In this document: in pieces, positions 1-64,000 of the stretch
Layout of the letters: the number at the start of each line of letters is the position of its first letter
Position numbering within the stretch: the first letter of the stretch is position 1
Assembly: GCA_012103255.1 (NCBI GenBank)
Contig: WLXD01000001.1
Coordinates: forward strand, 248,001-312,000
Direction of reading: 5' to 3'
From: Acidobacteriota bacterium
GTDB lineage: Bacteria > Acidobacteriota > UBA890 > WLXD01
DNA length: 64,000 nt
Translations under genes and position numbers: made by a program
Notes under the pieces: model-generated
Seen by the model: only the letters and a program-made list of their open reading frames with translations
Database searches by the model: none
What the model was told of the DNA's origin: nothing

Positions 1-85
1 CGTGGTACGCCAGCATCCCCGCATAGGCGAGCAGCAGCAGATGAACCGGCCAGTAGGTCTGAAGCGAATACAACACGCCGCTCAC
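1..85 (-). CDS. N-terminal fragment of an integral membrane protein (runs off the window)
   Basis: Reading leftward from a GTG at 85, the frame is open to the edge and encodes about 28 residues, with a hydrophobic run (PVHLLLLAYAGMLAYH). The GTG shares bases with the TGA of the acyl-CoA ligase upstream (GTGA overlap), so the two genes are probably translationally coupled. The N-terminus resembles that of sodium:solute symporters, which often start with such a helix, but 28 residues cannot prove a family. The call of a membrane protein rests on the hydrophobic segment only. Confidence 0.45.
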   Translation of the reverse strand, partial: MSGVLYSLQTYWPVHLLLLAYAGMLAYH

Positions 86-1590
86 TGCGTGTCCTCGACG
101 AGTTTCCGTACGTCTGGCTTGGTGACCTTGCCCATGGCGTTGCGTGGCAGTTCGTCCACGCGCGAGATTTCCTTCGGCACTTTGTAGGGCGCCAACTGGC
201 CGCGAGCCCATTCGCGCAGCGATTCGGCGTCGAAGCTCTCACGGTCGGCGACGCCTACTTCCACGGCGGCGCAAACCCGCTCACCCCACTGAGTGTCCGG
301 CACTCCCACGACGGCGACTTCGTCAACGTTCGGGTGCTGTCGGAGCACCTCTTCGATCTCGAGCGCCGAGACCTTGTAGCCGCCGGTCTTGATGATGTCG
401 ACGCTGGTCCGCCCCACCATGCGGTAGTACCCATCTTCGAGCACCGCCTCGTCGCCGGTCACGAACCAGCCATCACGAAACGCGGCCTGCGTTTCCTCCG
501 ATCGTTGCCAATAGTCGGCGAACACCTGGTTACCCCTCACGAGGAGTTCGCCCTGCACGCCCGCCGCGCAGTCCTGCCCACGCTCGTCGACCAGCCGCAC
601 CTCGACCCCGGGCAGCGGGCGCCCCACGGTGCCCGGCCGCCGCTCGCCGTCCAACGGATTCGACAGGGCCATCCCGATCTCAGTCATGCCGTAACGCTCG
701 AGCAACCGCGTCCCTGTGATTGCCTCCCAGCGTTCGAGCAGGTCGACCGGCAGTGCCGCCGAACCCGAGGTCATCAGGCGGATGCCGCCCAGCCCTGAGC
801 CCCAGCGTGAGTGAGCGTCGGGCTCCGCTTCCCAGGCGGAGACGAGACGGCGGTAGATGGTCGGGACGGCCATGAACACCGAGCAGTCGCCGTGGCTCAG
901 CCTCTCCCAGACCGCTCGCGCATCGAACGGCCCGATAAACTCGCAACTCGCACCTGCGTAGAGGGCGCAACCAAGCGCCACCTGGAGGCCGTGGACGTGG
1001 TGCAACGGCAGGACGTGCAGCAGTCGATCGTCCGGGTGCCAGCCCCACGCCGCTTCCAGCGCCTCCCACTGGGCTCGCACCTGTGCATGACTGGTAACAA
1101 CGCCTTTCGGCCTGCCCGTCGTGCCGCTCGTATAGACCATCAGCGCCGGATCGTCACCGGCCGGGTCCGGGAGCGCGACTGGCGCCGTGCTTCGCAGGTT
1201 GCGCGCAAGAAGAACCTCGGCACCGGCGGGCGCTGCCGCGCCTAGTTTCTCGGCGTATGCGTCGTCGGCAATCAGCCCGCCGGGCTCCGCGTCCGCAATG
1301 AGGCGCGTCAACTCGGGTACCGGATGCGAGAGCGCCATCGGCACCGCGACTCCGCCCGCGCGCCATATCCCCCAGAGCACCGCGATGTACTCATTCCCCG
1401 GGCCCACCAGGTACGCGACGCGGCTGCCGTCGAGCGTGCTACGGCCCTCGAGCAGGCCGGCAGCGATCGCGGCGGATCGCTCCAGCAGGTCCGCATATGT
1501 TGCGGACTCTTCCGGGTCGACGATCGCGAGGCGCTCCCGGTTGCTTTCTGCCCGCGCGACCAACTCCAGCGGCATCGTCGACCGGCGCAT
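82..1590 (-). CDS. Malonyl-CoA synthetase-like acyl-CoA ligase (MatB/ACSF3 type)
   Basis: An ANL-superfamily adenylating enzyme that would join a short carboxylic acid, most likely malonate or methylmalonate, to CoA using ATP. The AMP-binding loop YTSGTTGRPKG lies near residues 153-163. It is followed by RYGMTEIGMALSNP, by TGD in the A8 region, and by the GRTSVDIIKTGGYKVSA hinge that is characteristic of MatB and human ACSF3. The catalytic lysine sits near the end in the context NAMGKVTK (about residue 488). The usual family length is about 500 aa. The start was taken at the ATG at 1590. An ATG at 1575 and a longer frame to 1647 also exist, and none has a clear ribosome site. The gene is divergent from the CBS gene and precedes a membrane protein with a GTGA overlap, suggesting uptake and activation of a small acid. 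Substrate is inferred from the hinge motif. Confidence 0.85.
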   Translation of the reverse strand: MRRSTMPLELVARAESNRERLAIVDPEESATYADLLERSAAIAAGLLEGRSTLDGSRVAYLVGPGNEYIAVLWGIWRAGGVAVPMALSHPVPELTRLIADAEPGGLIADDAYAEKLGAAAPAGAEVLLARNLRSTAPVALPDPAGDDPALMVYTSGTTGRPKGVVTSHAQVRAQWEALEAAWGWHPDDRLLHVLPLHHVHGLQVALGCALYAGASCEFIGPFDARAVWERLSHGDCSVFMAVPTIYRRLVSAWEAEPDAHSRWGSGLGGIRLMTSGSAALPVDLLERWEAITGTRLLERYGMTEIGMALSNPLDGERRPGTVGRPLPGVEVRLVDERGQDCAAGVQGELLVRGNQVFADYWQRSEETQAAFRDGWFVTGDEAVLEDGYYRMVGRTSVDIIKTGGYKVSALEIEEVLRQHPNVDEVAVVGVPDTQWGERVCAAVEVGVADRESFDAESLREWARGQLAPYKVPKEISRVDELPRNAMGKVTKPDVRKLVEDTQ

Positions 1591-1662
1591 GGTACCGGAT
1601 CGCCCGCCATGGCCTAACGGGGAACGACGGTGTAGATTCCTCGACACCTCGGAGGGTTAGTC

Positions 1663-2169
1663 ATGGTCGATACAGTTATCCCCACTGCAGAAGATCTGAT
1701 GGCGCGCCGGCTCGTGACGCTCACGCCGGCCATGCCCGTGCTCGACGCGATGCGCACATTGCTGGAGCACAGTGTTTCGGGCGCACCTGTTCTGGACGAG
1801 GACGGGCGACTCTGCGGCATCGTTTCGGAACTCGATTGCATGCGCATCCTGACCTCTGGGCAGTTCAGCCAGGACAGTCACGACGAAGACGCCTGTGTCT
1901 CGGATGTGATGACCGCCGACGTTCAAACGATCACACCGTCGACGGATCTGTTTGCGATTGCTCAGCAGTTCCTCTCACGAAACATTCGACGGCTCCCGGT
2001 CGTCGAGCACGGTCGACTCCTCGGCATGGTCTCGCGCCGCGACGTTCTTCGCGGCGTAGAAACGATGCGAACCGCGTCGCGGACACAGCCGGCGGCGCGC
2101 AAGGCCCGCGGTCTGTATCTATCGGCGTCCGAAACGACCGATGACGAGGTAGACGCGATCCTGGAGTAG
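1663..2169 (+). CDS. Stand-alone protein with a pair of CBS domains
   Basis: A protein of 168 aa with two CBS motifs, about residues 10-65 (ending GRLCGIVSELDCMRIL) and 82-135 (ending GRLLGMVSRRDVLRGV). CBS pairs bind adenosyl ligands (AMP, ATP, SAM) and act as energy or redox sensors. Nothing else is fused here, so the target is unknown. A clear ribosome site (GGAGGG) lies 7 bases before the ATG. The gene is divergent from the malonyl-CoA synthetase-like gene. The C-terminal 35 residues are polar and probably disordered. Family call is firm, role unknown. Confidence 0.85.
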   Translation: MVDTVIPTAEDLMARRLVTLTPAMPVLDAMRTLLEHSVSGAPVLDEDGRLCGIVSELDCMRILTSGQFSQDSHDEDACVSDVMTADVQTITPSTDLFAIAQQFLSRNIRRLPVVEHGRLLGMVSRRDVLRGVETMRTASRTQPAARKARGLYLSASETTDDEVDAILE

Positions 2170-2189
2170 CGGCTCCGCCGAGTGCTGTC

Positions 2190-2207
2190 TTTCGCAGGTG
2201 GGCGAAA
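2190..2207. promoter_or_regulatory. Inverted repeat upstream of padR
   Basis: TTTCGC (2190-2195) and GCGAAA (2202-2207) form a perfect 6-bp inverted repeat around a 6-base spacer in the short gap between the CBS gene and padR. It could be a weak terminator for the CBS gene or part of the padR control region. There is no T-run after it. Confidence 0.3.
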
Positions 2208-2228
2208 CTTTCCCGCATAGTTTGCGTC

Positions 2229-2239
2229 ACATAGTATGT
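2229..2239. promoter_or_regulatory. Candidate PadR operator (11-bp palindrome)
   Basis: ACATAGTATGT is a perfect palindrome around a single central G, 52 bases before the padR start codon. PadR-family operators commonly contain ATGT/ACAT inverted half-sites, and most PadR genes are self-regulated. The assignment is inference from position and half-site type. Confidence 0.45.
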
Positions 2240-2291
2240 CTCGCAAGAAACCGATTCCCGATCCTGGGGACCATGGCTTGCCGGAGAGACG

Positions 2292-2633
2292 ATGCGAATC
2301 GAACGTGAACTGATGCGTGGTGCGGGGCCGGTTGCCGTACTTGGGCTGCTGGAGAAGCGGCCGATGTACGGCTACGAACTCGTGCTCGCGCTGCAGGAGC
2401 GCACTGGCGGAGTCCTGGCCATGGGTCAGTCAACGCTGTACCCGCTTCTCTACAACCTCGAGGCCAAGAAGTGGATCCGCGGCGCCTGGCGCACGGCGGA
2501 CTCCGGCCGTCGACGCAAGTACTACGAACTGACCGCGGCCGGGACGAAACGCCTGGAGGCCCAGCGTGAGCAGTGGCAGGAACTCGTCGGCGCGATGGAA
2601 GGCCTTGGCCTCGTCTCGAGGATCGGAGACTGA
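2292..2633 (+). CDS. PadR-family transcriptional regulator
   Basis: A small winged-helix repressor of 113 aa, typical of PadR-s1 proteins. The core VLGLLEKRPMYGYEL, the STLYPLLYNLE recognition region and the wing with RRRKYYELTAAGTKRL are all present, followed by a short C-terminal dimerisation helix. PadR proteins usually repress a neighbouring transporter gene and are released by a small ligand. This one is followed one base later by a large ADOP permease, the standard PadR-ADOP arrangement of Acidobacteriota, so it probably controls that permease and itself through the palindrome just upstream. The ligand cannot be read from the sequence. Confidence 0.9.
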   Translation: MRIERELMRGAGPVAVLGLLEKRPMYGYELVLALQERTGGVLAMGQSTLYPLLYNLEAKKWIRGAWRTADSGRRRKYYELTAAGTKRLEAQREQWQELVGAMEGLGLVSRIGD

Positions 2634-2634
2634 C

Positions 2635-5388
2635 ATGAATAGCCAGCTGCCCTCAGTGCCCGCCGATGTTGAACAACTCCTCGCCGCGGCCGACCTGCCG
2701 GACCCGGCGAAAGAACGTATCCGCGGGCTGATCGGAGCAGCTGAACTTGATGCGACGTCTCGCGTTGACGTCACGCGCGAGATGATCGCCCACTTCGAGG
2801 ACGGCCTGGCGGCGGGAACCCGTCTGAACGATCTTCTCGCAGATTTCGGCGATGACGATGCTGCCGCCACGATGATCCAGCGCTCGAAGCGCGTACGTCG
2901 CGAAGCGCATGCGGACGGTATCGCGGGCAGCCTCGGCGGCTGGCTCGGCGACATTCGTTACTCGGTTCGTCGACTGCGCCAGGCTCCGGGATTCGCCATG
3001 ACCGCGATTCTCTCGCTGGCACTGGGAATCGGCGCGAACACCTCGGTCTTCAGCATTGTCAACGGACTGCTGCTGCGCGACATCGCCGCGCCGCGACCGC
3101 ACGAGCTTGTCGAGGTGTATGAGGAAACGGCGGACTTCCCGTACAACGTATTCAGCTATCCCGACTACGAGGAGTTCGAAGAGGGCACTCGAGGAGTCTT
3201 CGCGAAGATCGCAGGCACGATGTTCTCGGTGGGCGTCCGCGACACCCCCAGCGGCGTTGAGACCATCTTCGCGGAAGGAGTGACCGGCAACTACTTCCCG
3301 ATGCTGGAGATCACGCCTCAGCTCGGACGACTCCTCGGACCGGACGACGATACGACTCTGGGTGGTCACCCCGTGGCGGTGTTGAGTCACGCGTTCTGGC
3401 TGCGTTCCTTCGCAGGCGACCCCGCGATCGTTGGCACGGAGATCGTACTCAGCGGCACGCCCTACACGATTGTTGGCGTGACCCCAGAGAGCTACTCGGG
3501 CATGGTCCGTGGGCTGAACCCCGACATGTTCGTGTCCATCCAGATGGTGGACGCGCTTGAGGGGTCCGCCAACAGCAAGCTCGCCTCGCGCCGCAATCAC
3601 TCACTATTCGTGCGTGCTCGATTGCTCCCGGGCGTTTCGATCGAACAGGCCAACGCGGCGGCTGAAGCCGTGGCAATCCAACAGCGTCAGGACTACCCCA
3701 ACAGCTGGCCGCCCTCTGCCGGCTACCTCATGAGGCCTACCAGCGAAGTCGTGATGTTTCCTATGTTTGATGGGCCGATCACGATCGGAGCCTGGCTCCT
3801 CTTAGGGGTCGTTGGGCTTGTACTGCTTATCGCCTGCGCAAACCTCGCCAGCTTCCTGCTCGCGCGCGCCGTTGATCGACGCAAAGAGGTTGCCGTACGA
3901 CTGGCACTGGGGGCGGGCCGAGCGGATCTCGTGCGCCAGTTCATGATCGAGACGATGCTGCTGAGCCTGCTCGGCGGGGCAGCTGGGATTGGCGTGGCCG
4001 CCTGGAGCGTCGGGTTGATGTCGACGCTGGAGCTCCCTTTCCCGATCCCGCTCACGTTCGACTTCAGTATCGACCTCACCGTGCTCGGCTTCAGCGTGCT
4101 GATCTCTCTCGTGGCCGGGCTGCTATTCGGCATCGCCCCCGCCCTGCAGGCGACGAAACCGGACCTGGTAAACACACTGCGCGACGAATCCGCGGGCGCA
4201 GGGCGCGCGGGTCGTGGTCGGCTACGCAACGCGCTGGTCATCGCCCAGGTCGCCATTTCTGTAGTGCTGCTCGTGGGGGCCGGACTCCTCTTGAGAAGCC
4301 TGCAGGCTGTCTACGCATTCGACCCCGGGTTCGGCACCCAGCCAGCGGCCGTCATGACGTTCGCACTCCCGAGTTCGCGCTACGACACCGCCACGCTCAG
4401 GCAAATCCTCGACGAGTTCCAGAGCGACACGGCCGCGCGACCGGAAGTGATCGACGCGGGCTACATCACCAACATCCACCTGTCCCAGACCAACACGACC
4501 ACTGCAGGAATCCTGGTTGATGGCGTACCGGTGCCGGACGGCCAGGCCAGCCATACGGTCGACTTTGCCGCGGCCGATCCGGAGTTCTTCGAAGCGGCGG
4601 GGATACCGATCGTCGCGGGGCGCGGATTCGACTCGCGCGACGACCAGAATGCGGCGCCAGCTGTGATCGTCAGCGAGGCGTTCGTGGAACGCTTCTGGCC
4701 GGGAGAAGACGCGGTGGGGCAGATTGTGCGCCCGGGCCGCGGCGGTCCCAACTACACGATCGTTGGAATTGCCGCGGACACCAAGGTGCGCACACTTGGA
4801 GAAGCGCCCCGACCGTTCATGTACCAGTCCTTCGAACAACTCAACGTCACCTACCTCAGCATCATCGCGAAGACGCGCGCCGATCCGCAGGCGACGGCTA
4901 CGGCGCTCATGGTGGAGTTGCGCGAGCGTGTTCCCGAGGCACTGATCTACACCGCTCACACCATGGACGACCACCTCGAGTCGACCCGCTTCCCCGCGCG
5001 CATCGCTGCGATCATGTTCACGTTCTTCGCGGTCATCGCGCTGGCTCTGGCAACGATCGGACTCTATGGACTCGTGTCGTACACCCAGGCTCAACGAACG
5101 CACGAAGTCGGAATCCGTATGTCACTCGGCGCCGACAGTCGATCTGTGGTCGGCCTGCTTGTGCGCGGCGGAATGCGCTTGGTGTGGGTAGGTTTGGCGG
5201 TGGGCACAGTGACCGCGTTCGCCGCCTCGCGCCTCATGTCCGGACTGTTGTTCGGCGTTGGCACGACGGATCTCGGAACCTTCGCTACTGTGCTCGCGTT
5301 GCTCAGCGCAGTGGCGCTGACGGCGGCATGGATCCCGGCGCGCCGCGCAAGCCGCGTCGATCCAGTACAGGCGTTACGTACGGAGTAG
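2635..5388 (+). CDS. ADOP-family duplicated FtsX/MacB-type permease with N-terminal prefix domain
   Basis: A 917-aa membrane protein. Residues 1-95 are a soluble helical prefix (PADVEQLLAAADLPD... FGDDDAAATMI), followed by FGDIRYS-type linker, a first transmembrane helix (about 120-142, LALGIGANTSVFSIVNG), a large periplasmic MacB_PCD domain, three FtsX helices, then a second periplasmic domain and a final three-helix FtsX block ending IPARRASRVDPVQALRTE. This is the duplicated, ATPase-less layout of ADOP permeases. The partner ATPase and substrate are unknown; MacB relatives move peptides, lipoproteins or drugs. The start was set at the ATG at 2635, one base after the padR stop, rather than an upstream in-frame ATG at 2566 inside padR. 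It is probably in one operon with padR. Confidence 0.88.
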   Translation: MNSQLPSVPADVEQLLAAADLPDPAKERIRGLIGAAELDATSRVDVTREMIAHFEDGLAAGTRLNDLLADFGDDDAAATMIQRSKRVRREAHADGIAGSLGGWLGDIRYSVRRLRQAPGFAMTAILSLALGIGANTSVFSIVNGLLLRDIAAPRPHELVEVYEETADFPYNVFSYPDYEEFEEGTRGVFAKIAGTMFSVGVRDTPSGVETIFAEGVTGNYFPMLEITPQLGRLLGPDDDTTLGGHPVAVLSHAFWLRSFAGDPAIVGTEIVLSGTPYTIVGVTPESYSGMVRGLNPDMFVSIQMVDALEGSANSKLASRRNHSLFVRARLLPGVSIEQANAAAEAVAIQQRQDYPNSWPPSAGYLMRPTSEVVMFPMFDGPITIGAWLLLGVVGLVLLIACANLASFLLARAVDRRKEVAVRLALGAGRADLVRQFMIETMLLSLLGGAAGIGVAAWSVGLMSTLELPFPIPLTFDFSIDLTVLGFSVLISLVAGLLFGIAPALQATKPDLVNTLRDESAGAGRAGRGRLRNALVIAQVAISVVLLVGAGLLLRSLQAVYAFDPGFGTQPAAVMTFALPSSRYDTATLRQILDEFQSDTAARPEVIDAGYITNIHLSQTNTTTAGILVDGVPVPDGQASHTVDFAAADPEFFEAAGIPIVAGRGFDSRDDQNAAPAVIVSEAFVERFWPGEDAVGQIVRPGRGGPNYTIVGIAADTKVRTLGEAPRPFMYQSFEQLNVTYLSIIAKTRADPQATATALMVELRERVPEALIYTAHTMDDHLESTRFPARIAAIMFTFFAVIALALATIGLYGLVSYTQAQRTHEVGIRMSLGADSRSVVGLLVRGGMRLVWVGLAVGTVTAFAASRLMSGLLFGVGTTDLGTFATVLALLSAVALTAAWIPARRASRVDPVQALRTE

Positions 5389-5413
5389 GAACAGCGCTCG
5401 GGACGCATCTGTC

Positions 5414-5454
5414 GCATGGCGGCCATGCTCGACCGACGTAACGCCCGCAAGGGC
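5414..5454 (+). terminator. Two small hairpins after ADOP permease 1
   Basis: GCATGGC-G-GCCATGC (5414-5428) and GCCC-GCAA-GGGC (5443-5454, a GNRA-type loop) lie in the 148-base gap between the permease and the next gene. Neither is followed by a T-run, so intrinsic termination is uncertain; they may simply stabilise the mRNA end. Confidence 0.3.
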
Positions 5455-5536
5455 TTACCGCTCCTGACCGCTTCGCCTAGCCTTGGGTTCTGGCAGTCAG
5501 ATTCCTGGCCGCTTCCACCTCCGCCGGCGAGACCCA

Positions 5537-5866
5537 ATGAAGAGACTGACCGTAGTGTTCGCGCTGCTCGCCACGGTGGCAGGCACCGCCTACGGCTCGT
5601 ATGTGTGGGGTTGGTATACCGGCCACGAGTACCAGGTCGTTGTCGCGGCAATGAGCGAAGCCAAGGCGGCGCTGTCAGCCGCCAAGTCGTTGCGACAGTC
5701 AGACCCGGAGCTGGCGCTCGAGCTGCTCGACGCCAACATCTCCTGGGTCACCACGACGCTCGACGACGCACGCCTGCAGATCCCCGACGACCGGCGCGCC
5801 GACTACGAGATGGTCCTCGCGCGGTTGCAGGACTATCACGACGACTACGCGCCGTCGGCGCACTAG
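5537..5866 (+). CDS. Hypothetical protein with N-terminal signal/anchor helix
   Basis: A 109-aa protein that I do not recognise. Residues 4-25 (TVVFALLATVAGTAYGSYVW) are a signal peptide or anchor. The rest is a soluble helical region containing YTGHEYQVV, an Ala/Ser-rich amphipathic helix and a Leu-rich stretch (LALELLDANISW) before a charged tail. A helical hairpin exposed in the periplasm is likely. The ATG at 5537 begins right at the hydrophobic segment; an upstream in-frame ATG at 5483 would add a basic leader unlike a signal peptide. Neighbours give no clear functional hint. Confidence 0.6.
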   Translation: MKRLTVVFALLATVAGTAYGSYVWGWYTGHEYQVVVAAMSEAKAALSAAKSLRQSDPELALELLDANISWVTTTLDDARLQIPDDRRADYEMVLARLQDYHDDYAPSAH

Positions 5867-6055
5867 GGGACGGCCTCGCTGGTCTTCTAGAGTTCCCAGG
5901 AAGCGCCTCGCTAGACTCGACACGGTAGCCGCGTTCTCGACACGAGCCCGACGGAACGAACTCGCCACCTGCCTCCAGTATGGACCGCCGCCCATGAGTG
6001 GTGGAGAGCCCCACGATGGGGCAGCATGAAGGCGTCGTCAACCTGCGGAGCGTTC

Positions 6056-7096
6056 ATGTCAGAGACGCCCAAGTCCCGCGGCCTCGTGGGCAAAGTCGCC
6101 CGATGGGGCATGGTGATCGTATTCGTGGGGGCCGCGCTGAATCTGGGCCTGGCCTGGCAGTCGATTGGTGCGCGCGCATCGAGTGTGATCGACAACGTCG
6201 AGCCGTTCTGGCTCGTGGTCGCTGCCGCGCTCGGCGTCGCACCCTGGTTCTTCAGCGCGGCGCGCATGTGGATGTGGGCCCGCTTCTTCGAATGCCCCAT
6301 CAGTGCGCGCTCTGCGCTCCGCGCCAACGTGGGCACCGAGCTCACGTCCTCGATCAGCCCGAAAGCAATCGGTGGGGCCCCCGCCAAGATCGCTCTGCTG
6401 ATCGATGCGGGCGTGCGACCCGGATTCGCAGCGTCGATCCTGCTGCTCGATAACATCTCCGATGTCGTCTTCTTTGCGGGCGTTGCCCCGGCCATCGCGT
6501 TCTTCTCGGCGCGATGGCGCGTTCCTGAAGTCAGCGAGATCCTGGGGCGCGTGCAGGAGAAGGTCGTCGGTGCAGCTCCCTGGATTCTCGGCCTCGTTGT
6601 GATCGTTGCGATCGCGATATTCGTGCAACAACGTCGCACTGCCGGCGCGCCGCACGGGAAACTGCGCAAGGCACTCGGCCAGATCCGTCACGACTTCGTG
6701 TCGGCCTACGCCCTGGTCGGGAAGCACGGCAAAATGCGCGCCCTGGCGGCGGTCGGACTGTCGACCGGGTTGTGGATCACACGCGCATCGGTGGCCACGG
6801 CGGTGATGTTCGGGCTCGGTCAAACGGTCGATCCGGTGCTCTTCTTCCTGCTGCAGTGGGTCGTGTTCGCGATGATGGTGCTAGTGCCAACGCCGGGGGC
6901 CGCGCTCGGTGCGGAAGCTTCCTTTGCGGCGGTCACCGACGGCTTCGTGGCCAAAGGCCTTCTCGCCGTACTCACCGCGGGCTGGCGCTTCTTCTCGTTC
7001 TACCTGCCGCTACTGTTCGGCCTCATCCTGATGCCGCTGCTTCGCACGCGCCAGGAATCCGAGCCTGAAACCGACGCCGCAAGCCCGAGCAGCTAG
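6056..7096 (+). CDS. Flippase-like integral membrane protein (UPF0104/LPG synthase TM-domain family)
   Basis: A polytopic membrane protein of 346 aa with about eight hydrophobic segments, beginning VARWGMVIVFVGAALNLGLAW. The conserved features of the lysylphosphatidylglycerol synthase membrane region are present: the ANVGTELTSSISPKAIGGAPAKIA segment in short pieces, a DNISDVVFF loop, and the late PTPGAALGAEASFAAVTDGF motif. The soluble aminoacyl transferase domain of MprF is absent, so this is the stand-alone membrane type, thought to flip or transfer lipids or prenyl-linked sugars. The start at 6056 follows a GCGGAG ribosome site. Its stop abuts the stop of the convergent ADOP gene with no bases between. 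Substrate unknown. Confidence 0.8.
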   Translation: MSETPKSRGLVGKVARWGMVIVFVGAALNLGLAWQSIGARASSVIDNVEPFWLVVAAALGVAPWFFSAARMWMWARFFECPISARSALRANVGTELTSSISPKAIGGAPAKIALLIDAGVRPGFAASILLLDNISDVVFFAGVAPAIAFFSARWRVPEVSEILGRVQEKVVGAAPWILGLVVIVAIAIFVQQRRTAGAPHGKLRKALGQIRHDFVSAYALVGKHGKMRALAAVGLSTGLWITRASVATAVMFGLGQTVDPVLFFLLQWVVFAMMVLVPTPGAALGAEASFAAVTDGFVAKGLLAVLTAGWRFFSFYLPLLFGLILMPLLRTRQESEPETDAASPSS

Positions 7097-9571
7097 CTAC
7101 TCCTCCCGGAGTGCCACGACAGGATCGAGTCTGGTGGCACGCCGCACGGGCACCCAGCAGGCGAGCGCCGCGATGGAACCGAGAATGACCGTTACCGCAA
7201 CGAACGTGACCGGGTCGCTGGGGTTCACGCCATAGAGCTGGCTCGCCATGAAGCGGGTGAGCCACAGCGCCCCGATCAAGCCGATCCCTAGACTGATTGC
7301 CGTCAACGTGGCGCCGTGTCGCATCACCAGGCTTCGCACCGAACCGGAGTCAGCACCCAGCGCCATGCGAATACCGAGCTCCTTCGCCCGGTGTTGAACG
7401 GTGTAGGACAGGACGCCATAGATCCCGACCGACGCCAACAGCAGAGCCATCGCCCCAAAGGCGCCGGCGAGAAGCATGCTGAAGCGATCAGCGCTGAGCG
7501 ATGCCGCGACGATCTGGCTCATGGTTTCGGTGCGCGACACCGGTATCGAGGAGTCGAGCTGCTGAAGTGTGTCGCGGGCGCCGCCAATCAGAGCGCGAGG
7601 ATCACGATCGCTCCGCAGGGCGACGTTCATCAGCCGGAAGGGCGCCTGCCGATGCGGGAAGTAGACCGTCGGGGCAGGGTCAGCTCGCAGTCCCTCGTAC
7701 ATCACGTCGTCCACGATGCCAACGATCTCGACCTCGTTGAACAGCATCGCCCCCAGCGGCCCAAACCGCTGCGCAGTGTTGGTGAGCTTTTCCTCGAGTG
7801 GGTTGGAGTCCGGGAAGAACTGGCTGGCGAAAGCCTGGTTCACGACCACCACGCCAGGCGCCTGCCCATCATCAGTCCGCTCGAAGCCGCGGCCGTCACG
7901 CAGCCCGATGCCAAGCGTCTGGAAGAAACCCTCGTCCACTTGCCGGAAGTACGACCGTAGCTGTTCGCCAGCTTCCGGGGGCGGCTGATCGGCAATGAGG
8001 AAGGTCGACAGATAGTCGAGCGACTCACCCATCGGCAATGCCGACGACATTCCGGCAGACGCCACACCCGGCATTTCGCCGAGTTGGTCCAACAGGCGCC
8101 CATAGAACTGGGCCACGTCCTCGTCGTTGGGGTACGCCTGATTCGACAGGTTCAACTGCAGCGTCAGGGTGCTCTCCGCGGAAAACCCCGGATCAGTCGC
8201 CTGCATTGCCGCAAAGCTACGCAGCAACAGTCCTGCGCCGATCACGAGGATGGTAGCGAGTGCGAGTTGACCGACCACGAAGAGGTTCCGCAGGCGAAGA
8301 CGGTCTGCCCCCACACTCCCCTTGGCACCTTCGCGCAGGGCAACCTGCAGGTCGGCACGAATGAGTCGAATGGCGGGGGCTAGCCCGAAGATGAGTCCGG
8401 TGAACACCGTCGCGGCCGCCGTGACGGCCAGGACGGTTCCATCGATGCTGATCTCGGTGAGTCTCGGGAGCCCGGCCGGGCCGAGGGCAACGAGACCCCG
8501 TAACGATGCCCACGCCAGGCCGAGCCCCAGAATCGTTCCGCCGCAGGCGAGCACGATGCTCTCGGTCAGCAGCTGTCGGATGAGTCGTCCACGGCCGGCG
8601 CCGAGCGCCGCTCGCACAGCCATCTCACGGTGACGGATCTCGGACTGCGTGAGCAGCAGATTGGCCACGTTGGCGCAGGCAATCAGCAGTACCGCGGCGG
8701 TTGCACCCAGCAGTACCAGCAGGGCCGGGCCCGTGTCGCCGACGACGACCGAGTGCAGGTCCGCCAGAGTCACGCCCCAGCCGGAGTTGGAGGTCGGGAA
8801 CTCACTCGCGATCCGACCCGCGACGGCGCGCATGTCGCCTGTCGCGGCAGGAAGTTCTACCTCAGGCTTCATCCGGCCAACGACGTTCATCCATCTGCCG
8901 AATCGGCCCTGTAGCGGAAAGTTGACGTTGGTCCACATTTCCACGTCCTGCGGAAAGGCGAACTCCGGCGGCATGATGCCGATAACCACGACCGGGTTCT
9001 CCTCGATCGTGATCGTGTTGCCGATGATGTCGGCTTCGCCGCCAAACGTGCGCCGCCACAGACCGTCGCTCAGCACCACATAGCCCGACCCGCCGGGCAG
9101 CCCTTCCTCCGGCGAGAACACTCGCCCTTGCGCGGCCGAAGCTCCGAGAAGCGGGAAGAAGTCCGTGGTTACCAGAGCAGACTTCACGCGAATCGGCGTG
9201 TCCTCCCGGTCGCGCAGCGTCAGCGAATTCGGCCAGAAGCCGGCAAGACCGTCGAAGGTGACGTTCTGCTCGCGCCAGTCGCCGAGCGCGCCGGGCGAGA
9301 CCTCCGAACGCTCGATGCCCTGCGCTTCGTTGCGTTCCCACACCATCACCAGTTGATCCGGATCGGTGTAGGGCAACGGGCGCACCAGCACCGCGTTGAC
9401 CACCGTGAAGATCGCCGTCACGGCGCCGATACCGAGAGCGAGCGTGATGGTGGCGACTACGGCGAAGACCGGATTCTTACGGAGCGCGCGGAGCGCGTAG
9501 CGAACGTCTTGGGGCAGCACGGGTGAACTCCAGCCGAGGGAACGTCGAACGAGTCGATTGAGGATTCGCAT
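7097..9571 (-). CDS. ADOP-family duplicated FtsX/MacB-type permease 2
   Basis: An 824-aa ATPase-less duplicated permease. It starts with a short amphipathic leader, then DVRYALRALRKNPVF and the first helix with ITLALGIGAVTAIFTVVNA, the MacB periplasmic domain, an FtsX block (LLIACANVANLLLTQ, REMAVRAALGAGRGRLIRQL), a second periplasmic domain, and a final FtsX block ending WVPVRRATRLDPVVALREE. Unlike permease 1 it lacks the long soluble prefix domain. No PadR gene is beside it. Instead it lies 108 bases downstream of an ECF sigma/anti-sigma operon on the same strand and could be read from it or controlled by that sigma factor. An AGGAG ribosome site precedes the ATG. Confidence 0.85.
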   Translation of the reverse strand: MRILNRLVRRSLGWSSPVLPQDVRYALRALRKNPVFAVVATITLALGIGAVTAIFTVVNAVLVRPLPYTDPDQLVMVWERNEAQGIERSEVSPGALGDWREQNVTFDGLAGFWPNSLTLRDREDTPIRVKSALVTTDFFPLLGASAAQGRVFSPEEGLPGGSGYVVLSDGLWRRTFGGEADIIGNTITIEENPVVVIGIMPPEFAFPQDVEMWTNVNFPLQGRFGRWMNVVGRMKPEVELPAATGDMRAVAGRIASEFPTSNSGWGVTLADLHSVVVGDTGPALLVLLGATAAVLLIACANVANLLLTQSEIRHREMAVRAALGAGRGRLIRQLLTESIVLACGGTILGLGLAWASLRGLVALGPAGLPRLTEISIDGTVLAVTAAATVFTGLIFGLAPAIRLIRADLQVALREGAKGSVGADRLRLRNLFVVGQLALATILVIGAGLLLRSFAAMQATDPGFSAESTLTLQLNLSNQAYPNDEDVAQFYGRLLDQLGEMPGVASAGMSSALPMGESLDYLSTFLIADQPPPEAGEQLRSYFRQVDEGFFQTLGIGLRDGRGFERTDDGQAPGVVVVNQAFASQFFPDSNPLEEKLTNTAQRFGPLGAMLFNEVEIVGIVDDVMYEGLRADPAPTVYFPHRQAPFRLMNVALRSDRDPRALIGGARDTLQQLDSSIPVSRTETMSQIVAASLSADRFSMLLAGAFGAMALLLASVGIYGVLSYTVQHRAKELGIRMALGADSGSVRSLVMRHGATLTAISLGIGLIGALWLTRFMASQLYGVNPSDPVTFVAVTVILGSIAALACWVPVRRATRLDPVVALREE

Positions 9572-9679
9572 CCTCTCCTATGTTCGATGCAGTTCGCACC
9601 CCATCGGTTGCTCGACGGTCGACCGGCGCGACGAACGGCCATCCAGACCAGCCCACCGGCCCTCGGCCCAGCGGGGATC

Positions 9680-10252
9680 TCAGGTCGGCTCGATCAGCCG
9701 CACCTCCACGCGCCCGCCGTGGCGAACATGCGGACTCGCTTCGGCCAGAGCGCGGGCTTCCGGCGCCGACTCCGCCCTCACGATGAAGAATCCCGTCACG
9801 CGTTCACCAGGTGGTGGACCGGTCATGGCTGCGCCCACCACGTCTCCACCGTCGGCGAGTTTCTCCCCCGCCTCCAGGAGCCCGCGCTGGGCGAGGCCGC
9901 CGGCCCAGGCGCCGTACTCCGCGACACGCTCCATCTCGATCGCCGCGTCGAGGACAACGTCCGCCGGCTCCAACAGCAGCAGTAAGTACCGATCGCCCGC
10001 AGCGGACGCGACCGCGACCGCCGCGTCGTCGAGAAGAAGCCGCTGCACAGTCATCCCGCCCACGAAGAGCATCACAGCCGCGGCCGCGGCCGCTATCCAA
10101 CGACCGGGCCGGGCAGCGACCGCTGCTGGCGTGGAGATCTCGCCCGACTCGCGCAGCGCCCCGACGACACGGCCCTCCAGCCCACCCGGCAGTTCGGCGT
10201 TGCCCAGTTCCCGTAGCGCGGCGCGCTCGTCCGGGGTCAGTTCTTCATCCAT
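9680..10252 (-). CDS. Anti-sigma-like membrane protein fused to a YCII-like domain
   Basis: A 190-aa protein. The N-terminal 45 residues (MDEELTPDERAALRELGNAE...) resemble the cytoplasmic part of small anti-sigma proteins. One transmembrane helix (about 51-72, IAAAAAAVMLFVGGMTV) follows. The C-terminal 100 residues resemble a YCII/DGPF-type alpha-beta barrel: RYLLLLLEPADV opening strand, VAEYGAWAGGLAQRGLLEAGEKL helix region, then GFFIVRAESAPEARALAEASP. The start overlaps the end of the ECF sigma gene by 8 bases, the usual arrangement for a sigma/anti-sigma pair. By topology the YCII-like part would lie outside the cytoplasmic membrane and could be the sensor. Assignment as anti-sigma rests on position and layout, not on a clear ZAS motif (no HxxxCxxC seen). 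Confidence 0.65.
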   Translation of the reverse strand: MDEELTPDERAALRELGNAELPGGLEGRVVGALRESGEISTPAAVAARPGRWIAAAAAAVMLFVGGMTVQRLLLDDAAVAVASAAGDRYLLLLLEPADVVLDAAIEMERVAEYGAWAGGLAQRGLLEAGEKLADGGDVVGAAMTGPPPGERVTGFFIVRAESAPEARALAEASPHVRHGGRVEVRLIEPT

Positions 10253-10784
10253 GGCTCACCTCGTTGTCGCCAAGCGCGGCGCGCATTCTGGCGCGGGCTC
10301 GATGTAGTTGGCTCTTTGACGTGCCCGAACTGATCTCGAGCAATTCGCCGATCTCTTCGTGCGTGAAGCCCTCGACGTCGTGCAGTAGCAGTACCTGCCG
10401 ATAGCCGTCCGAGAGGCTGTCGATAGCAACCCGCAACGCCTCGGTCAGGGCGGACTCGGGGTCGGTGGACCCAGTAAGGGCCTCCGGAACCTCAGGTACC
10501 AGGGCGAGGCGTGCTCGCCGCCGGAAACGTTCACGACATGCGTTGAGCGCGATTCCGGTCAGCCAGGTTCGTAGAGCCGATTTCCACTGGAATCCCGACA
10601 GCGCCCGGGCGGCACGGAGCCAGGTCTCCTGCACGATATCTTCGGCTGCACCCGCGCCGACTCGCAGCACCGCGAACCTGTACAGCGCCGGGGCATGAGC
10701 TCGGTAGAGCGCCTGAAACGACGCCTCGTCGCGGCGTGCGAGGAAGTTCTCTACGAGCTCTCGATCCCGGGCGGCGGCGCTCAG
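10245..10784 (-). CDS. ECF-type RNA polymerase sigma factor
   Basis: An extracytoplasmic-function sigma factor with region 2 (ENFLARRDEASFQALYRAH ... DIVQETWLRAARAL) and region 4 (SLSDGYRQVLLLHDVEGFTHEEIGELL). It directs RNA polymerase to stress-type promoters, probably held by the membrane protein encoded directly downstream. The start is unusual. The first in-frame ATG (10847) overlaps the upstream gene by 67 bases and has no ribosome site. A CTG at 10784, overlapping the upstream TGA as CTGA, has a GGAGG exactly 5 bases before it, and no ATG, GTG or TTG lies between. I chose the CTG; about 179 aa results, with region 2 beginning right after it. Confidence 0.82.
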   Translation of the reverse strand: MSAAARDRELVENFLARRDEASFQALYRAHAPALYRFAVLRVGAGAAEDIVQETWLRAARALSGFQWKSALRTWLTGIALNACRERFRRRARLALVPEVPEALTGSTDPESALTEALRVAIDSLSDGYRQVLLLHDVEGFTHEEIGELLEISSGTSKSQLHRARARMRAALGDNEVSHG

Positions 10785-11317
10785 TGGATCCTCCGGTAGT
10801 TGATCTCTTCGCCCCAGGTCTCTTCGCCATCCTGATACCAGGTCCATCGCGAGGAGAACGTGTCGGCATCCGCAAACTCGTAGACCGCCTGATCCATGTG
10901 CCCGTGGTCGCGCGACGCCATGTTCCCTCCGCTGACGAACTCGAACCGCACGGTACCAGCATCGGCGCTGATCTCGGTGGCCGCCAAATGGGGCTGCGTG
11001 CGCGACTCGCAGTAGTGGGTGAGCACCAGACGATCCTCATCGAGGCTGAACACGGTCACCATCGTGCGGTCCGGGGCATCCTTGAAGCTCGTGCGACTCA
11101 TCACCGCCGAACCCCGTGCCAACACCTCGAAAGTGACCGGCTCTGCCCAACCCGCGGTGCTCTCTGCCTGCCACTTGCCTGCGAGAGCCTTGATCTGCTC
11201 GAACGCTTGCCGCGCAGCGTCTCCCCCGGGTTCCGACGGCAGGCCTGACGCGGTGCCAGACGAGATCAGGACAAGAACCGCCACGGCGGCCAGCAATCCA
11301 TTGCGACGCAACATCAT
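10781..11317 (-). CDS. Secreted DUF1579-like beta-barrel protein
   Basis: A 178-aa protein with a signal peptide (MLRRNGLLAAVAVLVLISSG..., cut near ASG-LPSE). The mature part looks like a small lipocalin-type beta barrel of the DUF1579 kind: ALAGKWQAESTAG near the start, VMSRTSF, DRLVLTHYCESRTQPHLAA and YEFADADTFSSRWTWYQDG. The function of this family is not known; binding of a hydrophobic ligand is plausible. The start at 11317 has an AAGGAGATT ribosome site; the longer frame to 11875 has no support. It is the first gene of a probable operon with the ECF sigma factor and its anti-sigma partner, so it may be a product or sensor of that stress response. Confidence 0.7.
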   Translation of the reverse strand: MMLRRNGLLAAVAVLVLISSGTASGLPSEPGGDAARQAFEQIKALAGKWQAESTAGWAEPVTFEVLARGSAVMSRTSFKDAPDRTMVTVFSLDEDRLVLTHYCESRTQPHLAATEISADAGTVRFEFVSGGNMASRDHGHMDQAVYEFADADTFSSRWTWYQDGEETWGEEINYRRIH

Positions 11318-11455
11318 TGAATCTCCTTGTTGTTGGTGTCGCTCGTGCGTGTCGCGCGCGGCCCAAAGGGTTGCGTCGGGCTGAGTGGCTCCTGGCAATT
11401 GCGATAATCCGACAACGTTAGCTCTCCATCCACCTACCCGCCGAAGGACCAACTG

Positions 11456-11716
11456 GTGCAGACAAAGAGCAAGTCGTTCGAAGACCCCCTCAACTACCCG
11501 GGCAAGCTGACGGCGATGCTGGCGAACGTGCAGGCGTCGGCAAACTCTGGCGCAGATGCTCCGCCGACCGACGGCGCTGTGGAATTCTTCGCAGAGCTGC
11601 AGCAGCAGGCCGCCCGGATCTATGCGGACCTCGCGGCCGTGTTGGAAACGGACGTCGCGGCTTTCAACAATCTCGTCGAGGGAATCGACCGGCCGGCGAT
11701 CACGATTCAGGACTGA
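11456..11716 (+). CDS. Small hypothetical helical protein
   Basis: An 86-aa protein starting at a GTG with a GAAGGA ribosome site. It has no signal peptide and two predicted helices (KLTAMLANVQASAN and VEFFAELQQQAARIYADLAAVLETDVAAFN in pieces), ending GIDRPAITIQD. The C-terminal half resembles the helical tail seen after sortilin/BNR-type glycosyl-hydrolase-like proteins (a long helix, then xVxxFNxLV and PAI). No catalytic domain is encoded here, so it may be a stand-alone or remnant tail. Divergent from the secreted DUF1579-like gene. Confidence 0.55.
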   Translation: MQTKSKSFEDPLNYPGKLTAMLANVQASANSGADAPPTDGAVEFFAELQQQAARIYADLAAVLETDVAAFNNLVEGIDRPAITIQD

Positions 11717-11732
11717 GCGGCCTTCCGGAATC

Positions 11733-11765
11733 GGCGCGGTGACCATGGTTCGTGGTTGCCGCGCC
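11733..11765 (+). terminator. Strong hairpin after the 86-aa gene
   Basis: GGCGCGG-TG-ACCA (11733-11745) pairs with TGGT-TG-CCGCGCC (11753-11765) around a 7-base loop: 11 of 13 pairs, with an internal two-base mismatch. It begins 16 bases after the stop codon. No T-run follows, so it may be a terminator-like or mRNA-end hairpin. Confidence 0.4.
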
Positions 11766-11923
11766 ACCGCCGCCTCCCCGCCTGACCCGCACTGGCCGTG
11801 GCTGACCGGGGCCTCTGCGTGGGGCCATCGCGGCGGGTCCCAACCTCCGCGATACTGGAAATACCGCTCAAGCACGGGTTCGTGCGTGCGCGCGATCTGC
11901 CCAACCCACCCCCCGGAATCCGC

Positions 11924-13981
11924 ATGCTGTCGTCACCGGCTTTCATTGTCGCTGCGAGTCTCGTGGTCGCCTTCGCGATCGGGCTCGTGATCGGCCTGCT
12001 ACGCGGTCGGCGCGAGTCCGCCGCCGCCCGGTCCGAAGGCGCGCGACGTCGGCTCGCCGAAGCGGACCTCGAAGACGCGCGCAACGCCGTAGCGGAGCAT
12101 CGCGAGCGCATTCGCGAACTCGAACTCGCTGCCGACACCGCTGCAAGCGAAGGTGGGGCCGCCACAACGCATCTGGAAAGCGAACTCGCCGCCACGCGAG
12201 AAGCCCTCGGAAACGCCAAACGCGACGCACTCGCTGCGAACCGTGAATTCCAGCAGGCCGCGGCAAACCACCAACAACGCGCGCAGGTCCAGGCAGACCA
12301 GTTTCGCCAGGTGCAGGCTGAACTCGAATCGACCGTCAATGAACTCGAAGTGCTCCGAGCGACACCGACGCCTGAACCCACCGAACCCGACACCGCATTC
12401 CGCAACCTGGAAGAGAAACTCGCCCGTCGCGAGGCGCGGATCGAACGCCTGCAGGCCGATCTGCGCGAACTCGAACGTGGATACGCGACGCAGATCGAAG
12501 AGCGCGACGTGGAACTCACCACGCTGCGCAGCACCGCTTCGGAGCGTGGCGGCGAAGCCGCTTCGTTGAAACGCTCTCTCCAACAAGCGCAGGACGCACT
12601 TGAAACCCGGCGCGGCGAACTCCGCACCGCGCAGTCGTCCATGAGCGAGTCGCGCGCCGCGCGGACGCACCTCGAAGCGGAGATTGTCACGCTCCGAGAC
12701 AATCTGCAGTCCGCGCATAGCGCCCTCGAACAGGCGCGCGCGGAAGCTACCGAACTCGAACGCGGCTACAGCGCTCAGATCGAACAGCGTGCCGCACACG
12801 TCGACGAGCTGCTCGCGGCACGCGAGCGTGCAGAAGAACGCGCCAACGAGGCGCACCGCCAGCTCCAGGATCGCAGCAACAAGCTGGAGAACGCGCTCGC
12901 CGGTCGGGCCGAGGTTGAAGCACAGACACGCAATCGTGAGGACCGCGCGGAAGCACTACAGCGCGAGCTGCGCGAGGCTCTCGACCATGCAGAGGCGGAG
13001 CGCGTGGCGACGAACACTGTGCTCGCGGAGGTGCAGGCCGGCGCAGAACGCAGTTTCGCGGATCTCGATTCGACGCGCGCCGAGCTGAGCACCACCAGTG
13101 ACGAGCTGGAGCGCAGCCGCGGCGAGATGCAAAGGCTCCAGGACAACTTCGATGCGCTGGCAGAGGACTCCGAGCGCAAACTGAAGGAACGATCCCTCGA
13201 AGTCGATCATCTGTCGCGCACAGTTGCCACGCGCTCGTCGGATATCGAGCGATTGCAGGGACAGCTGCAGGACGAGGCAACGCGGGTCGAGGCCGCCAAG
13301 ACGGGGGTCGTAGCGGCCGTGGAGCAGAAAATGGCAACCCAGGAAACGCTGTCCGCGCGCGAACGCGACCTGCGTGATGCTCAGGACGAGCTCCGTCGCC
13401 AGAGCACCGCGCTCGACTCCGTCCGCACGGATCTCGAAGAGTCAGAGGCGCGGGCGGAGCGCCGTCTACGCGAGCGCGCCCTCGAGGCGGAGCGCCTCAG
13501 CAACCAGCTCCGCGGACGCGAACAGGAGATCACTCGCGCCGCCGAGCTCGCCTCGTCGCTCGAAGCGCGCATCAAGCAGGAGGAAGAGCGAGTCGAGACG
13601 CGCGACCAGCGCATCGTCGTGCTCGAAGACGATCAACGCCGCGCTGCCGAAGCGCGCGACCGGATGCTCAGGGACCTGCACGATCGGGAACAGGAAACTC
13701 GCCGACTTCGGTCACTCGTTCATGCCCAGCCGTCGGAGCAAGATCGACTCGAGGAGATCGACGGTATCGGTCCGTCGATCGCCAGCTTGCTCAACGCCGT
13801 GGGCGTCCGATCATTCCGAGAGATCGCGGGTTGGGACCAGCGCACGATGGATTGGCTTACGGTGCGCGAGCCGCAACTCAAGGGCCGGCTTCGTGCCGAC
13901 TGGATCGAGGCAGCGCGCGACGCCTACGAGGCCAAGTACGGCGCGTCGCCTACGCCTGACGCGCCTCGGCAAGACGACTAG
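11924..13981 (+). CDS. Membrane-anchored long coiled-coil protein with C-terminal helix-hairpin-helix domain
   Basis: A 685-aa protein. Residues 4-26 form a single N-terminal membrane helix (FIVAASLVVAFAIGLVIGLL). Residues about 30-600 are an almost unbroken Glu/Arg/Leu-rich coiled coil with recurring units such as ELERGYATQIEERD and ELERGYSAQIEQRA, or ERKLKERSLEVDHLS and ERRLRERALEAERLS. The last 80 residues hold a helix-hairpin-helix fold (LEEIDGIGPSIASLLNAVG, SFREIAGW) like those that bind DNA or other proteins. The start at 11924 opens exactly at the hydrophobic segment. The layout suggests a rod tethering something, possibly DNA, to the membrane. The end overlaps the convergent exonuclease gene by 32 bases. 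Confidence 0.75.
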   Translation: MLSSPAFIVAASLVVAFAIGLVIGLLRGRRESAAARSEGARRRLAEADLEDARNAVAEHRERIRELELAADTAASEGGAATTHLESELAATREALGNAKRDALAANREFQQAAANHQQRAQVQADQFRQVQAELESTVNELEVLRATPTPEPTEPDTAFRNLEEKLARREARIERLQADLRELERGYATQIEERDVELTTLRSTASERGGEAASLKRSLQQAQDALETRRGELRTAQSSMSESRAARTHLEAEIVTLRDNLQSAHSALEQARAEATELERGYSAQIEQRAAHVDELLAARERAEERANEAHRQLQDRSNKLENALAGRAEVEAQTRNREDRAEALQRELREALDHAEAERVATNTVLAEVQAGAERSFADLDSTRAELSTTSDELERSRGEMQRLQDNFDALAEDSERKLKERSLEVDHLSRTVATRSSDIERLQGQLQDEATRVEAAKTGVVAAVEQKMATQETLSARERDLRDAQDELRRQSTALDSVRTDLEESEARAERRLRERALEAERLSNQLRGREQEITRAAELASSLEARIKQEEERVETRDQRIVVLEDDQRRAAEARDRMLRDLHDREQETRRLRSLVHAQPSEQDRLEEIDGIGPSIASLLNAVGVRSFREIAGWDQRTMDWLTVREPQLKGRLRADWIEAARDAYEAKYGASPTPDAPRQDD

Positions 13982-14831
13982 CTCGCGACGCCAGCGCGGG
14001 AACGCCCAACCGCTCGGCGAGTTCGGCGAATTCCGCAGTCGGGCCGTTCCACTGCAGAGCGGCAACCCCATCCACGTGGAGCGCGTCCGTCCGGAGAGTG
14101 GCGAGTTCACGGAACAGCACAGCATTGTCCCAGTGCTCGCGCAGAGCGCCGGCAAGCCGTTCGGCGCCGCGCACCTTGATGTCCCACTGAGCGCAATCCT
14201 GCGGAATTGCCTCAAGCGTTCCGTAGCGACCCAGCACCGTGGCCACCGACTTGGCGCCCCAACCGGGGACCCCAGGGAACCCATCCGCCGTGTCGCCAAC
14301 CAATGCCAGGTAGTCTGGAATCGCGGCCGGCGGCACGCCGAATTTCTCCTCGATCGCCGTGGCATTCCGCACTTCGCCGGCGCGTCGATCGAACTGGACC
14401 ACCCGATCGCCTACGACGCACTGGGCGAGGTCCTTGTCCGGCGTGCAGATGAAAATCTGCTCCACGGCGGAGTCAGCCGTCAGCTTGGCCGCTGCTGCCG
14501 CCATCGCATCGTCCGCTTCGAACTCGACCATGCCCCAGACGGTCACCCCGAGAGCGCGGACAGCATCTTCCATCGGGTGGAACTGCGCCAGTAGGTCCGG
14601 GTCAATGCCTTCACCGTGCTTGTAGCCGTCCCACAGTTCGTTGCGAAAGGACTCCACAACGTGATCTGTCGCGAGCGCAACATGGGTCGCGCCGTCGCGC
14701 AGAAGGCCGAACACAGAATTGAGCACACCACGAACTGCGCCGACCTCGTTGCCGCCGGCATCAGCCCGCTTCGGTACTGCGTAGAAGTGCCGAAACAACT
14801 CGTAGGTGCCGTCGATCAGATGGACTCTCAT
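13950..14831 (-). CDS. 5'-3' exonuclease (PIN-like, FEN family)
   Basis: A 293-aa protein resembling the N-terminal nuclease domain of DNA polymerase I and stand-alone flap exonucleases. Metal-binding acids are visible in HLIDGTYELFR, EFEADDAMAA and CTPDKDLAQ. The helix-3-turn-helix DNA-binding region follows as LVGDTADGFPGVPGWGAKS and VLGRYGTLEAIP. There is no polymerase part, so it is the stand-alone form that removes RNA primers or flaps. The start ATG overlaps the stop of the alpha/beta hydrolase gene upstream (ATGA), so the two are co-transcribed. Its 3' end overlaps the coiled-coil gene on the other strand. Confidence 0.85.
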   Translation of the reverse strand: MRVHLIDGTYELFRHFYAVPKRADAGGNEVGAVRGVLNSVFGLLRDGATHVALATDHVVESFRNELWDGYKHGEGIDPDLLAQFHPMEDAVRALGVTVWGMVEFEADDAMAAAAAKLTADSAVEQIFICTPDKDLAQCVVGDRVVQFDRRAGEVRNATAIEEKFGVPPAAIPDYLALVGDTADGFPGVPGWGAKSVATVLGRYGTLEAIPQDCAQWDIKVRGAERLAGALREHWDNAVLFRELATLRTDALHVDGVAALQWNGPTAEFAELAERLGVPALASRASRLAEARQA

Positions 14832-15703
14832 GAGGTAGCTCCGAGGAACTCGAGTAACGCTGCGTTCACCTGTTCCGGCTCCTCGTGTTGAACCCAGTGC
14901 GTCGCGTCGTGTAACCGAACGACCCTACCGTCTCGGCACCGCGAAAGGCTCGGCTCAAGGAGCGATTCGCCCAGAAAGGAATCCTGCATGCCCCAGACGA
15001 GAAGCGTTGGCGGCTCGATCTGCGGCGCGGATGTTGATGGTAGTCGATAGCGCATCGCGCGATACCAGTTGAGCATTCCGGTGAGCGCGCCGGGGGCCGC
15101 CCATGCCTCCAGGTACCTATCAAGCTCGTCCTCCGTGAACGTTCCCGGACGCGCGCTCTCCTGGAGCGCGTGACGCAACGGCTGGTAGAGGTTCCTGGAC
15201 AGTCGACGTTCCGGGAGCGCCGGCAGCTGGAACAGGAACATGTAGCGACTTCGGCGCCTTTGCGCGCCGTCAGACCAGATGGCCTGGCGCATCACGTCGG
15301 GGTGGGGTGCATTCAGAACTGCCAGCCGACGCACCCGGTCTGGGCGCGTCTGCGCGAGTCGCCACGCGACAACGCCGCCCCAGTCGTGCCCCACGATCGC
15401 CGCGTGGTCTGCATCCGCATCATCGATCAGCCCCACGATGTCGGCCACGAGCGTGTCGAGCTTGTAGTCACGAATCTTCCGCGGCTTCTCGCTGATGTAG
15501 TAGCCACGCTGATCCGGCACGATGACGCGATAGCCGGCATCGGCCAACGCACCGATTTGATTCCGCCAGCCGTACCAGTACTCGGGGAAGCCGTGCAGCA
15601 GGATTACGGGCGATCCGTCCTCTGGTCCCGCTTCGGCCGCAAACAATCGCACACCGTTGGTGTCGATCGAACGGTGGCGAACGCGATCCCCGAGCCCGTC
15701 CAC
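14828..15703 (-). CDS. Alpha/beta hydrolase, epoxide-hydrolase-like
   Basis: A 291-aa cytoplasmic enzyme. It has the HGFPEYWYGW oxyanion motif (37-46) and an aspartate nucleophile at residue 107 in GHDWGG. The catalytic acid lies in WGMQDSFLG and the histidine in DATHWVQHEEP. An Asp nucleophile with HGFP is typical of epoxide hydrolases and haloalkane dehalogenases rather than esterases. The cap domain has two tyrosine candidates (YLEAWAAPG, NWYRAMRYR) that would activate the epoxide oxygen. It sits between the GcvT-like gene (3 bases upstream) and the exonuclease (ATGA overlap). The substrate is unknown. Confidence 0.83.
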   Translation of the reverse strand: MDGLGDRVRHRSIDTNGVRLFAAEAGPEDGSPVILLHGFPEYWYGWRNQIGALADAGYRVIVPDQRGYYISEKPRKIRDYKLDTLVADIVGLIDDADADHAAIVGHDWGGVVAWRLAQTRPDRVRRLAVLNAPHPDVMRQAIWSDGAQRRRSRYMFLFQLPALPERRLSRNLYQPLRHALQESARPGTFTEDELDRYLEAWAAPGALTGMLNWYRAMRYRLPSTSAPQIEPPTLLVWGMQDSFLGESLLEPSLSRCRDGRVVRLHDATHWVQHEEPEQVNAALLEFLGATS

Positions 15704-15706
15704 GGC

Positions 15707-17008
15707 CTAGCCGCGCATGCGCTCCGGCGAGAAGAACGGGAGCTTGGCTACCTTCGCCGGGGCACGACGTCGGTGATGATGCACGGTCACCTCCATCTCG
15801 ACGGTCGAGCCCACTTCTGCGTGCGCGGCATCGATCGTGGCGATGGCCAGATATTTCTTGAGAAGCTTCGACCAGACCCTGCTCGTCACACGCCCTACCT
15901 GCTTGCCCTCGGTGGAGTACACGGGCACCGACTCGCGGCACACGTTCATCGGCAGCTCGGGCATGAGATCCGAAGCGAGGAACAACTCCTCCAACGGCTG
16001 CCACTCGAGTTCCAGCCCGACGACGCGTCGGGCGGGACCGCGCGCCTTGATCGCTTCCAGCGCCTTGCGGCCGATGAAGTTGCCCTTGTCGAGTTTCACC
16101 GCCCAGCCGAGACCGATCTCGTAGGGGTCGTAGCGCTCGTCCGGAAGATGCGCGGCTTCCGAACTGATGTAATCGACGCCGATCAAGATGAACCCGGCCT
16201 CGACCCGCGAAACATCCATGGCCACCAGACCACAGGGCGTGATCTGCCACTTGTCGCCCGCCGCCAGCAACGCGTCCCACACCACGATCGCCTGGTCGGC
16301 CGGAATCCAGAGTTCGTACCCTAGGTCACCGGTGAAGCCAGTTCGCGAAACTGCCACCGGCACTCCCTCAACCTGCACCTGGGTCTGCTGAAAGAACGGA
16401 AGGTCGCTCACCGCACCATCCGTCAGGTCGTCCAGAATTGCACGTGAGTGCGGCCCCTGCAGCGACAGCGCCGCGATCTCGGTAGAGCGATCTTCAACTG
16501 TGGCATCGAAGCCGGCGCCGTTGCTGCGAAACCAGTCGAACGCCGGCTCGGCCGCGCACACGACGAACTCATCATCGGCGAGCCGGAAGACCGTGCCTTC
16601 CTGGCGAACCGCACCGTCGGCGTCACACCAAGGGGTATACGAAATTTGGCCCGGCACGAGGCGCGACATGTCCTGCGTGACTACGTGGTTGACGACCGCC
16701 TCGGCTTCGCGCCCTGCGACGCGATACTTGTAGAGCGGTGAGATGTCGATCAGAGCGGCAGAGTTCCGAATCGCGGCGTATTCCGGCTGCACGTAATCGT
16801 CGTACGAGCTCACGGTCAGATAGCCGGACCACTGTCGCCAGTCGTAGCTACGACACAGCGCTGCGGTTCGTTCGTGGAAGGGTGTGCCGACGGCCAACTC
16901 GCTACTCCATCCCGGAATCCGGGCATTCAGTGATCCGCGCGCGGTCGGCTGATGATAGCGAACTCGAACGTCCGCGACAGCCGGATCGCAGTGGTATCCA
17001 CGAACCAC
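15707..17008 (-). CDS. GcvT-like tetrahydrofolate-dependent aminomethyl/methyl transferase
   Basis: A 433-aa member of the glycine-cleavage T-protein fold family. Conserved pieces include the GTPFHERTAALC opening, LIDISPLYKYRV, VVTQDMSRLVPGQISYTPW, a FTGDLGYELWIP folate-site segment and the C-terminal barrel with NFIGRKALEAIKARG and GRVTSRVWS. It is longer than GcvT (about 365 aa), and no gcvH or gcvP is nearby. Relatives of this size include folate-dependent O- or S-demethylases (LigM, DmdA) and parts of sarcosine-type dehydrogenases, so a demethylase is a fair alternative. The start is uncertain: the first 30 residues before ELAVGTPFHERT are not family-like. It is divergent from two PYROXD2-like flavoproteins. 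Confidence 0.75.
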   Translation of the reverse strand: MVRGYHCDPAVADVRVRYHQPTARGSLNARIPGWSSELAVGTPFHERTAALCRSYDWRQWSGYLTVSSYDDYVQPEYAAIRNSAALIDISPLYKYRVAGREAEAVVNHVVTQDMSRLVPGQISYTPWCDADGAVRQEGTVFRLADDEFVVCAAEPAFDWFRSNGAGFDATVEDRSTEIAALSLQGPHSRAILDDLTDGAVSDLPFFQQTQVQVEGVPVAVSRTGFTGDLGYELWIPADQAIVVWDALLAAGDKWQITPCGLVAMDVSRVEAGFILIGVDYISSEAAHLPDERYDPYEIGLGWAVKLDKGNFIGRKALEAIKARGPARRVVGLELEWQPLEELFLASDLMPELPMNVCRESVPVYSTEGKQVGRVTSRVWSKLLKKYLAIATIDAAHAEVGSTVEMEVTVHHHRRRAPAKVAKLPFFSPERMRG

Positions 17009-17055
17009 TACACTGACGCGGCCGCCGCCGATTCCGGCGCCGCCCGGAGCCCCTC

Positions 17056-18648
17056 ATGAGTCAGAAATACGACGCGATTGTGATCGGCGGAGGCCACAAC
17101 GGCCTCATCTGCGCGGCCTATCTTGCGCGAGCCGGTCGCAAGGTCGTGGTTCTTGAGCGCCGCCATCTTGTAGGCGGCGCGGCAGTCACTGAAGAGATCT
17201 ACCGGGGATTCAAGTACACCGTCTGCTCGTACGTCGTGAGCCTTCTGCGACCGCAGATCATCGAGGACCTCAATCTCCCCGCGCACGGCCTGGAGTTGCT
17301 TCCGCTCAACGGCACGCTGACGCCGATGCCGGACGGCGACCATCTGATGCGTTGGCACGACGCCGGCGAGACCCGTCTCGAATTGATGCGGCATTCCCCG
17401 GCGGACGCCGAGGCCTACGAGCACTTCGCGATGCTCATGTATCACCTCGGGATGGCCGTTCGACCGATGCTGGGTACGACCCCCGTCGATCCGACCTCGC
17501 TGTCGCCGCGAGCACTGCGAGGGCTCGCCGACATGGGACTGAAGTTCGGCAAGAAAGCCGACTACCTCTACGACCTCGCCAAGCTGATGACCATGAGCTC
17601 CGGCGACTTCGTCGAGCAATGGTTCGAAACGCCTGCTCTGCAGGGAACGCTCGCCGCGAGCGGCATCATCGGCACGTTTCTCGGGCCGCGCTCGCCCGGC
17701 TCCGCCTACGTCATGCTGCACCACTACATGGGTGAGATCGACGGCGAGTTCCGCGCATGGGGCCTCCCGCGCGGCGGCATGGGTGGCGTCTCGGAGGCAA
17801 TCGCGTCGTCCGCTCGGTCGTTCGGCGCGGAGGTCCGCTGCAACGCCGGCGTTGGCGATGTGATCGTCAGGAACGGCCGTGCTCGCGGGGTAGCTCTATC
17901 CGACGGCGAAGAGATCTACGCCGACACGGTGATCTCGAGCGTCGATCCCAAGCTGACCTTCGAGCACCTCGTGGACTCAGGCGAGCTACCGGAAGAGTTT
18001 CGACGACATATCGCCAGGTACCAGATCCGCGGCTCGTCGGGAAAGGTGAACCTGTCGCTCGATGCCCTGCCGCGCTTCACCTGCCTGCAGCACCTCTCGG
18101 AAGCCGAGCAACTCCCATATCTCTCCGGCGCGATGTCGATCAGTCCCAACATCGACCACCTCGAACGCGCTTTCGACGACGCGAAGTACGGCAACTTCTC
18201 TAGACGCCCGTACATGGACATGACGATCCCGTCGCTCATCGATCCCACCCTGGCACCGCCCGGCAAGCATGTCGTGTCGCTATTCTGCGCCTACGCGCCC
18301 TACGACCTTGCCGAAGGCACCTGGGAGGACCAGCGGGAAGCGTTCGGCGATGCGGTGATCAACACACTCGCCCAGTACGCACCGAACCTGAAAGACATCA
18401 TCCTCCACCGCCAGGTGTTCACGCCGTGGGACATGGAACAGACCATGGGGCTCACCGAGGGGAACATCTTCCACGGGGAGCTGACCCTGGAGCAGCTGTT
18501 CTTCCTGCGTCCTGCTCCCGGCTACGCCGACTTCACGACCCCGCTCCGCAACATGTACATGTGCGGGTCGGGGTGTCATCCCGGCGGCGGCGTGATGGGT
18601 GCTCCCGGCAAGCTTGCCGCGGAACGCATCATCGCCGACACGCGCTAG
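17056..18648 (+). CDS. FAD-dependent oxidoreductase, PYROXD2/phytoene-desaturase-like (copy 1)
   Basis: A 530-aa flavoprotein. The Rossmann motif IVIGGGHNGL (residues 8-18) with VVVLERRHLVGG following binds FAD, and the C-terminal CGSGCHPGGGVMGAPG contacts the cofactor. The overall pattern is that of bacterial PYROXD2-like proteins, distant relatives of CrtI carotenoid desaturases; no carotenoid genes are nearby. The true substrate of the family is not established. It is followed 12 bases later by a second, diverged copy, so the two may form a heterodimer or act in sequence. It is divergent from the GcvT-like gene, with a promoter likely in the 47-base gap. Confidence 0.82.
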   Translation: MSQKYDAIVIGGGHNGLICAAYLARAGRKVVVLERRHLVGGAAVTEEIYRGFKYTVCSYVVSLLRPQIIEDLNLPAHGLELLPLNGTLTPMPDGDHLMRWHDAGETRLELMRHSPADAEAYEHFAMLMYHLGMAVRPMLGTTPVDPTSLSPRALRGLADMGLKFGKKADYLYDLAKLMTMSSGDFVEQWFETPALQGTLAASGIIGTFLGPRSPGSAYVMLHHYMGEIDGEFRAWGLPRGGMGGVSEAIASSARSFGAEVRCNAGVGDVIVRNGRARGVALSDGEEIYADTVISSVDPKLTFEHLVDSGELPEEFRRHIARYQIRGSSGKVNLSLDALPRFTCLQHLSEAEQLPYLSGAMSISPNIDHLERAFDDAKYGNFSRRPYMDMTIPSLIDPTLAPPGKHVVSLFCAYAPYDLAEGTWEDQREAFGDAVINTLAQYAPNLKDIILHRQVFTPWDMEQTMGLTEGNIFHGELTLEQLFFLRPAPGYADFTTPLRNMYMCGSGCHPGGGVMGAPGKLAAERIIADTR

Positions 18649-18660
18649 CGAATTCACACC

Positions 18661-20172
18661 ATGCCTGACTTCGACGTCATCGTCATCGGCGGAGGCCACA
18701 ACGGCCTGACCGCTGCCGCCTATCTGGCCAAGGCAGGCAAAAAGGTTGTGGTCCTCGAGGGCCGCGATCACGTGGGAGGCTCGCTGGCTCACCTGCCTCT
18801 CGGACCGGGTGATGCTCCCGCGGGATTCGCGACCGTCGACAATCTGCACCCGAGCGTCGTCAGCGACCTCGGCCTCGGCGCGAACGGGCTGCAGACTCGC
18901 GAGGGCAGCGGAACGTTGGTGCTTGGCGACGATACTCCGCTGTGGCTCCCTGCCGAGAATCCGGCGGCGAACCTGAGCCCGGACGATGCGCGTGGCTTCG
19001 CGGAGCTACAGCGTCTCGTGAACGTAGCTGGCGGCGCGCTCGAACCGATGCTTGGCGGCGCGCTGCCGAACATCACACCGGGCAGCCTGGGTGAGTTCTT
19101 CGAGCTCGCGATGACCGGACTGCGGCTGCGCCGCGTGGGTAAACGCGACATGCCCGAGGTGATGCGCCTCCTTCCCATGACCCTGCGCGACCTGCTGGCC
19201 GAGCACGTCGCAGACCCCCGCCTCCGGGCCGCGATCGCGGCACCAGCCCTGCACGGAACGTGGCTCGGTCCATGGTCTGCGGGCGGCGGCTACGCGCTCC
19301 TACACCACAACCCGCCCTGGCGTCAGGGGTTGCTCACTCCGCCGCTGTTCGCAACCGGGGGACCGGAAACACTTGTGGCCGCCCTCGAGAAATCGGCACG
19401 CAGCGCGGGCGCCACGATCCGGACCGGTTGCCGCGTCGAACGAGTTCACGTGGAAGACGACTCGGTGACCGGCATCACGTTGGACGGCGGCGAACGCGTC
19501 GCGGCATCGGTGGTGCTATCGGCCACCGACCCCACGACAACCCTGATCGATCTGGTCGAGCCAGGCTGGGTGGAGCCGGCGACTCGGCGTGCGGCACAAC
19601 AGATTCGCTATCGCGCCACCGTCGCGACCGTGCGCTATCAACTCGCGGCGTTCCCCGACCTGCCCATTTCTGAGGCGAAAGATGCTCGAGTTCAGATCGG
19701 CGCATCACCGGAAGCGCTCGAGCGGGCATTCGACCCGGCGAAGTACTCCGAGCTCACCGCACGCCCTACGGTGGAGCTGATGTTCCAGGAAACCGCGGCT
19801 GGCTTGATCGCACACGGCTGGGTGCAGCACGTCGCTGCAGGCTCGGTCGCGGAGCCCGCGGGCCGCGAGGCCACGCTGAACGCGATCAACGCCACCATCG
19901 AAGCCGCGCTTCCGGGCTTCAGCGGTCAGGTGCAGGACACCGCGTTCTCAACGGCAGTCGACTTCGCCGCCGATCTCGGTCTCCGCGGCGGGCACCTGTA
20001 CCACGGTGAACTAGGGATGGATCAAATCCTCTACATGCGACCGATCCCGGGCATGTACGACCACGCGACTCCGATCGGTGGCCTCTACCTCGGCGGCCCA
20101 GGCACCCATCCCGGCGGTGGCGTCACGGGCCTGCCCGGCAAGCTGGCCGCTGCGCGGGTACTGGCGGACTAG
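18661..20172 (+). CDS. FAD-dependent oxidoreductase, PYROXD2/phytoene-desaturase-like (copy 2)
   Basis: A 503-aa paralogue of the preceding gene. The FAD-binding VIVIGGGHNGLTAAAYLAK and VVVLEGRDHVGG are intact, as is the C-terminal GGPGTHPGGGVTGLPG. The middle differs more (NLHPSVVSDLGL instead of SLLRPQIIEDLN), suggesting a different substrate pocket. The genes lie 12 bases apart on the same strand and probably form an operon. Substrate unknown. Confidence 0.82.
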   Translation: MPDFDVIVIGGGHNGLTAAAYLAKAGKKVVVLEGRDHVGGSLAHLPLGPGDAPAGFATVDNLHPSVVSDLGLGANGLQTREGSGTLVLGDDTPLWLPAENPAANLSPDDARGFAELQRLVNVAGGALEPMLGGALPNITPGSLGEFFELAMTGLRLRRVGKRDMPEVMRLLPMTLRDLLAEHVADPRLRAAIAAPALHGTWLGPWSAGGGYALLHHNPPWRQGLLTPPLFATGGPETLVAALEKSARSAGATIRTGCRVERVHVEDDSVTGITLDGGERVAASVVLSATDPTTTLIDLVEPGWVEPATRRAAQQIRYRATVATVRYQLAAFPDLPISEAKDARVQIGASPEALERAFDPAKYSELTARPTVELMFQETAAGLIAHGWVQHVAAGSVAEPAGREATLNAINATIEAALPGFSGQVQDTAFSTAVDFAADLGLRGGHLYHGELGMDQILYMRPIPGMYDHATPIGGLYLGGPGTHPGGGVTGLPGKLAAARVLAD

Positions 20173-20185
20173 ATCCGTACGAGCG

Positions 20186-21580
20186 CTACTCGTAGATGTG
20201 CAGCCGCACCTCGGTTGCCGCCCCACGAGACTTCGCCCACGCGGCCGCCTTTGCGCCGAGCTCCGGCGCCGATGCCGTAGCAAGCCAGACGAGCTTGTTG
20301 TTCGTGTTGAACAGCTTCTTGGCCTTGCCGAAAGCCACCCGTCGAGCGTTGTTTGGCCCGGTCCACTTGATGCCTTGCCGCAAGATGAATTTGCCCTTCG
20401 GAACGAGCAGGTGCGCGAAGTCAGCGTCCGCGAGACGAGCCGTACGATCGCGCCTGATAGGCAGGTCAGCGTTCTGGCCGGGGATGTCATTGTCGTAGTT
20501 GCGCGGAAGATAGGCGCCGTCCACAGACCCCTGGGCCAGACTGCCGACGAGCAGGTATCCGTCGAGATCCCCATTGAACACATCGTCGAGGAACTCGGCC
20601 TCGAAGTTGCCACGCACGAACATGCTCTGGCGGGTATGGCCGAAGCCATCATTGGCCGGATCCTCCGGAATTGGGATCACAGCTCCTGCGTCGCCTCCGT
20701 GTCCTGTGAACTGCTGGAATTCGTTACCCAGCCCGTTGGTGTCCGTGATCAGCCAGGTCATCTGATTGCGCTGCGCAATTACCGGGTTGACCAACGTGCC
20801 ATCGGCTTCGTAGAAGTCGATGACTCCGGACGTGGCGAATCCGAGCCCCTGCCACGGTTGGCTACGTCGATTCTCAGGGACCGAGGCGAGGTCCGAGCGC
20901 CGGAACGGGTTCTGCCGCGCCGGCGACCCGGCTTTGAAGACAGCCGTGGCCGCGTAGAGCTTCTTGCCGCGCTGCTTGAGCTTGTTGTTGACGAACGTGA
21001 AGACAATCCCGGTCTTGTTGTCGCCGGGCTGATTCGGTAGCGCGGTGTAGGACAGCAGCAGTTTGTTCTGGACGGGATCAACCCCGAGCCGTGGGTAGTA
21101 GTTCGTTCGCGCCGTCTTGAGCGTTGCAATCGAGCGCTGTTTCTTCGGGTTGCCGGCCGCGGTGACCTCGACGCCTTCGATGCTGGTGGGCACCAGGCCT
21201 GCGGTCGGATCGAAGGTGTCCCACACGACAACATAGCGCCCACGCCATGGAGCCCAGACAACGTGCGGATTGCCGGCGTACGCGGCATCGCCCGAAAGGA
21301 CAAAGTGGGGCCGCGCCTGGTGCGACCCATCGGGTTGGGCCTTGTACAGCCGGCCGCGCACGACGGTGCCGGATGCAGTGGTGTGCTGCCACACAACGAG
21401 GATGTCGCCCGTCTCGTCGTTGACGGCCACCGACGGATAGTGATTCGTCCCATTCAGGCCATCGGAGACGAACTCATCTGTACCCGCGACACTCGCGCGA
21501 TCGGGCGGTGTCCGCTGCGTCTCGGTGCCCGCGCTCGCGCCAATCCCGGCCGCCAATGCGACGAGAAGGGTGGCGACCAT
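20186..21580 (-). CDS. Secreted protein of unknown function, possible beta-propeller
   Basis: A 464-aa protein with a signal peptide (MVATLLVALAAGIGASAG). The mature part contains repeated strand-rich segments such as HYPSVAVNDETGDILVVWQ, NPHVVWAPWRGRYVVVWDT and YYPRLGVDPVQNKLLLSY, which look like blades of a propeller similar to exported WD/BNR-type proteins. A later segment (NFEAEFLDDVFNGDLDGYLLVGS) matches no family I know. The start at 21580 matches the signal peptide; the longer frame to 21715 would put a basic, His-rich leader before it. It is divergent from the S9 peptidase gene downstream and convergent with the flavoproteins. Confidence 0.6.
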   Translation of the reverse strand: MVATLLVALAAGIGASAGTETQRTPPDRASVAGTDEFVSDGLNGTNHYPSVAVNDETGDILVVWQHTTASGTVVRGRLYKAQPDGSHQARPHFVLSGDAAYAGNPHVVWAPWRGRYVVVWDTFDPTAGLVPTSIEGVEVTAAGNPKKQRSIATLKTARTNYYPRLGVDPVQNKLLLSYTALPNQPGDNKTGIVFTFVNNKLKQRGKKLYAATAVFKAGSPARQNPFRRSDLASVPENRRSQPWQGLGFATSGVIDFYEADGTLVNPVIAQRNQMTWLITDTNGLGNEFQQFTGHGGDAGAVIPIPEDPANDGFGHTRQSMFVRGNFEAEFLDDVFNGDLDGYLLVGSLAQGSVDGAYLPRNYDNDIPGQNADLPIRRDRTARLADADFAHLLVPKGKFILRQGIKWTGPNNARRVAFGKAKKLFNTNNKLVWLATASAPELGAKAAAWAKSRGAATEVRLHIYE

Positions 21581-21784
21581 CGGAGTACGGTTCGGTCGGC
21601 GCCCGATTCCTCCTGCGGAAGCTCGTCCGGGGTGGTGGTCGCAGCCGGGTCCATGATGACACGCTGGGAATCGGGAGCCCAGGGGCGCGGTCTCGGGTTT
21701 TGTTGCGGGCCCCACGAACGCGCCCCCCTTGGGGAGCGGCCAACGGACGCGTAGTCTCAGGCGTCTATCTGGGAGGAGGTATCA

Positions 21785-24142
21785 GTGCGCAACGCCCTTA
21801 CAATCGGAATCGCTCTCACTCTCGCGGCCGGCACGACGCAAGCGCAGGACACAGCGCAGCCCGAGCCGCTGCCGCTCGACGTGGCGCTATCGCTGCGCGG
21901 CCACAACGGCCGCTCGCCTGTCGATCTGTCGCCTGACGGCGAGTGGCTCCTGCATACCATCGAAGCAGCAGAAACGGTGCCCCGCGACAGCCTCATGTAT
22001 TCGGCCACCGGAAAACCGTTCGCAGAGGGTGATTCGCGCATGGAGGCGACCGCTTCGAACACGCGCACCGGCGAGACCGTGCTGCTCGGCCAACCGGGAA
22101 GCTCGAGCTGGGCGGCAACCTGGTCGCCCGACGGCAGCCAGGCGGCGTTTTTCTCCGATGCTGATGGAACGGCAGGACTGTGGGTGTGGGATCGAGCCTC
22201 GCGGGAGCAGCGTCGCGTGCCTGGGTTCGTCGCGCGACCGTTCTTCGGTTTCGAGAAGCCGCGTTGGAGTCCGGACGGCACGCGCATCATGCTCGTCGTG
22301 TTGCCCGAGGGCGTGGACGTCGCCGAGGCTAACTCTCAAGGACGTCAGCCGGCTGGCGAGCTCCAGCGCTTCGGGGATGTCGATCCCGGCGCAGCATCCG
22401 TGTGGATTCGCAGCACCGCGCCAGCACCGACGGAGAACGACGCTCCGGCCCCAGCAACGAACCCGTTCGCTGGCCGCTACAACGACCTGGCGATCGTCGA
22501 GTTGGCCACGGGTTCCGTCGAACGCATCGCGCACGACACTCTTGTGAGTGGATACAGCTTCTCGCCCGACGGCAGCCGCGTCGCGTACTCAGTTCTCACA
22601 GGGGTCGAGCCCGCATCCCAGCAGACCAATTTCGACCTGCGTACGACCGATCTCGATTCCGGCGCCACGCTCACACTGGGCCAGGACATCCGTCTTGCCT
22701 ACGGTATCGAATTCTCGTGGGCGCCCAGCAGCAACCATGTCGCCTGGTTTCCGGCTGGCCAGATGGCCCGTCGGGCGGCTGGCGAGGGCGACGCTCGGCG
22801 GATCATGCTGGCGGACGTCCGCGATGGGGTCGTGACCAGCATCGACGACGTCGACGCGCCGTCATTCGACCCCTCCGACGGCGAGAACCGGCCACTGTGG
22901 GACGCGACGGGCGAGCACATCTACGCTCTTGGTGATCTCGCGTTGTGGCGCGCAGAAGTGGCGACCGGACGCATCACCAGGGTGGCGGCTGTGCCTGACT
23001 GGGGCCTGCGCACCCTGGTGTACGACTGGCACTCAGACGTTATCTGGACCACCGATGACGGCCGCCGCGTGTGGGCGCTGGGCCGGGCACGCGACGGCTC
23101 CGCGTCCGGCATCTTCACGGTGGATGTCAGTTCCGGTGAAGTCGAACAGGCGCTTGTGGAAGCAAAGACCTACCTGCTGACGTTCAATGTCGACGCGAGC
23201 GACACCGGCCAGATTGTCTTCGCCGCGACCGACCAGCAGAGCCCCTCGGACCTCTGGTTGCTCGATACATCCTCGCGCGAGGTAGCCCGCGCATCGGCGA
23301 TCAACGCCGACCTCGACAGCTACCCGCTGGGCGAGGCGCGGCTACTGAAATGGCGCGGCGCGACCGGGCAGGAACTCGGTGGTGCTCTTCTGCTCCCACC
23401 TGGTTATCAGGAAGGGACTCCTTTGCCGCTCGTTGTATGGGTGTATGCCGGCTCCATGGGCTCGACCTACCTGAACCGCTTTGGATTCTGGGGTATGCCG
23501 AACTTCAATATGCACGTGCTGGCGACGCGCGGCTATGCGGTGCTTTTCCCCGACGCTCCAGTGGGCGTAGGGTCGCCGATGCGCGATCTATTCGACGCCG
23601 TCATGCCGGGAATCAACGCGGCGATTGAACACGGGTATGCCGACCCGGAGCGACTCGCCGTGATGGGCCAAAGCTACGGTTCGTACAACACCCTGGGCCT
23701 GATCACGCAGACTACGCGCTTCAAGGCGGCCGTCATCACCGCCGCGGTGCTTCACCCCGATCTGTTCGCCGACTATCTCGGCGGGTCCGGTTACTACGAG
23801 CAAGGGCAGGGGAACATGGGCGGCAGCATCTGGGAGTACCCGGAGCGCTACCGCGAAAACTCGCCGCTATTCCGGTTCGACGAGATCGAAACCCCACTGC
23901 TCATCGGTCAGGGCGAGAACGACGGCGATCTCGTGCCGACCGAGGCGATCTACGCAGCTCTCGACCGGCTGGACAAAATCGTGGAGGCGCGTGTCTATGA
24001 GGGCGAGGGTCACGTACTCACCCAGCGCGCCAACGTTCTTGACTTCTGGGAACGCCGGCTTGAGTTCTTCGCCGAACACCTTGCGCTCGAAGTTTCTGCC
24101 AACGGATCCGTTTCACCGGATGCGCGGCAACGCGAGAACTAG
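21785..24142 (+). CDS. Secreted S9-family prolyl-oligopeptidase-like serine peptidase
   Basis: A 785-aa exported peptidase. It has a signal peptide ending at TQA-QDTA, a beta-propeller region with repeated W-SPDG or F-SPDG blades (VDLSPDGEWLLH, ATWSPDGSQAAFF, RWSPDGTRIMLV, SFSPDGSRVAYS), and a C-terminal alpha/beta hydrolase. The catalytic serine is in GQSYGSYNT (about residue 630), the acid in GENDGDLVP and the histidine in GEGHVLTQ. The start is a GTG with a strong GGAGGAGG ribosome site. It probably degrades short peptides in the periplasm. The exact S9 subfamily is uncertain. Confidence 0.85.
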   Translation: MRNALTIGIALTLAAGTTQAQDTAQPEPLPLDVALSLRGHNGRSPVDLSPDGEWLLHTIEAAETVPRDSLMYSATGKPFAEGDSRMEATASNTRTGETVLLGQPGSSSWAATWSPDGSQAAFFSDADGTAGLWVWDRASREQRRVPGFVARPFFGFEKPRWSPDGTRIMLVVLPEGVDVAEANSQGRQPAGELQRFGDVDPGAASVWIRSTAPAPTENDAPAPATNPFAGRYNDLAIVELATGSVERIAHDTLVSGYSFSPDGSRVAYSVLTGVEPASQQTNFDLRTTDLDSGATLTLGQDIRLAYGIEFSWAPSSNHVAWFPAGQMARRAAGEGDARRIMLADVRDGVVTSIDDVDAPSFDPSDGENRPLWDATGEHIYALGDLALWRAEVATGRITRVAAVPDWGLRTLVYDWHSDVIWTTDDGRRVWALGRARDGSASGIFTVDVSSGEVEQALVEAKTYLLTFNVDASDTGQIVFAATDQQSPSDLWLLDTSSREVARASAINADLDSYPLGEARLLKWRGATGQELGGALLLPPGYQEGTPLPLVVWVYAGSMGSTYLNRFGFWGMPNFNMHVLATRGYAVLFPDAPVGVGSPMRDLFDAVMPGINAAIEHGYADPERLAVMGQSYGSYNTLGLITQTTRFKAAVITAAVLHPDLFADYLGGSGYYEQGQGNMGGSIWEYPERYRENSPLFRFDEIETPLLIGQGENDGDLVPTEAIYAALDRLDKIVEARVYEGEGHVLTQRANVLDFWERRLEFFAEHLALEVSANGSVSPDARQREN

Positions 24143-24187
24143 TCCCCGAGCAGCGACGTGAGATCCGCTCGCGGCGACTCGGCCTAT

Positions 24188-25342
24188 CTATCGAGACAAT
24201 GACTCGAGACGCTTCCCGACACGCTCGACATACCACCTGTCGAACGCGTGGACGCAGTACTCGAGCGGATGGTACGGGCCGGGCCGCAGCCGGCTAGCGG
24301 CACCTTGCTGGACCATCTCGCACAAGCCCCAGTCCTGACGGTTAGTGACGTCCCAGAATTCGATCTCCTCACTCGCATCGAAATCCGACTGCGCGAGCGT
24401 CGATTCGGGATAAAACCACTCGCAAGAGACTCGCGAACGTCCCGGGCCGTCAGGCTGCACCCGATGAAGGAGAACGTATTCGGGCAACAGGGCGATCAGG
24501 AAGCTCGGATAGAAGTGTAGGTAGTGCACGCGAGTCTCCTCGTCGCCAACCCCTTCGATCACAGGATGGCGACGCTCGCCCGTCGTGGACATCGTCGTAA
24601 AGCCTTCTGCCAGCATCATTGGCCCGCCGTTGAAGCCCGGCCCCTCGAAGCTGTTGCCACCGCTGCGATAGTCAGTAACCCGGTTAAGTTGCGGATGGAC
24701 GAGCGCGCAGTGGTAGCACTCGCTGTAGTTCTCGCAGAGCACCTTCCAGTTGGCCTGAACGTCGTACGACACCTCGTGCCCGCGCCGCAGATTCTCCAGG
24801 TCATAGCGACTCAGATCCGGGAAGCCCGCCATCGCGTCGCTCAGTTCAGTCGCGCCCGGATCGAGATTCACGAACACGAATCCGCCCCAGACCTCGGTGC
24901 GCACCCCGGCGAGGCCATGATCGTTTTTGTCGAACCCCGGCCTCTCGTCCATGAGCGGTGCGGCGAGAAGCCCTCCATCAGATCCGTAGGTCCAGCCGTG
25001 GTAGTTGCACCGGAAGCTTCGAGCTGTCCCGCAGTCTGTTTGGACGAGGCAAGCGCCGCGATGTCGACAAACGTTGTGGAAACCGCGAACCGCACCATCC
25101 TCGCCCCGAACCAGGAGCACCGACCTACCGGCGATCTCGGTCGTCATGAATGCGCCCGCTTCGCTCAGGTCGTCGACGCGGCCGGCGCAGATCCAGCTCT
25201 TCGCGAAGATCGACTCCTGCTCCAGCGCGAACACCGCCGGCTCGACGTAGAGCCCGCCCGGCAAGTTCGTCGCTTCCGCCACGGGTCGGCGTACGGCGTC
25301 GAGTTCAGCCTGATCGAAGAGTGGAGCGCGTGAATCCGCCAT
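24188..25342 (-). CDS. Rieske non-haem iron oxygenase, alpha subunit
   Basis: A 384-aa oxygenase large subunit. The Rieske [2Fe-2S] motif is seen as CRHRG and CNYHGWTYG. The mononuclear iron site follows as ENYSECYHCALVHPQLN, with the bridging acid of the family just before His. The sequence is like that of the choline/carnitine/glycine-betaine monooxygenase type (CntA, GbcA) rather than aromatic-ring dioxygenases, but the substrate cannot be fixed. No reductase partner gene is adjacent. It starts 9 bases after the trans-sulfuration enzyme on the same strand, probably in one operon, which would suit oxidation of an amine or sulfur compound. No ribosome site stands out. Confidence 0.83.
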   Translation of the reverse strand: MADSRAPLFDQAELDAVRRPVAEATNLPGGLYVEPAVFALEQESIFAKSWICAGRVDDLSEAGAFMTTEIAGRSVLLVRGEDGAVRGFHNVCRHRGACLVQTDCGTARSFRCNYHGWTYGSDGGLLAAPLMDERPGFDKNDHGLAGVRTEVWGGFVFVNLDPGATELSDAMAGFPDLSRYDLENLRRGHEVSYDVQANWKVLCENYSECYHCALVHPQLNRVTDYRSGGNSFEGPGFNGGPMMLAEGFTTMSTTGERRHPVIEGVGDEETRVHYLHFYPSFLIALLPEYVLLHRVQPDGPGRSRVSCEWFYPESTLAQSDFDASEEIEFWDVTNRQDWGLCEMVQQGAASRLRPGPYHPLEYCVHAFDRWYVERVGKRLESLSR

Positions 25343-25351
25343 GGCGAAATT

Positions 25352-26530
25352 CTAGTCGAGGCCATCCAGCGCGTGGTCCAGATCGTCCATCAGATCCGCG
25401 ACGTCCTCGATACCGACGGCGTAGCGCACCAGATGATCCGGGACGCCCGATGCCGCCCGCTCCTCGGCAGACAGTTCAATGTGGCTGGTGAGCGAGGCCG
25501 GTCCGACGGTCGTTTCTACCTGGCCCAGGTTCGCGGCAAGATTGGCCAATCGCAGGCGCGGGAGCGCGCGCTCGACGGCCTCGGCGCCGCCGCGCAATTC
25601 GAAGCTCAGCACCCCGCCGAAACCGCGCATCTGTCGACGCGCCACCTGGTGCCCCGGATGCGAGTCGAGGCCCGGATAGTGCACCCGTTTCACCGCTGCG
25701 TGTTCCGAGAGGTAGGCGGCGATCGTCGCGGCGGTCGCGTTCTGACGTTCAACCCGCAGGCCGAGCGTCTTGAGACTCCTCAACATCAAGAACGCCGAAT
25801 GCGGATCGAGCGCCGGGCCGGTTAATTCGCGATATCGATAGAGACGGGCGATATCTTCGGCGTCGCCACAGACGACGCCCGCCATCGCGTCGCCATGGCC
25901 GCAGAGGAACTTGGTGCCGCTGTGCAATATCAGGTCCGCACCCAACTCCGCCGGGTTCTGGTTGATCGGAGTCGCGAAGGTGTTGTCGACAACGACCTTG
26001 GCCCCGGCTTCATGCGCATCGCCAGCGAGCAGCTCGATGTCGAGGATCTTGAGCGTCGGGTTTGTGGGTGTTTCCAGATAGAGAAGATCACAGCCGTCCT
26101 CGACAACCGCTCTGATCGCGTCGTCGGTGGTATCGACGACCACGCATTCGATGCCGAACGACGGAAGAATCTGACTGAAGAGAAGGTAGGTCGCGCCGTA
26201 GGCGTCGCGCGTGGCGACCGCACGATCACCGGGCCAGAGCAGCGCCAGCAGGGTGCCGGTAACGGCTGCCATTCCGGTGGAATAGGTGACCGCCGCGGCG
26301 GTCCCTTCGAGCAAAGCCATGCGCTCGCCGAACTGACGCTCGGTGGGGTGGCTGTTGCGGCCGTAGATGTCGCCATCGAGTTCGCCAGCCAGCACCGCGC
26401 GCCAGGTATCTAGATCGGGAAACGCGTAGGCAGCCGCCTGGACCACCGGCGTCGTCACCGCGCGGGTGTTCGCGTCGGCGGATGCGCCGAGATGCACGGC
26501 TCGCGTTGAATGTCCCGTTTTGTCGCTCAT
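25352..26530 (-). CDS. Cys/Met-metabolism PLP enzyme (cystathionine gamma-lyase/synthase or methionine gamma-lyase type)
   Basis: A 392-aa trans-sulfuration family enzyme. It has IYGRNSHPTERQFGERMALLE and TYSTGMAAVT at the cofactor end, VDNTFATPINQNP, and the PLP lysine in HSGTKFLCGHGD. The family normally has HSxTKYxxGHxD. C-terminal VGIEDVADLMDDLD is standard. The family includes gamma-lyases, gamma-synthases and O-acyl-homoserine sulfhydrylases; the exact reaction cannot be read. The start was placed at the ATG at 26530, five bases after a GGAGG, rather than the GTG at 26533. It leads a probable two-gene operon with the Rieske oxygenase. Confidence 0.85.
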   Translation of the reverse strand: MSDKTGHSTRAVHLGASADANTRAVTTPVVQAAAYAFPDLDTWRAVLAGELDGDIYGRNSHPTERQFGERMALLEGTAAAVTYSTGMAAVTGTLLALLWPGDRAVATRDAYGATYLLFSQILPSFGIECVVVDTTDDAIRAVVEDGCDLLYLETPTNPTLKILDIELLAGDAHEAGAKVVVDNTFATPINQNPAELGADLILHSGTKFLCGHGDAMAGVVCGDAEDIARLYRYRELTGPALDPHSAFLMLRSLKTLGLRVERQNATAATIAAYLSEHAAVKRVHYPGLDSHPGHQVARRQMRGFGGVLSFELRGGAEAVERALPRLRLANLAANLGQVETTVGPASLTSHIELSAEERAASGVPDHLVRYAVGIEDVADLMDDLDHALDGLD

Positions 26531-26671
26531 CACTGCCTCCTGACGGCAGCGTATCAGCCCGAACCGATGGAACTCGCAACGCGGCTGTTAACCACTGACG
26601 CGTCGGGTCACCACCGCGTGGCGTCGGTTCAGATGCCAGGGCCGGACATGACCGGATCATCTGAACGCCAA

Positions 26672-26694
26672 CCACAACGGGACTGTCGTTGTGG
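26672..26694. promoter_or_regulatory. Perfect 8-bp inverted repeat in a divergent intergenic region
   Basis: CCACAACG (26672-26679) and CGTTGTGG (26687-26694) flank a 7-base spacer in the 286-base gap between the divergent PLP-enzyme and esterase genes. It could be an operator or hairpin; no T-run follows. Confidence 0.4.
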
Positions 26695-26709
26695 CCACCT
26701 CGCCCTCGA

Positions 26710-26739
26710 TTGCGCAGCGTTGCACAGCATTGCGCAAAC
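26710..26739. repeat. Three tandem 10-bp direct repeats (TTGCRCA units)
   Basis: TTGCGCAGCG, TTGCACAGCA and TTGCGCAAAC run in series, each one helical turn. They lie 78 bases before the esterase start and 180 bases from the PLP-enzyme start. Helically phased repeats of this kind often bind an activator as a stack of monomers. An 8-bp palindrome GAGTACTC follows at 26778-26785. Confidence 0.55.
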
Positions 26740-26816
26740 TGCAGGCCTTGTGTCGCGTGCAGTCGCCGGGACGTTTTGAGTACTCTGGACCGACTCTTCC
26801 CCCCGGAACTCCGCTG

Positions 26817-28148
26817 ATGTTGTCTCGACGAACCCCTCTCGTACTTCTCGGTCTGCTCGCGATCGGTGCCGCCGGCTATCCCGGTTCAGCGCAGGAATCC
26901 GCGCTCCTCGATGACTATTGGGCCGCCGATACCGCGAGCGAACGGAAAGATGTGGCGAAGCGGATCGCGGCCGCTACGCACGATTTCGACCGCGTGCTGG
27001 CCGAATTCGAGCGCGGGCCGCGGTTGGGCGACGCGCCCACGGGGAAGCTCCTCCGCAACCACGATATCGACGGAGTGCGTCACCCCTACATGCTGCTGGT
27101 GCCTGATAGCTACGACCCGGAGCGGACTTATCCGGTGCGGGTATACCTGCACGGCGGCGTTTCGCGGGCGGACATTCCCGCACGGGGCGGCTGGTGGCGG
27201 AATCCGGACCGCGTGGCGGACGATGACGCCATCGCCGTGATCCCAGCCGGCTGGGGCCGCAGCATGTGGTGGCAACGCAGCCAGCTCCGCAACATGCGCG
27301 CGATCCTCGCCGAGCTGCGACGTACGTACAACGTCGACACCAACCAGGTGCACGCCCTCGGGATCTCAGATGGGGGCACCGGCGCCTGGTACTTCGCCTT
27401 CCTCGATCCAACGCCATGGGCGAGCTTCGTTCCACTAATCGGGCATCCGGCGGTGCTCGCCGCCCCATCCGTTGCAGCGCAGGGTCAGATGCATGTGGCC
27501 AACCTGCGCAACCGGCCGTTCCTTGCCATCAACGGCGGCCTCGATCGTCTCTACCCCACGCGCAGCGTCTTGCCCTACGTGGAGCTGTTTCGAGATAGCG
27601 GCATCGAGATCGACTTCGTCAACCAGGCCGACCACGGCCACACCGTCGAGTGGTGGCCGCAGGAGGCGGAACGAATCGACTCCTTCATGTTGTCCAACCC
27701 GCGGTTGCCACTACCGCCTTCGCTGGTGTTCGAGACGGCGGATGCCGGCGAGTTCGGACGATTGCACTGGCTCGAGATCAGCGAACTCGGGATCACGGCA
27801 GACGACGTCGACATGCCGGTTTATGAACGGCCGCTGCACGATCTGCCGAACAGCCGCATGGTCGGGTTTCCTCACCCGTTGGCGAGCGGCCGCGTCGAAG
27901 CGACCGCTGAGGGCAATACGATCACAATGCGCAGCCGCGGAGTGCGCCGCGTTCGGCTACTGCTGTCGCCCCGGCAGTTCGACTTCAGTGCTCCGATCCG
28001 TGTAGTTGCGAACGGGAGTCTCCGGTTCGAGCAAACGGTCGCAGGCGATGTCGCCGCCTTGCTCACTTACGCTGCCGAAGACCTCGACCGAAGCATGCCG
28101 TTCGGTTCCGTGATCGAAATCGATCTTGGCGCCCGGCCGTCCTCCTGA
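26817..28148 (+). CDS. Secreted alpha/beta hydrolase, esterase-like
   Basis: A 443-aa exported protein: signal peptide MLSRRTPLVLLGLLAIGAAG cut near GYPGSA, then VYLHGGVSRADIP (oxyanion region) and a nucleophile serine in GISDGGTGAW (about residue 184). A late histidine lies in NQADHGHTVEWWP, and a C-terminal domain of about 120 residues with strand-rich text (EFGRLHWLEISELG) follows. It resembles exported esterases of the PHB-depolymerase/feruloyl-esterase kind; activity is unassigned. The start at 26817 was chosen because it opens the signal peptide; a longer frame from 26691 would run through the repeats. It is convergent with ADOP permease 3, 3 bases away. Confidence 0.7.
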   Translation: MLSRRTPLVLLGLLAIGAAGYPGSAQESALLDDYWAADTASERKDVAKRIAAATHDFDRVLAEFERGPRLGDAPTGKLLRNHDIDGVRHPYMLLVPDSYDPERTYPVRVYLHGGVSRADIPARGGWWRNPDRVADDDAIAVIPAGWGRSMWWQRSQLRNMRAILAELRRTYNVDTNQVHALGISDGGTGAWYFAFLDPTPWASFVPLIGHPAVLAAPSVAAQGQMHVANLRNRPFLAINGGLDRLYPTRSVLPYVELFRDSGIEIDFVNQADHGHTVEWWPQEAERIDSFMLSNPRLPLPPSLVFETADAGEFGRLHWLEISELGITADDVDMPVYERPLHDLPNSRMVGFPHPLASGRVEATAEGNTITMRSRGVRRVRLLLSPRQFDFSAPIRVVANGSLRFEQTVAGDVAALLTYAAEDLDRSMPFGSVIEIDLGARPSS

Positions 28149-28151
28149 CGA

Positions 28152-30578
28152 CTAGTCGCTGCGCAGCGCCTCGATCGGGTCGACTGCAGCCGCGCGTCGG
28201 GCAGGCATCCATGCGCCGAAGAGACCTGCCGCGATCAGAGCGAGCGCAACCATCACGAAGGTCGGCGCGTCGCTCGATTCCACGCCATAGAGCAGGCCCG
28301 CAATCGACTGCGCCACGAACACGGCTCCGGCGAAGCCGGCCACAACCCCTCCCAGAGTGAGCAGTACACCCTCACGTAGGACGAGATCCTGCACGCGGCG
28401 GCGCTCCGCTCCGAGCGCGACCCTGATGCCCATCTCGCGTTTGCGCTGACTCACCGAGAAGGCGAGGACGCCGGCAATGCCGACGATCGAGATCGCCAAA
28501 GCGATCGCCGCAAACGCGCCAAACAAGGTGGCGTTCAGCCGTTGCGGTGCAACGGCTTCGTCGCGCAGTTCGGCGAGCGTTCGGATCTCCTCGATGGGCC
28601 GGTCGGCATCGAGGCCGCGAAGTGTCTGCACCACGCCCGGTGTCACGCTGGCCGCGTCGCCGTTCGTTCGAACGAGAACCGTATTGCCCGGAAAGCCCTG
28701 GTATTGCGACGTGTAGAAGGCATGCACGCCGTCCGCCGTGACCTCGGTAAGCCGCGCGTCCGCCACGACCCCCACGACACGTAGGGGATCGGATGGCACG
28801 GGTCCGAACGCGTACGAGATCTGACGCCCCAGAGAGCTCTCATCGCCGAAGTGATAGGCGGCCATCGACGCGCTCAGCACAGCCACCTGTTCGGTGTCTT
28901 CGTTGTCCTGCTCCGTGAAGACGCGGCCGCTGAGGAGCTCGATGCCAAGCGTTTCGAAGTATTGCGGCGTGACGGCCTCGAAGACAGTTGGCGTTGGTGC
29001 TTGAAACTCGTCCGGCACAACCGCATCCGGGAAGAAGCGCACCGGGAATGTCTGCGCACCACCGAGCGGCGACGATCCCACCACGGTCACGCCATCTACG
29101 TTTGGCTGGCTGCCGATCTGCGCCACAACATCGCGCGAGAACTGGCGCTGGGCCGATAGATCGAACTCGCCGAAGGTAGGGACCTCCAGCGAGAGCACGT
29201 TGGACATGTCGAAACCGGTGTCCACCGAATACAGGTTCACGAGCGTCCTGAGCAGAAGCCCGGTCGCAACGAGCAGCATGAAGCACACGGCAACCTGACC
29301 TACGACGAGCAGCCTCTGCACAAGGCGCCGTTGTCGCCCCGCCGTGGCGTGCCCACCGCCGGCCGAGAGTGACTCCGAGAGTCGTGATTCCGCGCCCGCC
29401 GAAGGGATCAGTCCAAACAGCAGCGCGATCCCGACGGCCACGGCCAAGGTGAAGAGCAGGACGGTGAAGTCCATCCCGATCTCGCCAGTGCGGGCTGTGA
29501 ATCGAGCGGCGTACCGAGTCAGTACGTCTAGCCCGAGGTATGCCAGAGCAAGCCCCAGGGCTGAGCCCGAGAGGGCGAGAATCGCACTCTCCACGACCAT
29601 CAGGCGACGCACTTGCCAGCCGCTGGCGCCAAGCGAGCGCCGAACAGCGATCTCGCGATCTCGCCGCACAAGACGCGTGAGGGTCAGGTTCGCGACGTTG
29701 GCGCAGGCGATCATGAGAACGCTGAAGGCCGTGCCGAAGAGGATCCAGAGCTGCTGTCGCGCGCCGGCGACCAACTGGTCGCGCCACGGAGTCAACTGGA
29801 AGGCCATCTCGAGTTCCGCCGGGTACGCGTCCGGATAGTCGGTGTGCAGACGTTCGGCGATGCGCGAAGCCTCGTCTTGAGCGGCGGCCAACGTGACGCC
29901 ATGAGCGAGTCGACCGAAGATTTCGGTCATCCGATGGGCTCGGTCGTCCTGCATCGTGGCGCTGTTGTAGTGGTCGTTGGTGCTGTAGTTGGCGTACAGA
30001 TCGAGTTCACGTTCCGTCGCGTAGTGGGCGCCGGGTTCTAGCACGCCGACGATCGTTGCTGTGAGCGCGGTCAGATCCAGCGCCTGCCCGACCACCGCGG
30101 GATCGGCATCGAAGCGACTCTGCCAATAGGCGTGGCTGAGAACGACGGTCGGCGGAGCATTTCGGGCGCGATCGGAGTCGGCCAACAGTCGACCGTGCAA
30201 AGGCCGCATGCCGAGCACGTCGAAGAAGTTTGCGGTCACGAGGCCTACGGTTACACGATGGGGCTCGCCTCGGCCCAGAACGCTGAAGGTCCAATCGCCA
30301 TACTCGACCACTTCGTCCAACGCGTCGGCCTGCGTGCGGAGATCGGCGGTCTCCACGAACGAGAAGTACGAATCCTCAACGCCGATGCCGAGTGCGGGCT
30401 GGGTGATCCGCACAATTCGGTCGGCGTCCGGGTACGGCAGCGGACGCAGCAACACGCCATTGACCACCGAGAAGATGGCCGTATTGGCACCAATGCCCAG
30501 GCCGAGCGTGACGATGAACGTCAGCGCGAAGCCCCAGTCGCGTGTCAACGCGCGCAGCGCGTAGCGAAAGTCACCCAT
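28152..30578 (-). CDS. ADOP-family duplicated FtsX/MacB-type permease 3
   Basis: An 808-aa duplicated ATPase-less permease, the third in the window. It starts directly at DFRYALRALTRDWGF and the first helix ILTLGLGIGANTAIFSVVNG-like, with no prefix domain. It repeats the periplasmic MacB domain and FtsX blocks (LMIACANVANLTLTRLV, REIAVRRSLGASGWQVRRL) and ends WMPARRAAAVDPIEALRSD. It lies 44 bases downstream of the tetraheme NapB-like gene on the same strand, so it might be read from the nitrogen cluster, though its job there is unknown. No PadR gene is near it. Confidence 0.82.
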   Translation of the reverse strand: MGDFRYALRALTRDWGFALTFIVTLGLGIGANTAIFSVVNGVLLRPLPYPDADRIVRITQPALGIGVEDSYFSFVETADLRTQADALDEVVEYGDWTFSVLGRGEPHRVTVGLVTANFFDVLGMRPLHGRLLADSDRARNAPPTVVLSHAYWQSRFDADPAVVGQALDLTALTATIVGVLEPGAHYATERELDLYANYSTNDHYNSATMQDDRAHRMTEIFGRLAHGVTLAAAQDEASRIAERLHTDYPDAYPAELEMAFQLTPWRDQLVAGARQQLWILFGTAFSVLMIACANVANLTLTRLVRRDREIAVRRSLGASGWQVRRLMVVESAILALSGSALGLALAYLGLDVLTRYAARFTARTGEIGMDFTVLLFTLAVAVGIALLFGLIPSAGAESRLSESLSAGGGHATAGRQRRLVQRLLVVGQVAVCFMLLVATGLLLRTLVNLYSVDTGFDMSNVLSLEVPTFGEFDLSAQRQFSRDVVAQIGSQPNVDGVTVVGSSPLGGAQTFPVRFFPDAVVPDEFQAPTPTVFEAVTPQYFETLGIELLSGRVFTEQDNEDTEQVAVLSASMAAYHFGDESSLGRQISYAFGPVPSDPLRVVGVVADARLTEVTADGVHAFYTSQYQGFPGNTVLVRTNGDAASVTPGVVQTLRGLDADRPIEEIRTLAELRDEAVAPQRLNATLFGAFAAIALAISIVGIAGVLAFSVSQRKREMGIRVALGAERRRVQDLVLREGVLLTLGGVVAGFAGAVFVAQSIAGLLYGVESSDAPTFVMVALALIAAGLFGAWMPARRAAAVDPIEALRSD

Positions 30579-30622
30579 GCCGGGAGTCTATCGGGCCCTC
30601 CGCCCGCTGTCGGCGCCGCGCT

Positions 30623-31195
30623 CTAGGAACCTGGACCGAATTCGCTGCGAAAGACTTCGGTAGTCTCCTGCGGCACGTGACACTGGCTGCAGCGCGCGCG
30701 CTCTGGGTGACTCGTCCGGATCGCTTCACGCGCCGCCGGACCCGCATGGCACGCGGAACAGTTCTCGCGCATCAGAAGCTTGTGCGGCATCACGGGCGGC
30801 GCCATCTCGTTGAGTCGCCGACCTCGACGTAGGTCCTGACGAATCCCGACGAACGAATTCTCGGCGAACACGTCTGTGGTCTTTGGGAACACGTGACACT
30901 GGGTACAGCGGCTGGTAGCGCTCATCCCGGCCGTCAACTCATGCGGCGAGGGCGGCGCGAAGCCAACGTCGGGAACTTCCATGCCTTGTGCGTTGTGGCA
31001 CTGCACGCAACTCATCCCGAAGTTCTCGTGCGGCGCGACCGGCGGCGCGCCATCGTAGGCCCGCCGTGCGGCACGTTCAGTCGCGGGGCTGCGCGGATCG
31101 TCGGCGCCAACGCAGGCGCCAACGCCGAAGGCGATCACCGCCGTGGCGACAGCCGCCGCCATCGACCTCAGATCCGTTCGATGCGAACCGCGCAT
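30623..31195 (-). CDS. Tetraheme NapB-like cytochrome c (duplicated diheme module)
   Basis: A 190-aa exported cytochrome, electron donor candidate for the NapA encoded upstream. Four CxxCH sites lie at residues 63-67, 97-101, 146-150 and 169-173. Standard NapB has two. The protein consists of two similar halves, each with APPVxPH, a first CxxCH, then RCxQCHVxxxTTxVF. The N-terminus is a probable lipoprotein signal (GVGAC at 24-28). The ATG at 31195 overlaps the end of napA by 28 bases and gives the signal its needed positive charge; a second ATG (31162) has none. It is the last gene of the nitrogen cluster. Confidence 0.75.
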   Translation of the reverse strand: MRGSHRTDLRSMAAAVATAVIAFGVGACVGADDPRSPATERAARRAYDGAPPVAPHENFGMSCVQCHNAQGMEVPDVGFAPPSPHELTAGMSATSRCTQCHVFPKTTDVFAENSFVGIRQDLRRGRRLNEMAPPVMPHKLLMRENCSACHAGPAAREAIRTSHPERARCSQCHVPQETTEVFRSEFGPGS

Positions 31196-33543
31196 TTCTT
31201 GTAGTCCGGTTCCTTACTGATGTTGTCCATCGCATCGAGCGTCAACACATTCACCAGCCGGTTCTCGTCGAAGAAGGGCACGAAGACTCGGCCCTGAGGT
31301 GGCTTGCCGCGCCCATCAACCACGACCGTCAGTTCGAGTTCTCCACGGCGAGAAGACACCCGGGCCCGGTCGCCATCGTTGAAACCCAGCTCCTGGGCGT
31401 CCACGCGATTCAGTTCGACGTAGGCCTCGGGGACGGCCTGATGGAGCTGCGGCACGCGCCGCGTCATCGAACCGGAATGCCAGTGTTCGAGAACCCGCCC
31501 GGTCGTCAGCCACAGCGGATAGTCCTCGTCAGGAACCTCGGCAGGCGGGTGGTACGGGCGCAGCCAGACTGCCGCCCTCTCTCCGTTGGCCTTGGCCTTG
31601 TAGAAGTGCACGCCCTCGTCCTTCTCAACGTACGGATCGTGGCCAGCCGCGTACCGATAGCGTGTCTCCTGGCCGTCGACCACCGGCCAGAGCATGCCGC
31701 GCGTTCCCTGCAACTGTTCGTAGGATGCGAGGTCCTTGCCGATGCCAAGTCCAAATTGTCGGTATTCCTCGAACATGGCCTCATGCCAGTTGTCCTCGGG
31801 CCACGGGAACAGGTCACCGTGGCCCATGCGGCGGGCCACTTCCATAATCTGCCAGGCGTCCTCGCGGGCCTCGCCGGGCGGCTCGACAAGCTGGTTCCAC
31901 TGCTGCGTTCGACGCTCGGAGTTGCCGAACACGCCCTCGCGTTCCACCCACGCCGCGGAGGGCAGAATCAGGTCCGCCTCGGCGGTCGTCGGCGTCGGAT
32001 AGATGTCGGACACGACAATGAAGCGATCGTCGTCGGGCTCACGGTGCATGCGGTTGAGCGCCGGCATGGTCACCCACGGGTTGGTCACCTGGATCCACAT
32101 CACCTTCACGTCGCCGCGCTCGAGTGCGCGGAACATGTCGACGGCGTGGTAACCCGGCACTCCGTTCAGGGTCCCCGGTTCAAGGTTCCAGATGTCCTCG
32201 GCCTTCGCCCGGTGCTCAGGGTTGTTGACCACCATGTCAGCGGGTAGCCGGTTTGACAGCGTCCCGACCTCTCGCGCTGTCCCGCACGCAGACGGCTGGC
32301 CCGTCAGGCTGAATGGATTGGCACCCGGTCGACTGATCTTGCCGGTGACCAGGTGCAGATCGGTGATCAGGTTGTTCATCCAGGTGCCGCGCGTGTGCTG
32401 ATTCACGCCCATGCACCAGAGGCTCACTGTGCCCCGCCCTGAGTCCCCGTACATCGCAGCGAGCGCTTCGATCTGTGCGGCTGACACGCCGCAGACCTCG
32501 CTCACATGCTCCGGTGTGTAGTGCGCCAGGAACTCCTCCATCTCGGCAAGCGAGGACGCCGACGCCTCGTCCTTGAATCCATAGCGCGGCGCCTCGCCAT
32601 CGGCCGGATCCGTAGAGGTTCCATCTTCGCCCCAACAGCCGAACCCGATGTCCTCGATGTCTTCTGTGCCGCGTTTGAACACGACGTTCTCTTCCATGAA
32701 CGCGCGGTCCAGTTTGTCGTCACGGAACAGCACGTGGAGGATCGCGTTGGCCAGGGCCAGGTCCGAGCCCGGGACGATCTCGAGATACATGTCCGCGTAG
32801 TCGGACGTGGGTGTGCGCCGCGTCGCGATATCGACGATGCGAACCCCGGGATTGGTGCGCTTGTTCTCGAGGATCCGAGAGAACAACACCGGGTGCATCT
32901 CGGCCATGTTGTTGCCCCAGAGGATGAAGTCGTCGCCGGCTTCGAAGTCCTCGTAGCACCCCATCGGTTCGTCGCTCTGGAACTGCGTCATGAAGCCCAT
33001 CACGGCGGACGCCATGCAGAGCCGCGCGTTCGGATCGACGTTGTTCGAACCGAGGCCGGCACGGAAGAACTTCGACGCCGCGTAGCCGTCGTGCACACCC
33101 CACTGCCCGGAGCCATACATGGCCACCGACTCGGGGCCGTGGGCGTCGACCGCATCCTGGAGCTTCTCGGCAATCAGATCCAGCGCCTCATCCCACGGAA
33201 TCTGCCGCCAGTCATCACCGTCACGCAGCATCGGATGCGTGAGTCGCTCCTCCCCGTACAGGAAAGCGGGTAAGTGGTAACCCTTCACGCAGAGCAGGCC
33301 GCGGTTCACGGGGCTCGCTTCGTCGCCGCGCACCGCCATCACCTGGCCGTCGGCCACGCCGACTTCCACACCGCACCCCGTGCCGCAGAAGCGACACGGC
33401 GCCTTGTTCCAATCGAGGTCGGCATCATTGATAGCCCGCTGGCCATCGACGATGTCGCCGGCGCGCTCCTGGTCGCCGCACGAGAAGGCAGCAACCCCAG
33501 CGCTGGCCAGCCCGGCAGCCTTGAACAGGTCCCGGCGTTTCAT
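31168..33543 (-). CDS. napA: Periplasmic nitrate reductase catalytic subunit
   Basis: A 791-aa molybdopterin enzyme that reduces nitrate to nitrite. Residues 1-20 are a Tat signal with KRRDLFK. The [4Fe-4S] cluster is bound by Cys 50, 53, 57 and 85 (CRFCGTGC and GLLCVKG), Lys 88 links cluster and cofactor, and the molybdenum ligand is Cys 176 in ARLCMASAVMGF. The NapA signatures DEPMGCYEDFEAGDDF, GNNMAEMHPVLFSRI and the C-terminal DNISKEPDYKKCAVRI are all present, so the family is secure; related formate dehydrogenases lack these. It is 30-40 residues shorter than typical NapA. The signal ends AAFSCG, a weak lipobox-like sequence. No napC, napD, napF or napG is in the cluster; the chaperone role of NapD must be elsewhere or absent. 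Confidence 0.92.
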   Translation of the reverse strand: MKRRDLFKAAGLASAGVAAFSCGDQERAGDIVDGQRAINDADLDWNKAPCRFCGTGCGVEVGVADGQVMAVRGDEASPVNRGLLCVKGYHLPAFLYGEERLTHPMLRDGDDWRQIPWDEALDLIAEKLQDAVDAHGPESVAMYGSGQWGVHDGYAASKFFRAGLGSNNVDPNARLCMASAVMGFMTQFQSDEPMGCYEDFEAGDDFILWGNNMAEMHPVLFSRILENKRTNPGVRIVDIATRRTPTSDYADMYLEIVPGSDLALANAILHVLFRDDKLDRAFMEENVVFKRGTEDIEDIGFGCWGEDGTSTDPADGEAPRYGFKDEASASSLAEMEEFLAHYTPEHVSEVCGVSAAQIEALAAMYGDSGRGTVSLWCMGVNQHTRGTWMNNLITDLHLVTGKISRPGANPFSLTGQPSACGTAREVGTLSNRLPADMVVNNPEHRAKAEDIWNLEPGTLNGVPGYHAVDMFRALERGDVKVMWIQVTNPWVTMPALNRMHREPDDDRFIVVSDIYPTPTTAEADLILPSAAWVEREGVFGNSERRTQQWNQLVEPPGEAREDAWQIMEVARRMGHGDLFPWPEDNWHEAMFEEYRQFGLGIGKDLASYEQLQGTRGMLWPVVDGQETRYRYAAGHDPYVEKDEGVHFYKAKANGERAAVWLRPYHPPAEVPDEDYPLWLTTGRVLEHWHSGSMTRRVPQLHQAVPEAYVELNRVDAQELGFNDGDRARVSSRRGELELTVVVDGRGKPPQGRVFVPFFDENRLVNVLTLDAMDNISKEPDYKKCAVRIERI

Positions 33544-33571
33544 GTGTTCACTCCGTGTCGCTCGGACTCAG

Positions 33572-35218
33572 CTAGAAGTTGTTGCCGTCGCGTTCGCCGC
33601 CCTGTCCATAGCGACGCTCCATTTCCTCGCGAATGCGCGCTGACTGCTCCGCCGCACCCTCTTCAAACCACACGTGCTCAGGACGACTGAGAATGTCGTT
33701 GATCACCCGATTGATCTCGGTGCGCGCTGCGCCGCCGGCGTGATCAGCCATCTCGCGCGCCTGCGGTATCAGCTCCATGTAGAAGCGTTCGGCGACCTCG
33801 TACATGCCATGCCAGTGCGCGTAGTCGGGGGCCATCATCGACGCACCGTGACGCGCCCGCCGCCCCTCGTGGTGCCACAGGTAGAACCAGGTCCACTCGA
33901 TTTCCTCGTCGAACTGCGTCGGCGAGCGAGTCCCGGTGTCGGCGAGAACGGCCATGATCGCCTGACCCGGCTTCGCGAACTTCTCGTTGTAGAGCACGAC
34001 GAAATCGTCGTACTGGGCATAGAAGGAGTTCACGTAGTCGGGCGAATGGCAATGCGAGCACACATCCTTCATGCGGTTGCGCTTGTCTTCCCAGCTATCA
34101 ACCGTGAGCGCGCGGCGCTCATCCGGGTCATCCGTCTTCACGATCGCGTGGTTGATGTCGGTGTCCATCGCCACCGACACGGGCGGGCGGTTGGTCCACG
34201 AAATGCGTTCGCCTGGATCGTGAGTGATCTTTCCGCCGTTACGCAGGTTGCCGGACATGTGGCATGTCGCGCAGGTCGGTGCGGCGGAATAGTCCGCGCC
34301 AAGCACCCAATCGGTGGCGTTCAGGTTCATGTCGTCCTTGAGGTCGCGATAAGCGATCCCGTGCTTGGACTCCTCGTAGATCTCCTTTTGCGGGTGATCT
34401 GGACCGAGATGGCACTGGCCGCAGTTCTCGGGCTGGCGCGCGCGGCGCGGCGAGAAGTCGTGGCGACTGTGGCAGGCGGTGCAGGAGCCGGCGGACCCGT
34501 CGAGATTCAGGCGGCCGATACCCGTGTTGGGCCACGTGCCGGTGTCGAACATCGGGCGCCCGTTGGCGTCCTTCACAATCGACGCGAGGATTGCCTGGTT
34601 GGTCGGCACGCCGTTCTCGTCGGGGGCGAGTTCGTCGACCGTGATCAGGCTACCGTCGGTACTCTGCAGCGCCACCTTCGCGCCGTGGCACTGCTGGCAA
34701 CCCGACTGCGCGCTCGCGAGGCCGTTCACCATGTCGAACGAACGCCCGGGAGTCGGCGAGTGTGGGTTGAAGTCTTCGCGCGAGCCTTCGACGGTCTCGG
34801 CTAGGAAGTTGTCGAGCGATGCCAGGATATTGCCGGCCTTCGAGTGGTGGCTGGCCTCGAACTCCGCCGACTCCTCGACGTGACAGCGCGAACAATCGCG
34901 CGGTGTCACGATCGTGGCAATCGACTGCCCGTAGTGCTCGAAGGCATCGGGCTCGACCGATTCGGCGGTATGACACTCGACACAGCCGACACCCTTCTCG
35001 GCGTGGGTGCTGCCCTCCCAGTGATCCACGATCCCGGGGTTCGCCTGCGCGTGACAGTCCACGCAGGCCACGGAACTCGCGGGCGCGCTCACGCTCGCCG
35101 GGCGCAACCCGGCCTCCTCGGCGCGCCGCGTCGTTTCGAGCCACTGCACGAGGACCAGCGAGACCAGGAAAAGGCCTCCCATCGCCCCGATGATCCAGCG
35201 TTTGGTTTCAAGTGTCAT
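33572..35218 (-). CDS. Membrane-anchored octaheme cytochrome, hydroxylamine-oxidoreductase-like
   Basis: A 548-aa protein with an N-terminal membrane helix (8-26) and eight CxxCH haem sites at 52-56, 79-83, 109-113, 174-178, 246-250, 266-270, 316-320 and 387-391. The sequence after the last haem (WHHEGRRARHGASMMAPDYAHWHGMYEV in pieces) is the HAO signature. In bacterial HAO a tyrosine near here crosslinks to the P460 haem and is tied to oxidative activity. Tyr 466 and Tyr 473 both survive, but which corresponds needs alignment. The family includes hydroxylamine oxidases and nitrite-reducing forms; direction is open. It sits between cytochrome b and NapA, so it may receive quinol electrons. 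An AAGGAAG ribosome site precedes the ATG at 35218; the longer frame upstream is unsupported. Confidence 0.85.
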   Translation of the reverse strand: MTLETKRWIIGAMGGLFLVSLVLVQWLETTRRAEEAGLRPASVSAPASSVACVDCHAQANPGIVDHWEGSTHAEKGVGCVECHTAESVEPDAFEHYGQSIATIVTPRDCSRCHVEESAEFEASHHSKAGNILASLDNFLAETVEGSREDFNPHSPTPGRSFDMVNGLASAQSGCQQCHGAKVALQSTDGSLITVDELAPDENGVPTNQAILASIVKDANGRPMFDTGTWPNTGIGRLNLDGSAGSCTACHSRHDFSPRRARQPENCGQCHLGPDHPQKEIYEESKHGIAYRDLKDDMNLNATDWVLGADYSAAPTCATCHMSGNLRNGGKITHDPGERISWTNRPPVSVAMDTDINHAIVKTDDPDERRALTVDSWEDKRNRMKDVCSHCHSPDYVNSFYAQYDDFVVLYNEKFAKPGQAIMAVLADTGTRSPTQFDEEIEWTWFYLWHHEGRRARHGASMMAPDYAHWHGMYEVAERFYMELIPQAREMADHAGGAARTEINRVINDILSRPEHVWFEEGAAEQSARIREEMERRYGQGGERDGNNF

Positions 35219-35249
35219 GGCAGCTTCCTTTGGCAGCGAGTTGCGCAGG

Positions 35250-36299
35250 TCAGTGAGCGACCAACGCTTCCCACATCGTGAGCGCGATGATTGCAAGAAC
35301 GCCGACGATGCCGATCCAGACACTCGCTTCCTGGAAGCGAGTGCGCTTGCGGATCTGCGCATCGATGAATGGCCAGGTGAACATGATGAAAACGACGAAG
35401 CCGGTGGACAGGATCGCGAATGTTCCCGGGAACAACTTCAACCAGCGGAACACCACATAGAAAAACCACTCGGGCTTGATCACTTCGGGAGTAGTGAGCG
35501 GGTCTGCTTCGGGACCCATCGATGCCGGGAAGATCGTGGCCAGCGCCGACAGCAGGATCATCAAGAACAGACCGAGCATGAGCTCGGTGTACATGTGATC
35601 CGGAAAGAAGCTGAAGGTCTTGGGCTTCGACTCGTCCTCGTCCTTGAACTTGAACTCGGTGACGCCCTGCAGGCGGATGATCATGATGTGAACGACGAGC
35701 AGGCCGATCAGCGCGACGGGGAGCACCGCCGCGTGGAGCACGAAGAACCGCGACAGCGTGCGCGAGTTGTACGTCTCGCCGGCCAGCATCAGGTTCTTGA
35801 CGAAACCGCCGATCACGGGCACCGAGTCCGCCATGTTGGCGCCCACCGTCGCACCCCAGAAACTGAGCTGCTCGAACACCAGGCTGTAGCCGGTGAACCC
35901 GAGCGTCAGCGTGCAGAGGAGCAGGAACATCCCGATGATCCAGTTGATCTCCCGGGGCTTCCGGTAGGCGCCCGTGAAGTACACGCGCATCTGGTGCAGC
36001 ACCACGGCGGCGATCATCAGCGTGGCCGCCCACTTGTGGACGCTACGGAGATACCAACCGAATGCCGCTTCCTCCGTGATGTAGCGAACGGAGGCGTACG
36101 CCGAGCCGGTTGAGGTCTCGTAGTAGAAGGCCAGCAGGATGCCCGTGATGATCTGGATGACGAAGAGGTATGCGGGGGTGCCACCCAGCGCGAACCACCA
36201 ACGCTTCATGTGGTTCGGAACCGGTTCGTTGGTCATCTCGCGGATCACTTCCGGCGAAACTGGCAAACAATCCTGGAACCACTGGGCGATTGCGCTCAT
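35250..36299 (-). CDS. Cytochrome b of a Rieske/b complex (fused b6 and subunit-IV type)
   Basis: A 349-aa membrane protein. The haem histidines are 88 and 102 in the first pair and 189 and 204 in the second. Spacing of 14 then 15 is the b6-type pattern. The Qo motif PEW is at 276-278 (VIKPEWFFY), and a C-terminal part after residue 235 matches subunit IV of b6f complexes, so one chain replaces two. It would oxidise quinol and reduce the Rieske protein and a high-potential acceptor. Its start overlaps the Rieske stop (ATGA). No cytochrome c1 or f is encoded, so the multiheme proteins downstream are the natural electron acceptors. Confidence 0.9.
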   Translation of the reverse strand: MSAIAQWFQDCLPVSPEVIREMTNEPVPNHMKRWWFALGGTPAYLFVIQIITGILLAFYYETSTGSAYASVRYITEEAAFGWYLRSVHKWAATLMIAAVVLHQMRVYFTGAYRKPREINWIIGMFLLLCTLTLGFTGYSLVFEQLSFWGATVGANMADSVPVIGGFVKNLMLAGETYNSRTLSRFFVLHAAVLPVALIGLLVVHIMIIRLQGVTEFKFKDEDESKPKTFSFFPDHMYTELMLGLFLMILLSALATIFPASMGPEADPLTTPEVIKPEWFFYVVFRWLKLFPGTFAILSTGFVVFIMFTWPFIDAQIRKRTRFQEASVWIGIVGVLAIIALTMWEALVAH

Positions 36300-36910
36300 C
36301 CAAGCTCCCCATCGCGGGGCGGACGCGCCAGCGGCGACAGACAGGGGTCGTGTCCCGGCGCGCTCGCGCAATCATCGTCGATCACCCGGCCTGAAGACGC
36401 CGCGTCCGCCACGAGTCGCGCGGTGGGCACCCGGATAAACAGCAGATTGCCGTCCACGCGCAGCGGGTACCTCGGCAGCGTCTGGCCAGCATCGCCGGGA
36501 GGTCCCGCGGTGCCGACACCCGCCGAATCAAAGACTCCGTTGTGGCACGGACAGAAGTAGCGCTGGTTGGCGTCTTCCCAGTGCACCTGGCAGCCCAGAT
36601 GCGGACAGGTACTCGAGAGCGCGATGAAGTCCTCCGCGACGCCATCGCGTGCACGCCGCGTGATGTTTACCGTTTCGCCACCCGGAGCCTGGTAGCGAAG
36701 GGAATCACCGACACCAAGCCGGGCCAGGTCTGCGACGAACTGCCAGCTCCCTGTGTCGGGTCGTGCTGGATACAGGTAGCGGGCAGCAACCGCTCCGAAC
36801 GCCCCGTAGCCACCAACCAGACCGGCCGCCATGGCGAAGTTCGAGGCTTGACCCAGAAATCCCCGCCGACCTTGAACCGGCCCGTCATCGTGGCTGGAAT
36901 CGTCAGCCAT
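36296..36910 (-). CDS. Rieske iron-sulfur protein of the quinol-oxidising complex
   Basis: A 204-aa protein with a Tat-type twin arginine (QGRRGFLG), a single membrane helix (about 22-45) and a Rieske [2Fe-2S] cluster bound by Cys 102, His 104, Cys 120 and His 123, with the disulphide cysteines at 107 and 122 (CPHLGC, CPCHNG). The start at 36910 has GGAG 8 bases before it; a GTG three codons earlier sits too close to that site. Transcribed with cytochrome b, octaheme cytochrome, napA and the NapB-like gene. The 99-base gap before it likely carries its own promoter or an mRNA processing site; I could find no firm motif. Confidence 0.88.
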   Translation of the reverse strand: MADDSSHDDGPVQGRRGFLGQASNFAMAAGLVGGYGAFGAVAARYLYPARPDTGSWQFVADLARLGVGDSLRYQAPGGETVNITRRARDGVAEDFIALSSTCPHLGCQVHWEDANQRYFCPCHNGVFDSAGVGTAGPPGDAGQTLPRYPLRVDGNLLFIRVPTARLVADAASSGRVIDDDCASAPGHDPCLSPLARPPRDGELG

Positions 36911-37009
36911 TGCGTCCACTCCGCCTTAGGGGTTCAGCGAGATATCGCGAGGTCGTCATCCTACCGAAAATCGGCATCAAAAACGATAGGGGTGTCTGTT
37001 TATCCCGAA

Positions 37010-38308
37010 TCAAAATGAATACTGCGTCCAGACCCAGATCTTCGTGGTGTCCGACGAGAACTCGTCGGCGCTGTAGACGCCGCCCTTCAGACCGAAGAGC
37101 TGACTCCACGCCGTCCGATACGTAACCTGGAAGTCGAACTCGCTGCCGTAGCGCGAATTGCCCGTCGTCGCGCCGAAGTCGTGGTAGCGCAACTGCCAGC
37201 GCACCGGGCCGAGTGGGCCGTCGAGCTTCACGTGGAAGTCGGCCAAACCGTTGGTGGGCGTGCTGAGAAATTTGTCGACCCACCCGTTGAACGCGTGGTT
37301 CGTTCCGAGCACGAACTGGAACTGGCCGTCCTCTGGGCTTCCACCGATGCGCTCGACGCCGACTCTCAGCGTGAACCCGCGGTAGCCAAGGCCGCCCTCG
37401 ACATGCAGATAGTCGGCGTTGATCCGCACGGGGTTGTCGCCGGCGTCGGTCTGCGTGGCGTACTCGAACTCGTAGTGCAGCCTGAGGTCCCCGGTGGGTC
37501 GGGAGCCCTTCACCTCGGCGCCCACCGTGTTCCGCGACAGCCCCGCGAACTCCAGCTGGTCGTAGCGCAGCAGATACGCGTAGCCAGTGATCGCGAACAG
37601 GCCCTCGAAGTCGTAGCTAGCGTTGATCAGATGTGACGAAGTATCGATCTTGTCGCGGAAGATCCGGTGCGCCCGGTTCAGGTACGCATACTTCGCCGTG
37701 AAGTTATCGATACTCCGGTTGGTCGCCGTGATCGCGTCGTGCGACTGCCAGTGCTGGCGCCAGCCCACCGCGCCAACGTGCCGCTGATCGTCGTAGTTGA
37801 TGACCTGACGACCGAGACGAACTCCCGTCTCGCCACCCGCGTAGCCCACGTAGGCCTGCAACATCTCCGTACCAGGTGGGTCGGCGATCACGGGATAGTC
37901 AGTCACGCCGTTGCCGCTGTCTCCGAAGCCTTTGTTGTTGTGGTCATCGCCCCACCCGACGTCAGTCACGTTCTCGGCCTGCAAAAAGACGCGGAATCCA
38001 CGATAACGCTGCGTGCCGTAGCTCAGGGCGGTGCGCAGTGTCGACGCCTTGCCGTTGTTGGCGAACACAGCTTCGTCAACGAACTCGTAGCGATACCGGA
38101 GATCGACCGCAGCATCCCCGCCACTCAACGCATCCGCGAAGGAGATCGAGCTCTCCTCCTGGACGTTCCTCTTCGTTGCCGCTTCTTCGACGGTTGCCGC
38201 CTCGGGCTTCGGCTTGTCCTCCGCCTTTCCGGCGTCTTGCTGCGCCAGCGCAGCGGGGGTTAACCCGAGCGACAAGATCACTGCAACGATCCACGTTTTC
38301 TGCTTCAC
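37010..38308 (-). CDS. Outer-membrane beta-barrel porin (alginate-export-like)
   Basis: A 432-aa exported protein with a signal peptide (MKQKTWIVAVILSLGLTPAALA cut before QQD), a Lys/Glu-rich linker and then alternating strands ending with an aromatic residue (TTKIWVWTQYSF), the mark of an outer-membrane barrel. Segments such as FVLGTNHAFNGWVDKF and YVGYAGGETGVRLGRQVI match the AlgE-like porin family. It leads the nitrogen cluster and likely lets nitrate or other anions into the periplasm; specificity is inferred. It is divergent from feoAB. No clear ribosome site was noted beyond GAGGCGAG upstream. Confidence 0.8.
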   Translation of the reverse strand: MKQKTWIVAVILSLGLTPAALAQQDAGKAEDKPKPEAATVEEAATKRNVQEESSISFADALSGGDAAVDLRYRYEFVDEAVFANNGKASTLRTALSYGTQRYRGFRVFLQAENVTDVGWGDDHNNKGFGDSGNGVTDYPVIADPPGTEMLQAYVGYAGGETGVRLGRQVINYDDQRHVGAVGWRQHWQSHDAITATNRSIDNFTAKYAYLNRAHRIFRDKIDTSSHLINASYDFEGLFAITGYAYLLRYDQLEFAGLSRNTVGAEVKGSRPTGDLRLHYEFEYATQTDAGDNPVRINADYLHVEGGLGYRGFTLRVGVERIGGSPEDGQFQFVLGTNHAFNGWVDKFLSTPTNGLADFHVKLDGPLGPVRWQLRYHDFGATTGNSRYGSEFDFQVTYRTAWSQLFGLKGGVYSADEFSSDTTKIWVWTQYSF

Positions 38309-38325
38309 AGCTCGCCTCGTGGTTT

Positions 38326-38340
38326 GGGACGGCCCGTCCC
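38326..38340. promoter_or_regulatory. 15-bp palindrome in the porin leader
   Basis: GGGACGG-C-CCGTCCC is a perfect palindrome 18 bases before the porin start codon. It could act as an operator or form a leader hairpin. Not assigned to a regulator. Confidence 0.4.
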
Positions 38341-38363
38341 TGCCTTAAATCGGTCTCTATGGT

Positions 38364-38377
38364 CCTATTTATATCAA
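38364..38377. promoter_or_regulatory. FNR/DNR-like site upstream of the porin
   Basis: Read on the minus strand, TTGATATAAATAGG has one perfect TTGAT half-site and matches 7 of 10 defined bases of the FNR/CRP-type consensus TTGAT-N4-ATCAA. It lies 56 bases before the porin start, a fair place for anaerobic control of a nitrogen-oxide operon. Only one half is good, so this is a weak call. Confidence 0.25.
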
Positions 38378-38411
38378 CCTGATGACCGCACCGCTCATCC
38401 CGAGATGGGGC

Positions 38412-38440
38412 TTGACCCAAATTTAGCCACGGCTAAAAAT
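38412..38440 (+). promoter_or_regulatory. feoAB promoter and palindromic operator
   Basis: A perfect 16-bp palindrome TTTAGCC-AC-GGCTAAA (38422-38437) lies over the spacer and -10 region of a candidate promoter (TTGACC at 38412 and TAAAAA at 38434, spacing 16). The palindrome resembles DtxR/MntR-type metal-regulator boxes more than a Fur box. Repression by a metal-bound regulator when iron is plentiful fits the genes downstream. The regulator itself is not in the window. Confidence 0.5.
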
Positions 38441-38474
38441 AGCAGAGCACCACCAACCGCCCGAGGCGATCTCC

Positions 38475-38726
38475 TTGCCGGACAACACGAACACAACCCT
38501 TGCCGACCTCGACCCCGGCGACCGTGCGGCTGTGATCCGCATCGGAGCCGAGCTGGAGGAGGGCGAACGCCGCCGCCTGCTCGAACTCGGGCTGTTCCCC
38601 GGCACGGTTGTGGAGGCGGTACTGGACAGCCCGCTCGGCGACCCCACGGCGTACCGCGTGCGTGACATAACGGTGGCGTTGCGACGCGAGCAGGCGCAGT
38701 GGATCGAGGTGCGACATGTCAGCTGA
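38475..38726 (+). CDS. feoA: Ferrous iron transport protein A
   Basis: An 83-aa SH3-like protein of the FeoA family. LADLDPGDRAAVIRI opens the fold, then RRRLLELGLFPGTVVEAV and the final strand ITVALRREQAQWIEV. FeoA is a cytoplasmic partner of FeoB and is needed for Fe(II) uptake. It begins at a TTG with GAGG 8 bases before, and overlaps feoB by 11 bases, so the two are coupled. The operon lies under the palindromic operator upstream. Confidence 0.85.
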   Translation: MPDNTNTTLADLDPGDRAAVIRIGAELEEGERRRLLELGLFPGTVVEAVLDSPLGDPTAYRVRDITVALRREQAQWIEVRHVS

Positions 38727-40980
38727 CACGCAACCGGCGCGACTGCCGGACGATCGGGCTCAGGGCGTGGACGCCGCCTGTGAGGCGTGCCGACTCTGCC
38801 AGGGTCCTCAACTCTGGGGCATCGACCTCGACGAACACGACTACCTCGTCGCCCTCGCCGGCTCGCCCAATGTTGGCAAGAGCACCGTCTTCAACGCCCT
38901 GACCGGGATGCGGCAGCACACCGGCAACTGGCCGGGAAAGACCGTCGCCCGCGCGGAGGGCAGCTACATCCACGACGAGTCGCGCTATCGCCTCGTCGAC
39001 CTGCCGGGGATCTACACCCTGATCACGCCGCAGGCCGAGGAGATCATCGCGCACGATTCTCTCGTGTACGGGCGCGCCGACGTTACCGTGCTGGTGCTCG
39101 ACGCCAGTCAGCTCGAACGGAACATGAGCCTGGCGCTCCAGGTCCTCGAAGTCACGAGCTCGGTCGTGATCTGCCTGAACCTCATCGACGAGGCCAATCG
39201 TCACGGCGTGCAGATCGACGCCGCGGAACTCGAGCAGTTCCTCGGCGTCCCTGTGATTCCAACGGCAGCCCGCTACGGGCGGGGCCTGGATGAGCTGCGT
39301 GCCGCGGTCCATGCAGTGGCCACGGGCGCTCGCGAGACCAAGCCCTATCGATACACGGAGTCACGCCCCGAACTCGATGCACTCCTCGATCGGGTCACCG
39401 CACGGATCGAATCGGACTATCCGGGTGTCCCGGCGGCACGCTGGCTAGGTCTCCGCCTGCTCGACGGCAACCCGCCGCTCGTTGAAGCGGTCCGCCAGGG
39501 CGACCTGCGCGAACTGCAGTCGCCCGACGGCGAGGGAGCACCGAAAGTGATCCGGCTCGACGGAGCGGACAACGGCCAGCGCGGGAGTCAGCTCGTCGCA
39601 TGGATTGCCGACCAAGCCGCGGCCGTGCCCGACTTCTACATCGACGTCGTCGGCCTGCTCCACGAGCGAGCATCGGAGCTGACCGCCGCGGTGAGCCGGC
39701 GAGAGCGCAAGCTCGATCCGGGCGCCACGATCGACCGGCTGCTCACGAGCCGGTGGTTCGGCTTCCCGCTCATGCTGCTCATGTTGGCCGTGGTGTTCTG
39801 GTTAACGATCGCGGGGGCCAACGTACCGAGCGCGATGCTGGCGACTCTGTTGATCGACTCGTTCCACCCGGCACTCAAGGGCTTCGGCGCCACCATCGGT
39901 CTGCCCGCATGGCTGAACGGGCTGCTGTTCGACGGTGTCTACCTGTCCACGGCCTGGGTCATCAGCGTCATGCTTCCGCCGATGGCGATCTTCTTTCCGC
40001 TGTTCACGCTCCTGGAAGATCTCGGCTATCTGGCACGCGTCGCCTTCAACCTGGACGCGCTATTTCAGCGAGTTGGCGCCCACGGCAAACAGGCAATGTC
40101 GATGAGCATGGGATTCGGCTGCAACGCCGCTGGAGTGATCGCGACGCGGATCATCGACAGCCCGCGCGAACGGCTGATCGCGATCATCACAAACAACTTC
40201 GCGCTGTGTAACGGCCGCTGGCCAACGCAGATCCTCATCGCGTCGATCTTCATCGGGGCCCTCGCGCCGCCCGCGCTGGCGGGCATCGTCGCCGCGAGCG
40301 CGGTCGTGGGAGTCGCTTTGCTGGGGATCTTCCTGACGTTCGTGACGTCCTACGTCCTGTCGACGACTGTCCTCAAAGGCGAAGCCTCAACGTTCAGCCT
40401 GGAACTCCCGCCCTACCGCAAGCCACGCCTTCTCGCGACGCTATACACGTCACTCATCGACCGGACGATCTTCGTGCTGTGGCGAGCCATCGTGTTTGCC
40501 GCGCCGGCGGGCGCCGCAATCTGGCTATCGGCCAACGTCATGATTGGCGGCGCATCGATAGCCGCGCACCTGATCAGCATGCTCGATCCGATCGGCGTAC
40601 TGATCGGTCTCAACGGCGTGATCCTCCTGGCCTACGTGCTCGCGATCCCGGCCAACGAGGTCGTGATCCCCACGGTGCTCATGCTCACTGTTCTTGCCGG
40701 CGGTGCCGTCGGCGCGGGCGCGGGGACGGGCGTGATCTTCGAACTGGATTCCGAAACAGCGATCGCCGATCTGCTCATTGGCACAGGGGGCTGGACCCTC
40801 CTCACGGCGATCAACCTGATGCTGTTCTCGCTCCTGCACAACCCGTGCTCCACCACGATCTACACGATCTACAAGGAAACGGGCAGCGCGAAATGGACCG
40901 CCGTGGCAACGCTCTTGCCGACGTTCCTCGGCCTGGCCACGACGCTTCTCGTCGCACAGGTCTGGTACCTGCTTACCTGA
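38716..40980 (+). CDS. feoB: Ferrous iron transporter FeoB
   Basis: A 754-aa GTP-dependent Fe(II) transporter. The G domain has GSPNVGKS (49-56), DLPG and NLID (G4), after which come the two gate regions GFGCNAAGV and NNFALCNGRWP of the membrane part, with about eight helices. The gate motifs are the standard places for Fe(II) passage. The N-terminal 30 residues add a CEACRLC cluster (Cys 22, 25, 28) that E. coli FeoB lacks; it may bind a metal. A long hydrophilic linker separates G and membrane domains, and no FeoC follows. Confidence 0.93.
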   Translation: MSADTQPARLPDDRAQGVDAACEACRLCQGPQLWGIDLDEHDYLVALAGSPNVGKSTVFNALTGMRQHTGNWPGKTVARAEGSYIHDESRYRLVDLPGIYTLITPQAEEIIAHDSLVYGRADVTVLVLDASQLERNMSLALQVLEVTSSVVICLNLIDEANRHGVQIDAAELEQFLGVPVIPTAARYGRGLDELRAAVHAVATGARETKPYRYTESRPELDALLDRVTARIESDYPGVPAARWLGLRLLDGNPPLVEAVRQGDLRELQSPDGEGAPKVIRLDGADNGQRGSQLVAWIADQAAAVPDFYIDVVGLLHERASELTAAVSRRERKLDPGATIDRLLTSRWFGFPLMLLMLAVVFWLTIAGANVPSAMLATLLIDSFHPALKGFGATIGLPAWLNGLLFDGVYLSTAWVISVMLPPMAIFFPLFTLLEDLGYLARVAFNLDALFQRVGAHGKQAMSMSMGFGCNAAGVIATRIIDSPRERLIAIITNNFALCNGRWPTQILIASIFIGALAPPALAGIVAASAVVGVALLGIFLTFVTSYVLSTTVLKGEASTFSLELPPYRKPRLLATLYTSLIDRTIFVLWRAIVFAAPAGAAIWLSANVMIGGASIAAHLISMLDPIGVLIGLNGVILLAYVLAIPANEVVIPTVLMLTVLAGGAVGAGAGTGVIFELDSETAIADLLIGTGGWTLLTAINLMLFSLLHNPCSTTIYTIYKETGSAKWTAVATLLPTFLGLATTLLVAQVWYLLT

Positions 40981-41049
40981 CCGACGACTACACTCGGGGC
41001 AGTGGGTTTCCATCGCGCCGTCCAGCGCGATTCAGCGCCGGAGTCGAGC

Positions 41050-43305
41050 GTGCGACAGATGTGGATCAACGCTACAGCTCACCTCGCTGTGGCTCTGGTC
41101 ATGCTCGCGGGAGCAAGCGGCGCCGCGGCCCAGACCCTCTCGCTCGATTCCATCTTCGTCGACGGCGACTTCGACCCGGCTCGCTTCGGGCCCGCCCGCT
41201 GGCTCGATGGCAACTCGTACGCAACGCTCGAACCCTCCGCGGAACATCGCGGCGTTGTGGACCTGATCCGCTACGACGCGGCTACCGGGCGGCGCAGGAC
41301 TCTGGTGCGGACGCGCGAACTCATCCCGGACTTCCGCAACGAGCCCCTGCTGATCGAGGACTACGCGTTCTCTCCCGACGGGGCGCTCCTGCTGATCTTC
41401 ACCAACTCGGAGCGAGTCTGGCGGACGAATAGTCGCGGCGACTACTGGATCTTCAGTCTGGGCGATCGAACGCTGCGGCGGCTCGGTGGGTCGGCCCGGG
41501 ACTCCGAACTCATGTTCGCGAAGTTCGCGCCGGACTCCACGCGCGTCGCGTACGTGCGGCGCAACGACCTGTACCTCGAAGATCTGCGCACGAACGCGAT
41601 CACACGACTCACCCACGACGGATCCGACACCCTCGTCAACGGAACCTTCGATTGGGTATACGAAGAGGAGCTCGGCCTCCGCGACGGTTTTCGTTGGAGT
41701 CCTGACGGGAATCGAATCGCCTTCTGGCAGATCGACAGCGAATTGGTGTCCGAGTTCATTCTCGTGAACTACACCGCGGAGCTCTATCCCCAGCTGACCC
41801 GGTTCCCGTACCCGAAGGCAGGGGAGATCAATCCGGCTGCGCGCCTCGGAACGATCCCGGCCGGTGGCGGCGAAATTACCTGGGTTGAACTCGACGGGTC
41901 ACCGCGAGAGTCCTACCTGGCGCGCATGAACTGGTCCAACGCCGGTGAGCTGGTTCTCCAGCAGCTGAATCGACGCCAGAACCGCAACGACGTGCGTCGC
42001 GTCAACGTGGCCACCGGTGAATCCACGCGACTGTTCCTCGAGGAGGACGACGCCTGGGTGGACATCCGCAACGACTTGCACTGGATCGAGTCCGGGGAGT
42101 CGTTCACCTGGGTGAGTGAACGCGACGGCTGGCGCCGCGTGTATCGCGTGGATGGCGGCGACGGCGTCCGCGCGATCTCACCGCCGGGCATCGACATCAC
42201 CGAACTCGTCGCCGTCGATCCGCAATCAGGCTGGTTCTACTACCTCGCATCTCCCGACGACCCGGGCCAACGCCATCTCTATCGGGGCCGGCTCGAGCCG
42301 AACGGAACACCGCTGGGTGAGCGCATCACGCCGCAGAACCAGCCTGGCAACCACAGCTACCAGGTCGCCCCGGGGGGACGGTGGGCCATCCACACGTGGT
42401 CGAGATTCGATCAGCCGCCGCGGATCGCCGTGGTGGAACTGCCCAGCCACCGCGAGGTGAACCTACTGGAGAGCAGTGAGCGTCTCGCCACGCGCATGGC
42501 CTCAGTCGAGGGCGAGCACGAGTTCTTCCGCGTGCCGATCGACGATGACCTCGAGCTTGATGGCTGGGCGATGTATCCGTCCGACTTCGATCCGGAACAG
42601 CGTTACCCGGTGCTGTTCTTCGTCTACGGAGAACCCGCGGGCCAGACTGTGCGCGATGCATGGCAGGGCCGCCGCGGCCTCTGGCACCGCTACCTGACAA
42701 CCCTGGGCTACGTGGTGATGAGCATCGACAATCGCGGCACTCCGGCTCCTCGCGGGCGCGACTGGCGCAAGGTCGTCTACGGCGACGTAGGCACGTTGGC
42801 CGCCGCGGACCAGGCAGCGGCGGTACGCGCGCTCGCCGCCCGGCACGACTGGGTCGACCTGAATCGCATCGCAATCTGGGGCTGGTCCGGCGGAGGCTCG
42901 ATGACCCTCAACGCGATGTTCCGCTACCCCGACTTGTACCAGACAGGCATGTCCGTGGCGCCTGTTCCTGATCAGCGCTACTACGACACGATCTATCAGG
43001 AGCGGTACATGGGTCGACCGCAGGATAATGCGGACGGGTACCGCAGCGCCTCGCCGATCAGCCACGCGCAGAATCTTGCGGGCAACCTGCTTGTCGTGCA
43101 CGGCACCGGCGACGACAACGTGCACTACCAGGGCACTGAAGCACTCATCGACAAGCTTGTCGCGAACAACAAGCACTTCACGATGATGGCCTACCCGAAC
43201 CGCACTCACGGGATCTCCGAAGGGGCCGGCACCACGCGACATCTGTACGGGTTGTTGACCCGCTATCTGCGCGAACATACCCCGCCCGAATCACCCCCTC
43301 ACTGA
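41050..43305 (+). CDS. Dipeptidyl peptidase IV (S9B) secreted peptidase
   Basis: A 751-aa exported serine peptidase. A signal peptide (LAVALVMLAGASGAAAQ) is followed by the DPPIV_N beta-propeller with the DWVYEEE motif (the Glu pair binds the substrate N-terminus) and then the hydrolase domain with the catalytic serine in GWSGGGSM (about 613), the acid in GTGDDNVH and the histidine in NRTHGIS. DPP IV releases X-Pro dipeptides. The start is a GTG at 41050 with GGAG six bases before; an ATG at 41059 would also keep the signal peptide. It stands alone after feoB. Confidence 0.9.
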   Translation: MRQMWINATAHLAVALVMLAGASGAAAQTLSLDSIFVDGDFDPARFGPARWLDGNSYATLEPSAEHRGVVDLIRYDAATGRRRTLVRTRELIPDFRNEPLLIEDYAFSPDGALLLIFTNSERVWRTNSRGDYWIFSLGDRTLRRLGGSARDSELMFAKFAPDSTRVAYVRRNDLYLEDLRTNAITRLTHDGSDTLVNGTFDWVYEEELGLRDGFRWSPDGNRIAFWQIDSELVSEFILVNYTAELYPQLTRFPYPKAGEINPAARLGTIPAGGGEITWVELDGSPRESYLARMNWSNAGELVLQQLNRRQNRNDVRRVNVATGESTRLFLEEDDAWVDIRNDLHWIESGESFTWVSERDGWRRVYRVDGGDGVRAISPPGIDITELVAVDPQSGWFYYLASPDDPGQRHLYRGRLEPNGTPLGERITPQNQPGNHSYQVAPGGRWAIHTWSRFDQPPRIAVVELPSHREVNLLESSERLATRMASVEGEHEFFRVPIDDDLELDGWAMYPSDFDPEQRYPVLFFVYGEPAGQTVRDAWQGRRGLWHRYLTTLGYVVMSIDNRGTPAPRGRDWRKVVYGDVGTLAAADQAAAVRALAARHDWVDLNRIAIWGWSGGGSMTLNAMFRYPDLYQTGMSVAPVPDQRYYDTIYQERYMGRPQDNADGYRSASPISHAQNLAGNLLVVHGTGDDNVHYQGTEALIDKLVANNKHFTMMAYPNRTHGISEGAGTTRHLYGLLTRYLREHTPPESPPH

Positions 43306-43386
43306 GCTCTCCATCTTGGTCGGTGACCACGCCCTGGGTCGATCCGCCGCAAAGGCATATGATCCCGGCAAACCCCGGAGGGAACC

Positions 43387-44349
43387 TTGCCTAGCACCCG
43401 TCGTGATTTCGTCCGTCGAGCCGGATGGTCTGCCCTTGCAGCCACCGGCCTCAGCTCCACCATCACCACGATCGGCTGCCGCGCCGAGCAAGCTCCGGCT
43501 GAAGCCGAAGCGGTCGTCGCCGCGGCACCGTGGTTCAGAATCTCGCTCGCTGAGTGGTCGCTTCACCGCGCGCTGAACAACGGGGAGTTGACCAATCTCG
43601 ACTTCATCACGGAAGCCCGGCAAACCTACGGCGTCGAAGGCGTCGAGTACGTCAACGTCTTCTTCATGGACCGCGCCCGTGATCAGGACTACCTGGAAGA
43701 GATGCGTACCCGCTGCGACGGCGAGGGCGTGGAGAGTGTTCTCATCATGTGCGACGGCGAAGGACGCCTCGGCGACCCCGACGACGGCGCCCGCGGCACG
43801 GCCGTCCTGAACCACGTGAAATGGCTGGAAGCCGCCGCCTTTCTCGGGTGCCACGCAATCCGAGTCAACGCGGCGTCCGAGGGCACCTGGGAAGAACAAA
43901 GCGCACTGGCTGCGGACGGTCTCCACCAGCTCGCCGTTCACGGAGAAGAACACGGTCTCGACGTGCTTGTGGAAAACCACGGCGGCCTGTCATCCAACGG
44001 CGCTTGGTTGGCCGAGACGATCGGCCGCGGCGATCACGCGCGTCTCGGCACGCTGCCGGATTTCGGCAACTTCCGCATAGCCGAAGGGGACATGTACGAC
44101 ATCTATCAGGGCGTTGAAGAACTGATGCCGATGGCCCGCGCTGTGAGCGCGAAGTCGCACGACTTTGATGCCGATGGCAACGAGACCGCCAAGGACTATC
44201 GCCGGCTGCTTGAGCTCGTGCGAGACGCCGGCTACCGAGGCTGGGTGGGGATCGAATACGAAGGCACGATCGCACCCGAGCCGGAAGGCATCATGGCCAC
44301 GAAGCGACTTCTCGAAAACGTGCGCACCGAACTGGCCGCTGGCGCTTGA
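43387..44349 (+). CDS. Tat-exported xylose-isomerase-like TIM-barrel protein
   Basis: A 320-aa protein with a Tat signal (STRRDFVRRAGW) and a likely lipobox (TTIGC). The barrel has SLAEWSLHRALNNGEL, VEGVEYVNVFF, GCHAIRVNAASE and DVLVENHGGLSSN, ending with the metal-site Glu in GWVGIEYEGTI. This matches the sugar-phosphate isomerase/epimerase family, which binds a divalent metal and includes enzymes acting on 3-keto sugars. It starts at a TTG after GGAGGGAACC. It is opposite in strand to the Gfo/Idh cluster but close to it, and encodes an exported enzyme that fits 3-keto-glycoside chemistry. Confidence 0.78.
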   Translation: MPSTRRDFVRRAGWSALAATGLSSTITTIGCRAEQAPAEAEAVVAAAPWFRISLAEWSLHRALNNGELTNLDFITEARQTYGVEGVEYVNVFFMDRARDQDYLEEMRTRCDGEGVESVLIMCDGEGRLGDPDDGARGTAVLNHVKWLEAAAFLGCHAIRVNAASEGTWEEQSALAADGLHQLAVHGEEHGLDVLVENHGGLSSNGAWLAETIGRGDHARLGTLPDFGNFRIAEGDMYDIYQGVEELMPMARAVSAKSHDFDADGNETAKDYRRLLELVRDAGYRGWVGIEYEGTIAPEPEGIMATKRLLENVRTELAAGA

Positions 44350-44621
44350 GCGACTGGCTGCAGCTGCTCGTTTTCCTGCTCGTGGCGGCGGCGATCTTTG
44401 CCCTGATCAGCCGCGCCATGCGTAAGCGGGATGAGCGGTGGGAAAGCGAAGACTGGCGCCAGCCCGATCGCGACTCGGTGAAGTTCGGGACTCCGCTGCT
44501 CGAGATCCAGTCGATGTTGGAACCCGATCGCAAGCACCAGGTCGAGGAGACCCGGCGTGCCCGACTCGAGGAAGAAGAGTCGGGAGATCCGCCGGACGCC
44601 GGCCGTGCCGAAGACGACTGA
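44346..44621 (+). CDS. Small membrane protein of unknown function
   Basis: A 91-aa protein with one N-terminal membrane helix (LQLLVFLLVAAAIFALIS) and a charged, Arg/Glu-rich cytoplasmic tail. I do not recognise it. It starts at a TTG that shares bases with the stop of the TIM-barrel gene, which implies translational coupling and a shared operon with it and the VOC protein downstream. Confidence 0.6.
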   Translation: MSDWLQLLVFLLVAAAIFALISRAMRKRDERWESEDWRQPDRDSVKFGTPLLEIQSMLEPDRKHQVEETRRARLEEEESGDPPDAGRAEDD

Positions 44622-44649
44622 ACCAATGCGCTAGATGATGGAGAACCTA

Positions 44650-45030
44650 GTGGACAAGGCACAGATCGCCGGCGTGGGCCAGATCGCGATCAACACGCAC
44701 GACATCGAACGGGCCACAGCCTTCTATCGCGACACCCTCGGTCTACCGCATCTGTTCACCGCCGGCCCCATGTCATTCTTCGACGCTGGCGGCGTTCGCT
44801 TGATGCTGGCGATGCCCGACCGAGCGGAGTTCGATCATCCATCGTCGGTGATCTACTTCACCGTGAACGACGCCCGCGCGGCGTACGCGGAGCTGCACGA
44901 CAAGGTGAAGTTCCTGCAGGAGCCGCTGGTGGTTCACGCGACGGAAACGTCCGAGCTCTGGATGGCCTTCTTCCACGACACCGAGGGCAACACGCTCGCC
45001 CTCATGAGTGAGCTTCCGAAGGAGGCGTGA
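44650..45030 (+). CDS. VOC/glyoxalase-like protein
   Basis: A 126-aa protein with the betaalphabetabetabeta glyoxalase fold: GQIAINTHDIERATAFYRDTLGL at the start and FFHDTEGNTLALMS at the end. Metal ligands His and Glu are plausible (HDIE, DTEGN). Members open rings, isomerise or resist antibiotics; the substrate here is unknown. The start was set at the GTG at 44650, six bases after GGAG; ATG codons at 44635 and 44638 lack a site. It overlaps the next membrane protein gene by one base. Confidence 0.78.
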   Translation: MDKAQIAGVGQIAINTHDIERATAFYRDTLGLPHLFTAGPMSFFDAGGVRLMLAMPDRAEFDHPSSVIYFTVNDARAAYAELHDKVKFLQEPLVVHATETSELWMAFFHDTEGNTLALMSELPKEA

Positions 45031-45702
45031 TGGAGGTCCGCAAGGCGGCACTGCGACTCCTCATCGTCTCGATCCTCGTGAGTGGCGGTCTGGCCATCGG
45101 GGTTCTGCTCACGCCTGAGATGAGCCGAGGTGCGGCCAAGGTCTTGATCTCGGCGCTGGCGACGTCCGGTGCGAGTATTGCCGGCATGGCCTGCGGCGCC
45201 GCATGGGATCGTGACCGCTGGCGCGGTGCAGCCCTGACGGGATTGATGGTCGCAGGCGCATCGCTCGCCTTGACGCTGATTGCGATCTGGTTCGAACCTG
45301 AACCGATCAACACGATCATGAAGGCCGTCGGGACGTGTTGGATCTTCACGGCCGCAGGCGCTCACATCAGCCTGCTCGGGCTGGCGCCAGACGAGCCGAT
45401 CCTCGGGCGTATCCGAATGATCACCGTCGTCACAGCGCTGCTTCTCGCGGCTGGCATCGCACTGCCCGTCTGGACCGAGGATTTCGACAACGAGCCTTAT
45501 CAACGCGGCGTCGGCGTGATCGCGGTCATCACACTCATGGGGTCGCTCAGCCTACCCGTCATCGCGCGACTGCGCGCCCTTCCCGACGCGCCAGGCCCGT
45601 CGCCCGAGCCACGCCTGATGTGTCCGCGGTGCGGCCACGTGCAATCGGCCAAACTGGGGCCTGTGCAGTGCACGCTACCGTGTCGAGCTCGATCTGGACT
45701 AG
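45030..45702 (+). CDS. Six-helix membrane protein with a C-terminal zinc ribbon, likely frameshifted at its end
   Basis: About 210 residues of six hydrophobic helices (LLIVSILVSGG..., GVGVIAVITLMGSLSLPVI) followed by a zinc ribbon start CPRCGHVQSAKLGPVQC. In the first frame the ORF then runs on without stop for 1.6 kb antisense to the sialidase-like gene. That run has no family character. In the +1 frame the ribbon would finish as ARYRVELDLD and end with TAG at 45702, just where the convergent gene ends. A one- or two-base indel near 45,660-45,675 is the likely explanation. It starts at ATG 45030 with AAGGAGG before it, overlapping the VOC stop by one base. Function unknown. Confidence 0.6.
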
Positions 45703-47093
45703 CGCGTGCGCGCCGTCCACACGTCAGGCTGCGCACGAAGACGAGTGCTGATCCAGGCGGCCTGGAATGCATCCGCGGTCCCGACGAGCCCCATGTAGTC
45801 CCCCAGGAACCAGCCCCGGCTACTGTGCGCCGCGTTCCTCAGATCGAAGCTCTTACGTGTCATCCGGAAGGTCCGATCGAACGATCCTGCCGAGTCAGCC
45901 GAAATGCGCACGAACACGTCTGCCCTGACCGACCGAGTCGGATCGTTTTGCAGGCTGTAGTAGCTCACCCCGACTTCGCCTTCGCCGTTCACGGCGATCG
46001 CCGGCGTGAAGGCCGGAACATCCGCCGGTGCATCCACGACATCGGTAGGGGTCGACCACTTGCCGCCGCCGTTCGTCGACCTGGCAACCAAGATGCGCGG
46101 CACGTCGCTCCGGCTGTCCTGCCAGGCGACGTACAGATTCCCCTTCTTCGGATCGACTGCGAAAGAGGCCAGGCTGAATCCATCACGAACATCCGTCACG
46201 CTCGCCCCGACGATGTCCCACAAGCGTCGCGACTGCTTCCACGTACGCCCGCCGTTGTTGCTGGACGTGAGAAACAGCGCATAACGATTGGCGGGGTCAG
46301 CCCCCTCGGCCGTGAACAGCAGATAGACGCGGCCCTTCTTCCCCACGCGTGGAATCACTCCGCCACCGATCGCTCCGGTGCGCACGAGGCGGGGGGCTTC
46401 GAACGTCGCACCGTCGTCGAGCGACCGCGCGGAGTAGATGTCCTGACGGACGAATGCGTTGCCCGCGCTGTTGAGCACGTTCACATCCCAGGCGACGTAG
46501 ACCGTACCCGCGTACTTACTCCCAGCCACGGTGTCGACCGTGAGCGCGTTCTTGTCGTTGAAGTCGGGGTCCTTGGACTCAGTGACCACCGCGGGTGCGC
46601 CCCAGGTAAGCCCGCCGTCGGCCGAGCGACTCACGACGATCGCCGTGGGGAACGGAGCGGAATCGCCGCCCACGAGGCTGGAGTAGTACACGGCGCCATC
46701 GGGGCCGAACTCCGGCCACGGATCCGCCACGAGATCCCAAGGACCCGCGCGCGTTCCTGCATCGTGCGTCAGCCCGGGCAGAACCGTCTCTTTCCAGCGC
46801 TTGCCGCCATCGACAGAAACGGCGGCTACGTGCGCCTGCGCGGACCCCGCAAAGTAGCGATTCTCCTGCCACGCCGCGACAAGATGATCCGGGTCCTCGG
46901 GGTTGATATGGATGTAGGGCTCAGCCTGCGTCCCGCGCTGCGCGCCCGTCACATCATCGAGCACATCCGTGCTCACGCGCCGCGGCTGGGTCCCCTTCTG
47001 CGGCTTGTCTGCGGCGCTACCAACGTCGGGGAGCACGACAACCGCCAGACCAACAGCTCCAACGGCCAGCCAACTCAACCAGCGAACACGCAC
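45699..47093 (-). CDS. Secreted sialidase/BNR-repeat-like protein
   Basis: A 464-aa exported protein: signal peptide WLSWLAVGAVGLAVVVL cut near GSA-ADK, then six-blade propeller sequences with Asp-box repeats (SVDGGKRW, SADGGLTW, SLDDGATF, SNNGGRTW, STNGGGKW). These repeats are shared by sialidases and by other propellers; the catalytic Arg triad of sialidase was not identified, so exo-sialidase activity is unproven. It is the last gene of the sugar cluster, 40 bases from the DUF1080 gene. The start is a GTG with GGAGGGG five bases before. It ends at the stop of the convergent membrane gene. Confidence 0.75.
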   Translation of the reverse strand: MRVRWLSWLAVGAVGLAVVVLPDVGSAADKPQKGTQPRRVSTDVLDDVTGAQRGTQAEPYIHINPEDPDHLVAAWQENRYFAGSAQAHVAAVSVDGGKRWKETVLPGLTHDAGTRAGPWDLVADPWPEFGPDGAVYYSSLVGGDSAPFPTAIVVSRSADGGLTWGAPAVVTESKDPDFNDKNALTVDTVAGSKYAGTVYVAWDVNVLNSAGNAFVRQDIYSARSLDDGATFEAPRLVRTGAIGGGVIPRVGKKGRVYLLFTAEGADPANRYALFLTSSNNGGRTWKQSRRLWDIVGASVTDVRDGFSLASFAVDPKKGNLYVAWQDSRSDVPRILVARSTNGGGKWSTPTDVVDAPADVPAFTPAIAVNGEGEVGVSYYSLQNDPTRSVRADVFVRISADSAGSFDRTFRMTRKSFDLRNAAHSSRGWFLGDYMGLVGTADAFQAAWISTRLRAQPDVWTARTR

Positions 47094-47133
47094 GTACCCC
47101 TCCTCGCCCTCAAGGGCCGCCAGGGGATATCGC

Positions 47134-47820
47134 TCAGCTGTCGCTCAGATCCTTTACTCGGATATTGCGGAAGTAGACCGACGAGTCATGATCGTGGTTC
47201 TGCAGGCCGATGTAGCCGCGGTCTGCAAAGTCAGTCACCTTTCCACGTGGCTCAGCCATCCAGTCGACCACCTGTTCGCCGTTCAACCAGACCGTGATCT
47301 GGTCGCCGACGAAGCGGATGCGGTAGTCGTTCCACTGGCCGGTAGGCTTGGACTCGATGCTGGTGGACGGCTCCGCGTCGTACACGGCACCGGTCTGATG
47401 CACGCCGTTCGTCGAGGCATCGTGAATCTGAATCTCGAACGAGTGGTAGATGTACTCGTCGCTCGATGGCATCCCGGGCACGCGCACGAACACGCCTGAG
47501 TTGGACTCCTCGAGCGAAGTCTTGAACTCCAGACGCAGTTCGAAGTCCGAGAACTCCGTGGTGTGCCAGAACAGTCCCATGCCGCCGTGCGATGCGAGTT
47601 CGCCGGAGTCGACGTCGAGTTCAAAGTGCCCCGGTCCGTAGTGGTTCCAACCGCCCTTGTGGTACGTGCCATTGGCGTGACGCTGCAGCAGGTCGACGAA
47701 GCCGTCTTCCTGCGACGGTGCGGCGGCGCGCGCTGAGCCGAGTCCGGAGCCCAGCGCCACCAGGGCGGCCAGGCCGAAGAGAATTGCCGGCATGGGCAAA
47801 CGAGCTACGTTGATGTTCAT
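47134..47820 (-). CDS. Secreted DUF1080 (3-keto-disaccharide hydrolase-type) protein
   Basis: A 228-aa exported concanavalin-like beta-sandwich. A signal peptide (LPMPAILFGLAALVALGSG) precedes the typical GGWNHYGPGHFELDVD, SDFELRLEFK, NSGVFVRVPGM and WNDYRIRFVGDQITVWLNG segments. Proteins of this family act on 3-keto-glycosides, so it is a candidate catalyst for cleaving oxidised sugars. It starts at 47820 after GGAGGAAGC and overlaps the upstream Gfo/Idh gene by four bases. Confidence 0.85.
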   Translation of the reverse strand: MNINVARLPMPAILFGLAALVALGSGLGSARAAAPSQEDGFVDLLQRHANGTYHKGGWNHYGPGHFELDVDSGELASHGGMGLFWHTTEFSDFELRLEFKTSLEESNSGVFVRVPGMPSSDEYIYHSFEIQIHDASTNGVHQTGAVYDAEPSTSIESKPTGQWNDYRIRFVGDQITVWLNGEQVVDWMAEPRGKVTDFADRGYIGLQNHDHDSSVYFRNIRVKDLSDS

Positions 47821-49076
47821 GCTTCCTCCTGCGAGGCACGTGGGTTCCATTCGCCTCGGGCGACGGCGGGCACAAAGGTATCAAGTTCCGGGCACGGAAG
47901 ATGCACGGTCTGCTCACGTTCGGCGCTCATGTAGGCCGCCATCAACAGCTCGGTGACGCGGAGACCGTCCTCGAAGTTCTCCCAGGGTCGTTCACCGTTG
48001 CGGAACGCGCGCACCATGTAGCGGTTCTCGCCAACATAGCCGTATTCGGCCTCCTCGTCGGCCACCACCGGCATCATGCCCGTCTCGGCATTCTGTTTCT
48101 CGACAAGATCCTCGCCGGTGTTGCCCTGGACTTCGCGCGAGAAGAACACGCGCGGACCAGCATCCAGCGAGTTCATCGACATCGAGTACTCAGGGCCCAG
48201 CATCTCCATCGTGATCCGCAGTCCTGCGCCGACGTAGCACCAGGATGTAGTCGTTTCGACGACGCGCGGATTGCCATCGGGGTCGCGGAATTCCACCAGG
48301 GCGCGTGCGTAGTCCTCTGACGGCTTCTTGAGGTAGTCGTTCATGCCGTCACTCGCAGCACGCAGCTGCTCGGCGTATCGCGGCTGCTGCCACTTGAGGC
48401 AACTGGCGTAGCAATTGACGCTGACCGGCGTGAGCGAGTCGCGCGGCGCGCCAGGCTCGGTCAGGAGGAAACGCGCCGCCTCAACGGAGTGGCACATCAT
48501 GTCGTTGATCACGCCGCCGCCCTGGAGTTCTCCGGACCAGAACCATGGCATGTGCGGTCCGGAGTGCTCTTCGGCAGCCCGCGCCAGGTATGGCGGTCCG
48601 GTGAGCGCCGCGCCGCGGGACCAGACGACGTCTTTCACGCGCTCCACGGCAGGCGTGAAGAGTTGGTTCTCGAGATACCCGTCCAGAACGTCGATCTGAC
48701 CCACCAGATCGACCATCTTCCGGGCTTCGGCCACATTGCGGGCCAGCGGCTTCTCGCACGCCACGCCCACGAGTTCGCCAGCTCCCGATTTCACCGCGGC
48801 GACGATCTCTTCCATCACGTCGATGCGCGTGAAGTTCGGCGAACAGATCCAAATCGCGTCGATGCTCGGGTCCGCAACCATCTCGGTGACGGTAGGGAAC
48901 GCCTGCGCGTCGCCAACGTCGCAATCGCGCGCCAGCTGGGCGGCCTCTTGCGCTGTCTCCAGCCGCCGGCTCACCACGCCTCGGACGTCGGCACCGCGCA
49001 CCGATTCAAATGAACGAATGTGGAACCGGGAGACGAATCCCCCGCCCACGATGCCGATCCCGAGAGGCTTGGTCAT
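47817..49076 (-). CDS. Cytoplasmic Gfo/Idh/MocA-family oxidoreductase
   Basis: A 419-aa NAD(P)-binding enzyme without signal peptide. The Rossmann motif GIVGGGFVSRFHIRS (8-22), IWICSPNFTRIDVM and the catalytic CEKPLARNVAEA (Lys in EKP) are clear. The C-terminal sheet holds GGGVINDMMCHSVEAARFLL. Members oxidise or reduce sugars and inositols; reduction of a 3-keto sugar is the role suggested by context. The start at 49076 is 2 bases after the MFS stop. Confidence 0.85.
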   Translation of the reverse strand: MTKPLGIGIVGGGFVSRFHIRSFESVRGADVRGVVSRRLETAQEAAQLARDCDVGDAQAFPTVTEMVADPSIDAIWICSPNFTRIDVMEEIVAAVKSGAGELVGVACEKPLARNVAEARKMVDLVGQIDVLDGYLENQLFTPAVERVKDVVWSRGAALTGPPYLARAAEEHSGPHMPWFWSGELQGGGVINDMMCHSVEAARFLLTEPGAPRDSLTPVSVNCYASCLKWQQPRYAEQLRAASDGMNDYLKKPSEDYARALVEFRDPDGNPRVVETTTSWCYVGAGLRITMEMLGPEYSMSMNSLDAGPRVFFSREVQGNTGEDLVEKQNAETGMMPVVADEEAEYGYVGENRYMVRAFRNGERPWENFEDGLRVTELLMAAYMSAEREQTVHLPCPELDTFVPAVARGEWNPRASQEEA

Positions 49077-49078
49077 GG

Positions 49079-50278
49079 TCAGTTCGCTACCGCCGGCTCG
49101 CGGTCGTCCTTGAAGAAGAGTAGATACGCGACGGCGCACCCGATGGTGATCGCGCAGGGCACCAGGAAGACCGTCGTCCAGTCGGTCACTCCGTCAACGG
49201 TGAATCGATTCTGCACCCAGCCCGCGAAATTGCTGCCAACGAAGCTGCCGATGCCGAGGGTGACAATTGCGATCAGGCTCTGCGCCGAGCCTCGGATGTC
49301 CGGCGGCGCGAGACCATCCACGTAGATGAACGCAGCCACAAAGAAGAAGACGTAGCAGAACCCGTGGAGGGTGAGCGAGGCGACGACCAGCCACCACGGC
49401 GCGCCGATCGCGAAGATCACGTAGCGGATCGGCCAGGCAATCACGCCGAGCGCAAGCGTCGCCCGCATGCCGTACTTCTTCAGGAACCACGACAGCACCA
49501 CGGCCACCACGAAGATCTCGGCAATCTGCGCGATGGTCATCACCGCCGGCACGCTGGCCGATGCGATACCGATGCGAGCCGACTCCAGGTAGGGCCCGGT
49601 GAGCACATAGTAGAACTGCAACTCGGTGGCCACAACGAACGAGATCGCCATGAACGTGGCGAAGTTACGATCGCCGAGCATGCGTAGCGCCTCGAGGAAC
49701 GCCCACGGACTGGACGACTCCTTGTTGGGCGGCGTGTGCGGCAGCATGAACGACTGCAGCCCCATCACGATCGAGAACACACCCGCGAGCATGAGCATAT
49801 CGCCGCTGCCGGCGCCGCCCATCGTGCGCCACGCGGTCAGCGCCCACCCGGCCGCGATCCACCCGATCGTGCCCCACACCCGCACGCGGCCGAACTCGTC
49901 TTCCGAACTCTCGAGGTTCGACATCGCGATCGAGTTGGTCAGTGCGAGCGTCGGCGCATAGAGCAGGCAGTACACGAGCATCACCGTGACGAGCTCGCCG
50001 TACTCGGTGACCGTCGACGCGTACATGAGCATCCCACCGCCGGCCAGCTGCAGCACCGCGATGACCTTCTCGGACGCGAAGTAGCGGTCCGCAAGCTGCC
50101 CGCCGACGAACGGCGCAATGATGGTTGCCAGGGGCAAGAGCGAGTACACAAACCCGACCTGCGCCCCGGTGAACGACAGCTCGCCGAACAGATGGGCCGA
50201 CAGCACCGGCGCCCACGCACCCCAGATGGCGTACTGCAGGAACATCATGGCGCCCAGCTGGAACTTGGCGCCGCCCAT
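49079..50278 (-). CDS. MFS transporter, nucleoside:H+ symporter-like
   Basis: A 399-aa carrier of about 12 helices, beginning FQLGAMMFLQYAIWGAWAPVLS. It resembles the NupG/XapB nucleoside:proton symporter family: LSFTGAQVGFVYSLLPLATI, GGQLADRYFASEKVIA and SNLESSEDEFGRVRVWGTIGW. Relatives in sugar clusters import sugars or glycosides, so its substrate may be a sugar derivative here. It shares a base with the stop of the upstream oxidoreductase (TGATG overlap), within a tightly packed operon. Confidence 0.85.
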   Translation of the reverse strand: MGGAKFQLGAMMFLQYAIWGAWAPVLSAHLFGELSFTGAQVGFVYSLLPLATIIAPFVGGQLADRYFASEKVIAVLQLAGGGMLMYASTVTEYGELVTVMLVYCLLYAPTLALTNSIAMSNLESSEDEFGRVRVWGTIGWIAAGWALTAWRTMGGAGSGDMLMLAGVFSIVMGLQSFMLPHTPPNKESSSPWAFLEALRMLGDRNFATFMAISFVVATELQFYYVLTGPYLESARIGIASASVPAVMTIAQIAEIFVVAVVLSWFLKKYGMRATLALGVIAWPIRYVIFAIGAPWWLVVASLTLHGFCYVFFFVAAFIYVDGLAPPDIRGSAQSLIAIVTLGIGSFVGSNFAGWVQNRFTVDGVTDWTTVFLVPCAITIGCAVAYLLFFKDDREPAVAN

Positions 50279-51897
50279 CAGACGATCTGCTGCTGGACCG
50301 GGTCCCACTCCACCTTGCGGCCGAGCTGATAGGACATGGTCGCCATGTGGCAGGTGATCGCTTCCTCGAAGCCGCGATCGATGTTGCACGCCGGCTCGCC
50401 GCCGAACCGGATCGTGTCGAGCCAGTCCTTGATGTGGAGCCAGAGCGTGGAGACTCGCTGGCCGCCGCGATAGGTGAAGAGCAGTCCGCGACTGGCGAAG
50501 TACTCCTCGGTTGCGGTGGTCACCGCATCGAGGCCACGGAAGCCCGGGCGATAGGTCAGCAACGGTCGGTCCGGATCCACCACCTCTTCCTCGATCATGT
50601 CGGCGTAGCGCGTCGACAGCGGCTCGGCGAGCACACGCACTCCGGACCCGACCTCCATCGCCGCGTCGTGGCCCATGAAGACCTTGCCGCGACCGCGGCC
50701 CGAGGCGAGAGTGGCGCTGTAGAGCAGCGTCAGGTCACGCTCCGGGTACTCGTAGGCAACCTGGAAGGTATCCGGGACATCGCGCCCGTCCTTGTAGTGG
50801 TAGATCCCACCAGACGCCATTGCGGACTTCGGGATACCTACTCGCATGATCTGGTTCACGGCGTCGTATTCATGTGAGAGCAGGTCGCCGCCCAGGCCGG
50901 TGCCGTAGTCGAACCAACAGCGCCAGCGGAAGAACCGCTCGAGCGAAAACGGAACGTCGTGTCCGGCGTTCTCCTGGAACTGGGCCCAGTCGATCGTGTC
51001 CGGGTTGCCGTCCGGGTGAATGTCCCACACCCAGGCACCCCAGCGATCGTTGCGATTGGTCGTCGTCTCGATCAGGGTGACGGGGCCGAGAATTTCTTTC
51101 TCATAGACCTCTCGCGCTTTCTCGTGGCTCTCGAGCTGGCGGTTCTGATGGCCGAGCTGGAACTTGATGCCGGACTCCTTCACGGCATTGACCACCGGCA
51201 GCACTTCGTCGGCCGTACGTGTCATCGCCTTCTCGCAATACACGTGCTTGCCCGCGGCGGCCGCATCGATCGTGATCTGCGCGTGCCAGTGATCCGGCGT
51301 CGCAATGATCACCGCGTCGAGATCAGGATCCTCGAGCATCTCGGTGTAGCGCTGGTAGCGAGTGGCACCACGTCCGGCTGGCGCTCCGCCAGGCCGCGTC
51401 TCGATGCTCGAGGCGGCGACCGCGCGGTTGGCCCGGTGGTCGAACAGATCGCACACGCCCGTCAGTTCGAGATTCAGGTCACCGTGCGCCAGATACTCCT
51501 CCAGGCGTCGATTCCGTGGATCGTTGATCTGCGCCTGGCGCTGTGTGTCCACCCAATCGGGTGCCGGGAAACCCGCCGCGCGAACGAGAGCCTCGCCCTC
51601 ACCGCCGTAGCCGATGATGCCAACATTGATCCGATCGGAAGGAGGTCGCGACGTCAGTCGGTCGATGATCGCCGGTGCGTCACCCGTAACTCCGAGTTCG
51701 TCGACGATCGCCTGACGCTTCGCGTCGTCGGCCGACCGTTTCGCCCAGGCTGTTGCACCAAGCGCGCCGAGCACGGGGATCGTGGCCAGGCCCTTGAAGA
51801 GGCTGCGGCGGTCGACGCCCGCCCCGCTGCCGGAGTCGCCGGCGGACTGCTTCGGGCTCTTGTCTTCGGGCGCTTTCGGGTCGTTCTGGTCGCTCAT
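50278..51897 (-). CDS. Tat-exported Gfo/Idh/MocA-family oxidoreductase
   Basis: A 539-aa protein with a long polar leader and a Tat signal (VDRRSLFKGLATIPVLG). The cofactor motif INVGIIGYGGEGEALVR (90-106) is followed by AVIIATPDHWHAQITIDA and the catalytic lysine in YCEKAMTR, so the family is certain; GFOR-type periplasmic members keep NADP tightly bound. Export would place sugar oxidation in the periplasm. It overlaps the DoxX gene by 4 bases upstream and the MFS gene by 1 base downstream. Confidence 0.85.
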   Translation of the reverse strand: MSDQNDPKAPEDKSPKQSAGDSGSGAGVDRRSLFKGLATIPVLGALGATAWAKRSADDAKRQAIVDELGVTGDAPAIIDRLTSRPPSDRINVGIIGYGGEGEALVRAAGFPAPDWVDTQRQAQINDPRNRRLEEYLAHGDLNLELTGVCDLFDHRANRAVAASSIETRPGGAPAGRGATRYQRYTEMLEDPDLDAVIIATPDHWHAQITIDAAAAGKHVYCEKAMTRTADEVLPVVNAVKESGIKFQLGHQNRQLESHEKAREVYEKEILGPVTLIETTTNRNDRWGAWVWDIHPDGNPDTIDWAQFQENAGHDVPFSLERFFRWRCWFDYGTGLGGDLLSHEYDAVNQIMRVGIPKSAMASGGIYHYKDGRDVPDTFQVAYEYPERDLTLLYSATLASGRGRGKVFMGHDAAMEVGSGVRVLAEPLSTRYADMIEEEVVDPDRPLLTYRPGFRGLDAVTTATEEYFASRGLLFTYRGGQRVSTLWLHIKDWLDTIRFGGEPACNIDRGFEEAITCHMATMSYQLGRKVEWDPVQQQIV

Positions 51898-52379
51898 CGG
51901 TTACCTCCTCGCGTCAGGTAGGCGTCAAATCCGACCTGGTGTCCCGTGGGGAACAGCCACAACACGATCATCGCTACGCATTCGATCAGGGTCTTGTTCA
52001 CAATCAGATAGGAGCCCTCGGCAGGAGCGCTGCTCTCGATGCCCGGCCACGGCGGCGTGCCGAGGTAGTAGAGCCCGAGCAGCACGGCTCCCATGAGGGT
52101 CGCGAAGCGCGAGAACACCCCGAGGATCAACGCAAGGCCGATGAGCGTGAGTCCCCACTGATTGAGCACGTCGACCACGGTGAGGCGGCCCGGATCTCCC
52201 GCCATCCACAGATAGAGGCCCGCGAGCGGTCCCTGCGAATCGGCCAGAAAGCCAGCTGAGGTCCAGTAGGGGTTCCACAGCTTCGCGATTCCTTCGTATA
52301 GCAGATGCCATCCGATCAGGATCCGAAGCGCGGCCATCGCCCACAATCGGGCTCCGGTGAGTGACGCGGAATTGCTCAT
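51894..52379 (-). CDS. DoxX-family membrane protein
   Basis: A 161-aa membrane protein with four helices in the order of DoxX (MAALRILIGWHLLYEGIAKL at the N-terminus, LNQWGLTLIGLALILGVFSRFA). DoxX family members sit in quinone or electron-transfer contexts and appear with Gfo/Idh oxidoreductases. The start at 52379 overlaps the apbE stop (ATGA), and the stop overlaps the oxidoreductase start (ATGA). Confidence 0.83.
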   Translation of the reverse strand: MSNSASLTGARLWAMAALRILIGWHLLYEGIAKLWNPYWTSAGFLADSQGPLAGLYLWMAGDPGRLTVVDVLNQWGLTLIGLALILGVFSRFATLMGAVLLGLYYLGTPPWPGIESSAPAEGSYLIVNKTLIECVAMIVLWLFPTGHQVGFDAYLTRGGNR

Positions 52380-53464
52380 GGCGTATTGGGGGTGCCGGCG
52401 CCGGGGCGCCAGTTCTTGGTGGTGTGCTGGCGGCCCGTCGCGTCGACGATCAGGCCGGAGCAACCGGGGACAGATTCGATGGTTCGAAGTCCGGCGCCTG
52501 GTCCGGCAACGAAAGCAGCTGTGGCCAGGGAGTCGGCAAACGTGGCGCTCGGAGCGCGCACCGTCACCGCAAGGCAGTCGCCTGGCGAGACACCGAAGGC
52601 ATTTACGATGTGATGCTGGGTACGTTCGCGATCGAAGTAGATTTCGTAGCTTCCTGACGTCGCGACAGCGCCGGCGAAGAGCGGCAGCACGTCGAGCTCG
52701 GCGTCCGGACTTTCCGGGTTTCGCACGCCGACCTGCCATGGAAGATCACCATCTCGGGTTCCGCCCGTGCGGACATCTCCACCGGCGTTGATCAGGAAGC
52801 CTTCAGCCTCATCCACCGCCGCCGCCATACGATCGACGATGTAGCCCTTGGCGATCCCGTCGAGAGTCACCGACACGCCGTCACGCAGTCGTACATCGTG
52901 ACCGTGGATGGCCACGCCGGTCGCGTTGACCCGGGCACGCGCCGCATCGATGAGCCCACTATCGGGTGGCCCGGCCAGTCCGCGCTCCCGATGATCACGG
53001 AATACGTCGATCACCGGAGCCACCGTCATGTCGAATGCGCCGTTGCTCGCTGCCTGAGTGAACTGGGCCCTGCGTAACACCTCGATGAACTCGGGCGGCG
53101 CGGCGCGCAGGCGAGCACAGCTATTGAGCACACCAAGTGCGCTCGCGTCGTCGTATCGGTTGAACAGGTCGATCGTGCGGTGCATCTCCGCATAGGCTGC
53201 GGCTGCCCGTTCGAGTGCGCGATCAGCGCTCTCATCGAGCACGGAGACAGATACGACCGTTCCCATCGCCGGCAGAGCTTGCGAGACCCGAACCCGGTTG
53301 CGGCCGATGGGGTCGATCTCGGTGAGCGTTGGCTCGGGGTCGGGGGCCGCTGCCGACTCGAACCCAAGCTCCAGCAAGGCCGCGAGGTTCCGCGTCCGGC
53401 GCTGTACTTCGGATTCGTCGAGCTTGTGCAAGGGCGGCCTCGTCGAACAGGGACGCCGGAGCAT
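52376..53464 (-). CDS. apbE: FAD:protein FMN transferase
   Basis: A 362-aa ApbE-like enzyme that transfers FMN from FAD to a threonine or serine of exported proteins. Seen are AMGTVVSVSV, NRYDDASALGVLNS, TLDGIAKGYIVDRM, INAGGDVRTGG and GVSPGDCLAVTVRA, with the metal-site Thr/Asp region ATFADSLATAAFVAG. It has no obvious signal peptide or lipobox, unlike many ApbE proteins; a region upstream is open in another frame and hints at a lost N-terminus or frameshift. It leads the sugar-cluster operon. Its FMN-accepting partner is not visible. Confidence 0.85.
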   Translation of the reverse strand: MLRRPCSTRPPLHKLDESEVQRRTRNLAALLELGFESAAAPDPEPTLTEIDPIGRNRVRVSQALPAMGTVVSVSVLDESADRALERAAAAYAEMHRTIDLFNRYDDASALGVLNSCARLRAAPPEFIEVLRRAQFTQAASNGAFDMTVAPVIDVFRDHRERGLAGPPDSGLIDAARARVNATGVAIHGHDVRLRDGVSVTLDGIAKGYIVDRMAAAVDEAEGFLINAGGDVRTGGTRDGDLPWQVGVRNPESPDAELDVLPLFAGAVATSGSYEIYFDRERTQHHIVNAFGVSPGDCLAVTVRAPSATFADSLATAAFVAGPGAGLRTIESVPGCSGLIVDATGRQHTTKNWRPGAGTPNTP

Positions 53465-53686
53465 ACCAGCCGTTCGCGGCAGGCTCCAGATGACTGGTGG
53501 CTAGCGACACCGCACGGCGGCCAGGTCTACCGGCTACGAACGTGGCTCGGAACACAGTGCCGCCGAGCACCGCCTCGTCGTGGACACCTGACCGTACTAG
53601 GTTGGTTCCTAGGGTCTTGGGCGGCAGGCGTCGCACCGCAGCACCTTCTACGAGCGATGGATGGTCGGAATCCCCGGAGTGGCGAC

Positions 53687-54310
53687 ATGAGACGACAACA
53701 AGCTGTCCACGAGTACGCGGTGCGGCTGCGAAGCGCCGCCGCAGCAATGGCCGCGGGGTGCGCATTCGTGCTGACGTCAGTTGCACCGGTTCAAGGCACC
53801 CCTCCCCAAGAAGATGGCTGGTTTCCAGCACTGGTGAACACCGAGATCATGGTGCTGGAGAATGGCCTCGCACTCGGCGGATATGACCCCGTTGCGTACT
53901 TCGAGCAAGGCGAAGCACAGCTTGGCGACGAGGAGATCTCTCTCGAGTGGCGCGGTGCAACCTGGGTCTTCGCCTCGGCGGCTCATCGCGAACTGTTTCG
54001 GGTCGCGCCCGAGGACTACGCGCCGCAGTATGGAGGCTGGTGCGCGTACGGAGCGTCGGGACACGGTGAGGAGGGCTATGGAGCTCAATCCCGCCCCAGC
54101 GACAGCTGGTCGATCATCGACGGCAAGCTCTATCTGAACTGGAACCCCGACGTCGTGGAGTGGTTCCGCGCCGACGAGGACCAGCTGATCCGTGCTGCCG
54201 ATCGACAGTGGCCGGATTTGAGTGAAGGCATCCGATCCGGCGATCCGGTCCATTGGCAGACCGTGCCGCGCAAGTATCGAGAGTCGGAGCGGCGGTTGCC
54301 GCCGGCGTAG
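53687..54310 (+). CDS. Secreted YHS-domain protein
   Basis: A 207-aa protein with an N-terminal hydrophobic segment (AAAAMAAGCAFVLTSVAPVQG), then a YHS region: GLALGGYDPVAYFEQG, WRGATWVFASAAHRELF and YAPQYGGWCAYGA. YHS proteins are thought to handle metal ions. The C-terminal half adds a further 90 residues with NWNPDVVEWFRADEDQ. Start at 53687 after GGAGT. Divergent from apbE across a 222-base gap that holds a short CTAGG/CCTAG inverted repeat and no clear promoter. Confidence 0.75.
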   Translation: MRRQQAVHEYAVRLRSAAAAMAAGCAFVLTSVAPVQGTPPQEDGWFPALVNTEIMVLENGLALGGYDPVAYFEQGEAQLGDEEISLEWRGATWVFASAAHRELFRVAPEDYAPQYGGWCAYGASGHGEEGYGAQSRPSDSWSIIDGKLYLNWNPDVVEWFRADEDQLIRAADRQWPDLSEGIRSGDPVHWQTVPRKYRESERRLPPA

Positions 54311-54373
54311 AGCTGGCGCCCAGTTAGATCTTCCGCAAACGCGAAGAGAACCCTCGGCAGCAACTTGGGAAGG

Positions 54374-54408
54374 TGCTAGGATCTTCAAGTCAATGCGCAT
54401 ATGCGCAT
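54374..54408 (+). promoter_or_regulatory. argR promoter and ARG-box-like operator
   Basis: An extended -10 element TG-C-TAGGAT lies at 54374-54382, and a perfect 16-bp palindrome ATGCGCATATGCGCAT at 54393-54408 just downstream of the expected start of transcription. Such AT-centred ATGC palindromes look like ArgR boxes. Binding there would block argRGH transcription when arginine is abundant. No good -35 was found. Confidence 0.45.
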
Positions 54409-54422
54409 ACAATGGAGATTCC

Positions 54423-54896
54423 ATGCCCACCGACAACTCGACGCTACGCCGCACCCTCCTGAGGGAGATCCTGCGCCAACAACCCGCTGCCTCGCAGGAA
54501 GAATTCCGTGTCGAACTCGCTGCACGCGGACATCACGTCGCGCAGACGACAATCTCGCGAGACCTCACGGCGATCGGTGCGCGCAAGGTCACTGGGCCGG
54601 ATGGCAGCCGCTATCAGCTCGATGCGGCCGACTCCGGTGACGGTCTCGCGGTGGTGGCCGAGCGGATGCGTCTCTTCGTGGTCAGCATCGATGCCAGCGG
54701 CAACCTCGTCGTCGTGAAGACACCCCCGGGTGCAGCGCACTCGGTCGCAGTCGCTTTCGACGACGCTACGGGTGCAATCCCGGAAGTGCTGGGAACCATC
54801 GCCGGCGACGACACGATGTTCATCGCCGCCCGCCCTCCCCATGACGGCCATGCCCTGGCCGCTCGCCTCAGCAAGATCATGGAGACAGTCCCTTGA
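54423..54896 (+). CDS. argR: Arginine repressor
   Basis: A 157-aa ArgR protein. The N-terminal winged helix shows [20 protein letters not shown] and [14 protein letters not shown], and the C-terminal hexamer/arginine domain has [18 protein letters not shown] and [13 protein letters not shown]. With arginine bound it represses arg genes. It lies directly before argG, with the stop overlapping the argG TTG start, in an argR-argG-argH operon. An ARG-box-like palindrome precedes it. Confidence 0.93.
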
Positions 54897-56095
54897 AAGT
54901 CGTACTCGCGTTCTCGGGAGGACTCGACACTGCCGTAATCCTGAAGTGGATCCAGGACACCCATGGTGCCGAGGTCGTCGCTTACACGGCCGATGTCGGC
55001 CAGGGTGAGGAAGAGATCGCCGGCGCCCGCGCGGCGGCAGCCAGTTGCGGCGTCGAACTCGTGGTCGAGGACCTGCGTGAAGCGTTCGTCGCCGAGTGCG
55101 TGCTTCCCGCGGTCCGCGCCAACGCGGTCTACGAGTGGTACTACCTGATGGGTACGGCGCTGGCCCGGCCGGTCATCGCCCGCGGACTCGTCGAGACAGC
55201 CGCCGCTTGTGGTGCCGACGCCATTGCTCACGGTGCCACCGGGAAAGGCAACGACCAGATCCGTTTCGAGATGGCGGCCTACGCGCTCAAACCAGACATC
55301 CAGGTGATCGCACCCTGGCGCGAATGGGACTTCGCGGGGCGGTCCGATCTGCTCGCCTACGCCGAGACTCATGGCATCGATCTGTCGGCCGCGCCGAAGC
55401 CCGAGTACTCGATGGACGCGAACCTCATGCACGTGTCCTACGAGGGCGGCGTTCTCGAGGACCCCTGGGCAGCGCCTCCCCCTGATATGTTCCGCATGAC
55501 CACCGATCCTGAGGCAGCGCCCGACGAACCCGAGCGCGTGACGGTGACCTTCGACCGCGGCACCCCGGTGGCTGTGAACGGCGAGGCCCTTGGCCCCGTG
55601 GAACTCGTCGAGCGCCTCAACGCGATCGGCGGCCGGCACGGCATCGGTCGCGTGGACATCGTGGAGAACCGCTTCCTCGGAATGAAGAGTCGCGGTGTGT
55701 ACGAGACGCCGGGAGTAACGCTGCTGCTCCATGCTCACCGAGCCGTTGAGTCGATCACGCTCGACCGCGAGGTCCACCACCTCCGCGACGAGCTCATCCC
55801 ACGCTTCGCGGAGATGATCTACAACGGTCTGTGGTTCAGCCCGGAACGCGAGGCGTTGCAGCAGTTCATGGATTCGGTGCAGGAACGCGTGACCGGCGAG
55901 GCCCGGCTCAAGCTCTACAAGGGTTCCGCTGAAATCGAAGGCCGACGATCGTCGAGCCATGGGCTCTACGACGAGGGCATTGCGACCTCCGAGGCCGACG
56001 ACGTATTCGACCAGTCGGACGCCACCGGCTTCATCCGGTTACGCGCCCTGCGTCTGCGCACGCTCGGAGCTCGCCGCATCTCGGAGGGCGAGTAG
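54893..56095 (+). CDS. argG: Argininosuccinate synthase
   Basis: A 400-aa enzyme joining citrulline and aspartate with ATP. The PP-loop [11 protein letters not shown] lies at the N-terminus, followed by [28 protein letters not shown] and [15 protein letters not shown]. Length is standard. It starts at a TTG that overlaps the argR stop. It is followed immediately by argH. Confidence 0.95.
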
Positions 56096-57460
56096 GTGGG
56101 CCTGCTACGCGATCGGTTCGGTGACGGCGCGGCAGCCCGGATGCAGGCGTTCGCCTCCTCTCTGGAGGTCGACCTCGAGATGATCGAACAGGACATCACC
56201 GGGAGCCTGGCGCACGTGCGCATGCTCGGCGAAGTTGGCGTGCTGGAGGATGCCGAGGTTGAAGCGCTCGTGGACGGTTTGACCGAGATCGGTGAGGAAC
56301 TGGCTTCTGGCACGTGGGTGCCCACGGATGAGCACGAGGACATCCACATGGCGGTCGAGGCGCGGCTGACCGAGAAGGTCGGAGCCGTCGGCGGCAAGCT
56401 CCACACCGCGCGATCACGCAACGATCAAGTCGCAACCGACGTGCGCCTGTGGCTACAGCAACACGTAGCCGAAGTGCGGGCGGCGCTGATCGAGTTGATG
56501 ACGGCATTGCTCGACCGTGTCGAAGCCGATGGCAGTCTGGTGATCCCTGGTTACACACACCTGCAACGTGGGCAGCCGATCCTCCTGGGGCACCATCTGC
56601 TCGCGCACGCCTGGGCCATCGCACGCGACATTGGAAGACTCGATGACGCGTGGAAGCGCGCCAACCGAAGTCCGCTCGGCGCCTGCGCGATGGCCGGTAC
56701 AGGGTTCCCCATCGACCGCGACGTCAGTGCCGATCTTCTCGGGCTGGGCGCCCCCATCGATAACGCCATGGACGCGGTGGCTTCACGCGATCACGCGCTC
56801 GAGATCAGTGCCACTTGCGCTATCGCCTGCACGCACATGTCGCGCATCGCGGAGGAACTCGTGCTCTGGAGCACGGCCGAGTTCGCCCTCGTGCGTCACG
56901 GCGACAGCTACTCGACGGGCTCGAGCATCATGCCGCAGAAGCGCAATGCGGATGCCGCCGAGTTGGTCCGTGGACGAGCTGCGCGGGTACAAGGCGACCT
57001 GGCGGCGCTGCTGTCGCTACTGCGTGGGCAGCCCATGGCCTACAACCGCGACCTGCAGGAAGATCGCCGCGCGCTGTTCGACGCCGTCCGCTCGACTCAT
57101 GATTCGGCCCGGGTGCTCGCTGGAACGATCCAGGAACTCCAGTTCGTCGATCGCTTTGAAGACGAGCTTCACGGCGACTTCAGTCTGGCTACGGAGATCG
57201 CCGACGCGCTCGCCGGGGCGGCGGTGCCCTTCCGCGAAGCGCACGGTATTTCGGCGCGCATGGTGCGCTGGTGCGAGGAACATGGCTGCAATCTAGCCGG
57301 CATGCCCGTCGAGGTCACTGCCGAGTTCCACGCTTCCCTGCCGGATCACATGGCCGAACTGCTCGACCCGCGCGCGGCCACAGCCAGGCGCACATCGCGA
57401 GGCGGCACCGCCCAGAGCGAAGTCGATCGCCAGGTGGCAGCACTCCGCCAGCTGAGCTGA
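56096..57460 (+). CDS. argH: Argininosuccinate lyase
   Basis: A 454-aa fumarase-superfamily lyase that splits argininosuccinate into arginine and fumarate. The signature GSSIMPQKRNAD is present, plus HTARSRNDQVATD and GYTHLQRGQPI. It begins with GTG directly after the argG stop (no spacer), so translation is coupled. It completes arginine synthesis from citrulline; no other arg genes are in the window. Confidence 0.95.
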   Translation: MGLLRDRFGDGAAARMQAFASSLEVDLEMIEQDITGSLAHVRMLGEVGVLEDAEVEALVDGLTEIGEELASGTWVPTDEHEDIHMAVEARLTEKVGAVGGKLHTARSRNDQVATDVRLWLQQHVAEVRAALIELMTALLDRVEADGSLVIPGYTHLQRGQPILLGHHLLAHAWAIARDIGRLDDAWKRANRSPLGACAMAGTGFPIDRDVSADLLGLGAPIDNAMDAVASRDHALEISATCAIACTHMSRIAEELVLWSTAEFALVRHGDSYSTGSSIMPQKRNADAAELVRGRAARVQGDLAALLSLLRGQPMAYNRDLQEDRRALFDAVRSTHDSARVLAGTIQELQFVDRFEDELHGDFSLATEIADALAGAAVPFREAHGISARMVRWCEEHGCNLAGMPVEVTAEFHASLPDHMAELLDPRAATARRTSRGGTAQSEVDRQVAALRQLS

Positions 57461-57527
57461 ATACACGGCGTCCAGGCACCCGAGGGCGCGATAGAATCCG
57501 CGGCACTCCACGAAGAAAGGGAAATCA

Positions 57528-58754
57528 ATGCCACACGATCGTCTAGACGCCGCACTCGAAGCTCACGTCACCGGACTGCAGGAAGCGGGCACCGCCAAGG
57601 GCGCGGAGACCGTCGTCGTGGGTGCAGCAGCAGCCGACGGCGATCGCGGCCCGCGCTTCGAGCTGCAGGGCGAGGGCGACCGCCAGTTCCTTCGCATGAA
57701 CTCCAATTCCTACCTGGGGATGGGCATGCACGGCACGGTGATCGAGGCGGAAGAGGCTACGGCTGCTCGCTTCGGCGCTGGGCCCGGCGCGGTGCGCTTC
57801 ATCAGCGGCACCTACGAAACGCACGTCCGACTCGAACAGGGACTCGCCGCGTTCCATGGGCGCGAAGCCGGCATGATTTTCTCCGCGGCGTACGTCGCGA
57901 CTCTCGGCACCATCACGCCGCTGGTGACGAAGGAAACTGTGCTGATCAGCGACGCGCTCAACCACAACTGCATCATCAACGCGATGAAGCTGGCGCGCCC
58001 CGCCGGCAAGGCGATCTATCCGCACCTGGACTACGCGGCTCTCGAGCAGGCGATTGTGGACGCCAAGGGCAACGCCAAGCGCGCGCTGGTCGTCACCGAC
58101 GGAATCTTCTCGATGCGCGGCGACCACGCCGAGCTCGACCGCATCATGGAAATCGCCCGGCGCCACGACAGCGACTTCGAGGACAACTGCGTCGTCGTGG
58201 TCGATGACTCGCACGGCGTTGGCGCGTTCGGTCAAAGCGGCCGGGGTACCGAGGAATACTGCGATTCGCCGCCGGTCGACATCCTGATCGGCACCCTTGG
58301 CAAGGCCTTCGGGATCAACGGCGGCTACGTGGTTGGCAGCAACGCGCTCATCAACTTCCTGCGCGAATCCGCGCCGATGTACATCTACTCGAACCCGATC
58401 ACCCCGGCCGAGGCTGCCGCAGCGCACAAAGCGCTGCAGATCCTCGACTCGCCGGAAGGGAATGCGCTACTCGAGAACCTGCGCGCGCTCACCCAGCGGT
58501 TCCAGCAAGGCCTCATCGATCTCGGTCTCGAAACGATCCCGGGAGACCACCCGGTAGTGCCGCTGATGCTGCGCGACACCGAGCGCACCCACGCCACCGT
58601 GAAGCACCTGTACGAGAACGGCGTCCTGGCCACGGGCCTCGCCTTCCCTGTCGTGCCGCGCGGCGACGAGGAGATCCGCTTCCAGGTAAACGCCGACCAC
58701 ACGGAAGCGGATATCGACGAAGTTCTGAGCATTCTCGCCAACGCCCCGTCCTAG
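57528..58754 (+). CDS. Alpha-oxoamine synthase (2-amino-3-ketobutyrate CoA ligase/KBL-BioF type)
   Basis: A 408-aa PLP enzyme. SNSYLGMGMH, FISGTYETHVRLEQGLAAFHG, VVVDDSHGVGAFGQSG and the PLP lysine in TLGKAFGINGG are clear. The family condenses an amino acid with an acyl-CoA: glycine and acetyl-CoA (Kbl) or alanine and pimeloyl-CoA (BioF); the Kbl-type call is favoured but not proven, and no bio genes or tdh are adjacent. It is 67 bases after argH. Its end overlaps the convergent GNAT gene by four bases. Confidence 0.83.
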   Translation: MPHDRLDAALEAHVTGLQEAGTAKGAETVVVGAAAADGDRGPRFELQGEGDRQFLRMNSNSYLGMGMHGTVIEAEEATAARFGAGPGAVRFISGTYETHVRLEQGLAAFHGREAGMIFSAAYVATLGTITPLVTKETVLISDALNHNCIINAMKLARPAGKAIYPHLDYAALEQAIVDAKGNAKRALVVTDGIFSMRGDHAELDRIMEIARRHDSDFEDNCVVVVDDSHGVGAFGQSGRGTEEYCDSPPVDILIGTLGKAFGINGGYVVGSNALINFLRESAPMYIYSNPITPAEAAAAHKALQILDSPEGNALLENLRALTQRFQQGLIDLGLETIPGDHPVVPLMLRDTERTHATVKHLYENGVLATGLAFPVVPRGDEEIRFQVNADHTEADIDEVLSILANAPS

Positions 58755-59218
58755 GATTCGGCCGGCGACCCGTCCAGCTTCTTGGTCATCGAGACCGTCG
58801 AGCCCTTCACGCCTGACTGCACCCAGCCTCGCCGCAAGTAGATGCGCGCGTTGTCGGGCATCTGCACATGCGTGTTCAGTCGCATCTCGGTGTAGCCGCG
58901 GCCAACGGCCTCGAATTCGGCGAGGTCGAGGAGTCGGCTCCCAAGTCCGGCGCCACGAAAGTCGGGATGCACAGCCACGTTGGCGAATCGCATGAACCCG
59001 TCTTCCGGGATGAGCACGAGGGCGCCCACGATGGCGCCCTCGGCTTCAGCGACCCAGACCAAGTTCGTCTCGATCTGCTCGGCGCAGTTTGCCGACACGA
59101 GGGGGAGATCCGGAATGCGCTCCTCGTAGTGCGCGTACGCTGCGTCGATGCACGCAGCAAGAGCGGTCGCGTCGGAAGCGACTGCTTCGCGTATCGCGAG
59201 GTGGTCCACCACACCCAT
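58751..59218 (-). CDS. GNAT-family N-acetyltransferase
   Basis: A 155-aa acetyltransferase. The acetyl-CoA site is seen as NVAVHPDFRGAGLGSRLLD, with a following ARIYLRRGW helix-strand. The acceptor is unknown. It lies 17 bases downstream of coxB on the same strand and may be co-transcribed with the oxidase operon by read-through. Confidence 0.83.
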   Translation of the reverse strand: MGVVDHLAIREAVASDATALAACIDAAYAHYEERIPDLPLVSANCAEQIETNLVWVAEAEGAIVGALVLIPEDGFMRFANVAVHPDFRGAGLGSRLLDLAEFEAVGRGYTEMRLNTHVQMPDNARIYLRRGWVQSGVKGSTVSMTKKLDGSPAES

Positions 59219-59235
59219 CCGGCTGCGACCGCGAC

Positions 59236-60063
59236 CTACTGCTCTGCAGGCGCCTCAGCTTCCGCGGGAGGCTGTGGCATCACCGCCGCCACCTGCTCGG
59301 CCATCCACGCATCGAAGTCCTGCTGCGAGTGCACCGTGTAGAAGCCCTTCATCCGGTAGTGACCGAGGCCGCACAGCTGCGCACAGGTGATCTCCCAGCA
59401 CGTCTTCGTTGCGTTGCAGGCCGGGAACTGCGCCTCCGGCGGCGTGACCATGGTGGCCTTGAAGTGCACCGGGATCATCAACCCGGGGACCACATCCTGC
59501 TTCACGCGCATCTGCTGCAGCGCGAAGCTGTGGATCACGTCCTTCGACGTCAGGAGCACCGTGATATCGCGATCAACCGGCAGGTGTAGCTGGTTGATCG
59601 ACACCACGTCGTCCACGCCGTAGGGATCCGTGCGATCCAACCCGATCGTATTGGTCGCCGACATCAGGTCGATTGACGTCGCACCAAAAACACCGTCCGG
59701 GCCGGCGTAGTGCGAGTTCCACGCGAACTGTTCTGCGATCACACGCACCTGTAGCGCGGAGTCCGGGTCGGCAGGAGGCTCAACCCAGCTGGCCCACGCC
59801 GGGATCGCGAAGAAGACCAGCAGCACAACCTCGAAAACGGCAATGCCGACCTCGATGTACTGCGAGACATGGCTCTTGGCACCCTCGTAGCTAGCTCGCG
59901 GGTTCGCTGACGCGCGGAACCGGAAGAGAACGTAGAGAAAGTAGAGCGCCCAGCCCACGAAGAGCACGAGCATGAGCCAATGCACGAGAGCGGTCAGCTC
60001 GTCGAGATACGGGCCGTGCTCGGAGGCGTTGATTGGCAACCAGTTCTGCAGGAAAGACAGCAT
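59236..60063 (-). CDS. coxB: Cytochrome c oxidase subunit II
   Basis: A 275-aa subunit with two membrane helices (about 24-46 and 68-90) and a CuA domain. The CuA ligands are Cys 227 and Cys 231, His 178 and His 235, with Met 238 (CAQLCGLGHYRM). The usual aromatic patch before it reads EQFAWNSHYAG. It accepts electrons from cytochrome c. It has no fused cytochrome c domain. Last structural gene of the operon, unusual as coxB often comes first. Confidence 0.93.
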   Translation of the reverse strand: MLSFLQNWLPINASEHGPYLDELTALVHWLMLVLFVGWALYFLYVLFRFRASANPRASYEGAKSHVSQYIEVGIAVFEVVLLVFFAIPAWASWVEPPADPDSALQVRVIAEQFAWNSHYAGPDGVFGATSIDLMSATNTIGLDRTDPYGVDDVVSINQLHLPVDRDITVLLTSKDVIHSFALQQMRVKQDVVPGLMIPVHFKATMVTPPEAQFPACNATKTCWEITCAQLCGLGHYRMKGFYTVHSQQDFDAWMAEQVAAVMPQPPAEAEAPAEQ

Positions 60064-60324
60064 CTATTCCCCGCCCATGTTTGAAGCTTCGGGAGATTCG
60101 TTGTTGTCGGTGTCGCGCTTGGCCCGGCGCATCATGCCCACGAACATGACGCCGAAACAAACCTGTAGGCCGAAGACGACGCCGAGCATGGTCAGCACGC
60201 CATTGTTGACGCCACGAGCGGCTGGGCCGTCGATGTCGCCATAGCAAACAGGACAAGCGTCCGCGACCTGCGGCACAAGCAGCGCGGCAGCGACGACCGT
60301 CAGGAAAAGCACGCGTGGGCGCAT
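60064..60324 (-). CDS. Small exported or membrane protein in the oxidase operon (CPVCYG)
   Basis: An 86-aa protein with a signal peptide or first helix (VLFLTVVAAALLVPQVADA), a CPVCYGDIDG motif just after it, and a second helix (VLTMLGVVFGLQVCFGVMFVGM). It could hold a metal or redox pair at the membrane surface and may help CuA or CuB assembly; this is inference. It abuts coxB with no spacer and overlaps the previous small gene by one base. Confidence 0.6.
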   Translation of the reverse strand: MRPRVLFLTVVAAALLVPQVADACPVCYGDIDGPAARGVNNGVLTMLGVVFGLQVCFGVMFVGMMRRAKRDTDNNESPEASNMGGE

Positions 60325-60527
60325 CAGATGCCCAGCTCCTTGGCCTTACGCAGGAAGCGCAGGCAATAGACCACCAGAGTCACACCGCTCCCGTAGAACA
60401 AGACCGCAATGGTGAGCGCGGTGCCATCCCCGGCCATCCGGTACTGCTGCACACCCCACGCACCGACGAGGAACGACAGGACGATCGAGGCGCAGATGAA
60501 AACGACGTGGAACGACTTCAGGCCCAT
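60324..60527 (-). CDS. Small two-helix membrane protein in the oxidase operon
   Basis: A 67-aa protein with two hydrophobic helices (VVFICASIVLSFLVGAWGV and LTIAVLFYGSGVTLVVYCLRFL) and a basic tail. No family assignment. Its tight position between subunit IV and the CPVCYG gene suggests an accessory part of the oxidase. Confidence 0.6.
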   Translation of the reverse strand: MGLKSFHVVFICASIVLSFLVGAWGVQQYRMAGDGTALTIAVLFYGSGVTLVVYCLRFLRKAKELGI

Positions 60528-60528
60528 G

Positions 60529-60870
60529 TCAGTGATGCTCCTCAGCGCCTTCCTGCGCGACCTCGGTGGACGTCCCGATGTGGTCGCTGACCGTGGCGGC
60601 CGGAAGGAACATCAACACCGCGAAGAACAGCATCGTCAAAGCCAGGATCCAGTAGATCGTGAAGCGCTCGTCGAGAAGATGCATGAAGTAGCCCGCCACC
60701 AGCGTGCCCTTGATGCTGGCGACGATCATCGCCACGACCACCGCTCCTGCGATCGAAAGATCGAGGTAGCTGACGGCTACGGTAACAACGGTGAGTCCCG
60801 CCAGGGCGGCAAACACCATCATGTATTTCTTGATCTCTGCCTGGATTGCCTCGGGACTATCGTGACCCAT
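60529..60870 (-). CDS. Cytochrome c oxidase subunit IV family protein
   Basis: A 113-aa protein with three helices in the pattern of bacterial subunit IV (MMVFAALAGLTVVTVAVSY, AMIVASIKGTLVAGYFMHL, WILALTMLFFAVLMFLPA). The middle KGTLVAGYFMHL motif is diagnostic. It stabilises the oxidase core. It follows coxC by 9 bases. Confidence 0.85.
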   Translation of the reverse strand: MGHDSPEAIQAEIKKYMMVFAALAGLTVVTVAVSYLDLSIAGAVVVAMIVASIKGTLVAGYFMHLLDERFTIYWILALTMLFFAVLMFLPAATVSDHIGTSTEVAQEGAEEHH

Positions 60871-60879
60871 GATTTCCCC

Positions 60880-61464
60880 CTAGAGCAGGTAGAGACTCGG
60901 GAACAGGAAGATCCAGACCAGATCGACGAAATGCCAGTAGAGACCGAAGGTCTCGACCCGGTTGGTGAACTGCTCGGGCTTCGTCTTCCACATCTTCGCG
61001 CCCGGCCCCAAGAGGTAGCCGAGTACGACGATGCCGCCGATCACGTGAAGGCCATGCAGGCCAGTCATCGTGAAGTAGACCGCCATGTAGTTGTCGGTCC
61101 AGGGGAAGAGACCCAGCTCGAACTCCGCGTTGTACTCGATCCCCTTCACCACCATGAAGCCGAATGAGAGCAACAAAGTGAGGATGCCGTACTTGCGGAA
61201 CTGCGCGAAGTTCTTCATCCGCAGTCCGGCCCAAGCCAGGATCACCGTCACCGACGAGGAGATCAGGATCATGGTGTTGAGCGTGGCCATCGGCACGTTC
61301 ATCGGATGCTGGACCCAGTTCGGGTTCCCCGTGCGTAGCAGCACGTAGGACGAGAACAGGGCGCCGAACAGCATCACCTCGGAGGCAAGGAACAGCCAGA
61401 TGCCGAGCTTCGCGTTGTAGAGGCCGGTGTCGGGCCTGGGTTCGACGGTATACGGGATCTCCAT
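60880..61464 (-). CDS. coxC: Cytochrome c oxidase subunit III
   Basis: A 194-aa protein with five to six helices, typical of the shorter bacterial form: LGIWLFLASEVMLFGALFSSY, YFTMTGLHGLHVIGG and ETFGLYWHFVDLVWIFLFP. The helix with GLHGLHV and the WHFVDLVW motif mark subunit III. It binds lipids and keeps subunit I active. It starts 3 bases after coxA. Confidence 0.93.
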   Translation of the reverse strand: MEIPYTVEPRPDTGLYNAKLGIWLFLASEVMLFGALFSSYVLLRTGNPNWVQHPMNVPMATLNTMILISSSVTVILAWAGLRMKNFAQFRKYGILTLLLSFGFMVVKGIEYNAEFELGLFPWTDNYMAVYFTMTGLHGLHVIGGIVVLGYLLGPGAKMWKTKPEQFTNRVETFGLYWHFVDLVWIFLFPSLYLL

Positions 61465-61467
61465 CGA

Positions 61468-63255
61468 TCAGCCCTCCTGCTTCGGCGCAGTCTGGGGGAG
61501 GAAGCTGTCCTCCGCGCCGGGCGCACTGTAGTCGTAGGGTCCGCGGTGGACCGTCGGTATCACCTTGAAGTTTCCATGTCCCATCGGCGGCGACGTGGTT
61601 GCGCACATGTCGAGAGTGGTCGCATCCCAGGGGTTATCGCCGGCTTCCTTGCCGCGGAAGATGCTCCATACGAAGTTGACGATGAAGAACAACTGGGCAG
61701 CGAGCAGCCCGAAGGCGGCATACGACATGAACGAGTTCCAGTGCATCACCGGGGCCGCGTGCGAATACTGCGCCCCGCCGTCATAGAGCCGGCGCGAGAC
61801 GCCTGCGAGACCCGTCAGGAACATCGGGAAGAAGATCCCGTTGATGAAGATGAGCGACGAGAAGAAGTGTGCCTTTCCGAGCGCTTCACTCATCCGCCGG
61901 CCGGTGATCTTCGGGAACCAGTAGTAGATCCCGGCGAAGATGCCGAAGATGGTCCCCGGCGCCACGACGTAGTGGAAATGCCCGATGACGTAGTAGGTGT
62001 CGTGTAGGTGGATGTCGGTCGGCGCGAGGCCCAGCGGCAGCCCGGTCAGACCACCGATGCCGAACATCGGCAGGAACGCCAGCGCAAACAGCATCGGCGT
62101 GTTGAAGCGGATCGAGCCGCCCCACAGCGAGATCAGCAAGGCCGTGAGGATGACCACCGATGGGATCGAGATGATCATCGTGGTGGTCTGGAAGAATGCG
62201 CTGATGACCGTACCCATGCCCGTCATGAACATGTGGTGCGCCCACACGACGAAGGACATGAAGCCGAGGAAGATGCCGGAGTACACGAGCGCCTTGTAGC
62301 CCCAGAGCGGCTTGCGCGTGTTGTTGGCGATCACCTCGGCGACGATGCCGAACGCGGGCAGAATCAGAACGTAGACCTCGGGATGGGCGAGGAACCAGAA
62401 CAGGTGCTGCCAGAGAAGCACCGAGCCCCCGCCCGCATATTCCAGAATCTCACCGGAGACGTACAACCCGCTCGGCATGAAGAAACTGGTGCCAGCGACG
62501 CGATCCATCAACTGCATCACGCCCGCTGCTTCCAGCGGCGGGAAGGCGAGCACTAGCAGGAACGACGTCACCAGCTGCGCCCAGATGAAGTAGGGCAGTC
62601 GCATCCAGGTCATGCCCGGAGCGCGCAACTGGAAGATCGTCACGATGATGTTCATCGAGCCGAGCAGCGACGATGTGATCAGGAAGATCATCCCGATCAG
62701 CCATGCGGTCTGCCCGGACGTGGCGATAATCGACAGCGGCGCGTAAGAGGTCCAGCCAGAATTCGCTGCACCGCCAGGCATGAAGAAGCTGGCCAGCATC
62801 ACGATGCCGCCGACGAAGTACACCCAGTAGCTCATCATGTTGAGCTTCGGGAACGCCATGTCGGGCGCGCCGATCTGCAGCGGCACGACGTAGTTGCCGA
62901 ACGCACCGACGATCATCGGAACGACCGCCAGGAAGACCATGATGGTGCCGTGCATGGCGCCAAGCTGGTTATAAAACTCGGGCAGCATGATGCCGCCTGG
63001 TGCGTTCGCGTCGCCAAGCCAACCGCCGATCAGTGGGATCGGCGCGCCCGGCGAGGCCAGTTGCCAGCGCATGAGGATCATTAGGCAGAAGCCGAACATC
63101 AAGAAGCAGAGCGCTGTCAGGCCGTACTGGATCCCGATGACCTTGTGGTCGACCGAGAAGATGTACTTCCGGATGAAGCCCTCTTCGTGGTGTTCGTCGT
63201 GCCCGTGATCCGCGTGTCCGTGGTCGTCCACGGAATGTTCCTCAGAACCGCTCAT
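61468..63255 (-). CDS. coxA: Cytochrome c oxidase subunit I (haem-copper oxidase)
   Basis: A 595-aa haem-copper subunit with 12 helices. Haem ligands lie in GAMHGTIM (His 102) and HFHYV (His 426 and 428). CuB ligands are His 291 (HPEVY, with Tyr 295 as crosslink) and His 340-341 (WAHHMF). Asp 132 (PDMAF) of the D channel is present. The Lys of the K channel, normally in IPTGIK, appears replaced: the aligned text is IPSVVI, with Ile 369. The N-terminal 25 residues are His/Asp-rich (DDHGHADHGHDEHH), maybe a metal-binding tail. Start at 63255. It leads the operon. Confidence 0.93.
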   Translation of the reverse strand: MSGSEEHSVDDHGHADHGHDEHHEEGFIRKYIFSVDHKVIGIQYGLTALCFLMFGFCLMILMRWQLASPGAPIPLIGGWLGDANAPGGIMLPEFYNQLGAMHGTIMVFLAVVPMIVGAFGNYVVPLQIGAPDMAFPKLNMMSYWVYFVGGIVMLASFFMPGGAANSGWTSYAPLSIIATSGQTAWLIGMIFLITSSLLGSMNIIVTIFQLRAPGMTWMRLPYFIWAQLVTSFLLVLAFPPLEAAGVMQLMDRVAGTSFFMPSGLYVSGEILEYAGGGSVLLWQHLFWFLAHPEVYVLILPAFGIVAEVIANNTRKPLWGYKALVYSGIFLGFMSFVVWAHHMFMTGMGTVISAFFQTTTMIISIPSVVILTALLISLWGGSIRFNTPMLFALAFLPMFGIGGLTGLPLGLAPTDIHLHDTYYVIGHFHYVVAPGTIFGIFAGIYYWFPKITGRRMSEALGKAHFFSSLIFINGIFFPMFLTGLAGVSRRLYDGGAQYSHAAPVMHWNSFMSYAAFGLLAAQLFFIVNFVWSIFRGKEAGDNPWDATTLDMCATTSPPMGHGNFKVIPTVHRGPYDYSAPGAEDSFLPQTAPKQEG

Positions 63256-63307
63256 GTAGGGATTGCACCTCGGCGTACAGACCAATGTCGAGATTTTGGG
63301 CGCACGG

Positions 63308-63337
63308 AGCATACGACGGCGACCGCAACGCAGGCAA
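63308..63337 (-). promoter_or_regulatory. Possible promoter of the oxidase operon
   Basis: On the minus strand, TTGCCT (63337-63332) and TATGCT (63313-63308) are spaced by 18 bases and lie 53 bases before the coxA start. These are fair but imperfect -35 and -10 hexamers. Confidence 0.3.
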
Positions 63338-63421
63338 TCGGCTACGCCGAATGAACCTGCCCCGATTGTAGGGTTGCGTCAGGCCACGCGTGCACACCGT
63401 TGGGAAGCAGCGGCGGCGAAG

Positions 63422-63985
63422 TCAGTCCGATGACGCCGCGCGCGCAACGGCGAGTGCGTCCGCGAACCAGAGCAACTCGTCAAGAAAACGGTCGCCGCGG
63501 TCGTTGAATGCGGGGTCGGTCGCGGCACCATCGGCGTCGAATGTCTTGTCGATATGAGGGACGGTCATACTCGCCGGAATCGGCACTGCGCCGAGGTTGA
63601 GCATCACGAGACGCAACGCCTGCAGCACTTGGCCGCCGCCGAATGCGCCGACCGAGTGCGCCACGATCCCGAGAGGCTTGCGTTTCCATTCGGCACCGAG
63701 TGCGTCGATCATGTTCTTCAGCGCTGCCGGATAGCCCTTGTTGTATTCGGGCGTGGCGATGATCACCGCGTCCGCTCGATCGATGGCGGCGCCGAACTCC
63801 ACCAGCGCCGAAGGCGGGTTCTCGAGCAGGCGGAGCCGCTCTTCGAGCACTGGCAAAGCCATCTCACGCGGATCGAACAGCTGGGTTTCTACCCCGCGGG
63901 ACTCGAGCCTGTTGTGGAGGAACCGCGCAAGACGAGGCGTGTTCCGACCCTGACGCAAACTGCCGATCACTATAGGTACGTACAT
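63422..63985 (-). CDS. NADPH-dependent FMN reductase-like protein
   Basis: A 187-aa flavodoxin-like reductase. VIGSLRQGRNTPRLARFL binds the FMN phosphate, and ATPEYNKGYPAALKNMIDAL is the family signature around the flavin ring. It supplies reduced flavin or reduces quinones or azo compounds. It lies upstream of coxA by 166 bases on the same strand, with its own promoter probably near the window edge. Confidence 0.85.
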   Translation of the reverse strand: MYVPIVIGSLRQGRNTPRLARFLHNRLESRGVETQLFDPREMALPVLEERLRLLENPPSALVEFGAAIDRADAVIIATPEYNKGYPAALKNMIDALGAEWKRKPLGIVAHSVGAFGGGQVLQALRLVMLNLGAVPIPASMTVPHIDKTFDADGAATDPAFNDRGDRFLDELLWFADALAVARAASSD

Positions 63986-64000
63986 GCGACCGATGGTGGG

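Follow-up and report, generated by a model that had tools for sequence, protein, structure and literature searches.

A candidate electrogenic nitrate-ammonification gene cluster with a Rieske/cytochrome b complex, an octaheme cytochrome c and periplasmic nitrate reductase in an Acidobacteriota bacterium

Within a 64-kb stretch of genomic DNA from an Acidobacteriota bacterium (hereafter, the window), we found a six-gene cluster that we interpret, with moderate confidence, as encoding an electrogenic nitrate-ammonification chain composed of a Rieske/b6-type complex, an octaheme cytochrome c (OCC), a tetraheme cytochrome with two NapB-like halves (double-NapB) and the nitrate reductase NapA.

Results

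A compact cluster of six genes

All six genes between 30623 and 38308 are complete and lie on the minus strand in a single direction. They are listed here from porin to tetraheme cytochrome, followed by the segment formed by the last two.

37010-38308, minus strand: outer-membrane porin, an alginate-export/Opr-like beta barrel with a signal peptide (PF13372, E = 1e-8; weak match to the Opr porin subfamily)
36296-36910, minus strand: Rieske [2Fe-2S] subunit (PF00355) with a Tat-type signal, RRGFLG; motifs surveyed in 69 homologues
35250-36299, minus strand: one-chain b6-type cytochrome b, 349 aa (PF00033 and PF00032; best PDB match, cytochrome b6)
33572-35218, minus strand: OCC, 548 aa, of the HAO fold family (Multi-haem_cyto, PF13447; eight CxxCH motifs)
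31168-33543, minus strand: NapA, the Mo-bisMGD/[4Fe-4S] catalytic subunit of periplasmic nitrate reductase (NCBIfam equivalogs and PDB matches)
30623-31195, minus strand: tetraheme c-type cytochrome made of two NapB-like diheme halves (NapB PF03892, NapB structures and alignment)
30609-33590, minus strand: cassette with NapA and the tetraheme gene, absent at the same place in the same-genus genome G001 (locus L037; blastn)

The likely starts, judged from the sequence, are GTG 38308 for the porin, ATG 36910 or GTG 36919 for the Rieske protein, ATG 36299 for cytochrome b (overlapping the Rieske stop as ATGA), ATG 35218 for the OCC, ATG 33543 for NapA and ATG 31195 for the tetraheme cytochrome, which overlaps the NapA stop by 28 nt. 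From porin to tetraheme gene, the intergenic distances are about 90-100, -4, 31, 28 and -28 nt. Coordinates and domain searches thus agree with a preliminary description of this DNA, which had placed a porin, a Rieske protein, a fused b6-type cytochrome b, an octaheme cytochrome, NapA and a tetraheme cytochrome on one strand with overlaps or short gaps. The host genome measures 4.8 Mb and is 95% complete. Rfam and tRNA scans of the 64-kb window gave no matches.

Two observations concern the surroundings of the cluster. A perfect 16-bp palindrome, TTTAGCCGTGGCTAAA, lies at 38422-38437, between divergent feo genes on the plus strand and the porin/nap genes on the minus strand. It looks like a putative DtxR/MntR-type metal-regulator site, and because of this resemblance iron supply and the heme-rich nap cluster may be under common control. 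In addition, cytochrome c oxidase genes occupy 59236-63312 on the minus strand, with subunit I at 61468-63312, subunit II at 59236-60063 and the small subunits in the interval; the bacterium is probably also aerobic.

NapA, a double-NapB tetraheme cytochrome and a porin

The NapA gene product passed both curated equivalog cut-offs (NF010055, 965.3 against 904 bits; TIGR01706, 940.7 against 930.6 bits), and its best PDB matches are NapA structures. The Tat signal MKRRDLFK, the [4Fe-4S] motif CRFCGTGCG and the Mo-ligating cysteine in ARLCMAS are kept across the family. By these markers the protein is a genuine NapA, with nitrate reductase activity predicted. The Tat signal of the main NapA clade ends in AAFSC or AAYSC, and the cysteine is retained in most members; NapA may thus be a Tat-exported lipoprotein.

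In the tetraheme cytochrome, alignment revealed that the pattern APPxxPH...CxxCH...QCHV occurs twice. The NapB Pfam domain PF03892 was detected in 13 of 14 members of its family, and its top profile matches are NapB structures. Compared with NapB, the diheme domain is present but duplicated, giving four hemes. A lipobox-type signal, VGAC, is found in the window protein and a lipobox-like signal in nearly all family members. The tetraheme cytochrome is the probable electron donor to NapA. Its AlphaFold model (pLDDT 60, pTM 0.39) was too poor for use.

The porin probably serves as the entry path for nitrate and nitrite. A porin with 60% identity sits at the same position in the same-genus loci L036 and L037, and porin genes adjoin Rieske/b-OCC genes in other loci too.

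A Rieske/cytochrome b complex in the place of NapC

The cluster contains the elements of a bc/b6f-type complex, namely Rieske cluster ligands, two His pairs and a PEWY-type Qo motif. Its Rieske protein carries CPHLGC and CPCHNGVFD, without the Ser and Tyr of high-potential Rieske proteins. As established by Rieske mutagenesis, these two residues raise the potential of the cluster, so their absence from CPCHNGVFD points to a low-potential, menaquinol-type protein. Cytochrome b combines a b6-like N-terminal part and a subunit-IV-like C-terminal part in one chain, with His pairs of b6-type spacing (H-X13-H and H-X14-H) and the Qo motif PEWF; motif counts showed Ala at the heme-ci Cys position in the window protein and Cys in many relatives. 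A second Rieske/cytochrome b pair is encoded elsewhere in the host genome (G000, contig C8, near 164019-165149; loci L004 and L168) with the high-potential-type motif CPCHGSGFY, and the genome therefore contains two different Rieske/b complexes.

No NapC/NirT gene is present from the porin to the permease that follows the cluster, where the tetraheme cytochrome gave the only such signal, a match both weak and partial. This upholds the earlier proposal that a Rieske/b6-type quinol oxidase takes the place of NapC. The cluster likewise has no cytochrome c1 or f gene, and the OCC occupies that position. On the NapC/NrfH route, periplasmic nitrate reduction and nitrite ammonification save no energy at the quinol step. 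An NrfH/NapC-type protein is the partner of the same OCC family on Desulfosarcina and Desulfobaculum plasmids. Because these plasmid OCCs have an NrfH/NapC-type quinol oxidase as partner, Rieske/b can be placed in the quinol-oxidase slot. One reductase family thus seems to have two alternative quinol-oxidase modules, of which only Rieske/b could be electrogenic. On the mobilizable Desulfosarcina ovata plasmid (L153, 7233-13593), the OCC and NrfH/NapC-type genes have norR and a nitric oxide reductase gene as neighbors.

The octaheme cytochrome has a predicted active site of the reductive type

All eight heme motifs of the OCC are CxxCH, with no CxxCK and no match to PF02335 (Cytochrom_C552), which sets it apart from NrfA and ONR. 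Against the HDH equivalog it scored 71.6 bits, far below the cut-off of 900. Of the solved structures, the Ignicoccus OCC (4qo5) is nearest; next come the Kuenenia reducing HAO-like complex (6h5l) and, after it, HAO. Foldseek returned the same order with an AlphaFold model (pLDDT 60.5, pTM 0.51) that was used for family ranking only, at TM values of about 0.3 for a model without hemes.

We located the HAO cross-link tyrosine (Tyr467 in N. europaea numbering) by way of the Ruegeria pomeroyi HAO, a plasmid copy with haoB beside the gene. This protein can be aligned almost end to end with N. europaea HAO, in which Tyr467 lies within PGGWTYTEG. The corresponding OCC residue is His468, anchored by conserved Pro464 and Gly471; this mapping depends on one single-residue gap in that stretch. 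Among 114 OCC homologues the position is His in 77 and Gln in 33 (His or Gln in 110 of 114). The HAO Asp267/His268 pair is retained as Asp274/His275, HAO Tyr334 is replaced by Arg344, and Asp274, His275 and Arg344, which surround the catalytic heme, are almost invariant among homologues. An Arg near the catalytic heme would suit an anionic substrate.

Members of the HAO family without the tyrosine act reductively (PMC8940962). Because the cross-link Tyr is absent and this rule applies, the OCC is most likely a reductase, with nitrite as the most likely substrate. It combines the HAO-family fold, eight CxxCH motifs and the missing Tyr of the reductive eHao/HAOr type. The NapC/NrfH-type partner gene of reverse-HURM is lacking, and Rieske/cytochrome b genes stand in its place. 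Hydroxylamine oxidation by the OCC was rejected on account of His or Gln at the Tyr467 position; the earlier suggestion that it might be coupled to nitrate respiration was accordingly not borne out.

The OCC begins with an uncleaved-looking N-terminal membrane anchor (MTLETKR...). Across loci, anchored OCCs go with an upstream cytochrome b and OCCs without cytochrome b are mostly unanchored (77, 4, 2 and 17 loci in the four cells of this comparison). A soluble, signal-peptide OCC 62% identical to that of the window occurs without Rieske/b in Anaeromyxobacter sp. PSR-1 (L126, 9668-11482). Anaeromyxobacter is a cultivated genus and would be a convenient organism for testing the activity of the enzyme.

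In the 95% complete host genome, no NrfA or NirK scored above cut-off and Hcp was not found. No convincing NirS was detected there either, the only signal being a borderline cytochrome d1-type hit to a 678-aa frame, part of which resembles a peptidase. Of the nitrite reductases tested for, this leaves the OCC as sole candidate.

Rieske/b-OCC gene order is conserved across phyla

A search of 396 Acidobacteriota genomes and a scan of GTDB species genomes yielded the 114 OCC sequences. Synteny was assessed by tblastn, and rows with in-frame stops were left out of several alignments; three entries clearly shared by both collections were discarded as duplicates, and further ones may remain. The order Rieske > cytochrome b > OCC is kept around most of the 114 OCCs, in carriers labeled as Acidobacteriota, Gemmatimonadota, Planctomycetota, Krumholzibacteriota, Myxococcota, KSB1, Bacteroidota, Chlorobiota and Nitrospinaceae. 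The claim that the genes form a joint system had made co-occurrence in other genomes one of its tests, and it came through this check. Downstream sequence of 1.5 kb or more was available for 76 Rieske/b-OCC loci; in 26 of them NapA comes next, and the tetraheme gene usually comes after it. Because the other 50 have no adjacent NapA, a two-step chain from nitrate through nitrite is not obligatory.

Among the 396 Acidobacteriota genomes, a close OCC was found in 20, a close NapA in 20 and both in 11, where about 1 would be expected (Fisher p about 3e-11, only a guide, since the genomes are related and independence is overstated). Pairwise distances of NapA and OCC are correlated over 24 clusters (r = 0.95, 0 of 2000 permutations; r = 0.84 in the main clade), the sequences being related, and this correlation argues that the two were inherited together. 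Conserved order and correlated NapA/OCC distances indicate that the cluster genes have been passed on together as a unit.

The NapA tree unites the main group of cluster NapAs in a single clade that is fully supported and contains members of different phyla. The window NapA groups there with sequences from Gemmatimonadota and from a different family within the host's own order. NapAs at a greater distance, from Bacteroidota/Chlorobiota, KSB1 and another Acidobacteriota family, joined Rieske/b-OCC separately. Because the clade mixes phyla and these other lineages joined separately, the cluster appears to move between phyla and NapA appears to have been recruited to Rieske/b-OCC more than once.

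Several loci have other arrangements. In one variant (G318, L062, 5461-13722) Rieske/b is missing: the OCC is preceded by a 4-heme protein along with a Tat FeS protein, and followed by a 39% identical NapA and then a 4-heme NapB-like protein. Here a different module for electron input is combined with OCC and Nap. Bacteroidota/Chlorobiota clusters (L138, 14436-16635; L147, 14410-16595) contain a porin, Rieske, cytochrome b, OCC and a 37% identical NapA, together with NapG-like, NapH-like and diheme NapB-like genes, in a layout close to that of Caldithrix. In two Acidobacteriota loci (L048, 4518-6239; L050, 11765-13857), COX1- and COX2-like heme-copper oxidase subunits lie directly upstream of Rieske/b-OCC, and these could belong to an oxidase or an NO reductase that uses the same complex.

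NapA and the tetraheme gene form an optional cassette

In G001, the flanks of the cassette (window 33591-36307 and 28152-30608) meet directly at L037 7987-7990. The 2,982 bp that hold NapA and the tetraheme gene are absent, and the permease gene follows directly after the OCC. No NapA match was found anywhere in G001, which is 92% complete. In all, two genomes of the genus retain the remaining genes but gave no NapA match, one of the two being only 77% complete. Because the cassette is missing between the same flanks in G001, we regard Rieske/b/OCC as the core, and NapA and the tetraheme cytochrome as an optional front end. Since the longer order is common to several phyla, a loss in G001 is no less probable than a gain in the window genome.

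Discussion

A proposed electron-transfer chain and its alternatives

In the chain that we propose, menaquinol would be oxidized by the Rieske/b6-type complex through a Q-cycle, and electrons would pass from the Rieske cluster to the membrane-anchored OCC, which would act in the place of cytochrome c1/f. The OCC would be the terminal nitrite reductase, most likely converting nitrite to ammonium, with hydroxylamine or NO possibly arising as an intermediate or product. From the same Rieske/b complex, electrons would also reach the lipoprotein double-NapB and then NapA, which would reduce nitrate to nitrite. Rieske/b/OCC would thus be the core unit, and the NapA-tetraheme add-on would extend the chain from nitrite to nitrate. 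The direction from nitrate through nitrite to reduced nitrogen, already put forward in the preliminary description, fits the reductive-type active site. Among the points against this reading is that the host has no Hcp to deal with hydroxylamine if it is released. As a broader and more tentative proposal, to which we give somewhat less than even weight, Rieske/b6-OCC would be a dedicated and widespread electrogenic complex for the reduction of nitrite (to ammonium), its octaheme enzyme standing in for cytochrome c1/f so that DNRA saves energy at the quinol step, and NapA would have been added to it several times as a mobile cassette.

The OCC might instead be only an electron-transfer subunit, a large c1 substitute between Rieske and NapA/tetraheme, in an electrogenic nitrate reductase ending at nitrite. 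Its position between cytochrome b and NapA and its anchoring when cytochrome b is present agree with such a role, as do the multiheme subunits that stand for c1/f in Kuenenia complexes (PMC12954380). However, most Rieske/b-OCC loci lack an adjacent NapA and none was found in G001, so the OCC needs another use; the near-invariance of the residues around its catalytic heme also argues against a pure conduit, and we consider this role unlikely. Less likely still is that the OCC, like Kuenenia HAOr, reduces nitrite to NO, the chain feeding an NO reductase or nitrogen-oxide detoxification. Here the proximity to 6h5l among solved structures, the norR and NO reductase genes next to the Desulfosarcina plasmid OCC and the NO formation proposed for the Kuenenia Rieske/b-linked OCC (PMC12954380) have to be set against the closer relationship to 4qo5 than to 6h5l, the lack of an adjacent NO reductase in the 64-kb window and the ammonium formed by C. 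abyssi, which has a comparable cluster (PMC5317091).

Membership in the HAO fold family could also suggest that the OCC oxidizes hydroxylamine, its electrons driving nitrate reduction by NapA or entering the quinone pool. With His or Gln at the cross-link position, and with a quinol-oxidizing Rieske/b complex a misfit in such a scheme, we regard this as very improbable. The most improbable of the alternatives is that the genes are mere neighbors, NapA having another donor and Rieske/b-OCC serving something else; the cassette is indeed removable, but the association recurs in several NapA lineages and phyla, NapA and OCC are co-inherited and reading frames overlap.

If the favored chain, from menaquinol to nitrite and nitrate, is correct, a dedicated Rieske/b-octaheme unit would render the nitrate and nitrite steps both electrogenic. 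The unit occurs in uncultured groups of Acidobacteriota, Planctomycetota, Gemmatimonadota and Myxococcota, and surveys that use nrfA as a DNRA marker would miss nrfA-free carriers such as the window genome. The system offers a direct test of Rieske/b working with multiheme partners instead of cytochrome c1/f.

Relation to known systems

The archaeal Ignicoccus hospitalis octaheme protein (4qo5) is the nearest solved structure to the OCC by both sequence and Foldseek. It is distant, with 23% identity in the Foldseek alignment and Trp at the position of window Tyr466. Reverse-HURM in Nautilia profundicola combines Nap, an HAO-like octaheme protein, an NapC/NrfH-type protein and Hcp (PMC3701875). 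As predicted for the window, the step after Nap falls there to an HAO-family octaheme nitrite reductase; in contrast to the NapC/NrfH-type quinol oxidase of that system and the Hcp that completes ammonium formation, the window has Rieske/b and its genome no detected Hcp. Garg et al. (2018) found by qcrABC deletion that Campylobacter jejuni Nap depends on Qcr and is hence electrogenic (PMC6195509). In both cases a menaquinol Rieske/cytochrome b complex would feed NapA, a role proposed from the genes on the window side. Qcr also serves oxygen-linked respiration, whereas the Rieske/b set of the window lies within the nap-OCC cluster and is dedicated to it.

Kuenenia stuttgartiensis has Rieske/b complexes with multiheme and octaheme subunits (Kuste4569-4574), for which nitrite reduction was proposed (PMC12954380). 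A b6-like cytochrome b, a Rieske protein and an HAO-like octaheme protein come together there in one complex, as is proposed for the window. Kuenenia has in addition a putative NAD(P) oxidoreductase and one more multiheme cytochrome, its b6-like and subunit IV-like proteins are separate, and, unlike for the window, no NapA is described in that paper (PMC12954380).

Closest of all in gene content is Caldithrix abyssi, whose 2017 genome paper reported a cluster (Cabys_2556-2564) of NapM, NapA, NapGH, Rieske, cytochrome b and eHao, with neither NapC nor NrfA, in an organism that makes ammonium from nitrate (PMC5317091). In its authors' proposal, NapM and/or eHao receive electrons from Rieske/b, an arrangement that they pointed out could be electrogenic (PMC5317091). 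Comparison with the published gene list shows that both organisms cluster NapA, Rieske, cytochrome b and a Tyr-less octaheme protein without NapC, and the same route, from Rieske/b to the tetraheme and/or octaheme cytochrome, is proposed for both (PMC5317091). The joining of NapA to Rieske/b and an HAO-like protein, taken as novel in the preliminary description, has therefore been published before (PMC5317091). The two clusters differ in that C. abyssi has NapGH and NapM and no NapB, whereas the window cluster lacks NapM and NapGH and its tetraheme cytochrome is a double NapB. In the open-licence literature searched we found no description of the compact Rieske-cytochrome b-OCC-NapA-double-NapB layout, of its spread or of an anchored OCC. 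Relative to these known systems, what is new here is the compact form without NapC or NapGH, the link between OCC anchoring and Rieske/b, the apparent repeated recruitment of NapA, the insertion or deletion of the cassette and the spread over multiple phyla.

Follow-up and report, generated by a model that had tools for sequence, protein, structure and literature searches.

Gene mapping at positions 43387-53464 of the window (the whole 64,000-nucleotide stretch of DNA that was analysed) identified a single, tightly coupled operon of six minus-strand genes, in which each junction from the first gene to the last was either an overlap or a gap of 2 bases. The operon's first gene encodes an ApbE-type FAD:protein FMN transferase (52376..53464; start codon uncertain) and is followed by genes for a DoxX-like four-helix membrane protein (51894..52379), a Tat-type exported Gfo/Idh/MocA oxidoreductase (Tat-Gfo; 50278..51897), an MFS carrier of the Nuc_H_symport family (49079..50278), a Gfo/Idh/MocA oxidoreductase without an export signal that is a predicted 3-keto-sugar reductase (47817..49076) and a DUF1080 (3-keto-disaccharide hydrolase domain) protein with a Sec-like signal (47134..47820). 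The ApbE and DoxX genes share an ATGA overlap, as do the signal-less Gfo and DUF1080 genes, and the MFS start overlaps the Tat-Gfo stop (TGATG). A gene for a Tat-type TIM-barrel (xylose isomerase-like) protein (43387..44349; TTG start with GGAGG upstream) and a VOC gene are on the plus strand, some 2.8 kb away from the cassette gene closest to them, and are therefore outside the operon. The BNR gene at 45699-47093 had no tblastn match in the loci of relatives, and a YHS-like gene considered as an ApbE target had no Pfam match at E ≤ 0.001. All genes named in the initial annotation were found in this span; of the set that it listed together, DoxX, both Gfo proteins, the MFS carrier and DUF1080 share the operon, and the TIM barrel is encoded separately. 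It mentioned neither ApbE, the last gene of the span, nor the ApbE-like motif and DoxX-Gfo-ApbE linkage described below.

Profile searches matched every member of the named set, DoxX most weakly. The DUF1080 protein was the only PF06439 match genome-wide (E 2.1e-40; 139.2 bits against a cut-off of 26.8), the MFS carrier matched PF03825 (E 8.6e-102), and PF01408 was matched by both the signal-less Gfo (E 1.9e-17), whose CEKP motif was conserved in 37 aligned sequences, and Tat-Gfo (E 1.1e-15). The TIM-barrel protein matched PF01261 (E 1.4e-21) and PDB 4ovx (E 1.2e-102), an entry named only by its fold. N-terminal signals, judged by eye, were of the twin-arginine type on the TIM-barrel protein and one Gfo and Sec-like on DUF1080, in agreement with the three exported enzymes first proposed and with their separation from a signal-less Gfo. 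The cassette therefore encodes a putative C3 dehydrogenase and a candidate 3-keto-glycoside-cleaving DUF1080 protein, both with export-type N-termini.

Tat-Gfo belongs to the Gfo/Idh/MocA superfamily by its PF01408 domain and by its whole fold (match to 4koa: Z 34.1, rmsd 2.8, 323 aligned). Its closest curated family was the glycoside 3-dehydrogenase model NF058561 (BT_2158; E 8.5e-32), but the score of 110.3 bits over residues 178-388 was far below the equivalog cut-off of 750 bits, indicating a BT_2158-like protein rather than a member. Among solved structures the best sequence match was Alistipes glucoside-3-dehydrogenase AL3 (PDB 8tdf, E 1.5e-20), which has the Gfo fold in common with Tat-Gfo at 18% identity in the structural alignment, followed by 8tdh (E 1.1e-19). 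The best structural matches were anhydrofructose reductase, DgpA, sulfoquinovosidase and levoglucosan dehydrogenase, all with similar Z scores (31-34). The twin arginine RR30/31 was conserved in at least 90% of 73 aligned Tat-Gfo-like ORFs and invariant in 33. Tat-Gfo is accordingly annotated here as a predicted glycoside 3-dehydrogenase.

Tat-Gfo forms a family of its own, with 66 loci at ≥44% identity in several phyla and 14 further loci at 25–30% identity, and its hosts are mainly uncultured Acidobacteriota, Gemmatimonadota, Aminicenantes and Neomarinimicrobiota. Taking as denominator for each gene the Tat-Gfo loci with enough flank, the neighbours were DoxX (51/56), the MFS carrier (34/54), the signal-less Gfo (32/49), DUF1080 (30/42) and ApbE (29/49, leaving 20 loci without ApbE nearby), an association that exceeds chance. 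ApbE was directly upstream of Tat-Gfo on the same strand in 25 of the 66 loci. The TIM-barrel gene was near the cassette in nine of 66 and is linked to it, not co-operonic. The DUF1080-Gfo pairing, on whose presence in relatives the initial annotation had staked its pathway, thus recurs in them.

The window ApbE scored 194.6 bits against PF02424 (E 2.9e-57; cut-off 25.6), and the core positions AKG, GGD, HH and D-A/S-L-x-T were conserved across 35 sequences. No signal peptide was seen by eye in same-strand cassette ApbE proteins with readable N-termini, the window copy included. The genome has a second, lipoprotein-like ApbE by its Nqr genes, at a distance of about 2.6 kb from NqrC. NqrC is the only FMN_bind match in the genome, and searches for DUF2271 and DUF3570 gave no match. 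A substrate of ApbE requires that ApbE be encoded in the genome, and here it is adjacent. ApbE was present in 45 of 45 genomes tested; within the phylum it was found in 9/9 order members with Tat-Gfo versus 50/90 others (Fisher p 0.007), and the figures for a second exported Gfo family (see below) were 21/21 versus 27/37 (p 0.007).

The window DoxX alone matched PF07681 weakly (E 8.8e-4; 20.3 bits against a curated cut-off of 23.6), and all 39 family members given matched at E ≤ 1, the best at 1.1e-11. Its structure model (pLDDT 90) returned nothing at E ≤ 0.001 with Foldseek. In a second structural comparison it resembled NACHO/TMEM35A at Z 11.7 (122 aligned, rmsd 3.2) and, at Z 9.0 (129 aligned, rmsd 3.5), the membrane portion of GGCX, a vitamin K-dependent carboxylase; the latter score is below the Z of about 13 that the tool advises for helical bundles. 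Assigning a function from either fold likeness was rejected as too weak; a putative role as electron acceptor is suggested by gene linkage together with the weak GGCX resemblance.

A strict [ST]GA[ST] scan over all cassette families showed nothing conserved, and the sequence DAVTSAT emerged when ApbE-adjacent and ApbE-free loci were compared with a loosened motif. In the window this predicted flavin-attachment motif is D457-A-V-T-T-A-T463 of Tat-Gfo (50509..50529, minus strand), which is similar to the ApbE site but has S/T in place of G. ApbE targets canonically carry D-x-x-[S/T]-G-A-[S/T]; in one of them, changing the G to A cuts flavinylation by half, according to the accessible part of PMC12052999. 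DAVTTAT departs from this canonical form, having T for G, and the canonical G position was S or T in all 66 window-type sequences. The looser D..[ST].A[ST] occurred at that place in 63/66, the exceptions being DAVTTPT (twice) and DAVASAT (once), and D457 and A462 were invariant in 33 aligned sequences. The surrounding segment 454-474 had pLDDT <50, yet mean identity was 0.84 in the motif versus 0.72 in the Tat-Gfo core, so that the motif is hyperconserved despite predicted disorder. Among 2093 other ORFs of these loci (520,030 residues), D.[VI][ST][GST]A[ST] matched once and D..[ST]GA[ST] three times. These loci also contain six ORFs for Gfo paralogues, none with the motif at that place; four of them fitted the loose pattern, in each case through DAVS(V/I)AT, which is read as the probable Rossmann strand. 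The idea that the motif marks ApbE-adjacent members only was rejected, as both groups carry it.

A second exported Gfo family, the canonical-motif version that occurs in Bacteroidota, carried the exact ApbE motif as DGV[ST]GA[ST] in 17 of 18 sequences (the 18th being DGVAGAT), aligned with the motif of Tat-Gfo. Its Gfo gene was directly behind ApbE on the same strand in two loci (L150, ApbE-Gfo; L151, ApbE-Gfo-DUF1080), and most of its loci had no ApbE or DoxX neighbour seen. ApbE-adjacent exported Gfo proteins without the motif also occurred (L100, L102, L103, L105, L107, L109, L129, L148 and L149); AGAT in the planctomycete proteins of L100 and L109, like GGATW in L098/L099, was not taken as a motif. 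A 154-aa gene in L100, with no match in the Pfam search, was DoxX-like by eye.

Once exported, a nicotinamide enzyme has no way of swapping NAD(P) with the cytosolic pool, a problem that glucose-fructose oxidoreductase solves by passing the hydride on to a second sugar. The cassette is best read as a periplasmic 3-keto-glycoside route, whose substrate, C3 chemistry and elimination and hydration steps are predicted from gene content, and we infer a covalently flavinylated glycoside 3-dehydrogenase that feeds electrons to the membrane. We assign a probability of roughly 0.55 to periplasmic glycoside cleavage by C3 oxidation with such a respiratory, flavin-linked dehydrogenase. Tat-Gfo would fold in the cytosol with nicotinamide bound, and the signal-less ApbE would place FMN on Thr463 of DAVTTAT before export. 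Outside, the enzyme would oxidise the C3 hydroxyl of a glycoside, passing hydride to the bound nicotinamide and then the tethered FMN, from which electrons may reach quinone through the DoxX-like protein. Cleavage of the 3-keto-glycoside would fall to the exported DUF1080 protein, which may at times act together with a TIM-barrel protein, and the keto-sugar could then be imported by the MFS carrier and reduced to an ordinary sugar by the signal-less Gfo. More broadly, we lean towards the two exported Gfo/Idh/MocA sugar dehydrogenase families being a new class of ApbE substrates, nicotinamide enzymes turned respiratory by covalently tethered FMN, with a DoxX-like membrane acceptor in the window's family. 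The missing canonical G in that family and the motif-less ApbE-adjacent proteins count against flavinylation, as do the three loose-motif exceptions, the loci without ApbE and the scarcity of ApbE and DoxX beside the second family.

The same redox wiring may serve another substrate, such as an inositol, an anhydrosugar, a sulfosugar glycoside or a C-glycoside; this is possible but doubtful, as the spread of structural matches and the failure of Tat-Gfo to reach any curated cut-off speak for it, whereas the repeated PF06439 pairing speaks against it, as does the 3-ketotrehalose hydrolase activity of one characterised PF06439 protein, although a second such protein has been characterised as an endo-xanthanase/lichenase. 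It is unlikely that the cassette is an ordinary BT2157/BT2158-type periplasmic pathway, in which a second sugar reoxidises the tightly bound nicotinamide, the motif has a purely structural role as a loop, and ApbE and DoxX belong to some other function. The enzyme classes, which are those of the described systems, speak for it, as do the absent G and the motif-less proteins, but it leaves unexplained why a loop predicted to be disordered carries a near-invariant motif, why the second family has the canonical motif, the coupled ApbE-DoxX-Gfo order and the presence of two ApbE genes where the genome has a single FMN_bind match. That the cassette ApbE flavinylates an Nqr subunit or a target elsewhere, its operon place reflecting a co-regulated redox module, is improbable: ApbE targets can be encoded elsewhere in a genome and the Nqr genes here carry SGAT motifs, but the Nqr cluster has its own ApbE, and the cassette copy lacks an export signal by eye and stays with Tat-Gfo across two phyla.

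The initial annotation did not know the exported layout from described systems, but periplasmic 3-keto-glycoside cleavage is already on record for BT2157/BT2158. In the accessible portions of PMC9007349, which already proposes a periplasmic DUF1080 protein, and PMC11300592, which describes BT2158 as a 'periplasmic glycoside 3-dehydrogenase', the disaccharide pathway BT2156-BT2160 of Bacteroides thetaiotaomicron, with BT2157 as 3-ketotrehalose hydrolase, resembles the window in having an exported Gfo and DUF1080 and periplasmic C3 oxidation followed by cleavage; ApbE, DoxX and a flavin motif are not mentioned there. The Agrobacterium GlycDH-AtOGE-AtHYD-Gfo operon shares C3 oxidation, TIM-barrel elimination, hydration and Gfo reduction, but its oxidation is by the flavoenzyme GlycDH, not a Gfo, and DUF1080 is absent from the account of it (PMC10628242, accessible text). 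In Caulobacter, a membrane-linked periplasmic sugar C3 dehydrogenase, LacABC, feeds a DUF1080 protein (PMC9007349, same portions); LacABC is a different dehydrogenase, and the window's membrane link would be FMN and DoxX on a Gfo. ApbE-flavinylated extracytosolic proteins (fumarate/urocanate reductases, NqrC, RnfG, NosR, PceC) couple a protein with the ApbE motif to the respiratory chain, as is proposed here for Tat-Gfo, and the available parts of PMC8238504, PMC11334425 and PMC12052999 do not name Gfo/Idh/MocA as a target, the term 'MocA' being absent from all three. In literature searches whose coverage mostly excluded subscription papers and preprints, MocA with ApbE returned only an unrelated seaweed study, DoxX with Gfo or DUF1080 nothing relevant, and no item combined three of MocA, DoxX, quinone and glucose-fructose oxidoreductase. 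What looks novel is the redox part: the presence of ApbE, its linkage with DoxX and Gfo, and the ApbE-like motif of Tat-Gfo.

If correct, the flavin-linked reading would explain how a nicotinamide enzyme confined to the outside of the cytoplasm sheds its electrons, and the covalent flavin built into the enzyme would turn the oxidation of glycosides into a respiratory step that yields energy. Some orphan ApbE genes would gain a target and DoxX a testable role. The window-type system occurs mainly in uncultured bacteria, and the canonical-motif genes of Bacteroidota can be expressed now.

Gene mapping of the minus strand showed the order ApbE (52376–53464), DoxX (51894–52379), a Tat-type exported Gfo/Idh/MocA oxidoreductase predicted to be a glycoside 3-dehydrogenase (Tat-Gfo; 50278–51897), an MFS carrier (49079–50278), a signal-less Gfo (47817–49076), DUF1080 (47134–47820) and a BNR-repeat protein. 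ATGA overlaps join ApbE to DoxX, DoxX to Tat-Gfo and Gfo to DUF1080, the Tat-Gfo/MFS junction reads TGATG, two bases separate MFS from Gfo, and a larger gap lies between DUF1080 and BNR; ApbE to DUF1080 is thus a six-gene coupled operon led by ApbE. All genes named in the initial annotation were found in place, and its list lacked the leading ApbE. The BNR protein directly downstream of DUF1080 (45699–47093, minus strand) looks secreted and had no tblastn match in the loci fetched from relatives. A small protein, YHS-domain-like by eye and without a Pfam match at E ≤0.001, is oriented divergently to the operon (53750–54310, plus strand), and the plus strand also carries a TIM barrel (43387–44349; TTG start, GGAGG upstream) and a VOC protein (44635–45030).

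From sequence, the operon most likely encodes a periplasmic 3-keto-glycoside pathway whose dehydrogenase is predicted to carry a covalently attached flavin and to pass electrons to the membrane. Our confidence in this reading is moderate because one residue of the motif in the window deviates from the canonical sequence. DoxX may be the membrane partner of Tat-Gfo, as suggested by linkage; fold searches with DoxX gave weak matches. The layout, for which the initial annotation knew no described example, is not new in itself, since BT2158 has been termed a periplasmic glycoside 3-dehydrogenase (PMC11300592), the DUF1080 protein BT2157 has been termed a 3-ketotrehalose hydrolase and another DUF1080 hydrolase, likewise periplasmic, was proposed alongside the lactose 3-dehydrogenase LacABC (both PMC9007349), and a TIM-barrel eliminase, likely hydratase and Gfo reductase were described in Agrobacterium (PMC10628242). 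In one study, BT2157 or BT2158 deletions left growth on raffinose-family sugars unimpaired (PMC11501099). The kind of pathway is thus already known; if our reading is true, the novelty would lie in a variant with a flavinylated Gfo and DoxX as its partner.

The predicted attachment site, DAVTTAT at residues 457–463 of Tat-Gfo, was singled out by comparing ApbE-containing with ApbE-free loci. The usual ApbE target is D-x-x-[S/T]-G-A-[S/T] (PMC12052999), and NqrC of the same genome carries DGLSGAT. Among 66 sequences (the window and 65 loci, L095 being left out as incomplete), 63 had D..[ST].A[ST] here, the exceptions being DAVTTPT (two) and DAVASAT (one), and all 66 had S or T in place of the canonical G. 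Conservation was 0.84 for the seven motif residues, 0.76 for residues 454–474 and 0.72 for the protein core. AlphaFold gave pLDDT <50 for residues 454–474, with a helix beginning at T463. The canonical pattern occurred three times among the 520,030 residues of 2093 other ORFs of these loci, a set that includes spurious frames. Loose matches, DAVS(V/I)AT, were seen in ordinary Gfo paralogues (L083_8, L084_7, L085_0, L086_5) and were read as a Rossmann strand; scanning this superfamily for the motif therefore requires that matches be tied to position.

A second family of exported Gfo proteins carries the canonical motif at the aligned position. L101, an exported Gfo of 29% identity adjoining a DUF1080 protein, has DGVSGAT. 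Searches covering 247 genomes of the class and 395 of the phylum, two sets that overlap, found 21 loci; in the 18 at or above about 43% full-length identity, DGV[ST]GA[ST] was present in 17 and DGVAGAT in one. On one strand, L150 has ApbE followed by Gfo (DGVTGAT), and L151 has ApbE, Gfo (DGVSGAT) and DUF1080. L129, L148 and L149, among the 21, had no motif of this type. These three and L100, L102, L103, L105, L107 and L109 have an exported Gfo directly adjoining ApbE with the motif absent, which can be interpreted as a differing site or as another job for ApbE there.

Cassette ApbE proteins on the same strand with readable N-termini showed no export signal by eye, and ApbE enzymes of cytosolic type are known (PMC12052999); those on the opposite strand appeared lipoprotein-like. 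The cassette ApbE looks dedicated, since the genome's other ApbE is lipoprotein-like and is separated by about 2.6 kb from NqrC, which is the sole FMN_bind match, and DUF2271 and DUF3570 had no match in the genome. ApbE was present in all 45 genomes tested that carry these loci, in 9/9 order members versus 50/90 other phylum genomes (Fisher p ~0.007), and in 21/21 second-search genomes versus 27/37 listed without a match (p ~0.007), both values ignoring kinship.

The 4.8 Mb genome has a single DUF1080 and nine PF01408 matches, eight above cut-off; neither window Gfo reaches a cut-off of curated NCBIfam models. Tat-Gfo occurs in all nine order genomes examined, its own included (the other eight 52–85% identical, one as two pieces), and the best match in 90 phylum genomes outside the order was 42% and partial-length. 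A scan taking one genome per species found 116 relatives and kept 80, 66 at 44–85% identity (a few ending at contig ends) and 14 at 25–30%, from Acidobacteriota, Gemmatimonadota, Aminicenantes, Neomarinimicrobiota, Calditrichota, Zixibacteriota, Flavobacteriaceae and Melioribacteraceae, nearly throughout as metagenome bins.

The initial annotation proposed searching related genomes for the same enzyme set, and its members recur among these 66 loci. By tblastn with window proteins, which divergent forms escape, loci with enough flank had DoxX (51/56), MFS (34/54), signal-less Gfo (32/49) and DUF1080 (30/42) near Tat-Gfo; ApbE lay within 8 kb in 29/49 and was not found nearby in 20/49. ApbE was immediately upstream on the same strand in 25/66, and a TIM barrel of the window's type was near in 9/66. 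DUF1080 proteins in 17 loci had a median length of ~490 aa, and the one scanned (L094, 14204–15673), with which the other 16 cluster, is a TIM barrel fused N-terminally to DUF1080, hinting that both act together. A further barrel with a twin-arginine N-terminus adjoins Tat-Gfo in L086. These findings argue that a TIM barrel is part of the pathway, though the window copy lies outside the operon.

In a planctomycete locus (L100, 343–3374), a small membrane protein that resembles DoxX by eye stands in a row with an ApbE that has no signal peptide and a motif-less Tat-Gfo only 25% identical to the window's; next come two proteins that, again by eye, look like TIM barrels. Leptobacterium flavescens strain KCTC 22160 (L107, 9022–14762) has, all in the same direction, ApbE, a Tat-Gfo without the flavin motif, TIM, MFS and one more Gfo. 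A second Gfo, of a different type, lies upstream in L083, L084, L085, L086 and L095. In some of them DUF1080, DUF6807 or an SSF transporter is also present; together these features hint at more extensive glycoside clusters in bins of Flavobacteriaceae and Melioribacteraceae.
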